DNA from: an uncultured Bacilli bacterium
GTDB lineage: Bacteria; Bacillota_I; Bacilli_A; RFN20; CAG-449
NCBI GenBank assembly: GCA_944332525.1
Contig: CALVKD010000035.1
Location: forward strand, 1-49,430
Length of the DNA stretch: 49,430 nt
Direction of reading: 5' to 3'
Position numbers and translations under genes: made by a program
Shown here: piece by piece, positions 1-49,430 of the stretch
Layout of the letters: each line of letters begins with the position of its first letter
Numbering within the stretch: the first letter of the stretch is position 1
The notes under the pieces: model-generated
Database searches by the model: none
Told to the model about the DNA's origin: nothing
What the model saw: the letters and a program-made list of their open reading frames with translations, nothing else

Positions 1-287
1 TAGCTTACGCAGGTTTAGATCCAATGATTATGCAATCTGGTAAACAATCAGGTGAACATATGCATATAACCAAGAAAGGCAATTCATTTCTTAGAAGTTC
101 CCTTTATCTCTTAATAACTTGTCTTTGTCGATATAATCCAGATTCTAAAATAGCTTTATATGTCTCTAAAAAGAAAAATGACGGCCTTCATCCCAAGGCC
201 GCCAAGATAGCAGGATGCAATAAATTACTGCGAATAATTTATTCTATGCTATCAAACGGAACGTTATATTCCGAAACTCAACAATAA
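1..287 (+). CDS. IS110-family transposase, C-terminal part (cut by window edge)
   Basis: The reading frame is open from the left edge (codons in phase with position 3) to a TAA at 285-287, so only the last ~95 codons are present. The residues AYAGLDP, then QSG, a run with ITKKGNSFLRSSLY and the tail KAAKIAGCNKLLRIIYSML follow the C-terminal transposase domain of the IS116/IS110/IS902 family, where a G-L-x-P motif and a late Ser/Gly segment belong to the catalytic region. An internal ATG at 24 is not the true start. IS110 elements lack terminal inverted repeats and do not make target duplications, so the right end of the element cannot be set from this sequence; it probably lies in the next ~100 bases. 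Whether the full element is intact is unknown. Confidence 0.8.
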   Translation, partial: AYAGLDPMIMQSGKQSGEHMHITKKGNSFLRSSLYLLITCLCRYNPDSKIALYVSKKKNDGLHPKAAKIAGCNKLLRIIYSMLSNGTLYSETQQ

Positions 288-323
288 TATTTTATAGTTT
301 TTATATTAAAAACTAAAGTCTTA

Positions 324-357
324 ATGGTCATTTGACCTTTTTTCCAAATGGAAAAAA
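324..357. terminator. Two overlapping hairpins between transposase and histidine kinase gene
   Basis: A short stem GGTCA (326-330) / TGACC (333-337) is followed by six T on the plus strand and could end the transposase transcript. The same T run is the left arm of a second hairpin, TTTTTTCC (338-345) / GGAAAAAA (350-357), which on the minus strand could serve the histidine kinase gene ending at 407. Both stems are short, so strength is uncertain. Confidence 0.45.
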
Positions 358-406
358 TTAATCCTTAATTATTTTAATTTTATATTTGACTAATGTTATC
401 AAATTT

Positions 407-1675
407 TTATTTGTTAGATAGATTAATTGATAAAGGAATCATTATTTTGACTAAGAAAATATTATTTTCACAAGTCATTTTGGTATAGCCGTGATATAAA
501 GAAACAATCGCTTTGACGCTTTTTGTTCCAAAGCCATGGTTTTCCTTATCTTCTTTTATCGTTTGCGGTAAACCATTTTTCATCGATGGGATAATTGAAG
601 TATAATTTTCTATTTCAATTATTACATTGTCTTGATGTTGAAAAACGCGAATTTTAATGTATTTTAAATTGAGATTATTAACTTTACTGGCGCTTTCAAT
701 CGCGTTATCAATTAAATTTCCGAAAAGAGAGTATATCTGATATGATTTTATAAAATTTAAAAGTTTTCCATCGGCAGTGACAAATAACTGAATTTGTTTT
801 TTATCACAGAGAGTTTTCTTTTCTGAAAGAATGATATCAAGAGGTTTGCATTGGGTATAATAGACGGATTCATAGTCTCTGGTAGCATTTTCAATATCGT
901 TAACCGCATCTTGATTGAGATTATTTTGATGAATTTGATGCTTTAAATCATGAATGCGGATATTCATTTTTTCTGCGTTCATCGTCGCTAGGCGATAACG
1001 TTCCTCATCTTTTTTTAATAATAATTCCAAAGTTTTATTTTCTTTTTGTAAACCGACATTAAGAGAATTAAAAAATAATAGAACAATACCAAAAACGCAG
1101 ATAATTCCCCCATAGAGATTTATTTGGATAAATAGCAAATTATTATCTAATCTCAATAAAGTATCTTGGGTCCAGTAGCTGAGAAAGATTGTGACAAACA
1201 ATAGTGAGGTGGCTGCGAGAAGAATGGTAATAGAATTAACACGTATTTCATTATCCTCTTTAAATTTTCTTGTATAAAGATAATAAAAAATGGGTAAGGT
1301 TACACCTACTACGAGAAAATATATTAAAAAATAATAATATGAATGCCAAATTTTATTTCCTCCGAAGAGAAAAACTAGAGAAATCGTTATTTTATATATC
1401 AAATGTTGAAGAGAATAGCTTCCGGTCAATAAAAAGAGCATTTGAAAAAAATTAACCTTAAATGCACATAAAAGGACCATTGCGAAAATAATTAAAATTA
1501 AAAAGTAATTATATAATCCTGGTAAGAGGTTTGCATGCCAAAATATTTCTAAAATTAAGAAACCAATTAATAAAGACACAATAAAAAGTTTACGTTTCGG
1601 AATATAAATAACGTAAATAATTAATGCAACAAATAATGAAAATATGTATTCTGATGACAAAAGAAAATTAAACAT
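407..1675 (-). CDS. GHKL sensor histidine kinase (AgrC/LytS-like)
   Basis: This is a 422-residue membrane sensor kinase. The first ~205 residues form six or seven hydrophobic segments. They are followed by a short coiled coil (about 208-232), a histidine box HDLKH around residues 242-246, an N box NLIDNAIESA and a glycine box GFGTKSV. This order is the GHKL kinase layout of AgrC-type sensors, which usually detect peptides or membrane signals. H246 is the likely phosphorylated residue by family analogy. The gene starts 3 bases after the stop of the response regulator upstream on the same strand, so the two form one operon. The operon is divergent from the beta-glucan hydrolase operon at 2626, which suggests but does not prove that it controls that operon. 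The signal sensed cannot be told from sequence. Confidence 0.88.
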   Translation of the reverse strand: MFNFLLSSEYIFSLFVALIIYVIYIPKRKLFIVSLLIGFLILEIFWHANLLPGLYNYFLILIIFAMVLLCAFKVNFFQMLFLLTGSYSLQHLIYKITISLVFLFGGNKIWHSYYYFLIYFLVVGVTLPIFYYLYTRKFKEDNEIRVNSITILLAATSLLFVTIFLSYWTQDTLLRLDNNLLFIQINLYGGIICVFGIVLLFFNSLNVGLQKENKTLELLLKKDEERYRLATMNAEKMNIRIHDLKHQIHQNNLNQDAVNDIENATRDYESVYYTQCKPLDIILSEKKTLCDKKQIQLFVTADGKLLNFIKSYQIYSLFGNLIDNAIESASKVNNLNLKYIKIRVFQHQDNVIIEIENYTSIIPSMKNGLPQTIKEDKENHGFGTKSVKAIVSLYHGYTKMTCENNIFLVKIMIPLSINLSNK

Positions 1676-1677
1676 AT

Positions 1678-2379
1678 TTATCTTATATTATTCATAAAAG
1701 CTTCGACAAAAGCTTTTTTCTTAGCACGCGAAATTTCTAGCTTACCAACCCCTGTTATCACTTCGTCATCAATAATTGATTTTACATGATTGAGGTTTAC
1801 TAAATAACAAGAATTGCATTTTGCAAATACATTTGGATCAAGAAGCGATTCGACGTCTTTGAGAGTACCTCGCGTTGTAAATATTTCTCCAGTTACACTA
1901 TGAAAATTTAAGTCGTGTTTTTTGACTTCAATATAAACTATTTCATTATAACTAATAGCTTTAAAACCACCTTTAACTCTTATCATTAAGCGACGGGCTT
2001 CTCCCTTGTTAATATATTTTAATGCTCTTGTTAAAACTATCGACAATTGTTCTTCAACAATAGGTTTAACAAGAAAATCTAAAGCTGTTACTTCATAGCC
2101 GTTTATTGCCATTGAAGCAAGATTGGTGGTGAAGATAATAATGACTTTATCGTCTTGTTGACGTAATCTCTTTGCTACTTCTAAACCATTCATCACTGGC
2201 ATATCGATATCAAAAAAAACGATATCATATTTCTTTTTTAAATTATCAAGAAACGTTAATCCGCGGTTATAGCAATCGACAGAGAATTGTTCTTTGCTTG
2301 TTTTAGCAAAGTTAGATAATAATTTTTTTAAGTTTTGAATATCGTTTTGTGAATCATCTAGAATGGCTATGTTTATCAT
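1678..2379 (-). CDS. LytTR-family response regulator (AgrA-like)
   Basis: This is a 233-residue two-domain regulator. Residues 1-120 are a receiver domain with the acidic pair DD at 8-9, the phospho-acceptor D57 in FFDIDMP and a conserved K at the end of FLVKP. Residues ~135-233 are a LytTR DNA-binding domain with the typical segments VKGGFKAISYNEIVYIEV and FAKCNSCYLVNLNHV. It pairs with the GHKL kinase just downstream. The first ATG is preceded by a GGGG-type ribosome site. It lies about 250 bases from the start of the divergent GH3 gene, so the shared intergenic region is a natural place for its binding sites. No clear LytTR direct repeat was recognised there. Confidence 0.92.
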   Translation of the reverse strand: MINIAILDDSQNDIQNLKKLLSNFAKTSKEQFSVDCYNRGLTFLDNLKKKYDIVFFDIDMPVMNGLEVAKRLRQQDDKVIIIFTTNLASMAINGYEVTALDFLVKPIVEEQLSIVLTRALKYINKGEARRLMIRVKGGFKAISYNEIVYIEVKKHDLNFHSVTGEIFTTRGTLKDVESLLDPNVFAKCNSCYLVNLNHVKSIIDDEVITGVGKLEISRAKKKAFVEAFMNNIR

Positions 2380-2466
2380 TTTATATTACCCCAGCGAGGA
2401 CTAGTTATAAATTAATTATATCAAGCCAAAAATGATTTCGGCAATGTTTTAATAACTTTACTCCTC

Positions 2467-2485
2467 TTGATATTTATGATATCAA
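2467..2485. promoter_or_regulatory. Palindromic operator candidate upstream of the GH3 operon
   Basis: TTGATAT and ATATCAA form perfect 7-base arms around a 5-base spacer. It lies between the two divergent operons and ~90 bases upstream of the -10 hexamer of the GH3 operon. The protein that would bind is unknown. Confidence 0.4.
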
Positions 2486-2522
2486 TTTTTCCTAATCAAA
2501 AAAAGAAAAAGAATGTTTTGTA

Positions 2523-2536
2523 TGTAAACGCTTACA
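2523..2536. promoter_or_regulatory. cre (catabolite responsive element) / LacI-type operator
   Basis: TGTAAACGCTTACA matches all 14 positions of the Gram-positive cre consensus TGWAARCGYTWNCA. It sits 38 bases upstream of a TATAAT hexamer at 2574-2579, whose -35 region is weak. CcpA, or a local LacI-family regulator that binds the same motif, is the expected ligand. The upstream position means activation or upstream roadblock cannot be told apart by eye. Confidence 0.8.
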
Positions 2537-2573
2537 AAAAATGACAAATAAACGACTGATTATTCCATACTTC

Positions 2574-2579
2574 TATAAT
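2574..2579 (+). promoter_or_regulatory. -10 hexamer of the beta-glucan hydrolase operon
   Basis: A perfect TATAAT lies 46 bases before the GH3 start. No good -35 hexamer is found at 16-18 bases, which fits a promoter that needs an activator such as the divergent LytTR regulator. Confidence 0.5.
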
Positions 2580-2625
2580 TTTTTTTCACTTTGAATTAAT
2601 GTTTTAATGAAAGGTAGGCATTGTT

Positions 2626-5600
2626 ATGGCTAAAATGAAAAAATCCAAGTTAGTTGGTACAATTCTTTCTGCTACAGGTATTATCTTGGCAGTAACAATT
2701 GGAATTGTTGCTAATGTTATTGTTTTCTCTAGTCAATATTCAGCGACTATTGAAGCAGCATTAGGCGATACAGGTAGACGTTATACTAGTGTGAATTATG
2801 ATGGAGTCGACCCGACCTATTATAATAAAGACTATGAAACTAAAGCTGATCGCGAAAAATATCAGAAAGGCGTATCTGAATCAATTTGTGAAGAAGGAAT
2901 GACTCTTCTTGAAAAAGGAAATATGCCTTATAAAGCTGAAGAAACCAAAATCTCTTTCTTCTCTGAATCCTCAGCGCGTTTGATTTATGGTGGAACAGGA
3001 TCAGGAACGGCATCTTCTGATTTAACATTAAAGAAAGTTTTCGAAGATGAGGGATTCCAAGTCAATGATAAGTTATGGGATTTCTATACAAAGGGTAAAG
3101 GTAAAAAATATGTTCGCGGAACTGGTTCAATCAACTATGGTGATAGCGACGATTATTCAATCAATGAATGCCCATTATCGGTAATCCAAAGCGAAAAGGG
3201 ACTTGAAGATACATTCAAAGAATATAATACAGCAGTCTTTGTTTTATCCCGTACCGGCGGTGAAGGAAATGACTTAGCTAGAGGTATGGATGATTATGTT
3301 GATACTAATAAAGATCTTTCTAAAGGCGCTCATCCGGATGCTCTCGGCGATAAAATGCGTTCATATCTTGAACCGGATTCTATCGAATTACAAATTATTG
3401 ATTATTTAAATAAAAATTTTGATGATGTTATCCTCGTTGTTAACTGCAATAACCCAATTGAATTAGGATGGGTTAAAGACTATCAAAATATCGGTACAGT
3501 GATTTCTGTTCCGGGTACTGGATCAACCGGGTTACAAGCTTTACCAAGAATCTTAAAAGGCGAAGTTAATCCTTCTGGTCACTTGACCGATACATACGCT
3601 TATAATGCTTTCTCTTCACCAGCAATGATGAATATGGGTGATTTCCAATTCACAGAAAACGGAAATAAGATTGCTAACTATGGCGGCTATGATGGATTTA
3701 ATGGTTACTATTACGTTAACTATCTTGAAGGTATTTATGTCGGTTATCGCTATTACGAAACTCGTTACTACGATACAGTAACTCATAGCGGAAATGCTTC
3801 TGAATTAGCTTCTTATGAAGTTGGTCAAAGCAAAGAAGAAGGACGGACAACCTGGGATTATGCTACTGAAGTTCAATATCCTTTTGGATATGGCGTTTCT
3901 ATGACTGATTTCACTTGGTCTGATTATCAAGTTACCGAAAGCGAAGATAAAGAAGATTTTATCGTTACTGTCAAAGTTACAAATACCGGCGATGTCGCTG
4001 GCAAAGAAGTTGTTCAGTTATATGCTCAAACACCTTATGGTGATTATGAAAAAACTAATGGTGTAGAAAAATCTGCAGTTGAACTCATCGGATTTGAAAA
4101 GACATCATTATTGGAACCTGATGCTTCAGAAACTGTTACAATTTCCTTCCCAAAGAGCGATTTAGCTTCTTATGATAGAAATGGTGCTAAGACCTATGTC
4201 ATGAGCAAAGGACAATACTATTTCACTGTCGCTAGCGACGCTCATGCGGCTGTTAATAATATTTTAAGAAAACAAGGCTATCAAGAAGGTGCTTTGGAAG
4301 CTTCTCCATCAGAAACAGAAAGCATTGGTAATCCAGATTTAGTTTATGATGGATTCTACGTTGATGAATTAGACACTACAACTTATTCTGTTGATTCTGA
4401 AACCGGCAATAAAGTAACTAACTTATTTGATTTTGCTGATTTAACAAAATATGATGAAGGAAAAGATTTAAAATATCTCACTAGAAACGATTGGGCTGGA
4501 ACCTATCCTCAAACCTATGGTGAAGTTTCTTTAACTCCATCAATTCACTCAGAAAGAAATAACTCTACTGATCCAAATAATCCAGAAGGATATGAATATC
4601 ATACTGAGTTATCACCAGATTCCGAAATTTATAAATTAATGAGAAGTTATAATTCTTTAAATCCAAATACGGAAACTGATGTTCGTTATACTTGGGGTGT
4701 TAATGATAACGATCTTGAATTAATCGATATGAGAGGCAGAGATATTAATGATCCGCTTTGGGAAAAGTTAATTCAAAAAATGACTTTAAGCGAAGCTGCT
4801 CAATTAATTCAAAATGGTGGATTTAAGACTGAATCTATCGCTTCAGTTAATAAACCTGAAACCTCTGATAAAGATGGTCCTGCGGGATTAAATAATGTTT
4901 CAGGACACTTCCCAATCGGTTTAACTTATCCATGTGCAGTTATGATTGCTCAAACTTGGAACCGCGATTTAGCAGAAGCTAAAGGCGATGCAATCGCTGA
5001 AGAATGCTTAGCAGTTTCTATTACCGGTTGGTATGGACCTGGTAATAACATTCATAGAACACCATTTGCTGGCCGTAACTTTGAATATTATTCAGAAGAT
5101 CCAATGATCTCTGGAGCAATGGCAGAAAGAGAAATTGTCGGAGCAGCTAAAAAAGGTGTCTATGCATATATCAAACACTTCGTTCTCAATGACCAAGAAG
5201 TTCATAGAGAAAAAGAATCAGGCATCTGCACCTTTACAAATGAACAAGGAATGAGAGAAATTTATCTCAAAGCTTTCGAAAATGTTGTAAAAGGTGAAGA
5301 AATTTCTGAAAAATATTACGAAATCAAGATGGATAGCGATGGAAATGCTATTCTTGATGAAAACGGAAACTATCAATTTACAGAAAAAACAACTAATATC
5401 AAAGCATGTACTGCTATCATGTCTTCGTTTAACAGAATTGGACCTGTTTGGGCAGGAGGCTGCTATCCATTAATCACATCTTTATTAAGAGATGAATGGG
5501 GCTTTGAAGGAACTGTTTGTACAGACTATTATCACTTCTGGTTTATGAACGGAACTCAAGCTGTTATGGCTGGCGGATCATTAATGCTCGATCCAACTGA

Positions 5601-5886
5601 AGAAAACTTTACAATTCCATCTGATAACTACGTCTTACAAGAACAAGCATTTAAAGCTGTTAGATCAATTCTTTATACTGTTGCTAATTCAAATGGTGTT
5701 GATGGTTATATCCATGGCACTAGAGAAAAAGCTAGATGGAAAAACATCTATAGCGTCATGATTGGCGTTAATGCTTTCTTAGTCTTACTTGCTGGCGGAT
5801 TAGGTGTTGTCTTATATTTCAATTTAAGAAAGAAGAAAAATAAAAATATTGAAGTTGTTGAAACTCCAACTGAAGAAACTAAATAA
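2626..5886 (+). CDS. GH3 beta-glucosidase with swapped domain order and two membrane anchors
   Basis: This 1086-residue protein begins with a signal-anchor helix (about residues 8-35) and ends with a second helix (about 1042-1065) followed by a lysine-rich tail. Between them the GH3 domains are in reverse order. The alpha/beta sandwich (C-domain, from ~85 with EGMTLLEKG, later GEVNPSGHLTDTY) and a fibronectin-III-like domain (~440-545) come first. The catalytic barrel (from ~690) follows, ending at the nucleophile segment VCTDYY with D967. Similar swapped GH3 enzymes are known from rumen bacteria. It should release glucose from short beta-glucans at the cell surface. The domain between ~550 and 690 is not recognised. 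It is followed after 11 bases by the GH16 gene and then GH5, forming one operon. A good AAAGG ribosome site precedes the ATG. Confidence 0.88.
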   Translation: MAKMKKSKLVGTILSATGIILAVTIGIVANVIVFSSQYSATIEAALGDTGRRYTSVNYDGVDPTYYNKDYETKADREKYQKGVSESICEEGMTLLEKGNMPYKAEETKISFFSESSARLIYGGTGSGTASSDLTLKKVFEDEGFQVNDKLWDFYTKGKGKKYVRGTGSINYGDSDDYSINECPLSVIQSEKGLEDTFKEYNTAVFVLSRTGGEGNDLARGMDDYVDTNKDLSKGAHPDALGDKMRSYLEPDSIELQIIDYLNKNFDDVILVVNCNNPIELGWVKDYQNIGTVISVPGTGSTGLQALPRILKGEVNPSGHLTDTYAYNAFSSPAMMNMGDFQFTENGNKIANYGGYDGFNGYYYVNYLEGIYVGYRYYETRYYDTVTHSGNASELASYEVGQSKEEGRTTWDYATEVQYPFGYGVSMTDFTWSDYQVTESEDKEDFIVTVKVTNTGDVAGKEVVQLYAQTPYGDYEKTNGVEKSAVELIGFEKTSLLEPDASETVTISFPKSDLASYDRNGAKTYVMSKGQYYFTVASDAHAAVNNILRKQGYQEGALEASPSETESIGNPDLVYDGFYVDELDTTTYSVDSETGNKVTNLFDFADLTKYDEGKDLKYLTRNDWAGTYPQTYGEVSLTPSIHSERNNSTDPNNPEGYEYHTELSPDSEIYKLMRSYNSLNPNTETDVRYTWGVNDNDLELIDMRGRDINDPLWEKLIQKMTLSEAAQLIQNGGFKTESIASVNKPETSDKDGPAGLNNVSGHFPIGLTYPCAVMIAQTWNRDLAEAKGDAIAEECLAVSITGWYGPGNNIHRTPFAGRNFEYYSEDPMISGAMAEREIVGAAKKGVYAYIKHFVLNDQEVHREKESGICTFTNEQGMREIYLKAFENVVKGEEISEKYYEIKMDSDGNAILDENGNYQFTEKTTNIKACTAIMSSFNRIGPVWAGGCYPLITSLLRDEWGFEGTVCTDYYHFWFMNGTQAVMAGGSLMLDPTEENFTIPSDNYVLQEQAFKAVRSILYTVANSNGVDGYIHGTREKARWKNIYSVMIGVNAFLVLLAGGLGVVLYFNLRKKKNKNIEVVETPTEETK

Positions 5887-5897
5887 GGAGAGAAAAT

Positions 5898-8288
5898 ATG
5901 AAAAATAATAGAATAGCATTATTTGCTTTATCGACAGTAGGTTTATTCGGTCTCGTCGCTTGTGGAGGATTCTCGTCATCGACATCATTCAACCCATCTA
6001 ATATATCTAATACTTGGGGTGAATCATTTGAAACACATGTTTTAGCTGATTTTGAAGATAATCAACTTCCAAGTGGATTTGAAAAATCAAATGGTTGGTC
6101 CAATGAAGGTGTTTTTGAAAACACTTATTGGAACCAAGATAATGTTAGTTATAGTGACGGAAAAATGGAATTAAGCTTAACTGATAATCCAAATCCAGAT
6201 GATTCAGGAAAATATAAGTATTTAAGTGGTGAACAAAGAACTACAAACCATTTCGGATATGGTAACTATTCTGTCAAGATGAAACCGATGAAAGCTGTCG
6301 GAACTTGCTCAGCATTCTTTGGCTACACCGGAGAAGCTTTTGATGGTAATGATGATGGTGAACCAGATCAATGGGAAGAAATTGATATTGAATTCTTAGG
6401 AAAATATCATGACCGCGTTCAATTTAACTATTATTCTATTGAAGGCGGAAAGGGTGTTGGACACGAATACTGGTATGATTTAGGATTTGATGCTACCGAA
6501 GAATACCATGAATATGGATTTAGATGGGAAGAAGACAGAATCGTTTGGTTTGTCGATGGTGAAGCTGTTTATGAAGCTACCAAAGATATTCCTTCTACTC
6601 CATTAAGAATTTTCACTAATGCTTGGGCTGGAAATGAAGAAGCTGCTGGCTGGATGGATACTTTCCAAGGCGTTGATGAAAACACCTGCACAGCTTATTA
6701 TGAGGAAATTGGCTGGGCTGATTTAGATGGTAATGCCTATGAACCACCTGCAGAAGAAGTACCACCTGTAGAAGATGTTGAAATTACTTACGAAGATGTC
6801 GAAACTTCATTCACAGCAAGTAACGATGCTTATACTGTAACAACTACTGACGGGGCAACAAATGTCACATATGATAATGTCGTTGGTAATAGCTACATCA
6901 ATGTCTATACCGATTTACCAGAAAAAGCTAAAGACATGAACGTTGTTAACCTTAAATTAACTAACAACGGAGACAAGACAGCTAATGCTAGAGTTAATGT
7001 TGTAGATAAGAATATTATCCCAAACAACACTACAATCAAGACAGCTGCTGTCAATACATCGGCAACACAAGATGGTGAGGAAGTCAGAACAGATCTTGAA
7101 TGGGGTGGATCATTCTTCACAATTGAACCTAATACTACTATCGACTGCGTTATCTTCTATAAATCTACAGAAGATATGGTCGCTAATAGATTAGAAGTTA
7201 TGCTTGATTCCTTTGACGGAACTACAACAGTCTCAGCCGGTGATGTAACTATTTCTGATGTTAAATTAGGTACTACTGAAGAAAAAGAACCTAGTGATGA
7301 CCTAACTTTCGAAGCTGTTGACTTAACTTGGGCTGCTAATGCTGACAATACATATACTGTTACAAAAGAAGAAAGCGGCGCAACTAGCGTTACTTACACT
7401 AATGCTGTCGGTAATTCTTATCACAATATTACAAGTGCTTTACCAGCTGATACCGCCGATAAAGGCGCATTCAAAATGAAATTAACTAATAATGGTGATA
7501 AACTCGTCAATGCTAGAGTTGATTTACTTGATAATTCAATTAAAGTTGATGGCACCACTGTCAAAACAGCAGCTGTCAATACCTCAGCTACACAAGATGG
7601 CGAAACAGTTAGAACTGACCTTGAATGGGGTGGATCATTCTTCACAATTGAGCCAAAGGCAACTATTGAAGCAGTCATTATGTATGACGGAAATGCTCAA
7701 TCAATTAATTTAATGCTCGATTCCTTTGACGGAACTACTACCGTTTCTGCTGGTGATGTCACGATTTCTGATTTTGCTTTAGCCGCAATTGAGGAAGGTG
7801 AAACTCCTGATGAACCAACCTTAGGTACTGCTGCACCATTTGATTTCTCAATTGATGGCGGCAACACTGAAATCTACAATGTTAGCAAAGATGACGAAAC
7901 AGGTGCTTCAACCATCACTTATGAAAGCACTGGAAGCTATACTAATATCTCTGGTGCAATCGGTTCTGTGGCTACAGCTGCTCATGGACAAATCTCCTTT
8001 AAAGTCAATAATACTGGAACTGAAAATGTCGCAATCCGCGTCGATATCTATCATTACAATGCTTGGGGAACAAGCTTGGTATCCGCTGCTACATTAGATG
8101 GAAATACTGTCGTTATCGGCAGCGATAAAACCGCAACTTTAGATGTTGCACCAGGTGAACATGTTGTCACTGTCGATTACACTGGCGCAGTTACTAACCT
8201 TTGCTTCTATATCGATTCAATGGAGGGTACCTCTAAAGCTGGCTCATTCGTTATTAGCGATTTCACATACGCAGCTTATAATAGCTAG
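5898..8288 (+). CDS. GH16 endo-beta-glucanase (lichenase-like) lipoprotein with three repeated C-terminal domains
   Basis: The 796-residue protein starts with a lipoprotein signal (LVAC lipobox, Cys22), so it should be lipid-anchored outside the membrane. Residues ~45-280 are a GH16 beta-jelly-roll with the signature EEIDIEFLG; E161, D163 and E165 fit the nucleophile, helper Asp and acid/base of the EIDIE-type lichenases that cut beta-1,3-1,4-glucan. The rest is three modules: ~295-468 and ~469-640 are close copies of each other, and ~647-793 is a diverged third. They resemble carbohydrate-binding beta-sandwiches, but no known CBM family is assigned. The start has a strong AAGGAG site 11 bases after the GH3 stop. 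It probably feeds oligosaccharides to the GH3 and GH5 enzymes of the same operon. Confidence 0.88.
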   Translation: MKNNRIALFALSTVGLFGLVACGGFSSSTSFNPSNISNTWGESFETHVLADFEDNQLPSGFEKSNGWSNEGVFENTYWNQDNVSYSDGKMELSLTDNPNPDDSGKYKYLSGEQRTTNHFGYGNYSVKMKPMKAVGTCSAFFGYTGEAFDGNDDGEPDQWEEIDIEFLGKYHDRVQFNYYSIEGGKGVGHEYWYDLGFDATEEYHEYGFRWEEDRIVWFVDGEAVYEATKDIPSTPLRIFTNAWAGNEEAAGWMDTFQGVDENTCTAYYEEIGWADLDGNAYEPPAEEVPPVEDVEITYEDVETSFTASNDAYTVTTTDGATNVTYDNVVGNSYINVYTDLPEKAKDMNVVNLKLTNNGDKTANARVNVVDKNIIPNNTTIKTAAVNTSATQDGEEVRTDLEWGGSFFTIEPNTTIDCVIFYKSTEDMVANRLEVMLDSFDGTTTVSAGDVTISDVKLGTTEEKEPSDDLTFEAVDLTWAANADNTYTVTKEESGATSVTYTNAVGNSYHNITSALPADTADKGAFKMKLTNNGDKLVNARVDLLDNSIKVDGTTVKTAAVNTSATQDGETVRTDLEWGGSFFTIEPKATIEAVIMYDGNAQSINLMLDSFDGTTTVSAGDVTISDFALAAIEEGETPDEPTLGTAAPFDFSIDGGNTEIYNVSKDDETGASTITYESTGSYTNISGAIGSVATAAHGQISFKVNNTGTENVAIRVDIYHYNAWGTSLVSAATLDGNTVVIGSDKTATLDVAPGEHVVTVDYTGAVTNLCFYIDSMEGTSKAGSFVISDFTYAAYNS
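6781..7815 (+). repeat. Tandem ~515-bp repeat inside the GH16 gene
   Basis: Two consecutive modules (about 6781-7300 and 7303-7815) share long near-identical stretches at both protein and DNA level. Examples are DLEWGGSFFTIEP and DSFDGTTTVSAGDVTISD in each copy, showing a fairly recent internal duplication. A third diverged module follows to ~8275. Confidence 0.85.
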
Positions 8289-8297
8289 GTGTAGTTT

Positions 8298-9425
8298 ATG
8301 AAAAAACAAATATTGCCGCTTTTGTTATTGTTGCCCTTAGTTACTTTGTCGGGCTGCGCCCAAACTAATCCAGATGTTAATATTGGAAAACCAGAAGTTG
8401 ATTATTCCGCGAAAGAAATGTTCTCAAATATTAAGCTTGGATATAACATTGGAAATACTTTAGATGCTCATCCAGGGTTTGATAAGTATAATTTTATTCC
8501 TCAAGGTGTTGGTACAGAAAAATTATGGGACAATCCAACCATTACTAAAGAATATATTCACTATATTAAGGAATGCGGATTTGATTCTATTCGCTTACCA
8601 GTAACTTGGTATCCACATGTCGATTCAAATTGGAAAATTGAAGATGCGTGGATGAACCGCGTTAAAGAGGTTGTTGATTATTGCGTTGATGAAGAATTAC
8701 CTGTTATCCTTAATCTTCACCACGATACTGGAGTTGATGGTTGGCTAAAGGCTACGGAAGATGATACGCGTCAAGATCAAGAATTAGTCCAGTTAACTAC
8801 TTTATGGGAACAAATTGCCGACACATTTAAAGATTATGATGTTCATGATTTAATGTTTGAAGGTTTTAATGAAATGATTGATGATGAAGGTGACTGGAAT
8901 ACTCCATCCAATAAATCAATTGATTTCATCAATGAAGCCAATCAAGCTTTCGTCGATACAGTTAGAGCTTCAGGCGGAAATAATGATGAGAGAATTCTTC
9001 TCTGCGTTACTTATGCCGGGACTAATTACGGCAATATGCTTAGCCGGTTTAAAATTCCTCAAGATACTGTTCACGGAGCAATTGCCTTTGAAGTTCACGC
9101 CTATACACCTTGGGAATTCTGCGACGGACAAACCGATAGTTATGATCAAGGATCAATTACTGGAGCGATGGATAATGTTTATAACATGTTCAAAGGTACT
9201 GATATTCCAGTAATTATCGGTGAATTCGGTGCAGTCTTTACTAGAGGCGATTATAATAAACGCGTTGAATGGGCTGATTTTTATGCCAAAACTGCTTATG
9301 AAAGAAATATTTCTCTCTATCTTTGGGATGATAATGGTGATTTCAAACTGATTGATAGAGATAGAAATAGCAATAATTTCTCGCTGAAACATCAAGAATT
9401 TCTTGATGCATTATTACAAAAATAA
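8298..9425 (+). CDS. GH5 endoglucanase lipoprotein
   Basis: This is a 375-residue protein with a lipoprotein signal ending in LSGC (Cys20). The remaining sequence is a single GH5 barrel: GYNIGNTLDAH near the start, SIRLPVTWYPH, NLHHDTG, FEGFNEM with acid/base E192, and IGEFGAVF with nucleophile E309. No binding module is attached. GH5 subfamily-2 or -4-like beta-1,4-glucanase activity is likely; the exact substrate (cellulose, lichenan, xyloglucan) is inference. It is the last gene of the GH3-GH16-GH5 operon, 9 bases after the GH16 stop, and is closed by a terminator at 9460. Confidence 0.9.
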   Translation: MKKQILPLLLLLPLVTLSGCAQTNPDVNIGKPEVDYSAKEMFSNIKLGYNIGNTLDAHPGFDKYNFIPQGVGTEKLWDNPTITKEYIHYIKECGFDSIRLPVTWYPHVDSNWKIEDAWMNRVKEVVDYCVDEELPVILNLHHDTGVDGWLKATEDDTRQDQELVQLTTLWEQIADTFKDYDVHDLMFEGFNEMIDDEGDWNTPSNKSIDFINEANQAFVDTVRASGGNNDERILLCVTYAGTNYGNMLSRFKIPQDTVHGAIAFEVHAYTPWEFCDGQTDSYDQGSITGAMDNVYNMFKGTDIPVIIGEFGAVFTRGDYNKRVEWADFYAKTAYERNISLYLWDDNGDFKLIDRDRNSNNFSLKHQEFLDALLQK

Positions 9426-9459
9426 AATTACCCTCCAACTGAAGTAAAATTCAGTTAAA

Positions 9460-9488
9460 AAAAGTTCACCTTCAATGGTGAACTTTTG
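9460..9488. terminator. Bidirectional intrinsic terminator
   Basis: AAAAGTTCACC (9460-9470) pairs with GGTGAACTTTT (9477-9487) around a six-base loop, with A and T runs on both sides. It separates the convergent GH5 and pgi genes. Confidence 0.85.
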
Positions 9489-9505
9489 TTTTGCCTTTTT
9501 ATTAA

Positions 9506-10783
9506 TCAATAGCCAGGTTTTCCAAGTAAATGGAACATATTTTTCTTATAAATTTCAACGCCTGGTTGGTTAAATGGGTTAATCTTTAATAAGTATGCAG
9601 ACATTGCGCATGATCTCATAAAGAAGTAGAAAAGATATCCAAGATTATATTCATCTAATTTCTCAACGTGGAGAACAATATTAGGAACTCCTCCATCGAC
9701 GTGAGCTTTTAAGGTTCCTAAGAAAGCTTGTTCGTTAACTTCTGAAAGCTTTTTACCTTCAAGGAAGTTTAATCCGTCGAGATTATCTTCATCGTGTGGA
9801 ACTGTTAAATCAAGTAAAGGTGAATCGACTTTGACGACCGTTTCGAATAAGACGTGTGAGCCTTCTTGAATGAATTGTCCTAAGGAGTGAAGGTCAGTTG
9901 TGAATGTGACTGAATCAGGTAATAATCCTTTGCCGTCTTTTCCTTCGCTTTCACCAAAAAGTTGTTTTAACCATTCACCGATCTGGGTATATTGAAGTTC
10001 ATATGTAACGAACATTTCAACCTGCTTATTGTTGTTGTAGAAATAATCTCTAGCAGCAGCATATTGATAGGCTGGGTTCGTAAAGATGTCTTCGTTGTTT
10101 AAATCATTCATCGCATCTCTGCAGCCTTTCATTAATTGATCAATATCGCAGCCAGCGCAGGCGATTGGTAATAAACCTACTGCAGTAATAACTGAGTAAC
10201 GGCCTCCGATGTCATCAGGGATAACAAAGGTTTCATAGCCTTCTTCATCAGCTTCTTTCTTTAAAGCACCTCTTGCTTTATCGGTTGTTGCAAAGATAGC
10301 TTTGCTAGCAGCTTCTTTACCGACTTTCTTAATCAATAATTCTTTTAAGAGGCGGAAAGCGACGCTGGTTTCAGTTGTTGTTCCTGATTTTGAAATAACA
10401 TTAATTGCAAATTTCTTATCTTCAAGATAGGTTAATACTTGTTTGATATAAGTAGGTGAAAGAGTATTTCCGAAGAAAATAATTTCTAATTTATCATCTC
10501 CGTAAAGTCCTTTAAGAGCTTCAATTGCTGCTCTTGCGCCTAGATATGATCCACCGATGCCGGCGACAACTAAAACATCATAATTCTTTCTAATGTTCTT
10601 TGCGGCTTCTTTGATTCTGGCAAATTCTTCTTTGTCATAATCTTTTGGCCAGGTTGTCCAACCTAAGAAATCGTTTCCTAATCCGGTCTTTTCGTTGATC
10701 ATCTTATGAATCTTTTTGACTTCTTCAGCATAAGATTTAAACGGAATAGGGTTGATGGTGTTACTTAAATCTAGTTTAATCAT
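9506..10783 (-). CDS. pgi: Glucose-6-phosphate isomerase
   Basis: At 425 residues this has the short form typical of Firmicutes (about 445). It interconverts glucose-6-phosphate and fructose-6-phosphate in the cytoplasm. Seen motifs include [16 protein letters not shown], the sugar-phosphate loop [31 protein letters not shown] matching the PGI signature, and [11 protein letters not shown]. The C-terminal [18 protein letters not shown] carries the conserved Lys. It is preceded by AAGGAGG and overlaps the S1-domain gene by 8 bases, so it is translated as the third gene of an ispD - S1 - pgi operon. It links the glucan-degrading enzymes to glycolysis together with gpmI at 16374. Confidence 0.96.
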
Positions 10784-11171
10784 TTTTTTCCTCCTTGATT
10801 CTAGTAAGTTCTGTTTCTATCCATTCAGGTAATTTGTTGGCTAACGGAGTAAAATCGGCATGCGAAATGGTAACTTTCTTTTTTCTTGTCGTTACTGCTT
10901 GAGAATTGATTCTTCTAATGTTTTGCCTTCTTCTTTCCGCGACTTGTTTTAACGAGAGGCGGTAAAGATTTTTATCTTCGAGCAAAGCAATAATCTTAAC
11001 TCTAACATGTTGACCGATATTGACATAATCGGTGATATTTCTAACAAAGAAAGAAGAAATTTCTGAGATATGAATCAAACCGCATTCGTTATTTGGAAAA
11101 CGAATAAAAGCTCCATATGGCTGTATGCCGGTGACTTCACCGACCATGATATCTCCTACTTGGAATTCCAT
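10776..11171 (-). CDS. S1 RNA-binding domain protein (YugI/CvfD-like)
   Basis: The 131-residue protein has an N-terminal S1 domain (residues ~4-78: [49 protein letters not shown]). A basic C-terminal half ([20 protein letters not shown]) follows. Small S1 proteins of this layout (general stress protein 13, YugI, CvfD) associate with the ribosome and modulate translation. The ATG has GAGG 7 bases upstream. It overlaps ispD by 16 bases and pgi by 8 bases, a tightly coupled arrangement. Confidence 0.88.
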
Positions 11172-11848
11172 GTTGCTACCTCGCTTAGATAATTCTTTAG
11201 CAATAGTAAATCATCTTGATCGGTGATTTTAATATTGGTTTTTTCACCTTCAACATAGCAGATTTGAGCATTAAAACGTTTAGCTAGTTGTCCGTCATCA
11301 GTTAAATTGGTGATTCCTTGTTCGCTTAAACTTTTATGCCAAAAAAGTATTTGGCTATAGATAAAGGTTTGAGGTGTTTGAACGCTTAATAACTGATCGC
11401 GGTCAAGCGGGTTATAGGCTAAATCGACAATAGTATCGCTGATATGGGTAACTGAGATAGTTGCTGCTTGATTTTGTCCGCAGCAACGAATATTTTCTGT
11501 TATCAAATTTTTGCTAAGCAATGGGCGAGCTCCGTCATGAATAATGACAATATCATCATCTTGGCTCTTCATTGATTTTAAAGCATTATAAACCGATTCC
11601 TGACGAGTTACTCCTCCTGGAATAAGCTTTTTGACTTTACTAATTTGATATTCCTTCAAATATTGCTCATATAAACTGCGATATTCTTCGTTGATGACAA
11701 GATAGATATCATCAATCAACTCATGTGAAGAAAATTTTTCCAGAGTGTAGATAAAAAGTGGCTTATCATTAATTTTGATAAATTGCTTTGGTAACGAAGA
11801 TTGCATCCTCGTTCCTTTTCCTCCGGTTAAAATTACTGCGTGATTCAT
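11156..11848 (-). CDS. ispD: 2-C-methyl-D-erythritol 4-phosphate cytidylyltransferase (IspD/TarI family)
   Basis: The protein has 230 residues from the chosen ATG at 11848, which has AAGG at a suitable distance; a longer frame upstream adds nine residues without a ribosome site. Motifs: nucleotide loop GGKGTRM, PKQF, GGVTRQESVYNAL, HDGARPLL and the late NIKITDQDDL. This is the IspD fold that joins CTP to MEP in isoprenoid synthesis. The related TarI/TagD-like ribitol-phosphate enzyme shares most motifs, but HDGARP and RQESVYNAL fit IspD better. No other isoprenoid gene is in the window to confirm the pathway. First gene of the ispD - S1 - pgi operon. Confidence 0.72.
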   Translation of the reverse strand: MNHAVILTGGKGTRMQSSLPKQFIKINDKPLFIYTLEKFSSHELIDDIYLVINEEYRSLYEQYLKEYQISKVKKLIPGGVTRQESVYNALKSMKSQDDDIVIIHDGARPLLSKNLITENIRCCGQNQAATISVTHISDTIVDLAYNPLDRDQLLSVQTPQTFIYSQILFWHKSLSEQGITNLTDDGQLAKRFNAQICYVEGEKTNIKITDQDDLLLLKNYLSEVATWNSK

Positions 11849-11883
11849 ATTGCTTACCTTAATTATTATAATCATTTATTTCA

Positions 11884-11930
11884 ATGAATATAAAGATTAA
11901 ATAAAGATATTCATCATAATATGATAAAAT
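11884..11930 (+). promoter_or_regulatory. Divergent promoter region of ispD and GH2 with a palindrome
   Basis: ATGAATAT (11884-11891) and ATATTCAT (11907-11914) form perfect 8-base arms. An extended -10, TGATAAAAT (11922-11930), lies 18 bases before the GH2 start. The palindrome may be an operator; the regulator is unknown. Confidence 0.45.
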
Positions 11931-11947
11931 TAGTTTAAGGAATTATT

Positions 11948-13870
11948 ATGAGAAAAGTAATCAATATTAATCATGGATGGAAAGTTATTTTGCCTAATCA
12001 AAATAAAGAAATTTCTATTTCCTTGCCGCACACGTTTAATAATATTGATGGCCAAGATGGCGGAAATGATTATTTACGCGGAAAATGCAATTATTATTAT
12101 CGTTTTAAAAATACTTTTTCTCAAAATGAAGATGTTTATTTAGAAGTTAAAGGCGCTAATAGTGTTGCATCAGTCTATTTAAATAATAATTTTTTGACAA
12201 TTCATAAGGGTGGATATTCATCATTTATAGTTAAGCTTAGCCAATATCTTCAAGACGATAATCTTTTAAAAATAATGGTGGATAATTCTAACTTTAGCGA
12301 TGTCTATCCTTCTCGTGCTGATTTTACTTTTTATGGAGGATTATATCGTGATGTTAATTTAATTATCGTTAATAAAAAGCATTTTGAATTTGATGACTAT
12401 GGAGGAAATGGGTTAAGAGTTAATATCAAAAAAGAAAATGGAGAATGGTTTATATCTCCGATAGTAAAAACTAATTCTCAGAATAAAGTTGAAATCGTCC
12501 TTAAAGATGATAAAGATAAAGAAGTATGTAAATTAGTGAATAATAAATTTGTTAAAATAAATAATCCTCATCTTTGGAATGGAATTTCAGATCCATATTT
12601 GTATAAAGTTGTCGCCTCATTAAGAGATGATGATCTTCTTGATCAAATAGAAACTTTTTGCGGATTTAGAGAATTTTCTTTTTCACCTAAAAGTGGTTTT
12701 ATATTAAATGGTAAAAAATATCCATTACGCGGAGTGGCGCGTCATCAAGATTATTTAAATAAAGGCAATGCTTTAATTAAAGTAGATCATGAAAAAGATA
12801 TCTCGCTAATTTTAGAAATGGGTGCGAATTGCCTTCGCTTAGCTCATTATCAACAAGATGATTATTTTTATTATCTTTGCGATAAAAATGGGTTGCTAGT
12901 TTATAGCGAGATTCCTTTGATATCTCAATATTTACCTAATGGCGATGATAATGCTATATCGCAGCTTAAAGAGTTAATACATCAAACGTATAACCACCCA
13001 AGTATTTTTGTTTACGGAATCGCTAATGAGATAACCATGTTTAAAAATAATAAACAAGAAAAGTTACACTTATTAAAAGTTTTAAATAATATTTGTCATA
13101 AAGAAGATAATACTAGACTGACATCTTTAGCATGCTTTGCTATGTGTTCACCTTTTAATAAAACCAGTAAGATAACTGATATTGTTGGTTGGAATTTATA
13201 TTTGGGATGGTATGTTCCTTTCTTATTTCTCAATGATATTTGGTTAAGTGTATTTCACTTTTTATTTCCTAAAAGAATTTTAGCTTTTTCTGAATATGGT
13301 GCAGAAGGCATGATAACTTTGCATTCAGCGCATCCTAAAAGAATGGATAATAGCGAAGAATATCAATGTAAGTATCATGAATATATGCTTAGATGCTTTC
13401 AAAGACATCCGTATCTTTATTTATCTTTTGTTTGGATTATGTTTGATTTTGGATCAGATGGAAGAGAGCAAGGCGGTGATAATGGCAAAAATCATAAAGG
13501 TTTAGTTACCTTTGATAGAAAAACAAAAAAAGATGCATTCTATCTTTATAAAGCTTTTTGGTCGAGCGAAGATTTTATTCATATTTGCTCCAAGCGTTAT
13601 AAGAATCGACATGAAAAGAAAACCGAGATAAAAATTTATTCGCATACTGATAAAATTATTTCAGTTTTTCAAAACAATAAATTGATTAAGCAGTTTAAAA
13701 ATAAAAAAATCTTTAAATTTCGTTGCTTGCTAAAAGATAGAGAAAATATTTTCGTAGTCACTGATGGACAGCATTCGGATACGATAATTATTAATAAAGT
13801 AGATAGTATAGATAATTCGTATATTCTTAAAGATGGCAACAGTTATAGCTGGGAAAAGGATTTAAAATAA
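11948..13870 (+). CDS. GH2 family beta-galactosidase/beta-glucuronidase-like enzyme
   Basis: This is a 640-residue cytoplasmic enzyme with no signal peptide. The N-terminal sugar-binding domain (~1-165) has HTFNNIDGQDGG and SRADFTFYGGLYRDV. An immunoglobulin-like domain follows, then the barrel (~255-540) with PLRGVARHQDY, acid/base E361 in GIANEIT and nucleophile E449 in FSEYGAEG. The sequence FVWIMFDFGSDGREQGGDNGKNHKGLV is typical of GH2 enzymes with a DUF4982-less, short C terminus. Substrate (beta-galactoside or other) is not decided by sequence. It stands alone, 17 bases downstream of an extended -10, divergent from ispD. Confidence 0.87.
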   Translation: MRKVININHGWKVILPNQNKEISISLPHTFNNIDGQDGGNDYLRGKCNYYYRFKNTFSQNEDVYLEVKGANSVASVYLNNNFLTIHKGGYSSFIVKLSQYLQDDNLLKIMVDNSNFSDVYPSRADFTFYGGLYRDVNLIIVNKKHFEFDDYGGNGLRVNIKKENGEWFISPIVKTNSQNKVEIVLKDDKDKEVCKLVNNKFVKINNPHLWNGISDPYLYKVVASLRDDDLLDQIETFCGFREFSFSPKSGFILNGKKYPLRGVARHQDYLNKGNALIKVDHEKDISLILEMGANCLRLAHYQQDDYFYYLCDKNGLLVYSEIPLISQYLPNGDDNAISQLKELIHQTYNHPSIFVYGIANEITMFKNNKQEKLHLLKVLNNICHKEDNTRLTSLACFAMCSPFNKTSKITDIVGWNLYLGWYVPFLFLNDIWLSVFHFLFPKRILAFSEYGAEGMITLHSAHPKRMDNSEEYQCKYHEYMLRCFQRHPYLYLSFVWIMFDFGSDGREQGGDNGKNHKGLVTFDRKTKKDAFYLYKAFWSSEDFIHICSKRYKNRHEKKTEIKIYSHTDKIISVFQNNKLIKQFKNKKIFKFRCLLKDRENIFVVTDGQHSDTIIINKVDSIDNSYILKDGNSYSWEKDLK

Positions 13871-13985
13871 AAGTTTTTTAATTTTTGCTTCACCTTTATT
13901 TTAATATTTTAAGAAAATTCTTCTTTCAGCTTCTTTTTCTTTATTAATTTAGGCATTTCCTAGATAATTGAAATGTTAATTTTGA

Positions 13986-15611
<1,626 letters not shown>

Positions 15612-15623
15612 AATATAACTTTT

Positions 15624-15658
15624 GAGAAAAAGCCGGTTAAGGTTTTTTCTCTTTTTTT
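15624..15658 (+). terminator. Intrinsic terminator of pyrG
   Basis: GAGAAAAAGCC (15624-15634) pairs with GGTTTTTTCTC (15641-15651) with one G-T pair, followed by seven T. The T run directly abuts the GGAGG ribosome site of the next gene, so that gene's RNA probably comes from read-through. Confidence 0.8.
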
Positions 15659-15668
15659 GGAGGATTTT

Positions 15669-16274
15669 ATGAAATTTGTTCTCGTAACAGCAAAGTGGAA
15701 AGATAATATGACAGTTTTTTACCGTAAAATGTGGGTAAGAGAAGATATTTCTTTAGTTAAATTTGGATATCAATTAACCAAGCTTATCAAGGCAAAATTT
15801 AGTCATATGTTCTTTTTTAAGACAATGGATGAAAATAAATATTATGTTGATGAACTTTGGCTCAATCAGCAGAAACATGCAGAAGATTATAGTAAATTCA
15901 ATCTTATTGATGAATTAGATAAATATCAAAAATTAATTTATGAATACGATTCTAATCAAGATTATGAATTTGTTATTGAGATGGATAAAAATCAGACTTT
16001 AGAAATTCCTTTGATGACAGATGTTCTTTTATTTGAAGCAGAAGGAGACGGAATATTTGAAGACAATATTCAAGGATTAAGAGATTTTCTTAACGGAAAT
16101 GTTTCTGAAAAGACTTTATATTCCGCTGGTGAAAAATTATCGAAAAACTATTCTTTTAAAACAATTTTTGATTACGATTATGTCAATTTAATGTTAATTT
16201 ATGATCTTCCATATTTTTTATCTTGGGAAGATGATGGTCTAAATGATGATATAAGCGACGAAAATGATATTTAA
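15669..16274 (+). CDS. Plasmid pRiA4b ORF-3-like protein
   Basis: The start at ATG 15669 follows GGAGG at 15659-15663; a TTG-initiated extension at 15657 overlaps that site and is rejected. The 201-residue product shows the order FYRKMWVREDISLVKFGYQL, then FKTMDENKYYV, then KYQKLIYEYDSNQDYEFVIEM. These match the usual pRiA4b ORF-3 fold motifs (W-R-R/K-I-x-V-x-x-D-I-S-L ... Y-Y-D-F-G-D-x-W-x-F-x-I). The C-terminal third is acidic (DDGLNDDISDENDI). Family members have no settled biochemical role. It lies between pyrG and gpmI and has no obvious functional partner. Confidence 0.6.
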   Translation: MKFVLVTAKWKDNMTVFYRKMWVREDISLVKFGYQLTKLIKAKFSHMFFFKTMDENKYYVDELWLNQQKHAEDYSKFNLIDELDKYQKLIYEYDSNQDYEFVIEMDKNQTLEIPLMTDVLLFEAEGDGIFEDNIQGLRDFLNGNVSEKTLYSAGEKLSKNYSFKTIFDYDYVNLMLIYDLPYFLSWEDDGLNDDISDENDI

Positions 16275-16373
16275 TTAATATTTCTAATTTGATAGCTTAA
16301 TCGAGACCTTAAATTCTTTATTTCTTTTAATCATAAATATATAATAGTTTTGTAACTAAAAGGAGAACTTTTT

Positions 16374-17975
16374 ATGTCAAATAAACCAGTTATTTTATGC
16401 ATCATGGATGGATATGGTCTGGCTCCAGCTTCTTCTGGAAATGCAATTAGCCAAGCAAAAAAACCACATCTCGATGCAATTTTTAAAGAATATCCATATA
16501 CCACGATTAAGGCTTCTGGTGAAGCAGTCGGTTTACCTGATGGTCAAATGGGTAATTCAGAAGTCGGTCACCTCAATATCGGTGCTGGCAGAATTGTTTA
16601 TCAATCATTAACTTTAATTAATAAAGCTGTCAAAGATGGCACATTCTTTAAAAACGAAAAATATTTAGATGCGATGAACCATGCTAAAAAGCATCATTCA
16701 CATCTTCATATCTTTGGCTTGATGTCTGATGGCGGAGTCCATTCTCACGTCAATCATATCTGCGCGATTATTAAAATGGCAAAGCAACAAGGATTAGATG
16801 ATGTCTTTGTTCATGCCTTTATGGATGGACGTGACGTCGATCCTCAATCCGGCGTTAAATATCTTGATATGGTCCAAAAAACTATGGATGAAGAAGGAAT
16901 TGGACATATCGCTTCAATTTCCGGTAGATATTGGGCGATGGACAGAGATAAAAACTTTGATCGTATTGATGTCGCCTACAAGGTAATGGTCGATCATGAA
17001 GGTAAGTCTTTCACTGATTACCACGCTTATTTAAAAGAGCAATATGAATATTTGCCGACAATCGGTAAAGAACCTAGTGATGAATTTGTCACACCGGCTT
17101 ATAACGCAAATGTCGATGGCAGAATTAAAGATGATGATGCAATTGTCTTTATGAATTTCCGTCCAGATAGAGCTATTCAAATTTCTACTTTATTTACCAA
17201 TCCATATTTCTATGAACATCCAACTCTCAAAGCTGATGGTACTCCAGCATTTAAGCCATACGTTCCTTCACATGTTTTAAAGAACATCTTCTATGTCTGC
17301 ACGATGAAGTATGCTGATTCAGTTAAAGGTGAAATCGCTTTTGCTTTACCAAAGACTGATAATGTCCTCGGTGAATTCTTAGCAGATCACGGCTATCATC
17401 AATTAAGAATTGCTGAAACTGAAAAATACGCTCATGTCACTTTCTTCTTTGATGGAACTAAGAACTATGATGGAGTCGAAAGACCTGAATTAAAGAATTG
17501 CCGCCGCGTATTAATTAATTCACCAAAAGTTGCTACATATGATATGAAACCAGAAATGTCAGCTTATGAAGTAACTGATGCATTAATTAATGAATTAAAC
17601 AAAGGCGATCTCGATGTTGTTATCGTTAACTACGCAAACTGCGATATGGTTGGTCACACAGCAGTCATACCAGCAGCAATCAAAGCTGTTGAAACTGTTG
17701 ATGAATGTGTTGGCAGAGTCTTTGATTGGACACAGAAACACGGCGGAGTGATGATTATTATCGCTGATCACGGTAATGCTGAAAAAGAACTTGATGAACA
17801 TGGTAATCCATTTACCGCACATACAACAAACGTTGTTCCTTGCTGCATCACTAAGAAAGGTCTCACCTTAAGAGAAGATGGTAAATTAAGCAATATCGCT
17901 CCGACAATTATTGAATTATTAGGCGATAAGGCACCAAAAGAAATGGATGAGCCTTCAATGATTATTAATAAGTAA
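16374..17975 (+). CDS. gpmI: 2,3-bisphosphoglycerate-independent phosphoglycerate mutase
   Basis: This is a 533-residue two-domain metalloenzyme of lower glycolysis that converts 3-phosphoglycerate to 2-phosphoglycerate. Motifs: CIMDGYG metal site, nucleophile S62 in GQMGNSEVGHLNIGAGR, HIFGLMSDGGVHSH, MDGRDVDPQSG, RYWAMDRD, FMNFRPDRA, and a C-terminal metal cluster NYANCDMVGHT plus IIADHGNAE. An AAGGAG site and a TATAAT hexamer near 16339 lie upstream. It is monocistronic, with a strong terminator at 17999. Confidence 0.98.
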   Translation: MSNKPVILCIMDGYGLAPASSGNAISQAKKPHLDAIFKEYPYTTIKASGEAVGLPDGQMGNSEVGHLNIGAGRIVYQSLTLINKAVKDGTFFKNEKYLDAMNHAKKHHSHLHIFGLMSDGGVHSHVNHICAIIKMAKQQGLDDVFVHAFMDGRDVDPQSGVKYLDMVQKTMDEEGIGHIASISGRYWAMDRDKNFDRIDVAYKVMVDHEGKSFTDYHAYLKEQYEYLPTIGKEPSDEFVTPAYNANVDGRIKDDDAIVFMNFRPDRAIQISTLFTNPYFYEHPTLKADGTPAFKPYVPSHVLKNIFYVCTMKYADSVKGEIAFALPKTDNVLGEFLADHGYHQLRIAETEKYAHVTFFFDGTKNYDGVERPELKNCRRVLINSPKVATYDMKPEMSAYEVTDALINELNKGDLDVVIVNYANCDMVGHTAVIPAAIKAVETVDECVGRVFDWTQKHGGVMIIIADHGNAEKELDEHGNPFTAHTTNVVPCCITKKGLTLREDGKLSNIAPTIIELLGDKAPKEMDEPSMIINK

Positions 17976-17998
17976 TAATCTAGATAAGTTGATATTTT

Positions 17999-18029
17999 AA
18001 GACCAAAGTCAATGGGCTTTGGTCTTTTT
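17999..18029 (+). terminator. Intrinsic terminator of gpmI
   Basis: AAGACCAAAG (17999-18008) and CTTTGGTCTT (18017-18026) form a perfect 10-base stem followed by a T run. Confidence 0.9.
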
Positions 18030-18101
18030 CTTCATAAATTATAATATTTCTTTGATATTATGGCTTATTCGGTTAACATGGTGATTACTTAGGAGGAATT
18101 T

Positions 18102-19796
18102 ATGAAATTAGAAGAAATGAAATATCAACGCGTTAACATTGATAAGTTGACAAAAAAAGTTAATGCTTTATTAGATGAATTTAATAATGCTGAATCTTTT
18201 GAAACACAAGATAAAGTTTTTAATAAATTAAATAAGGTATTTGATGATGCGGCATCGGATTATACTTTGATTTCTATTCACTATACTTGTGATACGAATA
18301 ACAAAAAATATGTTGCCGATCAAGAAGATGCTTCCACGACCGAACCACTTCTTTCTGATCTCGCTCAAAAGATGAATAAAGCCTTAATCGCTTCAAAGTT
18401 TAAAGATCAATATATTGAAAAATATGGTGAACACCTCTTTAAAATGATTGAAGCATCATTGAAATCTTTTTCACCAGAAGTGATTGATGAACTACAAAAA
18501 ATTAATTTACTTGTTAATAAATATGATGCTTTAATCGCTTCAGCAAAGATTGAATTTAATGGTGAAACATATAATTTGTCGCAAATGGCTAAGTTTGCTC
18601 AATCTCTTGATAGAAATGTGAGAAGAGAAGCCGCGCTTAAAGCTGCAAAATTTTTTGAAGATAACGATCAAGAACTCGGTGACATTTATGATCAGCTCGT
18701 TAAATTAAGAACGCAGATGGCCAAAAAACTCGGCTTTAATAATTATGTTGAACTCGGGTATTTACGCCTAGGAAGAACTGATTATAACGCTCAAGACATC
18801 GCGTTATACCGCGATGAAATTTATAAACACATCGTCCCAATTACTAATAAATATTTCTTAGAGCAAAAAGAAAGAATCGGTGTTGAGAATCCTCAGTATT
18901 ACGATTTTAATATTGAATTTAAAAACGGAAATCCTGCACCTAAAGGAGACGTGCACACATTAGTTAATAAAGCTCAAGAAATGTATCATCAGCTTTCTAA
19001 AACTACCGATGAATTCTTTGCTTTTTTAAGAGAAAACCATTTAATGGATTTAGAAGCGAGAAAAGGTAAAGTTGGTGGAGGATATATGACATTTATTCCT
19101 CGTTATAAATCACCTTTTATCTTTGCTAATTTCAATGGAACATTAAGTGACGTTAATACATTAACTCATGAATTTGGCCATGCCTTACAGGGCTATCTCA
19201 CCAGAAATTTCAAAATCAGCGATTATCGCTCACCGACATTAGAAGCCTGTGAAATCCATTCAACTAGTATGGAATTATTTACATACCCATGGATGGACTT
19301 GTTCTTTGGAGAAGATGTTGAAAAATATCGTTATCAAAATTTAAAGGACGAACTCTGCTTTATTCCTTACGGCACAGTTATTGATGAATTCCAGCATTTT
19401 GTTTATGAGCATCCCGAGATTTCTCATGAAGAGAGATGTCAAGCTTATAAGAGGATTGAAGAAAAATATTTACCGCATAAAAAATATGATGACTGCGAGA
19501 TTTATAGCCGTGGCCGTTTCTGGTTAAAACAAGGCCATGTCTTCTCAACCCCATTTTATTATATCGATTATACTTTAGCTCATCTCTGCGCCTTCCAGTT
19601 CTTCACCCTCGATTTAAAAAATCATGAAAAAGCTTGGAATAAATATTTAAGATTTTCCAAGATGGGAGGCAAATACGGCTTTAGAGAATTGCTTGCTAAA
19701 GCTCATTTACTAAATCCTCTTGATCAAGGAAATATCAAAAAAATTATTAAACCGATTGAAAATTATTTAGATGAATTTAAGTTACCTAATGAATAA
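18102..19796 (+). CDS. M3 family oligoendopeptidase F
   Basis: This 564-residue cytoplasmic zinc peptidase has the M3 motif THEFGHALQGY, with H356 and H360 as zinc ligands and E357 catalytic. The third ligand is in EACEIHSTSMELF. The length matches the M3 family oligoendopeptidase subgroup of Firmicutes (about 560-600). It degrades short peptides, probably for nutrition or turnover. AGGAGGAATT gives a strong start. It stands alone between two terminators. Confidence 0.94.
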   Translation: MKLEEMKYQRVNIDKLTKKVNALLDEFNNAESFETQDKVFNKLNKVFDDAASDYTLISIHYTCDTNNKKYVADQEDASTTEPLLSDLAQKMNKALIASKFKDQYIEKYGEHLFKMIEASLKSFSPEVIDELQKINLLVNKYDALIASAKIEFNGETYNLSQMAKFAQSLDRNVRREAALKAAKFFEDNDQELGDIYDQLVKLRTQMAKKLGFNNYVELGYLRLGRTDYNAQDIALYRDEIYKHIVPITNKYFLEQKERIGVENPQYYDFNIEFKNGNPAPKGDVHTLVNKAQEMYHQLSKTTDEFFAFLRENHLMDLEARKGKVGGGYMTFIPRYKSPFIFANFNGTLSDVNTLTHEFGHALQGYLTRNFKISDYRSPTLEACEIHSTSMELFTYPWMDLFFGEDVEKYRYQNLKDELCFIPYGTVIDEFQHFVYEHPEISHEERCQAYKRIEEKYLPHKKYDDCEIYSRGRFWLKQGHVFSTPFYYIDYTLAHLCAFQFFTLDLKNHEKAWNKYLRFSKMGGKYGFRELLAKAHLLNPLDQGNIKKIIKPIENYLDEFKLPNE

Positions 19797-19801
19797 TTAT
19801 G

Positions 19802-19824
19802 AGGCATCGAAAAGATGCCTTTTT
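19802..19824 (+). terminator. Intrinsic terminator of the M3 peptidase gene
   Basis: AGGCATC (19802-19808) / GATGCCT (19814-19820) with a GAAAA loop and a following T run. Confidence 0.85.
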
Positions 19825-19848
19825 ATATTAAAATGTGACCTAATGAAT

Positions 19849-21147
19849 TTATTTTAATTTAGGCAATGATATTTTTATAAATATATATTGTTCAATATAT
19901 GAGACGAATAGATGGGTTACCATTCCAAATCCAAACATTAATATTATTAGATCTAAACTCATAGAAATAATTGAAAATGATGTCAATAAATAAAATATCC
20001 CATAATAAATAAAATTTATTATTAAGGAATTACATAGATTATATACGGTTTTCCCGTATCCTATGAATATATTATCAGGTATAACACATAGTGAATAGGC
20101 TATATAAAATGGAACAAGTTTCAAAAGAATATTATTTATTTCTAGAAAGTTTTCTAGTTTTTCAATTTTAGCTAAATAGAAATTCCAAGTTGGCATGGTT
20201 GCTAACCAGATTATTGAAGTAATAATCACGATGAAATAATAATTTGACTGCATAAGCGATTTGTATGGCTTTTTGCAATCGCTACGAATGATTTCTGTAA
20301 GAGCAGTAATTGGTATTAATAGCCAGCCATAAATGAAATTATTAGCTAACCAATATGAGCCCTGATTTGCAACCATATTCACCATTTTTACAACCATTAA
20401 CATATAGATAAAGTTATCTACAAATGATTGTAATCCAGAAAACATACCAATTTTTAAAAACATTTTAAAAACGGGAAGATCAGATTTGTTTAATAATGAT
20501 GGCTTAATAAATTTATTAAGAATTAGTATTATCAAAGTTGATAATGATAAAAGTGAATTAACAAAAATATTAGAATATGCAACACCTAAAGCTCCAATAT
20601 TTGGAATGATTATAAAATCAGAAATAATAAGTAAAACGCATTTAATTACTAAAAATAAGTAGACATAAATATTTTTGCTTAAAACGACAAAAACAACCAT
20701 CGCTAGGGAAGAAATAATTTCGATTGCAAAACTAATAGTTTCTAATCTAAGGTATTGAGTTGTCAATTCTACATTATCTTTAACCATTATTGATATTAGA
20801 TATTGCCCATAAAAACAACAAATAATTTGAAAAATAAAATATATGATAAATGCAATAATACCAGTTTTGAAAATTACTGATGAGAAATTCTCTTTTTCTG
20901 TTACATATATTTTGTTAAAAACTGAATAAAGAGGAATAACTAGAAAGGCTTTTAATGTTTCACTTATTAAATCATACCATTCCATTTGACCGAGAATGTT
21001 TATGATAGATGTATCGGAATTTAAAGAAATTAATGCCGTTCTAATGGCTTGATAGATGGCTGGTACCAATGCTAAAAGACATAATGAAATAAAAAGTTTC
21101 CAGTTAAAGTATTTTAAATTATTTAACCATATTTTAATTGTTGTCAT
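19849..21147 (-). CDS. MATE-like multi-pass membrane transporter
   Basis: The 432-residue protein has about 12 hydrophobic segments. The layout (repeat of six helices, LGQMEWYDLISETLKAFLVIPLY near the first bundle, IPNIGALGVAYSNIF at the middle, YGKTVYNL in the second half) is that of the MATE/polysaccharide-flippase superfamily. Substrate is unknown; drug, metabolite or lipid-linked sugar export are all possible. It is monocistronic, convergent with the M3 peptidase, and divergent from the DUF2130 gene. Confidence 0.7.
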   Translation of the reverse strand: MTTIKIWLNNLKYFNWKLFISLCLLALVPAIYQAIRTALISLNSDTSIINILGQMEWYDLISETLKAFLVIPLYSVFNKIYVTEKENFSSVIFKTGIIAFIIYFIFQIICCFYGQYLISIMVKDNVELTTQYLRLETISFAIEIISSLAMVVFVVLSKNIYVYLFLVIKCVLLIISDFIIIPNIGALGVAYSNIFVNSLLSLSTLIILILNKFIKPSLLNKSDLPVFKMFLKIGMFSGLQSFVDNFIYMLMVVKMVNMVANQGSYWLANNFIYGWLLIPITALTEIIRSDCKKPYKSLMQSNYYFIVIITSIIWLATMPTWNFYLAKIEKLENFLEINNILLKLVPFYIAYSLCVIPDNIFIGYGKTVYNLCNSLIINFIYYGIFYLLTSFSIISMSLDLIILMFGFGMVTHLFVSYIEQYIFIKISLPKLK

Positions 21148-21214
21148 AAATACCCCAAACTCATCTTATTTATTATATGACAAGTCAATCTTTTTGTTAA
21201 AAATTTGTTGCCAT

Positions 21215-21260
21215 GTTTAAAAACAACTTTTTAAACAAACAGTAAGATATCTGCTAAAAT
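21215..21260 (+). promoter_or_regulatory. Palindrome and extended -10 upstream of the DUF2130 gene
   Basis: GTTTAAAAA (21215-21223) and TTTTTAAAC (21228-21236) are perfect arms around CAAC. An extended -10, TGCTAAAAT (21252-21260), follows 15 bases later and precedes the ATG by 19 bases. The palindrome would cover the -35 area, as expected for an operator. Confidence 0.45.
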
Positions 21261-21279
21261 ATTAATAAAGGTGGTTTAT

Positions 21280-22734
21280 ATGAAAAAATTAAATGTTATT
21301 GTTAGAGATAAAAATACTCTTGTTTTAGAAGAAAATGGAGAAAAAGGTGATTATATTGATTTATCTACGCTTAATAATGTCGATTTTAGTCAAATCGAAG
21401 AGATTATTGAACAAGGTAAAGATATAACATATCAAAAAAAGATAAGTGAAGCCTTAACTAGTTTAGAAAATCAAAAAGATTTAGAAATTGCAAAATTGAA
21501 ATCGGATAATGAAAATGCTCTTAAGTTACTCAAATCTGATTTGGAAACAGCTCATAGCGAAAAAATCCATCAATTGACCGATGATAAGACTAGACAGATA
21601 AATGAATTAAAAGAAAAAATAAGTATTTCTGAAAAGACGTATAATGCTAATCTTGAAAGTGAAAAGCAAAAGCTTATTAACGAATATCAAAATAAGTTAA
21701 ACGCTCAACAAATGGAATTTGCCAATAGAATCAATATGCTAAATAGCAAGATTCAATTATTAGAATCAACGGCTGATAAAAATTTAGAAAATGAAAAAAT
21801 GAAAATCAGCAAGGAATATGAAGATAAGATTAATCAGCTTAATTTAGCATTGCAGGCTAAAGAGATAGACTTTAATAAAAAAGTTGATGAAATAAAAATT
21901 GCTAACGATAAAGTCTTACAAGAAAAAACCGAACAGATAAAAGAAGCCGAAGATAAATATAATACTTTGGCAAGAAGAAAATCGGAATTCAACGTAAAGC
22001 AAATCGGTGAAGATCTTGAATCTTGGTGCAATAATGAAATGGTTTCTTATATGCAAAACGGGTTTACTAATTGCCGTTGGAATAAGGATAATGAAGTAGT
22101 AAAAAACGAAGATGAATATAAAGGTAGTAAAGCGGATTTTATCTTTAAAATCTATGCTTCTGATCAATGTCTTGATGATGAATTATTAACTTCGGTTTGC
22201 CTAGATATGAAGGACGAAGATCCTAATTCAAAAAATAAAAAGAAAAACAGCGATTACTATAAAGATTTAGATAAAAATAGGACTAAAAAGAATTGTAAAT
22301 ATGCGGTTTTAGTTAGTAACCTTGAATTAGATAAACCAAATGATTTACCGATTATGAAGGTTCGAGAATACGAAGATATGTATGTAGTGAGACCATCATA
22401 CATGGTGACTTTCCTTAACATGGTCGTTTCATTAACTAATAAATTCAAAAATCTTCTTTTGAGTGATATTAAAGCGAGGGAAGAACTTAAATCTCAAGAA
22501 GAATTAATGGAAGAATTTGCTAGATTAAAAGAAACTTATCTCGATAAACCATTAGAATCATTAAGAAAGAATATTGATGATTTATCTTCTAGTAATGAAA
22601 GTATTATTAAATCTGCTAGAAAGATTGAAGATATTATCGAGAAAATTAAGAAAAGCTATCTTGAAAGTATTGATGCAAAGATTTCAAAGTTTGACATTAG
22701 TATTAATAAAGCGTATAGGAAAGCTGATAAGTAA
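21280..22734 (+). CDS. DUF2130 protein with long coiled coil
   Basis: ATG 21280 is chosen because AAAGGTGG lies just upstream; a GTG at 21271 overlaps that site. The 484-residue protein has a small N-terminal domain. A charged coiled coil (residues ~40-235) follows, then a DUF2130 domain (~240-400) with EDLESWCNNEM, GSKADFIF, LDMKDED and KYAVLVSNLE, and a last helical segment. Within DUF2130, the acidic ADF and later LDMK resemble the D...(D/E)xK spacing of restriction-endonuclease folds; that is inference. The family has no established function. Monocistronic, with a terminator straight after the stop. Confidence 0.82.
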   Translation: MKKLNVIVRDKNTLVLEENGEKGDYIDLSTLNNVDFSQIEEIIEQGKDITYQKKISEALTSLENQKDLEIAKLKSDNENALKLLKSDLETAHSEKIHQLTDDKTRQINELKEKISISEKTYNANLESEKQKLINEYQNKLNAQQMEFANRINMLNSKIQLLESTADKNLENEKMKISKEYEDKINQLNLALQAKEIDFNKKVDEIKIANDKVLQEKTEQIKEAEDKYNTLARRKSEFNVKQIGEDLESWCNNEMVSYMQNGFTNCRWNKDNEVVKNEDEYKGSKADFIFKIYASDQCLDDELLTSVCLDMKDEDPNSKNKKKNSDYYKDLDKNRTKKNCKYAVLVSNLELDKPNDLPIMKVREYEDMYVVRPSYMVTFLNMVVSLTNKFKNLLLSDIKAREELKSQEELMEEFARLKETYLDKPLESLRKNIDDLSSSNESIIKSARKIEDIIEKIKKSYLESIDAKISKFDISINKAYRKADK

Positions 22735-22736
22735 AA

Positions 22737-22763
22737 AAATATCCCAAATATGGGATATTTTCT
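22737..22763. terminator. Bidirectional terminator between DUF2130 and lipoprotein genes
   Basis: AAATATCCCA (22737-22746) / TGGGATATTT (22751-22760) with an AATA loop. Both flanks are A/T runs, and the two genes converge here. Confidence 0.85.
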
Positions 22764-22767
22764 TTTG

Positions 22768-24048
22768 CTAGATAGAAAAATTATAGCAGTATACCATAGG
22801 ATATTTTGAGGTATTCCACATATAAGGAAAAATCACTAAACTAACTTTTGTTTCTTCTAAAGCGTATTCGTAAAGAGGACAATAATCAACGTTGCTGTCT
22901 GTTAATTGCCGGCAGTTTTCATTATCTATCATAATGCTTTTAGCTGACTTAGCATTTTCAATAGAAGAAAATGGAGAATCATAATAAGTGTCAGTTAAAA
23001 CTAGATTACCTTTTCCATCTTTTAAATAGTAGTTTATATATCCTTTAACTAATTTTGGTGTTTCAAAAACATTAGTGTATTCTGGATATTTTTCTTCTTC
23101 GTCAACTTGATAAGTGTATTTATAAAAATCTGATGCTTTCAATGAAGATGAATCATTATAATTAAAAGCTATTTCTTCGGAGATAGGCTCGCTATAAACG
23201 TATTCTAAACTTGGACGATAATTATAGACGCTTAAAGCACCGACTAAGATATAAGATGATCCTTTTGTAAAATTATTCGTCACCTTATCATTGCCGTGAA
23301 CGTTGATAATATATTGCCCGTTTCCAAAATAAAGATTAGTGCTATTGATATCTTTAGCTAGGCAGGTAACTTTAGTTTTTATAACAGATGAATATGCTAC
23401 TCCTTTGCAATTAAGAGACAAATTGTTTAAATGGTCGTAGATGTCAGAAAGAGACAATTCCTCTGCTAATGATAAATAGTCTGTTGAAATTATATCGTCA
23501 CCGATATATTCTATTTCACCATCTGAAATAATTTCTGGCTCGGTTTTATTATAAAGACCTATGACACCTTTAACGTGATATGTTTGACGTTCTGTGATAT
23601 ATTTTTTTAAATCTTTATATTCATTATCAGTGATTTTTACATAGATATAGTCTTCTCCGTCGCTCATTAAGGCTTTATAACGGCTTCCATATCCTTGCTT
23701 AGTGGTAATTGCATCAAGAACAGCAATTAACTGCAAATCTATTTCAACTTCTTCTGTTGATTCATAGACTCCGACTTCATTAACGGATGAAAGATAATTT
23801 GCTGCTTTGCTTTTAATATCTTTCACTGAAATTTTTTCAGCAGCTGAGTTACTTGACGAAGAACTCTGCTCGGAAGAGTTGTTACTTGATGTGATACTAC
23901 TTGAAGAGCTTGTTGTTTGCACAGCAGTGAATTGTGAACTAGATGTGGATAAAGAAACCGAAGTGCTTGAGATGATATTTGCTCCTTGGCAAGCGGTTAA
24001 TCCCGTTAAAAAAATCAGGCCTGATAAGATAAAATTTTTCCTTTTCAT
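22768..24048 (-). CDS. Serine-rich lipoprotein, function unknown
   Basis: The 426-residue protein begins with a lipoprotein signal (LTGLTAC, Cys20). A serine/threonine-rich linker (~25-72) probably spans the cell surface. The rest is mostly beta-strand: two segments, YKALMSDGEDYIYVKITD...YHVKGVIGLY and YSSVIKTKVTCLAKD...YILVGALSVY, look like two OB-fold-type domains in tandem, as in other surface lipoproteins of this bacterial group. No catalytic motif was recognised. It is preceded by groEL's 3' flank in the same direction, with ~120 bases between. Confidence 0.6.
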   Translation of the reverse strand: MKRKNFILSGLIFLTGLTACQGANIISSTSVSLSTSSSQFTAVQTTSSSSSITSSNNSSEQSSSSSNSAAEKISVKDIKSKAANYLSSVNEVGVYESTEEVEIDLQLIAVLDAITTKQGYGSRYKALMSDGEDYIYVKITDNEYKDLKKYITERQTYHVKGVIGLYNKTEPEIISDGEIEYIGDDIISTDYLSLAEELSLSDIYDHLNNLSLNCKGVAYSSVIKTKVTCLAKDINSTNLYFGNGQYIINVHGNDKVTNNFTKGSSYILVGALSVYNYRPSLEYVYSEPISEEIAFNYNDSSSLKASDFYKYTYQVDEEEKYPEYTNVFETPKLVKGYINYYLKDGKGNLVLTDTYYDSPFSSIENAKSAKSIMIDNENCRQLTDSNVDYCPLYEYALEETKVSLVIFPYMWNTSKYPMVYCYNFSI

Positions 24049-24113
24049 AAACTATTCCTATACATATTTTGATGAACATTTTTATTATATGCATAGTTAA
24101 TTTAATAGTCAGT

Positions 24114-24152
24114 AAAAATCTCTTATTAGACCTGAAATATTATTAGATTTTT
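24114..24152 (-). terminator. Weak hairpin downstream of groEL
   Basis: AAAAATCT (24114-24121) and AGATTTTT (24145-24152) can pair across a long loop, and the arms end in A/T runs. This is the only candidate groESL terminator in the ~120-base gap before the lipoprotein gene. Confidence 0.3.
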
Positions 24153-24170
24153 AAATTACTTAAGGATGTC

Positions 24171-26077
<1,907 letters not shown>

Positions 26078-26114
26078 TATTTCTTGCCTCCTACATGATA
26101 TTGTAGTCCAATTT

Positions 26115-26141
26115 TTAGCACTATCAATATCTGAGTGCTAA
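26115..26141 (-). promoter_or_regulatory. CIRCE element (HrcA operator) of groESL
   Basis: TTAGCACTA - nine bases - GAGTGCTAA. The only departure from the canonical TTAGCACTC-N9-GAGTGCTAA is one base in the left arm. HrcA repression of groESL under non-stress conditions is expected; hrcA is not in this window. Confidence 0.95.
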
Positions 26142-26215
26142 CTTTTTTATGGGAATTAAAACAGGGTATCATAAATAAAATCCATGCTTATAAACTATAT
26201 GCAGCAATTGTTTTA

Positions 26216-26224
26216 TGTTATAAT
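26216..26224 (+). promoter_or_regulatory. Extended -10 promoter immediately before the 26232 gene
   Basis: TGTTATAAT is a full extended -10. Its expected start of transcription (~26231) falls on or beside the ATG at 26232, and no ribosome-binding sequence is present, so the mRNA may be leaderless. Confidence 0.5.
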
Positions 26225-26231
26225 AACAATA

Positions 26232-26936
26232 ATGAAAAACGAATTAATTTTTAACGAAGAAAGCCTAGATAATCTTCATCAAGAAGCAATCGCTTTGTTT
26301 GCTGAAAAGAAAAAAATTAATTTTAAGGATGACTTCGCCCGTAGCCAATTTAATAAAATTCTTTATTCTAAAACTAATGAAAATAAAATTTATGGCGAAC
26401 TAGGATACTATGATCAAAGCCATAAATATTTTTCTGATTTATCAAAGGTTACGAATATAAAAAAGAAAAAGGTCAAAGGAAATCATTTTGAATATCTATT
26501 TGAAAATAATATTCTCAAATTTTTAATACGTTATAGTAAGGACAATCATCCTTTCTATCACGAATTTAGAAGGCTCGATGGGGAATTTATTTATGTTTTT
26601 GACTATGAAAATAATTCGTTAAGATATTTTACGCATTTTCAAAGAAATAAAGAATATTGGATTTATGATCAAATTAGCGATAACGGACTAACATTAGAAC
26701 GATATATCATTTTCCCGAATGATAATAAAATGATTGAAGTGTTTATTAATTTATTCCTTTATCAAGTGGTTTCGTATGCCCGTAATAAAAAAGGCGAATT
26801 TGTTCAAGATGGAGTTCAACTTTTCCATATGTACCGTAAAAAAGACGATATTGTTAGAGAAAATAAACAATTGAATCCTTTTCCTTTTAATGATAAATTT
26901 ATTGAAGCGATGACTAAACAATATGAAATAAAATAA
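26232..26936 (+). CDS. Conserved-looking hypothetical protein
   Basis: The 234-residue start at ATG 26232 is preferred; an upstream ATG at 26184 adds 16 hydrophobic residues but would lie upstream of the -10 promoter element. The protein is soluble, rich in Asn, Lys and aromatic residues, with no signal peptide or membrane helix. Segments such as YSKDNHPFYHEFRRLDGEFIYVFDYENNSLRYFTHFQRNKEYWIYDQI look like a continuous beta-sheet. No family was recognised. It is divergent from groES across ~150 bases. Confidence 0.6.
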   Translation: MKNELIFNEESLDNLHQEAIALFAEKKKINFKDDFARSQFNKILYSKTNENKIYGELGYYDQSHKYFSDLSKVTNIKKKKVKGNHFEYLFENNILKFLIRYSKDNHPFYHEFRRLDGEFIYVFDYENNSLRYFTHFQRNKEYWIYDQISDNGLTLERYIIFPNDNKMIEVFINLFLYQVVSYARNKKGEFVQDGVQLFHMYRKKDDIVRENKQLNPFPFNDKFIEAMTKQYEIK

Positions 26937-27054
26937 TTCACATTATTTTTGAATTGATTTTTATCAATACAGCGACATAAAATGATTAATCTATTACTTT
27001 TTCCAACTAGTTATTATATATCATGGTATATAATAAAAAGTTTTGGTGGTGTAA

Positions 27055-27585
27055 ATGAAGGTAAAAACAGCTTTTACAATCTTTATTATATTTGTTGTTA
27101 TGTTTTTATCTGGCTGTAATTATTCGTATAATTATTTTTCTAAATATACTGTGGTATTTAAAGAAAATCCAAATATTACAATCTCAAAGTACGTATATGA
27201 AGTCGATTATAATTCGGATTTATCGATTTCTATTTCTATTCCGGTAAATTTAGCAATCACAGATATTAGTTATGATAATTATTCATTGTCTTTAGCCTCA
27301 AGTAATGAATCTAAAAATTTCTATTATTTAACTCTTTACGCGGTAATTTATCCATCGCTTATTACATTTACTGTCGAAGAGGCATCAACGATTACTTATA
27401 TCGGTGAAGAAGATCAAGATGCTATTACTCAAGTAACATCAAATAATCATTTAGCAAGCAATACCTTATCTTGGCAAAATCATTTTTCTAAAGATGGATA
27501 TGTTGCAGTTGGCTGGAATACTTTACCAAATAATCAAGGTGAACATATTGGATTTGGAAACAGAATTTTTCATGATGGAAATTAA
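27055..27585 (+). CDS. Lipoprotein with InlB-repeat-like end, probably truncated
   Basis: The 176-residue protein has a lipoprotein signal with FLSGC (Cys21). The C-terminal part NHFSKDGYVAVGWNTLPNNQGEHIGFGNRI resembles a Listeria-Bacteroides (InlB B-type) surface repeat of the form F-x-x-x-G-Y-x-F-x-G-W-N-T. Such proteins normally carry on for many more residues. Here the frame stops right where sequence from a broken antiporter gene on the other strand begins (about 27586), so the last one to three codons and the stop come from foreign sequence. The gene is probably a 5' remnant left by a deletion. GGTGGTG ribosome site and TATAAT lie upstream. Confidence 0.55.
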   Translation: MKVKTAFTIFIIFVVMFLSGCNYSYNYFSKYTVVFKENPNITISKYVYEVDYNSDLSISISIPVNLAITDISYDNYSLSLASSNESKNFYYLTLYAVIYPSLITFTVEEASTITYIGEEDQDAITQVTSNNHLASNTLSWQNHFSKDGYVAVGWNTLPNNQGEHIGFGNRIFHDGN

Positions 27586-27587
27586 GT

Positions 27588-27816
27588 TCTTTCAAATCTA
27601 AATTAAGTCCACTTCTTGTTAAGACTATTACCAAAGCTAATTGCCTAAGAAGCGGTGAGATTGTTAAAATTTCCGGATCAATAATGTTTAATACAGTCGG
27701 TCCAAGTAATATTCCTAATAAAATCATTCCGACAAAACCTGGAATATGGATTTTGTCGAGAAGTAATCCGATTAGAATCCTCCTAGCAGAATCATTCCTA
27801 ATGAAAGATAAACCAT
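27588..27816 (-). pseudogene. 5' remnant of a cation:proton antiporter (CPA family)
   Basis: On the minus strand an ATG at 27816, behind AAGGGAG, opens MVYLSLGMILLGG and hits a TAA at codon 15. A one-base frame change restores IGLLLDKIHIPGFVGMILLG and then GPTVLNIIDPE and LRQLALVIVLTRSGLNLDL, which are hallmarks of the first helices of CPA1-type Na+/H+ antiporters. The homology stops near 27588, where the lipoprotein gene tail begins, so ~300 or more codons are missing. Both a frameshift and a 3' deletion make it non-functional. It is the target of the fluoride riboswitch just upstream, consistent with a former role in fluoride or sodium tolerance. Confidence 0.82.
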
Positions 27817-27842
27817 AATATTCTCCCTTTCTCTGCTTTGGA

Positions 27843-27896
27843 AGAAAAAAAGCTGATAAATTTCTACAACAAAGCAGTTGTAGAAGTCATCAGCTT
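27843..27896 (-). terminator. Riboswitch expression-platform terminator
   Basis: On the minus strand AAGCTGAT...TTCTACAAC pairs with GTTGTAGAA...ATCAGCTT, followed by seven T. Its 5' arm uses the same bases as the P3 strand, the UGAUG junction and the pseudoknot strand of the fluoride aptamer. Aptamer and terminator therefore exclude each other: fluoride binding should prevent termination. Confidence 0.9.
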
Positions 27897-27936
27897 AATA
27901 AGCGGTTTAGATATAATCTTGGGAGACCTCATTCCC
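27880..27936 (-). ncRNA. Fluoride riboswitch aptamer (crcB motif)
   Basis: Read on the minus strand from 27936: P1 GGGA/TCCC enclosing the loop ATGAGGTC; an optional P2 hairpin AGAT-TAT-ATCT; AAACC; P3 GCTT-ATT-AAGC; the invariant TGATG; then ACTTCTAC. The loop GAGGT pairs with ACTTC to form the pseudoknot (one G-U). Against the known Thermotoga fluoride aptamer the conserved loop, AAAC, UGAUG and UCUAC elements are all kept, while P1, P3 and pseudoknot bases differ in a compensating way. Such switches turn on fluoride exporters or Na+/H+ antiporters. A possible -10 (TATAAA) lies ~15 bases upstream on this strand. Confidence 0.93.
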
Positions 27937-27982
27937 ATTAATGTTTATAATCTTATTTGTTTTGTTATTTAAGAATTATCAT

Positions 27983-28011
27983 AAAAAAGAGAATTCTTTT
28001 TTAGAATTCTC
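27983..28011 (-). terminator. Terminator of the permease-decarboxylase operon
   Basis: On the minus strand GAGAATTC and GAATTCTC pair around a TAAAAAA loop and are followed by six T. It lies 24 bases after the stop of the decarboxylase gene. Confidence 0.9.
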
Positions 28012-28034
28012 CCTTATCGATTTTAATTTATTTA

Positions 28035-28754
28035 TTACTTTTTAGAAGAACCTTCAACAGCTTCAGTCTTGCTCTTTAAATCTTCTTTTAAGTTCCAAGA
28101 AGCAAATTCGTTGTCGTGAGGCATAATGACATCCCATTCATCGAGAAGGTTGATTTTCATCTTAGCGTTCTCAGTGCTAACTTCAAGGATGTGACCACCT
28201 TTGGTGTGGTTCTTGTCTAAGAAGTGAATGTGCCATCCAGGTAAGTTCATACCTTCGACATAGTCAGGTGAGTAAATACCGATGACATAGCCTTCTTCGT
28301 TATGATATTCATACTCTCTTTGGTCTTTAGCAACTTTATATAATGGTTCATAAGGTTGTTCTTGTTTGAAGCAGCTTCTTACGCGAACATTGAATGTACC
28401 TTCAATCTTGACCATGTAGAAGTAGTTTTTACCATTTTTAGTATATTCATTCATTTTTTCTTTGAATTCAGCAATGGATGAGAAGCTGATGTCGTGAGCT
28501 TTGACGCTTTCATCAAATTTAGCAACTGTAGCAAATGGTAATGAATCACTATCTTTCATAACGACGACTTCACCAGTAGCTAAGCCATCATAAGCGACTC
28601 CGTTAAGGAAGATAGCTTCTCCATTAAGTCCATCATAAGTACCGATACCGGTATCTGCAACTTTGAGAAGATCTTTGACTTTGCAAGAACCTTTGTAGTC
28701 ACCTAACATTAAGGCGTTTAAAGTTGAGACTTGATATAATTTATTGGTTTTCAT
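28035..28754 (-). CDS. Alpha-acetolactate decarboxylase-like protein
   Basis: This 239-residue cytoplasmic metalloenzyme family turns 2-acetolactate into acetoin. Motifs match the family: GIGTYDGLNGEAIFLNG (Glu46 region), PFATVAKF, RVRSCFKQEQPYEPL, VIGIYSPDYVEGMNLPG and zinc ligands in GWHIHFLD (H175, H177) and GGHIL (H188). The odd point is context: it is 30 bases behind a KdgT-type permease and divergent from a PucR/CdaR-type regulator, with no acetolactate synthase in the window. It may act in acetoin/butanediol formation, or on a related branched 2-hydroxy-3-oxo acid taken up by the permease. The family call is firm; the physiological substrate is open. Confidence 0.88.
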   Translation of the reverse strand: MKTNKLYQVSTLNALMLGDYKGSCKVKDLLKVADTGIGTYDGLNGEAIFLNGVAYDGLATGEVVVMKDSDSLPFATVAKFDESVKAHDISFSSIAEFKEKMNEYTKNGKNYFYMVKIEGTFNVRVRSCFKQEQPYEPLYKVAKDQREYEYHNEEGYVIGIYSPDYVEGMNLPGWHIHFLDKNHTKGGHILEVSTENAKMKINLLDEWDVIMPHDNEFASWNLKEDLKSKTEAVEGSSKK

Positions 28755-28784
28755 AAAAATATTTTCTCCTAAAGATTTAATATC

Positions 28785-29948
28785 TTATTTCTTAATTTCA
28801 GCAATTTTATTGCTGTGATTGCTATGGTGACTACCTCTATAGTTACCGTTTTCATCATACATTTGAACTAATAATTCTGGATGTTCTGCTGAGAAAACTC
28901 TAACAGCATCATCGTGATGGTGTTTGAAGTAATAGTTCATATTCCATCTGACGAGGAATGGATCAAGAATATTAGTGATTAACAACACGAATGCAAGAAT
29001 AGCAACAGATGTTGAAATTAAGTCTGAACCTAAAACTGTTTGTCCGTTTCCAGTGAAAGTATAAGAAGCAAATAAGCTAGGAATACTTAATGCGACACCG
29101 GCAAGTGATGAAGATCCGACTGAAGCATAGCCAGGTCTCTTTAAGATAAAGCGGTCGACAATAAATGGGATAATTAAAGTTACAGCCCAGAAGATAACTG
29201 TTACGACGATAGCACCTAATAATACTTCTCCTTGGAAAGCTTTAACTAAGTCGATTGTTGAACCGAATTGGAATCCTAAGAACGGTAAGATAATAGTATT
29301 TCCGCCTTTGAATACTTCTCTAATCTTTGGATCGAGATTACCTAAGACGAAACCAAGAATAAATGGTAATAATAATGAGATAATTTGCATTATTTTTGAT
29401 AAAGTATCGCCTTCACCTTGTCCAAATGAACTAATGAAGATAAATGGTAATAATGGCATTGATAAGATCAACATAATTGGGAATGTAGCTCTATCGCTGT
29501 TATCACCATAAGGTTGAATGATACCCATATATAATGCTGCGTTAGCGCTGGTTAAGACTGCAGCAAAGACTAACCAGTTGACACCTAAGAAGCCCTCAGG
29601 TCCGGCGACGAAATAGACAACAGCACAGATAATGTATGCTGGAACTAATCTAGCTAAGATAATCCAAATGCCTCTTTTTCCGACTTCGATGAAGTCATGT
29701 GGCTTAATCATTGTACCTGTGCAGAACAACATTAAACCGATGATTAACATTTGTCCGGTTGAACCAAACAAATCTTTCATAGGATTTCCTAAATATTCCC
29801 ATAAGGTTTCACCAAGTCCGCAGTTGATGCAGATAGTGGAGATGATCGCGCTGATTACAAGTGGAACGAACATTGTACCAGCAGGAATCTTATTTAGGAA
29901 TTTCCAAATTCCCACACCGTGGAATTTTTTCTTTTCTGTGTTTTCCAT
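28785..29948 (-). CDS. KdgT-family permease (2-keto-3-deoxygluconate type)
   Basis: This is a 387-residue inner-membrane carrier with about ten helices. The start FLNKIPAGTMFVPLVISAIISTICINCG and the segment LMLFCTGTMI are typical of the KdgT family of 2-keto-3-deoxygluconate:proton symporters. FAAVLTSANAALYMGII and GNTIILPFLGFQFGSTIDL are further conserved loops. The C terminus carries a long charged, histidine-rich tail (HHHDD ... SHHSNHSNK), which is unusual and could bind metal. It is the first gene of a two-gene operon with the acetolactate decarboxylase-like gene, divergent from the PucR-type regulator. Substrate in this organism is not proven; no KDG kinase or aldolase gene is nearby. 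Confidence 0.82.
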   Translation of the reverse strand: MENTEKKKFHGVGIWKFLNKIPAGTMFVPLVISAIISTICINCGLGETLWEYLGNPMKDLFGSTGQMLIIGLMLFCTGTMIKPHDFIEVGKRGIWIILARLVPAYIICAVVYFVAGPEGFLGVNWLVFAAVLTSANAALYMGIIQPYGDNSDRATFPIMLILSMPLLPFIFISSFGQGEGDTLSKIMQIISLLLPFILGFVLGNLDPKIREVFKGGNTIILPFLGFQFGSTIDLVKAFQGEVLLGAIVVTVIFWAVTLIIPFIVDRFILKRPGYASVGSSSLAGVALSIPSLFASYTFTGNGQTVLGSDLISTSVAILAFVLLITNILDPFLVRWNMNYYFKHHHDDAVRVFSAEHPELLVQMYDENGNYRGSHHSNHSNKIAEIKK

Positions 29949-30027
29949 AAAATTTCCTTCTCTTTAAATGGGTAAGCTTTTCGCTTGCACATATATAATT
30001 ATTTCCTTTCCAGAGAAAAAAATAAGT

Positions 30028-30055
30028 TTGACGAAACCAAAAATAATTATATAAT
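30028..30055 (+). promoter_or_regulatory. Promoter of the PucR/CdaR-type regulator
   Basis: TTGACG (30028-30033) and TATAAT (30050-30055) are separated by 16 bases. The imperfect palindrome GTTTGACGAAAC overlaps the -35. A further inverted repeat GTAAGC/GCTTGC near 29971-29987 lies on the permease side. Confidence 0.7.
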
Positions 30056-30076
30056 TTGTGCTGGGAGAACAAACAA

Positions 30077-31243
30077 ATGGTAGACTATCAAAAAATTATT
30101 AATATAATTAATAACAGCAAATCAAATGATGAAGTTGTCGAAGCTTTATACCTTTACATAAACAATCCCATTGTAGTTACTGATAATAACTATCATCTTA
30201 TTTCATTTTTTCCTAAATCTAAAACCATTGATGAACTATTTAATTATTCGGCTTTAAATGGTTATTGGCCGTTAGAAGTTGTTTCAAAAGTCAATGAAAC
30301 ATTAGATAAAAATAAACCATATCAAATTATTACGATAAACAATCATCGCCGCTTAATATTTAATATCCGTTTTAATAATATTCATTTAGGATACTGCGTT
30401 ATCCTTGAACAGGATAATAGCCTCGATACTATTGATTTAAACTCTAGTCAAATCATTGTTGATTTTATGGCTCGAGAACTCTATACAATTAAGCCGCATG
30501 AAATTTCTTTAAGTCAATCGCAATTTGTTTTAGATTGCTTAGACGGAGTCTATCTCAACAGGAAGGTTTTTCTTGATCGCGCGGCTTCTTCTAAAATGAA
30601 TCTTGAGACGCAATACCGGTTAGTCTTAATTAGTTTAAAAGAATATAAATATAAATCATATGGTGACTTAGATTTTGCTTTGAATGAAATTTTTCAAAAC
30701 TACATAAAAAACATTAGAGAAGATTCATTAATTGTTCTTTTTCCAAACGGATATAATGCTTCTGATGATGAACTTCAACACATGTTCTTCAAATATCGCT
30801 TAAGAGGTGTTATCAGCAGTCCTATTTCCGACCTTTATTATTTAAATGATGACTATGATGTTTTAAATAATCTGCTTAACTACTTGATGAAATTAAAAAA
30901 TGACTATGCTCTATATCGCGAAAATGATTATAAGCATATGTTGGTTTTTATCGAAAATAAAAAATCGCAGATATTAATGCATTGTATCCGTGATGAAATT
31001 AGATTATTAAATGAGTATGATACGCAAAATAATACGGAGCTCTGTGAAACTTTATATAATTATCTTTTAAATAATAAAAGCCTTTCACAGGCATCAAAGG
31101 TCATGTATTTGCATAAAAATACTATCACTTATCGCCTTGATAAGATTAAAGAAATCATTTCTGATGATTTAAATGATTATCAAAAAAATTATGCTTATAT
31201 AAATTCTTTAATAATTTTAAAGTATTTAAATTTAAAAGATTAA
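30077..31243 (+). CDS. PucR/CdaR-type transcriptional regulator
   Basis: The ATG at 30077 follows GGGAG by nine bases; an earlier TTG overlaps that site and is rejected. The 388-residue protein has an N-terminal sensor region (~1-140) with a GAF/PAS-like segment IVVTDNNYHLISFFP. The middle region is not assigned. The C-terminal helix-turn-helix LLNNKSLSQASKVMYLHKNTITYRLDKIKEI is diagnostic for PucR/CdaR-type activators, which answer purines, sugar diacids or other small acids. It is divergent from the permease-decarboxylase operon, which it most likely controls. Its stop is only three bases from the stop of the convergent TIR gene. Confidence 0.85.
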   Translation: MVDYQKIINIINNSKSNDEVVEALYLYINNPIVVTDNNYHLISFFPKSKTIDELFNYSALNGYWPLEVVSKVNETLDKNKPYQIITINNHRRLIFNIRFNNIHLGYCVILEQDNSLDTIDLNSSQIIVDFMARELYTIKPHEISLSQSQFVLDCLDGVYLNRKVFLDRAASSKMNLETQYRLVLISLKEYKYKSYGDLDFALNEIFQNYIKNIREDSLIVLFPNGYNASDDELQHMFFKYRLRGVISSPISDLYYLNDDYDVLNNLLNYLMKLKNDYALYRENDYKHMLVFIENKKSQILMHCIRDEIRLLNEYDTQNNTELCETLYNYLLNNKSLSQASKVMYLHKNTITYRLDKIKEIISDDLNDYQKNYAYINSLIILKYLNLKD

Positions 31244-31270
31244 TAATTATTGATTCTTTAAATTTTTTTT
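31229..31270 (+). terminator. Terminator encoded within the ends of two convergent genes
   Basis: AATTTAAAAGAT (31229-31240) pairs imperfectly with ATTCTTTAAATT (31253-31264), followed by eight T. It covers the last codons of the PucR-type gene and of the TIR gene, whose stops are 3 bases apart. Confidence 0.6.
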
Positions 31271-32494
31271 GAGCTGTTTAACCAATTCATGATGAAGCTT
31301 TTTATTAAATTTTTGAATTTCTTTTGGCATAGATTTATCGATGATTTTAGCGTTTTTTATTATCTTATAATCAATGATATCAATATTTTTAAAGTCTCGG
31401 CTTTGATAGAAATTTAATAAAAGCGCGAAATCTAAACAGCGATAGGCCATTTTACCTTCATCGCGTCTTAAACGGTTTATTCTAGCTTCGCGGCAATTTG
31501 TCCAGTCGCTGGTCCCATCATCTAGATAAAGATAAGGGTCTTCATTTTTAACATCACCATAAAAAATTAAAGTCCAAGAACGGTTAACTGTCGCTTCGTC
31601 GCGGTTTAAATAAATTTTTTGAGCAAAATCATATGGTATAGTATATTCATTTAAGGAAGCTAAACCATAGGCTAATGATTGTCTTTGATAAATATTTTTT
31701 TCGCGTTCATAGAAGGTGATAAGTTTGTCGACATACGAGGTATTTTTCTTATTTAACCTCGTTAAATAATAGATGATTTGCCCTTTTAAAGCATATTCTT
31801 TTCTTCCAGAGATGTTTTCATCTAATTGGATAGCTGAATAAGCAGATAAGAGATTTTGGCTAATCTTATTTTGCTTATTTTCAGGCAAAGCTTCATAGAA
31901 ATCTTTCACATAATTATTAACATCATTAAAATGCAAATCGCTTAGTAAAGCAATAATCTCTTCTTTACCTTGTTCCATTGAAAGCAGTAATTCTTTAGCA
32001 ATTTTAGACAACTCACTTTTTTCTAGATTTTGTTCGTATTCAATTCGGCTATGTTTGTTAATAATTTTTTCTTTGATTTCAGATTGAAAAAGAAAACTAT
32101 CTTCTAAATCTTTTAAAATTTGCTTAACTGCAGCATCAGAGTCATCAATATTCTTCACAAGCGGCGACAGCTGGATATTTGATAAAAGAAATTTAAATTC
32201 ATCATTTAAAGTAAATTTTTCCAAGGTTACTCCAATGATTAATTTATGATAATTTATCGCTCTTTCTAGTTCTTTATTTATCCATTGCGAAGAACAGATA
32301 TCCTTAGTCATGATAAGCAAAAGGCAGTAACAGTTCCGTATTGCCTTTTCAATAATATTCGCGTAATAAGAACCGATTGGAATATCATTTGGAGCAATCC
32401 AAACATCGTAATTATGTCTTTCTAAAAGCTCTTTAAAAGCGAAGGCTTCTTTTTCATTAATTGAGCGATAGCTGATAAAAATATATTTTTCCAT
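31247..32494 (-). CDS. TIR-domain protein with uncharacterised C-terminal domain
   Basis: The 415-residue cytoplasmic protein has a TIR domain at residues ~1-135: YIFISYRS, VWIAPNDIPIGSYY, LLLIMTKD and SSQWINKELERAI, where W71 and E75 are the usual SxxWxxxE site holding the catalytic glutamate of NAD-cleaving TIRs. Residues ~140-415 are mostly helical and unrecognised; a distinctive stretch is YLDDGTSDWTNCREARINRLRRDEGKMAYRCLDF. Bacterial TIR proteins often work in anti-phage defence or signalling. No Thoeris, CBASS or other known partner is nearby. The start follows GGGGGTGAT, 20 bases after the stop of a fucose-isomerase-like gene, so the two are probably co-transcribed. Confidence 0.85.
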   Translation of the reverse strand: MEKYIFISYRSINEKEAFAFKELLERHNYDVWIAPNDIPIGSYYANIIEKAIRNCYCLLLIMTKDICSSQWINKELERAINYHKLIIGVTLEKFTLNDEFKFLLSNIQLSPLVKNIDDSDAAVKQILKDLEDSFLFQSEIKEKIINKHSRIEYEQNLEKSELSKIAKELLLSMEQGKEEIIALLSDLHFNDVNNYVKDFYEALPENKQNKISQNLLSAYSAIQLDENISGRKEYALKGQIIYYLTRLNKKNTSYVDKLITFYEREKNIYQRQSLAYGLASLNEYTIPYDFAQKIYLNRDEATVNRSWTLIFYGDVKNEDPYLYLDDGTSDWTNCREARINRLRRDEGKMAYRCLDFALLLNFYQSRDFKNIDIIDYKIIKNAKIIDKSMPKEIQKFNKKLHHELVKQLKKNLKNQ

Positions 32495-32514
32495 GATTCA
32501 TCACCCCCTTACAT

Positions 32515-33711
32515 TTAAATCTCTTTTAATCCGGCCTTATTAAGATAATTTGCTAATTCTTTTTTATGATGGCCGAGAATAATAATTTCGTGGTTACCTA
32601 ATGGTGATAGAAGCAGCTTTTCTAAATTAGGAAAAGTGCAGACGATTTGGGTCCGACAGAGATTTTTTTCATATTGATTATTTAAGAGTTTACCTTCTTC
32701 AATAAAATATTCATTTAATGCAGAGTTAATTCTTAATATGGTTATATCACCTGTTTTTACTTCTCCATGAATCCCGACTCCAATATTTGATTCAAAATGC
32801 GAATTTAAAGAAAAAGATGAACAAAGCGATAACGGAATTGTGCAATGCGTTAGTAAAATGGTATTATTTTTAACATCGATTCTTGCAGGGTTAGCTTGGA
32901 AAGATGTCTTGGAAAGCAATTTCTTAACTAGAAACATTGTAATAAGAGAAGGGATATCACCTTCGCAAGATGCGATTATTCCTTGATCGTTAAATTTTGA
33001 TAAAGCTAGACATGCTGTAGTTTTTAAAGATGATAATAAGTCAAAACATCTAATAGTAAAACCATCAAGATGATATTTTGTTATTATTTGATTTAATGCA
33101 ATATAAAGTTTTTCAGCTTTGGTAATTTCTTCTTTTGGATAACTATCTTTGGTAAAAACATCATCTTCTATTTTTTGATAAAAATCGCTATAGGCCTTCT
33201 CAACTTCAAGCAAAGAAATATGGATGAGTTTGATTTGAAATTTGTCTAGAAGAACATCTTCATCAACATTTGAAGAAATAAGCCAATCAGAAGGTTTTCC
33301 TAAGACTCCGAGAGAATATTTTGGAGTTACAGAGCTTTCTTTTCTAGCTAGATGCTGAATTCTTGAAATTAAATAATCATTGTCTCCATGGAGAACTTCA
33401 CCTTTAAGATGATGATTCTTTAAAAAGGCGAGAATTTCAAGCGATGCGGCTAGCGAATTGCTTGTCCCATAGGTTAATAAATAATAAGGCTCCTTAAATT
33501 TGCCAAAATTCTCTAAGAAAAGATTTTCGCTGCCTCCGGATTGAACCAAAATTAGAGTTAAATCGCTGCCATCATAGATTTTGTCAATATCGTTTTCAAT
33601 AGAAATATGGATAGAGTCAGTATTTAAATGATTTAATAATTCACTAGTGGAATTATCTAATACTTTTTGATCGTGTAATGGTGATTTAATCGGATAAACT
33701 TTAACCTTCAT
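32515..33711 (-). CDS. L-fucose/L-arabinose isomerase-like protein
   Basis: The 398-residue cytoplasmic protein has the two-part layout of FucI/AraA-like proteins. The N-terminal half is a Rossmann-like region (DLTLILVQSGGSENLFLENF, PYYLLTYGTSNSLAASLEILAFL). In the C-terminal half CEGDIPSLITMFLVKKLL and IHGEVKTGDITILRIN match the metal- and sugar-binding parts of the fucose isomerase C-terminal domain. True AraA/FucI are 470-600 residues, so this belongs to the shorter, less defined group. It follows the terminator of the GH36/GH2 operon in the same direction and precedes the TIR gene by 20 bases. An isomerase role is inferred from fold only. Confidence 0.7.
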   Translation of the reverse strand: MKVKVYPIKSPLHDQKVLDNSTSELLNHLNTDSIHISIENDIDKIYDGSDLTLILVQSGGSENLFLENFGKFKEPYYLLTYGTSNSLAASLEILAFLKNHHLKGEVLHGDNDYLISRIQHLARKESSVTPKYSLGVLGKPSDWLISSNVDEDVLLDKFQIKLIHISLLEVEKAYSDFYQKIEDDVFTKDSYPKEEITKAEKLYIALNQIITKYHLDGFTIRCFDLLSSLKTTACLALSKFNDQGIIASCEGDIPSLITMFLVKKLLSKTSFQANPARIDVKNNTILLTHCTIPLSLCSSFSLNSHFESNIGVGIHGEVKTGDITILRINSALNEYFIEEGKLLNNQYEKNLCRTQIVCTFPNLEKLLLSPLGNHEIIILGHHKKELANYLNKAGLKEI

Positions 33712-33770
33712 ATATTCCCTCGCTTTTCTTATTTTAATTTTAAACTATTTTGCTTTTCTAAGCAGTATTT

Positions 33771-33805
33771 ATAAAAAGAAAGCAGGACATTAAAGAGTCC
33801 TGCTT
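33771..33805 (-). terminator. Terminator overlapping the 3' end of the GH2 gene
   Basis: On the minus strand AAGCAGGAC (33805-33797) pairs with GTCCTGCTT (33788-33780), followed by a T-rich run. The 5' arm includes the last five sense codons of the GH2 gene. Confidence 0.85.
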
Positions 33806-36165
33806 GAGTTACATTTAATTTCAAAATTTAATTCTTTTAAAAGATTATCGTTATCATAAATAGAGATTTTGCCTTGTCCAGAATGATGGTTAGACGCGAC
33901 ATAAATAACGTTGCTGCCTCCTAATAAAGCAAAGTTTTTCGGCGACAATAAACGAATGTCACCCTCTGCTTTTACTGTTAACGCGCGGTTTATATATGGA
34001 AGAGGATTATTATTTTCATCAACGGCTCTGACTCTAATTGTCGCGACATCATAAGTATCGCCTTCATCTAATGTTAATGTGTCATAGATAAATTGATAAT
34101 AAACTCTGTTTGTTGGAGCTTTGATAACCTCAATGACTTTCTTGTCATTTTTATATCCTTCAAATTTCCAAACTGTAACTTTTTCTCCCCAAGACTGAAT
34201 ATATTTTCCGTATAAAGCTGTCCCGGATTTTAAGGTAAATTTACCGCTTAACAATAAAAGACCTATTTTAAGCTTATATTTTAAAGGTAATCCAGCTTGT
34301 CCGTATTTGCTAATCGCTAATAAACATTCTTTCACATTATCAGATGTTCTTCTGTTCATTTTCTCTTCACTAATTAGTAAATCTCCGATTAAATCATCGA
34401 TTTTAATAGGTGGATGTTTAAGAGACGATTTCTTATCTGGATAAAAAGATTTTACAAATTTATCGTTCTTATATAGTTTAATGTAATCGCAGTTAGTAAA
34501 TGCATAGATACTAGAAATATTGCCGGCTGGGTATTCGCCGATATTCATCGATGAAGAGATTATAAGCGTTGGCTCTTCGCCTTGGCTTTGATAAACCGCG
34601 GCAGCAAGCTTTGGATTTCTAAATATATCCATGACTCCGTGATAGCAGATTCTGTCGCCGGCTCCAAAATCTTTATGGGTATTATAATCGGCAAAGCACC
34701 AGCCGAAAGATCCTCCAATATCATCATATTTCATAACATCGTTAAGTACTTTAGCATGTCTTAAGGCTTGTTCTTCGCGGTGATGTTCATCATCAAAAGA
34801 TTTAGTTGGGAACATGTGACCGTTATATTCAGTTACGATATATGGCTTTTTCATGTCCAAAGTAACTTTTTTCTTTTTTTCAACACCTTCGTTATGTCCG
34901 TTATGGATAAAATCGTTATAGGTATAGACATCTTCAAAAAGATGCGATTTTTTAAAGTTTCTAACACCTCCGGTGAGACGCGTTTTATCTAATTTATGCG
35001 CAAGAGCGTTGCTTCTTTTATAGAAAGAATCATCATCAGGTGATTCATTAATTCTTACTCCCCACATGAAAATAGATGGATGATTATAGTATTGCTTAAT
35101 CATTTCCTCTTCGTTTGTTAAAGCTTGATTAATCCATTTTTCATCTCCGATATGCTGCCAGCCAGGAAATTCCATAAAAACCATTAAGCCTATCTCATCA
35201 CATTTATCGATAAAATGCTGATCTTGAGGATAATGTGAAGTTCTAATTGCGTTGACTTTTAATTCGTTTTTCAAAATTAGTGCATCGTTTTCTTGACCTC
35301 TTTTAGGCATACTATAGCCAACATATGGATAAGATTGATGACGGTTTAATCCTCTTATTTTAATTCTCTTTCCGTTAAGATAAATTCCGTCATTTTTTCC
35401 TTCAATGCTTCTAAAGCCGACTTTTCCTTCATAAGTATCAATAATGTTACCATGCTCTTTTAAAGTAAGAATTACTTTATAGATGTTAGGATGCTGATTA
35501 TCCCAGAGCAGAGCCTTTTTAACATTAAAATCTAAATTATCTTGATAAGGTCTTTCTTCGTTAAAAATGCTTTGCTTGTCTTTATCTAAAATTTCGACTA
35601 ATAAAGAATAATTATTATTTTCTTTTGATAAAGATGAAGTGAGATGGAGAGTTTTGTTTTGATCGCCTGATAAAAACACTTCATCAAAATGAACTTGATT
35701 AACAATATCGAGATAGACTTCGCGGTATAAGCCTCCATAAGTTAAATAATCGATAACATTACCAAATGGAGGAATATTTAAGTCTTCTTTTGAATTGAGT
35801 TTAACAGTTAAGATATTTTCTTTATCAAAATAGATATATTCGCTGATATCGACTTTAAAGCCGGTATAACCGCAGCTATGGGTCATGACTTCGTGGCCGT
35901 TAATATAAACAGTTGCTTGATGAGCAGCACCTAGAAAAGTAAGAATAAACGATTTATTTTGATCTTTTGCATCTATTTTAAATGTTTTGACATATCCAGA
36001 AATTAATTGATAGTCGTTTTCTGAAAAGTAATTAACGTCAGTAACTATAACTGAATGAGGTAAATCAATTTTTTCTAAAGTTGATAAAAGTTCTTTATTA
36101 GGATTTAATAATGCATCGGAAAATTTGTTAGCGTAATACCAACCATTACATAAAGAAAAGCGCAT
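33790..36165 (-). CDS. GH2 family beta-galactosidase/beta-glucuronidase-like enzyme (sugar operon)
   Basis: This is a 791-residue cytoplasmic enzyme. The N-terminal jelly-roll has LGAAHQATVYINGHEV and LTYGGLYREVYLDI. The barrel has KIRGLNRHQSYPYVGYSMP, acid/base E374 in RINES and nucleophile E446 in VTEYNGHMFP. The last ~150 residues add a beta domain (VRAVDENNNPLPYINRALTV, LLSPKNFALLGGS) as in GH2 enzymes with DUF4982/C5 domains. It is fourth in the TetR - GPH symporter - GH36 - GH2 operon, 12 bases behind GH36. With an alpha-galactosidase and a symporter it should take apart an imported galactose-containing oligosaccharide; exact linkage is inference. Confidence 0.9.
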   Translation of the reverse strand: MRFSLCNGWYYANKFSDALLNPNKELLSTLEKIDLPHSVIVTDVNYFSENDYQLISGYVKTFKIDAKDQNKSFILTFLGAAHQATVYINGHEVMTHSCGYTGFKVDISEYIYFDKENILTVKLNSKEDLNIPPFGNVIDYLTYGGLYREVYLDIVNQVHFDEVFLSGDQNKTLHLTSSLSKENNNYSLLVEILDKDKQSIFNEERPYQDNLDFNVKKALLWDNQHPNIYKVILTLKEHGNIIDTYEGKVGFRSIEGKNDGIYLNGKRIKIRGLNRHQSYPYVGYSMPKRGQENDALILKNELKVNAIRTSHYPQDQHFIDKCDEIGLMVFMEFPGWQHIGDEKWINQALTNEEEMIKQYYNHPSIFMWGVRINESPDDDSFYKRSNALAHKLDKTRLTGGVRNFKKSHLFEDVYTYNDFIHNGHNEGVEKKKKVTLDMKKPYIVTEYNGHMFPTKSFDDEHHREEQALRHAKVLNDVMKYDDIGGSFGWCFADYNTHKDFGAGDRICYHGVMDIFRNPKLAAAVYQSQGEEPTLIISSSMNIGEYPAGNISSIYAFTNCDYIKLYKNDKFVKSFYPDKKSSLKHPPIKIDDLIGDLLISEEKMNRRTSDNVKECLLAISKYGQAGLPLKYKLKIGLLLLSGKFTLKSGTALYGKYIQSWGEKVTVWKFEGYKNDKKVIEVIKAPTNRVYYQFIYDTLTLDEGDTYDVATIRVRAVDENNNPLPYINRALTVKAEGDIRLLSPKNFALLGGSNVIYVASNHHSGQGKISIYDNDNLLKELNFEIKCNSSRTL

Positions 36166-36177
36166 AGAAACCTCCTC

Positions 36178-37806
36178 TTAACGTTTAAGCTTTAATGTTT
36201 GAAGCTTACTAGCATCTTCATATTTGATTATGACATTTTTCTTTGCGACTTCGACATTTTTTAAGTTTTTATAATTAAGATTAGTTACTTGATTATAGAA
36301 ATTTAAAATATCTACTGAATATGTAGCGAAATTATCTGAGGCAAAAATAACTCCTCCGCAGAGACAGTTTATGATGGCTAGTTCTTTCTTCTGCTTTAAA
36401 GAAAGCGATGTGTTTTTATCTCTAAGAATAAAGACATCGGTATCGTTGATAAACGCTCTAGTGTTTAACTGCCTTCTAAAAATTGAATTGAGCATTGTAT
36501 GTTTTGTCGATGGTCTTTCTAAATGCATTAGACGCATAAAAAGTTTATCGTCATAATCTAAAGATATATCTGGTCCAATTCGGCAATAATCAACTTTTCC
36601 AAAGGCGCTAGCTAAAGGAACGCCGCAGCCGAGAATTATTTTATCTTTCAAAATTTCGCGGAGAAAATCCATGCCATCACTCATAATTTGCCCGCGGTTT
36701 TTACCATGAAGAGGTAATAAAGCCGCAGCATAAAGGAAATCGAGTTTAAATACTTCAAAACCTAAAGAAATGTAATATTCTAAAACTTTTTTAATATACT
36801 GTCTAACTTCTTCTTTTTGAATATCAAGACCATAGCATCCGCTCCAATTAGATCCGCATTTAAGAGGTTTATTGTCTTTATGAATTACATAATCAGGATG
36901 ATTTTGAAAGAGTTTAGATTTTTCTTCGCAGACAAACGGGGATAGCCAAATACCTGGTTTATAACCTTCTTTTTTTATCTCTTGAACGAGATTCGCTAAC
37001 CCGTTAGGAAATTTATTTTTATCAATATCTAACCAATCTCCGACATAGGTTTCAAATCCATCATCAATCTGAAAGATTTCAGCTTTCTTTGGTAATTTTT
37101 TTAAGCTGATTAGATCCTTTAAAAGGATATCTTCGCTGATGTTTTGATAATAGTTATACCAACTAGTGTAACCTCGATGTTGAACGAAAGTTTTCTTTGG
37201 AATATTTAACAGAGAAAAGTATCTGTCGAATACTTCATTTTCATTGCCTTTGATAAGCAAGAGATTTAGTCCTTCATATGAATTAGATGTTACGTAACCT
37301 AAACAATCTTTTTGAAAATGAATTTGATTATTTTTTGTATCAAAATAGATTGCAGTAAAGCCGTTTTTTTCGTTTAAGGATGCTAAAAGATAATACTCAT
37401 CATTTTCTCTAAGATAAGAATAACTAAAGCCATGCATGACCTTCTGATCAATATTTTCGAAAGTTCGATCATTGTACATGTCTAAAGCAAACTTTTTAAC
37501 GATTGCTTTAGGAACATATTTTAAGGAGGTATCTTTATAATTTATATTCACTTCTCTAGTGTATGTCCAAGACTGATAGCCGTTTAATAACATTTTTTCA
37601 TCTTTAAAGTTATATTGACCATAGTAGTCGATAGAATAGAAAGATATTGCTTGTTTAGGATAAATGTTTAAGATGATTCTGTCGTCTTTATTAGTGAGTT
37701 CGGCTTTAAAATAATCGTTATCGGATTCTTTGCTTAGATCAAAAAGTATTATCTTTTCTTTGATGATAAGAGAAACTGTTGCTTTAAGAAAACGCAGATT
37801 ATCCAT
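36178..37806 (-). CDS. GH36 alpha-galactosidase-like enzyme
   Basis: The 542-residue cytoplasmic enzyme, shorter than classic GH36 (about 700), has a trimmed N-terminal sandwich. Barrel motifs: GYTSWYNYYQNI, EIFQIDDGFETYVGDW, GIWLSPFV, nucleophile D356 in VFKLDFLYA and acid/base D413 in CRIGPDIS. It removes alpha-galactose residues, as in raffinose-type oligosaccharides or galactomannan pieces. It starts one base after the stop of the symporter gene, in the same operon. Confidence 0.88.
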   Translation of the reverse strand: MDNLRFLKATVSLIIKEKIILFDLSKESDNDYFKAELTNKDDRIILNIYPKQAISFYSIDYYGQYNFKDEKMLLNGYQSWTYTREVNINYKDTSLKYVPKAIVKKFALDMYNDRTFENIDQKVMHGFSYSYLRENDEYYLLASLNEKNGFTAIYFDTKNNQIHFQKDCLGYVTSNSYEGLNLLLIKGNENEVFDRYFSLLNIPKKTFVQHRGYTSWYNYYQNISEDILLKDLISLKKLPKKAEIFQIDDGFETYVGDWLDIDKNKFPNGLANLVQEIKKEGYKPGIWLSPFVCEEKSKLFQNHPDYVIHKDNKPLKCGSNWSGCYGLDIQKEEVRQYIKKVLEYYISLGFEVFKLDFLYAAALLPLHGKNRGQIMSDGMDFLREILKDKIILGCGVPLASAFGKVDYCRIGPDISLDYDDKLFMRLMHLERPSTKHTMLNSIFRRQLNTRAFINDTDVFILRDKNTSLSLKQKKELAIINCLCGGVIFASDNFATYSVDILNFYNQVTNLNYKNLKNVEVAKKNVIIKYEDASKLQTLKLKR

Positions 37807-37807
37807 A

Positions 37808-39142
37808 TTATTTTATTTTTCCTTTCTCATTGATAATTTCCATAATGCTTTTTTCGTTATAGAGTGATAAAAGCATAGCTCCGATAAAGCAGCAGACTGC
37901 AGCGACTATTGCAGTAATTCGATAGCTCATCTCGCTTCCAGAAGCGACAATTGAGGTGAAGACGAGAAGCGATAAAGCTTGACCTAATTTAAAGGCGAAT
38001 GTTCTTGAAGCGAAAAACATACCTTCTCTTTTTTCACCGGTTTTAAGTGAGTCAGCTTCGGCGATATCTGCGACTATCGCTTGAGGCAATATTCCCAAAA
38101 TAGCCATCGGGACAGCAGCGAAAACAGCAATAATAATACCCCAAACTAATCCTTCTCCGCAGAAGGAAGTGAGAATAAAGACCGCGGTATAGGTTAAAAA
38201 TCCAAAGATAACTAGTTTTTTCTTACCAAATTTCGGTGCTAACTTATTAACCGGTAAATATAGTAACAGAGAAATAACGGTCATAATTATAGTTAAAATA
38301 AAGGTATTTCCTTCATCGACTTTCATTAATTTAGTGACATAGAAAGCTAAACCGGTTTGGAAAAGCGTTACAGCGAAGAAATATATCACATCTGAATAAA
38401 CGAATCTTCTAAACTGCTTATTTTTAAAAGTTTTTAAAAGTGAACGCATCGGCGTTGTTTTGCAAGGTACAACATCGATATAATCAGATTCTTTAATTGT
38501 AAAACCTGGGATTAACATCGCTATTGCAGCGACTAAACTTAATAATCCAATAGCCAATTTAACGCTATTTTCTGCCCCGACTAAGCCTTCAAATAAGGAT
38601 GCGATATTTGGAACTAAATAAGAAAGTGATAAACCGACAATATATGTTAAAGAAATAAACGTAGATACATTTACACGATTTTTTTGATTATTTCCTAATT
38701 CTGAAATTAAAGCGTTATAAGGTGTGCAATAAATAGTCATGAATAAATAGAATAATATCAGTAAAACGAAAAGTAAGGTATTGTTTAGCCAAGTTATTCC
38801 TGTGCAAGGTAAGATAAAAAGTAAAGCCGTAACTAAAGCAAAGGGAACGGCAATAATTTTCATAAATGGAATGCGTCGACCTTTTGGATTCTTACTAGCA
38901 TCGGAAAGACCGGCAATTAATGGGTCGGTGACAGCATCAAAAACTCTGCCAAAAGCTGTAATTAATCCGATGATAGTTAATCCGATAAAGACTGCTCCTT
39001 GGGTGATGTATTTGTATAATACTCCATCAATATCGGTATAGTAGAATACTAGCCATGACGAAATAATACCGCTTAAAATACTCCATCCGAGCTGACCTAT
39101 AGCAAAAAGCCATAGAACTTTATTAGTGATTTCTTTTTTCAT
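37808..39142 (-). CDS. GPH-family sugar:cation symporter
   Basis: This is a 444-residue, 12-helix transporter of the glycoside-pentoside-hexuronide:cation symporter family (MelB/XynB-like). Signature pieces: FYYTDIDGV, FGRVFDAVTDPLIAGLSDASKNPKGRRIPFM between helices 2 and 3, TPYNALISELGNNQKNRVNVSTF, and PQAIVADIAEADSLKTGEKREGMFFA. It should import an oligosaccharide for the GH36 and GH2 enzymes downstream. Its ATG overlaps the TGA of the TetR gene (ATGA), so translation is coupled. The first ~45 codons exist as a decayed copy at 41071-41203. Confidence 0.93.
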   Translation of the reverse strand: MKKEITNKVLWLFAIGQLGWSILSGIISSWLVFYYTDIDGVLYKYITQGAVFIGLTIIGLITAFGRVFDAVTDPLIAGLSDASKNPKGRRIPFMKIIAVPFALVTALLFILPCTGITWLNNTLLFVLLILFYLFMTIYCTPYNALISELGNNQKNRVNVSTFISLTYIVGLSLSYLVPNIASLFEGLVGAENSVKLAIGLLSLVAAIAMLIPGFTIKESDYIDVVPCKTTPMRSLLKTFKNKQFRRFVYSDVIYFFAVTLFQTGLAFYVTKLMKVDEGNTFILTIIMTVISLLLYLPVNKLAPKFGKKKLVIFGFLTYTAVFILTSFCGEGLVWGIIIAVFAAVPMAILGILPQAIVADIAEADSLKTGEKREGMFFASRTFAFKLGQALSLLVFTSIVASGSEMSYRITAIVAAVCCFIGAMLLSLYNEKSIMEIINEKGKIK

Positions 39143-39789
39143 AAAACCTCCTCCTTCTTAATAAAGTTCAAAATAATATCAATCATAATATTGAGTTCAT
39201 TACTTGTTTCAAAATGATCAGACGAAGTAATGTCACCTCTTAACATTTTTTGCAGTAAAGCCATCAATGCGTGATTTAAGGTATTATAATATTCTTTTAA
39301 ATTATCTAAAGGCTTTAATGTATTATCATTAATTCCCTGGCTATAGGCTTTTTCAAAATATGAGTAGATATCTTCTAATTTGCTTTCATAGACCTTAAGC
39401 GAGTCTTTTTCTAAATGATGGGTTAAGAAATATGAATCAAATTCATTAAGAAAACGGATGTAGTCTTTATAATCTTGATATAGTACGAGATAAAGGCTTA
39501 AAAGATTTTTTATCTGTTCAAAACCAGTTAATTTTTGAGTGCTTTCAATAATTGAGGGAATTAATTTGTTTAATACATCGTTCCAAATTTTATTGCCGCA
39601 TTCGATTATTAAAGTATCTTTTACTTTAAAGTAGCGATATAGTGAAGCGACTCCGATTTTCGCATCTTCGGCAATATCGGTCATCTTCACCGGTTCAATT
39701 CCTTTTTTGACAAATAAATGAATAGCAGAAGCTAAGGCTTTTTCTTTATTTTCAGCCTTTATTTGTAAGAGGGTTTCTTGATAAGTCAT
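39139..39789 (-). CDS. TetR-family regulator of the sugar operon
   Basis: The 216-residue regulator has an N-terminal helix-turn-helix: ALASAIHLFVKKGIEPVKMTDIAEDAKIGVASLYRYFKVKDTLI. The ligand-binding remainder is diverged, as usual in TetR proteins. It is the first gene of the operon, so it controls itself and the symporter and glycosidases downstream. A palindrome at 39804-39820, just after the predicted transcription start, is the likely operator. The inducer is probably a sugar or sugar phosphate, which is uncommon for TetR proteins. A decayed copy with an internal deletion lies at 41197-41430. Confidence 0.92.
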   Translation of the reverse strand: MTYQETLLQIKAENKEKALASAIHLFVKKGIEPVKMTDIAEDAKIGVASLYRYFKVKDTLIIECGNKIWNDVLNKLIPSIIESTQKLTGFEQIKNLLSLYLVLYQDYKDYIRFLNEFDSYFLTHHLEKDSLKVYESKLEDIYSYFEKAYSQGINDNTLKPLDNLKEYYNTLNHALMALLQKMLRGDITSSDHFETSNELNIMIDIILNFIKKEEVL

Positions 39790-39803
39790 ATTGTTCTCCT
39801 ACC

Positions 39804-39820
39804 TGATAGATAATCTATCA
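39804..39820. promoter_or_regulatory. TetR-type operator
   Basis: TGATAGA-TAA-TCTATCA, a perfect palindrome with 7-base arms, sits 15 bases before the TetR start codon and just downstream of the predicted transcription start. Binding here would block the promoter. Confidence 0.75.
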
Positions 39821-39830
39821 TATCAATTTT

Positions 39831-39859
39831 ATTGTAGTTAAGCGCTTACATTTTGTCAA
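39831..39859 (-). promoter_or_regulatory. Promoter of the TetR/sugar operon with a cre-like site in the spacer
   Basis: On the minus strand TTGACA (39859-39854), a 17-base spacer and TACAAT (39836-39831) form a near-ideal promoter. The spacer carries GTTAAGCGCTTACA (plus strand 39837-39850), matching 12 of 14 cre positions including the AAGCGCTTACA core. CcpA binding there would stop RNA polymerase, giving catabolite repression on top of TetR control. Confidence 0.8.
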
Positions 39860-39872
39860 ATGGTAATTGCAT

Positions 39873-39898
39873 AAAAAAACGCTGATTCCTCAACGCTT
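39873..39898 (-). terminator. Terminator of the LytTR-DUF3021 operon
   Basis: On the minus strand a nine-pair stem (two G-U pairs) with a GGAA loop is followed by seven T, 15 bases after the DUF3021 stop. Confidence 0.75.
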
Positions 39899-39913
39899 CA
39901 TTTTTAATTTTGT

Positions 39914-40327
39914 TTATAATTCTTTGTTTAATTTATTAGTTATTATTTTACTGCTAATAAAGAAGGCTAACCAAATAATCAGATAGATGCCGATATAGAT
40001 ACCAGTGAAGAGTAAAATATTAACAAAATTAATAGCTAACCAATTATTAATTAATATCGTGAAAATCGTTATTGAATACGTAAATATAAAGTTTAATATT
40101 ATTGATTTAAATGGTGACCAACTTTCAATTTCATAAAAGATACTGCTACCAGCATCGATGAATGAAAGAAGAAAAGTTGTTATAACCATAACAAATACTT
40201 GCATTCCTGTTAAATAAAAATTTTTAGTGTTTATATTGATCAACAGATAAATTATGCTTGCGATAATTGGACCGAGTGAGGAAAAACATAATCCTCGAAT
40301 TATAAATTTTTTTAAATTAGTTTTCAT
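39914..40327 (-). CDS. DUF3021 four-helix membrane protein
   Basis: The 137-residue protein has four hydrophobic helices (about 8-30, 40-60, 70-95, 102-128) and no other domain. It matches the DUF3021 family, which is nearly always encoded beside a small LytTR regulator; here its ATG overlaps the LytTR gene by 4 bases. In streptococcal LytTR regulatory systems (HdrRM, BrsRM) the membrane partner holds the regulator inactive; the same role is inferred here. Confidence 0.82.
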   Translation of the reverse strand: MKTNLKKFIIRGLCFSSLGPIIASIIYLLININTKNFYLTGMQVFVMVITTFLLSFIDAGSSIFYEIESWSPFKSIILNFIFTYSITIFTILINNWLAINFVNILLFTGIYIGIYLIIWLAFFISSKIITNKLNKEL

Positions 40328-40761
40328 TTTTTTATGCCCATCCTTTCCATAACATTTTTAACTTGTCTTCTTGAAATATATTCAGATTTTCCATTTTTTA
40401 GTTTTACTAATATTGATCCAGCGATGGATGATTTGAAAGAAGCGATGTATTGCTTATTTATTAGGCAAGATTGATTTATTTTTATGAAAGTTTCTATTTC
40501 TTTTTCTTCAATTTGATATAGGCGAAATTTAATTTGAAATATCTCTTTTTCTGTAGCAGCATAGGTTTTATTACCTTCAGTATAGATTTCATAAATCTCA
40601 TTGATATTAAGAAAATGCTTTTCACCTTCTAAAAATCCGATGATTTGCATCGCATCATTTTCAATGAGATTTTCTATCTGATTAATTAGACTAGTTCGCT
40701 GGTTAGCGTATATTTCGATTCTTTCATCAATATTAGGATCAATGATAGTCTTGTAACGCAT
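40324..40761 (-). CDS. LytTR-family DNA-binding regulator without receiver domain
   Basis: ATG 40761 is chosen because AAGGAGG lies five bases upstream; a TTG-initiated frame would overlap it. The 145-residue protein has an N-terminal helical part and a C-terminal LytTR domain (about 50-143): NINEIYEIYTEGNKTYAATEKEIFQIKFRLYQIEE, IKINQSCLINKQYIASFKSS, and VKLKNGKSEYISRRQVKNVMERM. With no receiver domain it is probably controlled by the DUF3021 membrane protein encoded next to it. Confidence 0.88.
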   Translation of the reverse strand: MRYKTIIDPNIDERIEIYANQRTSLINQIENLIENDAMQIIGFLEGEKHFLNINEIYEIYTEGNKTYAATEKEIFQIKFRLYQIEEKEIETFIKINQSCLINKQYIASFKSSIAGSILVKLKNGKSEYISRRQVKNVMERMGIKK

Positions 40762-40866
40762 CGTTACCTCCTTAAACAAATATTATCAATATCAAATTAT
40801 AAAATGTTGAAAAAATGGTATTTGGTTGGTTTTACGCGTTATTTGGTAAAAAAACCATCTAATTAA

Positions 40867-41071
40867 GCAACTAGATGGAACGCTTAAGCCTGCTCTTTCC
40901 ATTGAAACTAATAATGTTTCATTGTTGCTAGCTTTAACTTCACAAACTTGGTCGTTAATATGAACTGTTAATTTATAGGTAGCAGGTTTAATATCTCTCA
41001 TTCCAATCGCGTTCTTTTCGGATTTGAAATTATGTAAACCTTTTAATTTCTTTAATTCACCATTTAAGAAT
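40867..41071 (-). pseudogene. Fragment of a second copy of the flavin/[2Fe-2S] reductase gene
   Basis: These 205 bases align without gaps to 45057-45261 inside the intact reductase gene, with about nine differences by eye. The frame still reads MRDIKPATYKLTVHINDQV and VSMERAGLSVPSSC, then runs into unrelated sequence before the [2Fe-2S] cysteines. It is not a gene in its own right. Confidence 0.9.
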
Positions 41072-41203
41072 GATGTATTTATAAAGTACTCCTTCCGCGT
41101 CGGTATAGTAGAATACTAACCAAGATGAAATAATACAGCTTAAAATGCTCCATCCGAGTTGACCTATAGCAAAAAGCCATAGAACTTTATTAGTGATTTT
41201 TTG
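41071..41203 (-). pseudogene. Fragment of a second copy of the GPH symporter gene (5' end)
   Basis: About 133 bases match 39004-39137, the first ~45 codons of the intact symporter, with scattered substitutions. The join to the reductase fragment is at a short shared TGATG/T stretch, with no coding continuity. Confidence 0.88.
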
Positions 41204-41430
41204 TAGTAAAGCCATTAATGCGTGATTTAAGGTATTGTAATATTCTTTTAATTATCTAAAGGCTTTAATGTATTATCATTAATTCCATGGCTATAGGCTT
41301 TTTCAAAATATGAATAGATATCTTCTAATTTGCTTTCATAGGCCTTCAGCGAGTCTTTTTCTAATTGAGGGGTTAAAAAATATGAATCAAACTCATTAAG
41401 AAAACGGATGTAGTATTTTTTACTTTAAAA
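41197..41430 (-). pseudogene. Fragment of a second copy of the TetR gene with internal deletion
   Basis: 41197-41414 matches 39246-39463 with a one-base deletion and several substitutions. It then jumps to a short piece like 39617-39630 (TTTTACTTTAAA), skipping ~150 bases. The joins fall at short T-rich identities. Confidence 0.85.
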
Positions 41431-41453
41431 AATAAAGGAATAATTTTATATAA

Positions 41454-41469
41454 GTTAGTCTTATCTAAC
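41454..41469. promoter_or_regulatory. Distal GTTAG-N6-CTAAC operator
   Basis: GTTAG (41454-41458) and CTAAC (41465-41469) with six bases between, the same arms and spacing as the site at 41543. It lies 132 bases upstream of feoA. Confidence 0.55.
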
Positions 41470-41542
41470 AAAATGATAAAAAAATATCGAAATTCAAATT
41501 TGCATATTGACAAACGCGATGAGAAAATTAAAAATTTGAATG

Positions 41543-41558
41543 GTTAGTTAAAACTAAC
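41543..41558. promoter_or_regulatory. Proximal GTTAG-N6-CTAAC operator in the feo promoter
   Basis: GTTAGTTAAAACTAAC is a perfect 7-base-arm palindrome located just before TATAAT at 41561-41566 and after TTGAAT at 41536-41541 (19-base spacer). The arms resemble the inner half-sites of DtxR/IdeR iron boxes (GTTAGSCTAAC) but with wider spacing. Iron-dependent repression of feo is expected. Confidence 0.65.
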
Positions 41559-41560
41559 TA

Positions 41561-41566
41561 TATAAT
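41561..41566 (+). promoter_or_regulatory. -10 hexamer of the feo operon
   Basis: TATAAT, 20 bases before the feoA start codon and immediately beside the palindromic operator. Confidence 0.65.
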
Positions 41567-41585
41567 CCGATTTGGAGGAAGCAGT

Positions 41586-41819
41586 ATGTTACCATTATCA
41601 ATTGCACCTATTAATGTTGTTTTAAAAATAAAGAGAATTGTTGTTCAAGGTAAACAAAAAAATTTTTTAGAAAGCCTTGGGTTTGGTATGGATATGACAA
41701 TAACTGTCATAGAAAATATAAATGGTAACCTCATTGTCATATTAAAAAATGTACGTATGGCATTGGATAGTAATATCGCTTCAAAAATATTTGTGGAAGA
41801 GGGAAAGGAAGAAGTATGA
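41586..41819 (+). CDS. feoA: FeoA-domain protein 1
   Basis: The 77-residue protein consists of one SH3-like FeoA domain (VLKIKRIVVQGKQKNFLESLGFGMDMTITVIENINGNLIVILKNVRMALDSNIASKIFV). FeoA helps FeoB-driven uptake of ferrous iron. GGAGG lies upstream. The TGA overlaps the next ATG. Two consecutive feoA genes are common in Firmicutes feo operons. Confidence 0.9.
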   Translation: MLPLSIAPINVVLKIKRIVVQGKQKNFLESLGFGMDMTITVIENINGNLIVILKNVRMALDSNIASKIFVEEGKEEV

Positions 41820-42052
41820 AAGAACGACTTAATTCTATGAAAATTGGAACTTTTGGGGTTGTTACGAAGGTTTGTGGTGAGAGGAAAGTATGCCGTCGCT
41901 TATACGATATGGGAATTACACCAGGTGTAGAAATTTATCTGCGAAAAAAGGCACCTCTTGGCGATCCAATTGAAATTACAATTCGTGGCTATGAATTGAC
42001 CTTAAGAAAAAAAGAAGCTGAAAATATTGAAATTGAAACTGAAAGGAGTTGA
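41816..42052 (+). CDS. feoA: FeoA-domain protein 2
   Basis: The 78-residue FeoA domain: MKIGTFGVVTKVCGERKVCRRLYDMGITPGVEIYLRKKAPLGDPIEITIRGYELTLRKKEAENI, including the family's D-M-G-x-x-P-G turn. Its ATG overlaps the first feoA (ATGA), and its TGA lies nine bases before the feoB ATG. Confidence 0.93.
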   Translation: MKERLNSMKIGTFGVVTKVCGERKVCRRLYDMGITPGVEIYLRKKAPLGDPIEITIRGYELTLRKKEAENIEIETERS

Positions 42053-42060
42053 TAGGAACA

Positions 42061-44328
42061 ATGAAACATTTTGCTTTAGCGGGTAATCCAAATTGTGGAA
42101 AAACGACGCTTTTTAATAATTTAACAGGCTCTACTGCTCATGTTGGCAATTGGCCTGGTGTAACTGTAGAAAAAAGAGAAGGAATTTATAAAAAACTAAA
42201 AGAACCGGTTTCCATCGTAGATTTACCGGGCATATATTCTTTATCACCTTATTCTCCAGAAGAGATTATTTCGCGTAATTATCTTTTACAAGATAAAGTG
42301 GATTGCATTATAAATATTTTAGATGTTACAAATCTTGAAAGAAATTTATATTTGACAACTCAATTAGCTGAACTAGATATCCCATTAGTAGTTGCTTTGA
42401 ATATGTCGGATTTGCTAACAAAAAACGGAGATATAATTGATGTTATAAAACTTAGTGAATTGTTGAATGTTAAAGTTGTATCTATATCTGCGTTAAAAGG
42501 AACAAATCTTGATGAATTAATGCGAACTGCATATCAGGAGAGTAATAAAATTAGAAAAGGTAAAATGCTTTTTAATTCTTCAATATTAGAATTGATAGAT
42601 GAATTGAAAGGATTGTACTCAAAAAAGAATATTGAGAATCCACTATTTCACGCAATAAAAATGTCTGAAGAAGACGAAATTGAAATCCGTAATAATGAAG
42701 ATATTTACGAGAGGGTAGTTAATTTTAAAAAGAATTTTACTAATGACAATTTTGAAGGTGATTATGCCTCTCTTTTAGCTGATGAGAGATATCGTTTTAT
42801 AGAACAAAACTCTAAAAAATTTTTTCATAGGAAACAAACTAATGAGAAGATTAAAATGACAAGATCAGATAAAATTGATAAGATTTTAACTAATAGATTT
42901 TTTGGATTATTAATTTTTGCTGTTATTCTATTTTTTATTTTTCATTTTACTTTTGCAGAAGATTTCTTGTATCTACACGCGATGGGTTTATTTGGTGATG
43001 GATTAAATGTTTGGCCAGATGTACCTATTGTCGGAGGAGTTATTGGGTCTGGAAATGGTATTAATTCTTTAGGAGTTATGCTCCAAACACTTATGATTAA
43101 TACTACTGATTGGATAACTTCTGTTGTAAGATCTGGATTAGAGAGTTTGGATGGTCAAAGTTGGGTTACTGGATTTATTTGTGATGGAGTTCTCGGAGGA
43201 CTTTTCGCGGTATTATCATTTGTCCCTCAAATTTTGTTATTGTTTTTATTCTTCTCTATCTTAGAAGACACTGGTTACATGGCTAGAGTTGCTTTTATTT
43301 TAGATCGATTATTCAGAAAGTTTGGCTTATCTGGCAGAGCTTTTATGCCTATGATAATGGGATTTGGTTGCTCCGTTCCAGCTATTATAAATACGCGTAC
43401 TTTGGCTGATGATAATGAAAGAACTGCGACAATTAGAGTCATTCCTTTCTTTTCTTGTGGTGCAAAATTGCCAATTTTAACTGCTGTATCGGGTGCTATA
43501 GTAACGACTTTTGGTATCGGGAATGCTGATTTAATTACATTTGGAATGTATATTCTTGGGATGGTGTCAGCGATAATAGCAGTAATATTGATGAGAAATA
43601 CAACGATGCGCGGACCTGTCCCAATGTTTATTATGGAATTACCTTCTTACCATGTTCCGCAAATTAAATCTTTAATGATACATTTATGGGATAAATTAAA
43701 GCACTTTATGAAAAAAGCATTCACTATAATTCTTGTATCAACAATCATTATTTGGGCTATGTCTCACTTCTCATTTTCTTGGCAATATCTTTCTGATGAA
43801 GAAATAAATAATTCAATATTAGCTGGTATTGGAATGCTATTTCAACCATTATTCACACCTCTTGGATGGGGTAGTCAATTAGGCGCCTGGGGATGGGTTT
43901 TCTGCGTTGGTGCAGTGACTGGATTAATAGCTAAAGAGAATGTTATTGCTACTTTTTCATCGCTTGCTGCTTGTATAACTGCTGGATTTGTAGGCACAGA
44001 AGAAGGTATTTTAGAAGTCGAACAGATGATTTTGGCAACAAACATAGCTATTCCTGGATTGATTAGTTTTATTGCTTTTAATATGTTAACAATTCCTTGT
44101 TTTGCTGCTGTAGCGACCGCTAAAGCTGAACTACCAAAGAATAAATTTAAAACTACAATTTTGTTTTGGTTAGTGTTTTCTTACATAGTTTCAATGATGA
44201 TTTATTTGATTGGCAGTTATTGGTGGACTTTATTTATTTTCTTAGCCCTTATCGCATTAATGGCCTTTGCAATTCATTATATAAATATGCGATTAGATAA
44301 AAAGAGACTTGCAAATGAAAGTAATTGA
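42061..44328 (+). CDS. feoB: Ferrous iron transporter FeoB
   Basis: ATG 42061 is used; a TTG at 42049 has no spaced ribosome site. The 755-residue protein has an N-terminal G domain (GNPNCGKTT, DLPGIYSLSPYSPEE, NMSD), a helical GDI region, and a membrane part of roughly ten helices with the two Gate motifs (SFVPQILLLFLFFSILEDTGYMAR; FFSCGAKLPI) and GFGCSVPAI. GTP-dependent uptake of Fe2+ across the membrane. Codon choice looks more uniformly AT-ending than in flanking genes such as gpmI, a hint of transfer. Third gene of the operon. Confidence 0.97.
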   Translation: MKHFALAGNPNCGKTTLFNNLTGSTAHVGNWPGVTVEKREGIYKKLKEPVSIVDLPGIYSLSPYSPEEIISRNYLLQDKVDCIINILDVTNLERNLYLTTQLAELDIPLVVALNMSDLLTKNGDIIDVIKLSELLNVKVVSISALKGTNLDELMRTAYQESNKIRKGKMLFNSSILELIDELKGLYSKKNIENPLFHAIKMSEEDEIEIRNNEDIYERVVNFKKNFTNDNFEGDYASLLADERYRFIEQNSKKFFHRKQTNEKIKMTRSDKIDKILTNRFFGLLIFAVILFFIFHFTFAEDFLYLHAMGLFGDGLNVWPDVPIVGGVIGSGNGINSLGVMLQTLMINTTDWITSVVRSGLESLDGQSWVTGFICDGVLGGLFAVLSFVPQILLLFLFFSILEDTGYMARVAFILDRLFRKFGLSGRAFMPMIMGFGCSVPAIINTRTLADDNERTATIRVIPFFSCGAKLPILTAVSGAIVTTFGIGNADLITFGMYILGMVSAIIAVILMRNTTMRGPVPMFIMELPSYHVPQIKSLMIHLWDKLKHFMKKAFTIILVSTIIIWAMSHFSFSWQYLSDEEINNSILAGIGMLFQPLFTPLGWGSQLGAWGWVFCVGAVTGLIAKENVIATFSSLAACITAGFVGTEEGILEVEQMILATNIAIPGLISFIAFNMLTIPCFAAVATAKAELPKNKFKTTILFWLVFSYIVSMMIYLIGSYWWTLFIFLALIALMAFAIHYINMRLDKKRLANESN

Positions 44329-44506
44329 AATAGTAACAATTGTTGTAAGTACTCTAATCGTAATAGGTGTTCTAGCGAGTTATTTCTATAAAAGAATTAA
44401 GCATATACCAACTGGTGATTGCTCTTGCTGCCATAACAAAGGTAAACAATTAGTAAAAATGTACAAAAAGAAATACCACAATGGAAAACATAATAAAAAC
44501 ATTTAA
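44315..44506 (+). CDS. FeoB-associated Cys-rich membrane protein
   Basis: A 63-residue protein from ATG 44315 (a TTG at 44309 is also in frame), overlapping the end of feoB. One membrane helix (about 5-24) is followed by the cysteine cluster DCSCCHNKGK and a basic tail. This is the small Cys-rich protein found behind feoB in many Firmicutes, possibly the functional counterpart of FeoC. The overlap with feoB and with the next gene shows tight coupling. Confidence 0.85.
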   Translation: MKVIEIVTIVVSTLIVIGVLASYFYKRIKHIPTGDCSCCHNKGKQLVKMYKKKYHNGKHNKNI

Positions 44507-44861
44507 TATACTTACAGCGACAGATATTAAATATTTACTAAGCATTAAAAGATGTTTTGAAACAGGAAAAATAAAAAAGGTTTTTATTGGGCGAAGTTTA
44601 AAGGTTTCACGTCCAAGTGTCAATAGTGAATTTAAAAAGCTCCAAAAATTAGGATTTATTATTCAAAAAACAAACTATGAAGTGATATTGACTGATAAAT
44701 GCAAAGATTTATTCTTAATTATAGATAAATATCAGAGACAATTATCTTTTAAATTTACTAGTATGTTACGCTGTGATTATTATATAGCTCAAGAAATGGC
44801 CAATCTATTATTAATAAATAAAAAATTTGAACTAATTGATTGCTTATTGAAAAACAATTAA
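44481..44861 (+). CDS. DtxR/MarR-like winged-helix regulator, metal ligands apparently lost
   Basis: The 126-residue protein has an N-terminal winged helix: DIKYLLSIKRCFETGKIKKVFIGRSLKVSRPSVNSEFKKLQKLGFIIQKTNYEVILTDKCKDLF. The order (helix, S-R-P-S-V recognition helix, wing, L-T-D) is closer to DtxR/MntR than to MarR. The second part is short, and the usual R-H and E-x-x-x-x-E-H metal ligands of DtxR are not seen (DKYQRQL, IAQEMANLLL). It overlaps the Cys-rich gene by 26 bases and closes the feo operon. It is a candidate for binding the two GTTAG-N6-CTAAC sites upstream. Confidence 0.72.
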   Translation: MENIIKTFNILTATDIKYLLSIKRCFETGKIKKVFIGRSLKVSRPSVNSEFKKLQKLGFIIQKTNYEVILTDKCKDLFLIIDKYQRQLSFKFTSMLRCDYYIAQEMANLLLINKKFELIDCLLKNN

Positions 44862-44890
44862 AAATGCCGGATAAATTTATCCGGCATTTT
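44861..44890. terminator. Perfect-palindrome bidirectional terminator
   Basis: AAAATGCCGGATAAA (44861-44875) is followed directly by its exact reverse complement (44876-44890). It ends both the feo operon and the convergent reductase operon and overlaps the feo regulator's stop codon. Confidence 0.93.
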
Positions 44891-44891
44891 A

Positions 44892-46040
44892 TTATTTTGC
44901 TTGCGGAACAATAATTTCCATGTCGCTATCAGGATAGGTAACGCAAGGATGAATGTATCCAAATTTAACATCGGCGAGGCGGCGTTTATCAGCTCCAGCA
45001 ATTGAAAATTTTCCGGAAACTAATTTGCTATGACAGAATCCGCAGCCACCAGCCCGGCAACTAGATGGAACGCTTAAGCCCGCTCTTTCCATTGAAACTA
45101 ATAATGTTTCGTTGTTGCTAGCTTTAACTTCATAAACTTGGTCGTTAATATGAACAGTTAATTTATAGGTAGCAGGTTTAACATCTCTCATTCCGACAGC
45201 ATTCTTTTCGGATTTGAAATTATGTAAACCTTTTAATTTCTTTAATTCACCATTTAAGAATTTACCCATTCCGTCAGATCCGCAGAACATTAAGGTATAA
45301 CTCTCAGGTGCATATTTATTGATTAACTCTGCGCTGATGAAACCATGTTCATAGCCTTTTTTCTCTTCATTAGCTAAAACATAGACTACTTTAATTTTAT
45401 CTTGAGGTAATTTATCTAATTCATCTTTAGCGATTATTTCTTCTTCTTTATTAGCGCCATATAATAAAGTCATATGGAAATCTTCTTGACCTTCTACTAT
45501 CGCTTTAGCCATGGCTAAGAACGGAGTAATTCCGCTTCCGCCAGCGACTGCGATAACTTCTTTTCTGTCAGTTAATGGTTCGTAATAGAAAAATCCAGAT
45601 GGACCTACGATTTCAAATTCATCGCCGACTTTAGCGTTATCAAATAAATAATCGCTGAAGAAACCAGCCTTTTTAATCATTAAGGTTAATGATTTATTAT
45701 GAAGGCTTTCTAATGGTGAAGAAGCAACTCCGTATGGCCGATTAACTAATGAATCGCCAATTTTCTTTCTTAAGGTGACATATTGTCCGGCGCGGAATAA
45801 CATCGGTAAAGATAGCTCAAAGGTATAAGCTTTAGTATCTTTTGTTTCTTCTTTAATTGCTGTAAGAGTTGCTTTTTGCAGACCTAGATGTAAAATTGCC
45901 GCGACTTCGTTGACTTTATAAGATGTCGGTAATGGTTTTTCACTGCCTTCGCTTAGATGTTTTTCCCGATTAGGAACTAACTTCTTGAAGCGTAATAAAT
46001 CCATCCAACCAAAGATTTGTTTCTTAAATTTATATCCCAT
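44892..46040 (-). CDS. NAD(P)H-dependent flavin reductase with C-terminal [2Fe-2S] ferredoxin domain
   Basis: The 382-residue enzyme has an FAD domain (RAGQYVTLRKKIGDSLVNRPYGVASSP), an NAD(P) domain (VIAVAGGSGITPFLAMAKAI, LMFCGSDGMGKFL), and a plant-type ferredoxin domain. The ferredoxin domain carries cysteines in SCRAGGCGFC plus a fourth in HPC, the C-x4-C-x2-C...C pattern. It passes electrons from NAD(P)H through flavin to the [2Fe-2S] cluster. It is 2 bases behind the CrtI-like flavoenzyme and probably supplies it with electrons. A decayed partial copy lies at 40867-41071. Confidence 0.9.
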   Translation of the reverse strand: MGYKFKKQIFGWMDLLRFKKLVPNREKHLSEGSEKPLPTSYKVNEVAAILHLGLQKATLTAIKEETKDTKAYTFELSLPMLFRAGQYVTLRKKIGDSLVNRPYGVASSPLESLHNKSLTLMIKKAGFFSDYLFDNAKVGDEFEIVGPSGFFYYEPLTDRKEVIAVAGGSGITPFLAMAKAIVEGQEDFHMTLLYGANKEEEIIAKDELDKLPQDKIKVVYVLANEEKKGYEHGFISAELINKYAPESYTLMFCGSDGMGKFLNGELKKLKGLHNFKSEKNAVGMRDVKPATYKLTVHINDQVYEVKASNNETLLVSMERAGLSVPSSCRAGGCGFCHSKLVSGKFSIAGADKRRLADVKFGYIHPCVTYPDSDMEIIVPQAK

Positions 46041-46042
46041 TG

Positions 46043-47563
46043 TTATTCACCTCTTTTGAAATCGCCAACAGTTTGACGTCCGGTTATATCTCCGGAGAAA
46101 TAAGCGCTTGAATAGCCGCTTAGACGCATTGAATAGCCTCCGGCAAATCTTAAGCCGCGTATGGTATGGTCTTGAGCCATCATGAGTAAACGCGGATTTA
46201 ATCCATCCCAGTATTGAGATTCATATCCGTAGATAACTCCTTCTGGATGACCGCAATAATGAGCGTATGTCATCGGTGTAGCAATTGAAATCTCTTCAAT
46301 GTGGTCTCTTAAATTGCAACCGGTATCTTTTTCAAAGCGTTCAATCATCATTTTGGCTACTTTGTCTTTAACTTTGAAATAATCTTCAGGTTTCACATTA
46401 CCCCAGTCATCAGACATATAAAGAGTTGTGAAGTACATAATAGTTGTACCTTTTGGTGAACATTCTGGATATGCACGGTTTAAGCAAACTGTTGCTTGAG
46501 CATAGTTTGTATCAATTTTTTTCATTAATTCATATTGCTTAGCTGTATCCATTGTGTCATAGAGGAAGTAGTTATGATTGGTAATACCTAATTCATCACA
46601 AGATTTATTTAATCCTAAGAACATTGAGAAACCGCGTCCGGCAAATTTTCTAGCATTAGTAGCTTTAATGTCTTTAAGCGAAACATTATCTAACATTTTA
46701 CCAAAGACTAAATGCGGTGCGCAGTTAGCGATAACGTATTTTGTTTTGATTTCTCTGCCATCTGCTAAAACGACACCGGAGACACCATTTTTATCGGTGA
46801 GAATTTTTTCGGCTGCAACATTAAACCAAATGTCACCACCTAATTCACGGATGCGTTCAACTAAGGCTAAAGAAATTTCATGAGAACGCATTTTTGGCAT
46901 AGCGGCACCTTTGGTAATATAACGCAAAACCATTGAAGCATAATGAGTGAAACTCAATGTGTCGCAATCCGCACCGAGATAGCACCAATAAGCGTTAAGA
47001 ATATCTTTGGCTTTCTTTGGCATTTTAAGTGCATCTAATACTTCATTAACGGAATAAGATCCGGTTTTAACATAGTTAGGGAAATTCTTAACCATATAAG
47101 ATGATTCGACTTTTCCGCCCGCCTTATTTGTATATGCTTGAGCAGTTCTAATTTCTTCAGCTAATTCAAAGAAGTGCTGAATTGATTTTTTGCTGCCCGG
47201 AACATACTTTTCCATTTGATCGATGAAAGCTTGTTTACCAAACGGCATTACTGCATCGAGATTTTCTGATTTGACGATAACGCGGTAGGCTTCTGGGATT
47301 TGTAACCATTCGATTTTGTCTGTTACACCTAATTCGTCGAATAATACTCGAACATCGCCTTTATTATCTTCTGTGCCGAAATCATTTAATTCATGCAAAG
47401 AAGCTTCAAATTCAAATCTTCCCCGGCGAAAACTGGTTGCAAAACCACCTGGAAGATTATGCTTTTCTACTACCAAGGTTTTTAATCCGCCTTGTAATAG
47501 ACGGATAGCAGCGACAAGTCCGCCATTACCCGCGCCAATTACGACAGCATCGTATTGATTCAT
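46043..47563 (-). CDS. Phytoene-desaturase-like FAD oxidoreductase
   Basis: The 506-residue flavoprotein has the dinucleotide-binding start YDAVVIGAGNGGLVAAIRLLQGGLKTLVVEKHNLPGG. This is followed by FEFEASLHEL and ends in LRFAGGYSMRLSGYSSAYFSGDITG, the C-terminal FAD motif. This is the layout of the CrtI / retinol saturase / carotenoid isomerase superfamily. In an anaerobe without other carotenoid genes nearby, a saturase or isomerase acting on an unsaturated lipid or polyene is as likely as carotenoid desaturation. It is first in a two-gene operon with the [2Fe-2S] reductase. Confidence 0.85.
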   Translation of the reverse strand: MNQYDAVVIGAGNGGLVAAIRLLQGGLKTLVVEKHNLPGGFATSFRRGRFEFEASLHELNDFGTEDNKGDVRVLFDELGVTDKIEWLQIPEAYRVIVKSENLDAVMPFGKQAFIDQMEKYVPGSKKSIQHFFELAEEIRTAQAYTNKAGGKVESSYMVKNFPNYVKTGSYSVNEVLDALKMPKKAKDILNAYWCYLGADCDTLSFTHYASMVLRYITKGAAMPKMRSHEISLALVERIRELGGDIWFNVAAEKILTDKNGVSGVVLADGREIKTKYVIANCAPHLVFGKMLDNVSLKDIKATNARKFAGRGFSMFLGLNKSCDELGITNHNYFLYDTMDTAKQYELMKKIDTNYAQATVCLNRAYPECSPKGTTIMYFTTLYMSDDWGNVKPEDYFKVKDKVAKMMIERFEKDTGCNLRDHIEEISIATPMTYAHYCGHPEGVIYGYESQYWDGLNPRLLMMAQDHTIRGLRFAGGYSMRLSGYSSAYFSGDITGRQTVGDFKRGE

Positions 47564-47587
47564 ATTTACTCCTTTTATTTTATTTTC

Positions 47588-47602
47588 TGCCTTACTTAGG
47601 CA
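47588..47602. promoter_or_regulatory. Palindrome upstream of the CrtI-like gene
   Basis: TGCCT-TACTT-AGGCA, 25 bases upstream of the start codon at 47563. It is a possible operator of unknown regulator. Confidence 0.35.
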
Positions 47603-47650
47603 AATAATAATCGCCTATATAATACTATTAGATAATAGAAAAACCAATGT

Positions 47651-47809
47651 TTATCGAAGATATCGATAAAAAAATATCAAAAAAGCAGATGAATTAATTC
47701 CATCTGCTCTTAGCTTATCAAATTTTTTCATTACAATTGCTCGTAATAGGTGTAGCGAACCCATAACAATGTTAAAAGTTCTGATTTTTTTGATTTTTAA
47801 ATCACCCAT
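47651..47809 (-). CDS. 52-codon small ORF with an internal intrinsic terminator
   Basis: On the minus strand ATG 47809 follows AGGGGTGAT, a strong ribosome site. The frame begins MGDLKIKKIRTFNIVMGSLH, has basic residues throughout, and ends at TAA 47651. An intrinsic terminator at 47679-47708 lies inside the frame, after codon ~40, so most mRNA should end without a stop codon. This is the design of arfA, arfT and brfA, ribosome-rescue genes whose non-stop mRNA is destroyed by tmRNA unless tmRNA fails. No sequence match to those proteins was recognised. The alternative is a ~145-base small RNA with a chance frame. About 80 further bases to the XRE gene at 47961 hold nothing recognisable beyond the promoter. 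Confidence 0.5.
   Translation of the reverse strand: MGDLKIKKIRTFNIVMGSLHLLRAIVMKKFDKLRADGINSSAFLIFFYRYLR
47679..47708 (-). terminator. Intrinsic terminator inside the small ORF
   Basis: On the minus strand AGCAGATG (47708-47701) pairs with CATCTGCT (47691-47684), followed by six T (47684-47679). Confidence 0.85.
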
Positions 47810-47830
47810 AATATCACCCCTAGTAACTTA

Positions 47831-47839
47831 AGTATAGCA
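47831..47839 (-). promoter_or_regulatory. Extended -10 promoter of the small ORF
   Basis: On the minus strand TGCTATACT, a full extended -10, predicts transcription starting near 47824, four bases before the GGGG ribosome site begins. No good -35 is seen. Confidence 0.6.
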
Positions 47840-47960
47840 CTTATGTTAGACGGCGATATTAAATTAAACATTTATTTACTTAAACTATTATTAATGCAAC
47901 TTTTTTTATAAATATCATAGAAAAACGATTATTTAGTTAGAAAATGGGTATAGTTAAAAG

Positions 47961-48605
47961 TCATTTTCTTTTGCTTAAATGTCTAAGAATGAAATATGTT
48001 GGTAAAAAAATGATAAGTCCTATCAACAAGGCTATAAAAAGAAATAAAAATAATTCATTGAGAGTAAAAGATTTGCCCAAACCAGCAGCAAGGGCTAAAA
48101 ACATATATGTAATTAAGAAAATTATTACTAGTGGTGAATGATCTTTAAGTATTCTGTTATTTGGTTGGAGCATTTTTAATTTTTGGATACTGACATAATA
48201 ATAACCAAAAGAAACGATAATGTTAATAACGCCTAGAGCAAATAATATTGTTGAGATAATATAACTATATTCAATATAATCGCGATCAATCGCTTCTGAA
48301 AAAATAATTAAAAGAGAACCAATAAATTGAATTACAAAAGTAATAAACAAAATAATTTTTCTCTTAGTAAATATTTCATATTCTCTAGTTGATTCAATAT
48401 TATTTTCAGCAGTTCCTTCACCTTCAAATAAATCGTTAATCGAAATCTGCAAGGCTTTAGCAAGAGGTAATAACATCGATGTATCCGGCAAGCTGCGTCC
48501 AGTTTCCCATTTAGAAATAACTTTATCGCTGATATGGAGCATTTCTGCGAGTTGCTGCTGAGTTAGATTTAATTCTTTTCTTCTTTTGATAATAATGTCT
48601 TTCAT
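47961..48605 (-). CDS. XRE-family regulator with membrane domain
   Basis: The 214-residue protein has a Cro/C1-type helix-turn-helix at residues 4-60 (RRKELNLTQQQLAEMLHISDKVISKWETGRSLPDTSMLLPLAKAL). A linker follows, then four hydrophobic helices (about 84-200) ending in a basic tail. Membrane-tethered XRE proteins of this form occur in many Firmicutes, often as local stress or envelope regulators. It is preceded by a short leader and is in the same direction as the methyltransferase gene. Confidence 0.88.
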   Translation of the reverse strand: MKDIIIKRRKELNLTQQQLAEMLHISDKVISKWETGRSLPDTSMLLPLAKALQISINDLFEGEGTAENNIESTREYEIFTKRKIILFITFVIQFIGSLLIIFSEAIDRDYIEYSYIISTILFALGVINIIVSFGYYYVSIQKLKMLQPNNRILKDHSPLVIIFLITYMFLALAAGLGKSFTLNELFLFLFIALLIGLIIFLPTYFILRHLSKRK

Positions 48606-48697
48606 AGTCCTTTCTCCTTCAAATTAATTGTAAGGCATATAAAAATGAGAGACTACCTATATTTTGTAGAATTGCTATCTGATTTGGAGAATAATTT

Positions 48698-49300
48698 CTA
48701 AATTATTTTTTTAGCAATGACTAGTAAATCGCGTTCTCCGGTGCTTTTTTCTTTGTAATTTTCAATTAATGATAAAATTATAAAGCCATTCTCTTCAAGT
48801 AATTTTTTCACAGTTTCTATAGATAAGGCGCTATAATAAAAAGATTCACCAAACATTGTTCCCATTATTTCTCCATCACTTTTACCATGGGTAAAAATAA
48901 ATAAACCATCTTTATTTAGTAAGGAGGCAATTTTGCTATAGATTTTTGATTGTTCGCTATACTTGATATGCCAAAGCGAATCAAAGGCGATAATAGCATC
49001 AAAAGTTGTATTAGGGTTATAAGTTAAGATATCTTCAACCATAAATGTAGAATTTGGTAAGTTTAGTGATTTTGCTGTTTTTATCATGTTGCTAGAAATA
49101 TCGATTCCGGTAACTTTGAATCCGTTATTTGCTAGATAAGCGCTGATGGGAACACCAGATCCACATCCGACATCAAGAATGCTTGAGCCCTCTTTTAACT
49201 GCTTAGCAAAATCGACGATGCATTTATTGATAGGCATCTTTTCCCGATATGAGCACCATTTAAAGCAGATTTTATCGTAAGCGTTTTTTATTTCATCCAT
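48698..49300 (-). CDS. Class I SAM-dependent methyltransferase
   Basis: The ATG at 49300 follows GAGG by eight bases; an in-frame ATG 14 codons upstream lacks a site. The 200-residue protein has motif I SSILDVGCGSGVPISAYL, an acidic end of strand 2 (GIDISSNMI), FMVEDILTY, and AIIAFDSLWHI, the pattern of Rossmann-fold methyltransferases of the UbiE/BioC/Methyltransf_11/25 type. Substrate unknown; small molecule more likely than nucleic acid. Monocistronic. Confidence 0.88.
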   Translation of the reverse strand: MDEIKNAYDKICFKWCSYREKMPINKCIVDFAKQLKEGSSILDVGCGSGVPISAYLANNGFKVTGIDISSNMIKTAKSLNLPNSTFMVEDILTYNPNTTFDAIIAFDSLWHIKYSEQSKIYSKIASLLNKDGLFIFTHGKSDGEIMGTMFGESFYYSALSIETVKKLLEENGFIILSLIENYKEKSTGERDLLVIAKKII

Positions 49301-49377
49301 GCTAAATACCTCAGAAATTGTATTTATATAAAAAACCCTCACAACTGAACCTGTTTGGTGAAAACGGACTCGTAAAT

Positions 49378-49416
49378 AAAAAGCACATTATGATTTTGTA
49401 ATCTGATGTGCTTTTT
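49378..49416. terminator. Terminator-like hairpin near the right edge
   Basis: AAAAAGCACAT (49378-49388) and ATGTGCTTTTT (49406-49416) form an 11-base stem with a 17-base loop flanked by A/T runs. It probably ends a gene outside the window. Confidence 0.7.
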
Positions 49417-49430
49417 TAGTACTATAAATC

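Follow-up and report, generated by a model that had tools for sequence, protein, structure and literature searches.

Among the genes that follow fluoride riboswitches, only fluoride exporters form a more frequent class than Na+/H+ antiporters (PMC11139923). Riboswitches lying beside pseudogenes have been noted earlier, for switches in antisense placement, and were read as fortuitous (PMC9943018); a literature search on fluoride riboswitches beside pseudogenes returned nothing specific. The locus described here belongs to a 49,430-nucleotide stretch of DNA from an uncultured Bacilli bacterium (the window). Its switch has all the consensus helices, the core, the pseudoknot and the overlapping terminator of the crcB motif (RF01734) but, in contrast to that motif, no intact gene behind it. 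The leader is near-identical in sequence and layout to the switch-antiporter leaders of the related genomes G066, G051 and G267, whose antiporters, unlike the remnant in the window, are open over ~400 codons. As in the antisense-placed cases (PMC9943018), the riboswitch adjoins a pseudogene, which in the present case is not an antisense gene but what the switch itself once controlled. The locus is very probably a bona fide fluoride-ON riboswitch that formerly regulated a CPA-type cation/proton antiporter and now persists as a relic leader after recent loss of that antiporter. In kind it is ordinary, gene decay behind a standard switch, and presents another instance and not a new system. The features are collected in Table 1.

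Table 1. Features of the leader, the antiporter remnant and the convergent gene (window positions)
Feature	Position	Strand	Basis or remark
Putative promoter: -35 TTAAAT (27972-27967), 17 nt, -10 TATAAA (27949-27944)	27944-27972	-	putative assignment
Fluoride (crcB) riboswitch aptamer	27874-27945	-	full match to RF01734
P1 hairpin GGGA-AUGAGGUC-UCCC	27921-27936	-	loop GAGGUC is the pseudoknot 5' side
AAACCG core and P3 hairpin GCUU-AUU-AAGC	27893-27908	-	Rfam match, folding
Pseudoknot 3' side GACUUC	27883-27888	-	pairs with the P1 loop, 6/6
Intrinsic terminator, then U7	27845-27896	-	3' strand of P3 and 3' side of the pseudoknot in common with the aptamer
Ribosome binding site AAAGGGAG	27823-27830	-	sequence
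14-codon ORF MVYLSLGMILLGGF, the frameshifted antiporter start	27772-27816	-	leader ATG
Antiporter pseudogene, N-terminal ~78 residues, PF00999 CPA	27581-27816	-	frameshift after codon 13, rest deleted
Convergent putative lipoprotein gene	27055-27585	+	3' end fused to the antiporter remnant

The Rfam search of the window matched RF01734 (fluoride/crcB riboswitch) on the minus strand over the full length of the model (positions 1-64 of 64), with 49.8 bits and an E value of 6.2e-11, above the gathering cut-off of 34 bits. No other Rfam family reached its own gathering score within the window, and the match is the sole fluoride switch of the 1.7 Mb genome. The covariance model thus bore out the first-pass annotation, which had proposed a crcB-motif aptamer on this strand, and each element named there was found (P1 with its loop, the optional stem, AAACCG, P3, UGAUG and the pseudoknot). 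Every pair of P1 (GGGA/UCCC) and P3 (GCUU/AAGC) is standard; the optional stem is short (AGA/UCU). All six pairs of the pseudoknot are formed, one of them as G-U, and they co-vary among 43 distinct related leaders. The whole leader folds with -30.1 kcal/mol (z -5.5).

The terminator is predicted at -23.5 kcal/mol (z -7.1), a value equalled by none of 200 shuffles. Its 5' arm consists of the 3' strand of P3 together with the 3' side of the pseudoknot, so that terminator and aptamer are mutually exclusive; the same overlap is present in most related leaders. Judged from the sequence, the layout is that of a fluoride-ON transcription switch, in agreement with the earlier proposal. Without fluoride, the leader would form the long terminator and transcription would halt upstream of the ribosome site. 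With fluoride, present as the Mg-fluoride complex, the aptamer and its pseudoknot would sequester the shared strand, the terminator would be blocked, and the antiporter would be transcribed. The aptamer and the overlapping terminator, like the gene loss described below, can be read from the letters themselves; we infer that the leader would bind fluoride and switch.

Behind the leader, a PF00999 match (27775-27581, 35.4 bits) covers profile positions 6-68 of 375, and this is all that is left of the full-length transmembrane domain with its ion-binding site. The antiporter is frameshifted and ~80% deleted, no intact regulated gene follows the leader, and because of the frameshift the leader ATG opens only 14 codons. 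The broken CPA antiporter of the first reading is therefore real. The remnant is 65-74% identical to switch-linked antiporters of the order (e.g. those of G066, G051 and G267), the upper value being that to the intact antiporter of G066 over 65 residues. An origin from one of the four other PF00999 proteins of the genome was rejected (best match only 37.5% over 48 residues). Within the family, the switch-antiporter cassette is confined to two genomes, and for this reason its horizontal transfer was considered; the remnant is 66% identical to the antiporter of G051 and 74% to that of G066, the GroEL proteins are 66% identical in the case of G051, and in G066 GroEL was not found.

The sister genome, G001, is a metagenome-assembled genome of an uncultured Bacilli bacterium (CALVJL01) and is 98% identical to the window over the colinear region. 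It lacks 456 bp of the window (27312-27767), and more of the antiporter is gone than in our genome: 17 in-frame antiporter codons are left, read as MVYLSLGMILLGGILIG in the frame of the intact relatives up to the deletion junction, and the ORF ends after 31 codons. Thus, the lesions of the two genomes are not the same: the frameshift occurs in the window genome alone, and the deletions end at different positions. The convergent lipoprotein gene, which has no Pfam match, meets the antiporter remnant near 27581-27588, and only its first ~86 codons are common to both genomes, with different truncation points. In both, the antiporter was lost, probably through deletions that reached into the lipoprotein gene at their other end, with the frameshift in addition in the window genome. 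The leader would then be a relic that has not yet been erased, as too little time has passed since the loss.

Both assemblies are drafts (98 contigs for the window genome, a MAG for G001), and the loss could be an assembly or strain-mixture artefact, with intact copies held in the population. However, two separate assemblies agree on the locus of the loss but not on its junctions, which lie within long colinear contigs (49 and 165 kb), and the remainder of the antiporter gene, or a full copy, was found nowhere else in either genome. Allelic or assembly effects thus keep a small probability as the source of the loss, and we regard the artefact as quite unlikely.

In both genomes, the aptamer and the terminator are preserved almost perfectly. 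A single one of their 92 bases differs, where the G-U of the pseudoknot becomes A-U and the pairing is kept. The divergence from G001 is ~2% overall, but reaches 5.4% where the lipoprotein gene is common to both and 18% over the 44 bases ahead of P1. The chance of at most one change in 92 bases is 0.04 at the rate of 5.4% and 0.47 at that of 2%. By this comparison, the aptamer and terminator seem only mildly more conserved than a neutral-looking rate, which is compatible with constraint until recently; with just two genomes, 98% alike, the power to detect selection after the loss is low. The near-perfect state would also be expected if the switch were kept by selection after the gene was lost, the fluoride-gated readthrough then serving as a short RNA or hydrophobic peptide or as RNA antisense to the lipoprotein gene. 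There is no terminator-like site on the minus strand from 26000 to 27843, so that a readthrough RNA could continue. But the peptide is unlike between the genomes (14 codons against 31, with another sequence past codon 17 in G001), the truncation of the lipoprotein gene falls elsewhere in each of them, the promoter looks weak with diverged surroundings of its -35 box, and the survey cited above judged the pseudogenes beside antisense-placed riboswitches fortuitous (PMC9943018). Selection for such a product is therefore highly improbable. The first-pass annotation had the switch now controlling a 14-codon peptide and antisense RNA; readthrough would indeed give both, and no evidence of a function for them was found.

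The putative -10 box ends 7 nt before P1, and most related leaders have a -10 box, mostly TATAAT, ~5-10 nt before P1. The best -35/-10 pair agrees with the consensus at 8 of 12 positions in the window genome and at 9 of 12 in G001 (same -10 box, -35 TTGAAT in place of TTAAAT), which is weaker than in most related leaders, and it is absent from the output of a consensus promoter scan. On this consensus argument only, the promoter looks weak, as fits a decaying unit. The spacer that separates P1 from the alsD terminator (27938-27981) differs from that of G001 at 8 of 44 bases, far above the 2% of the surroundings. A further reading holds that the aptamer or the promoter is already non-functional and looks intact merely since the loss is recent. 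With only two close genomes available, little time for decay is sampled, the pseudoknot of the window genome contains one G-U pair, and the promoter boxes are weak, all in keeping with this reading. Against it, the aptamer outscores most gene-linked switches of the order, and the identical GAGGUC/GACUUC pairing is found in G028, where the gene is intact. We consider it unlikely, and retain the relic of a genuine switch as the preferred description.

Across the order, the switch exceeds the cut-off in 52 of 279 genomes. Fifty loci could be resolved, including four that fall slightly short of the cut-off; they were tallied by hand, with loci at the end of a contig omitted. An open antiporter of ~400 residues stands directly behind the leader in 42 of these 50, which supplies the intact counterpart that the earlier reading proposed to look for among the relatives. 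In six (the window genome, G001, G217, G090, G149 and G046) an apparently good aptamer precedes a damaged antiporter; with 36.8 to 50.7 bits, these aptamers score in a range that overlaps that of the switches before intact genes. The other four resemble the window in having an aptamer over the cut-off and a broken antiporter, but their lesions are of other kinds: the antiporter of G217 is cut after about 72 residues and the rest is lost, that of G090 has several lesions, that of G149 (L097) a frameshift and stops, and that of G046 (L004) a single in-frame TAG, possibly a consensus error. The survival of a switch beyond its gene is therefore recurrent in the order, and its first description as unusual finds no support.

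The remaining two of the 50 loci were kept out of the broken-antiporter count. In G246 (L083, G246:C208, about 345-430) the switch has no antiporter and carries the core AACGG instead of AACCG, with a transporter-like ORF about 190 nt past it; this is possibly a dying switch. G068 (L105/L050, G068:C144) has the sole switch seen in the order before a CrcB-like gene, and as the genome is 65% complete, the pair may be foreign or contaminating. G003 and G006 gave matches of 25.7 bits, which fall within a cytidylate kinase-like gene and were discarded as false.

Almost every fluoride switch in the order precedes a CPA antiporter, and a search of 58 relatives found no CrcB/Fluc gene; the antiporter may thus be the principal gene that responds to fluoride in the order. 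The window genome itself lacks CrcB, and its single CLC retains GSGIP, the motif of ordinary chloride CLCs. With the antiporter lost as well, the fluoride response of this genome may be gone entirely. Several relatives share the leader, while the gene is whole in some, recently broken in others and largely erased in yet others; they offer a small natural series for the rate at which a riboswitch decays after gene loss.

Two other features of the window were recorded. A 415-residue protein encoded on the minus strand (31247-32494) has an N-terminal TIR domain (PF13676, 62.4 bits) and weak ThsB and SAVED-TIR matches in PADLOC, and is possibly an anti-phage TIR effector. A CIRCE element with one mismatch (26115-26141; none in 100 shuffles) lies directly upstream of groES-groEL on the minus strand, which therefore has HrcA-type control of its own.
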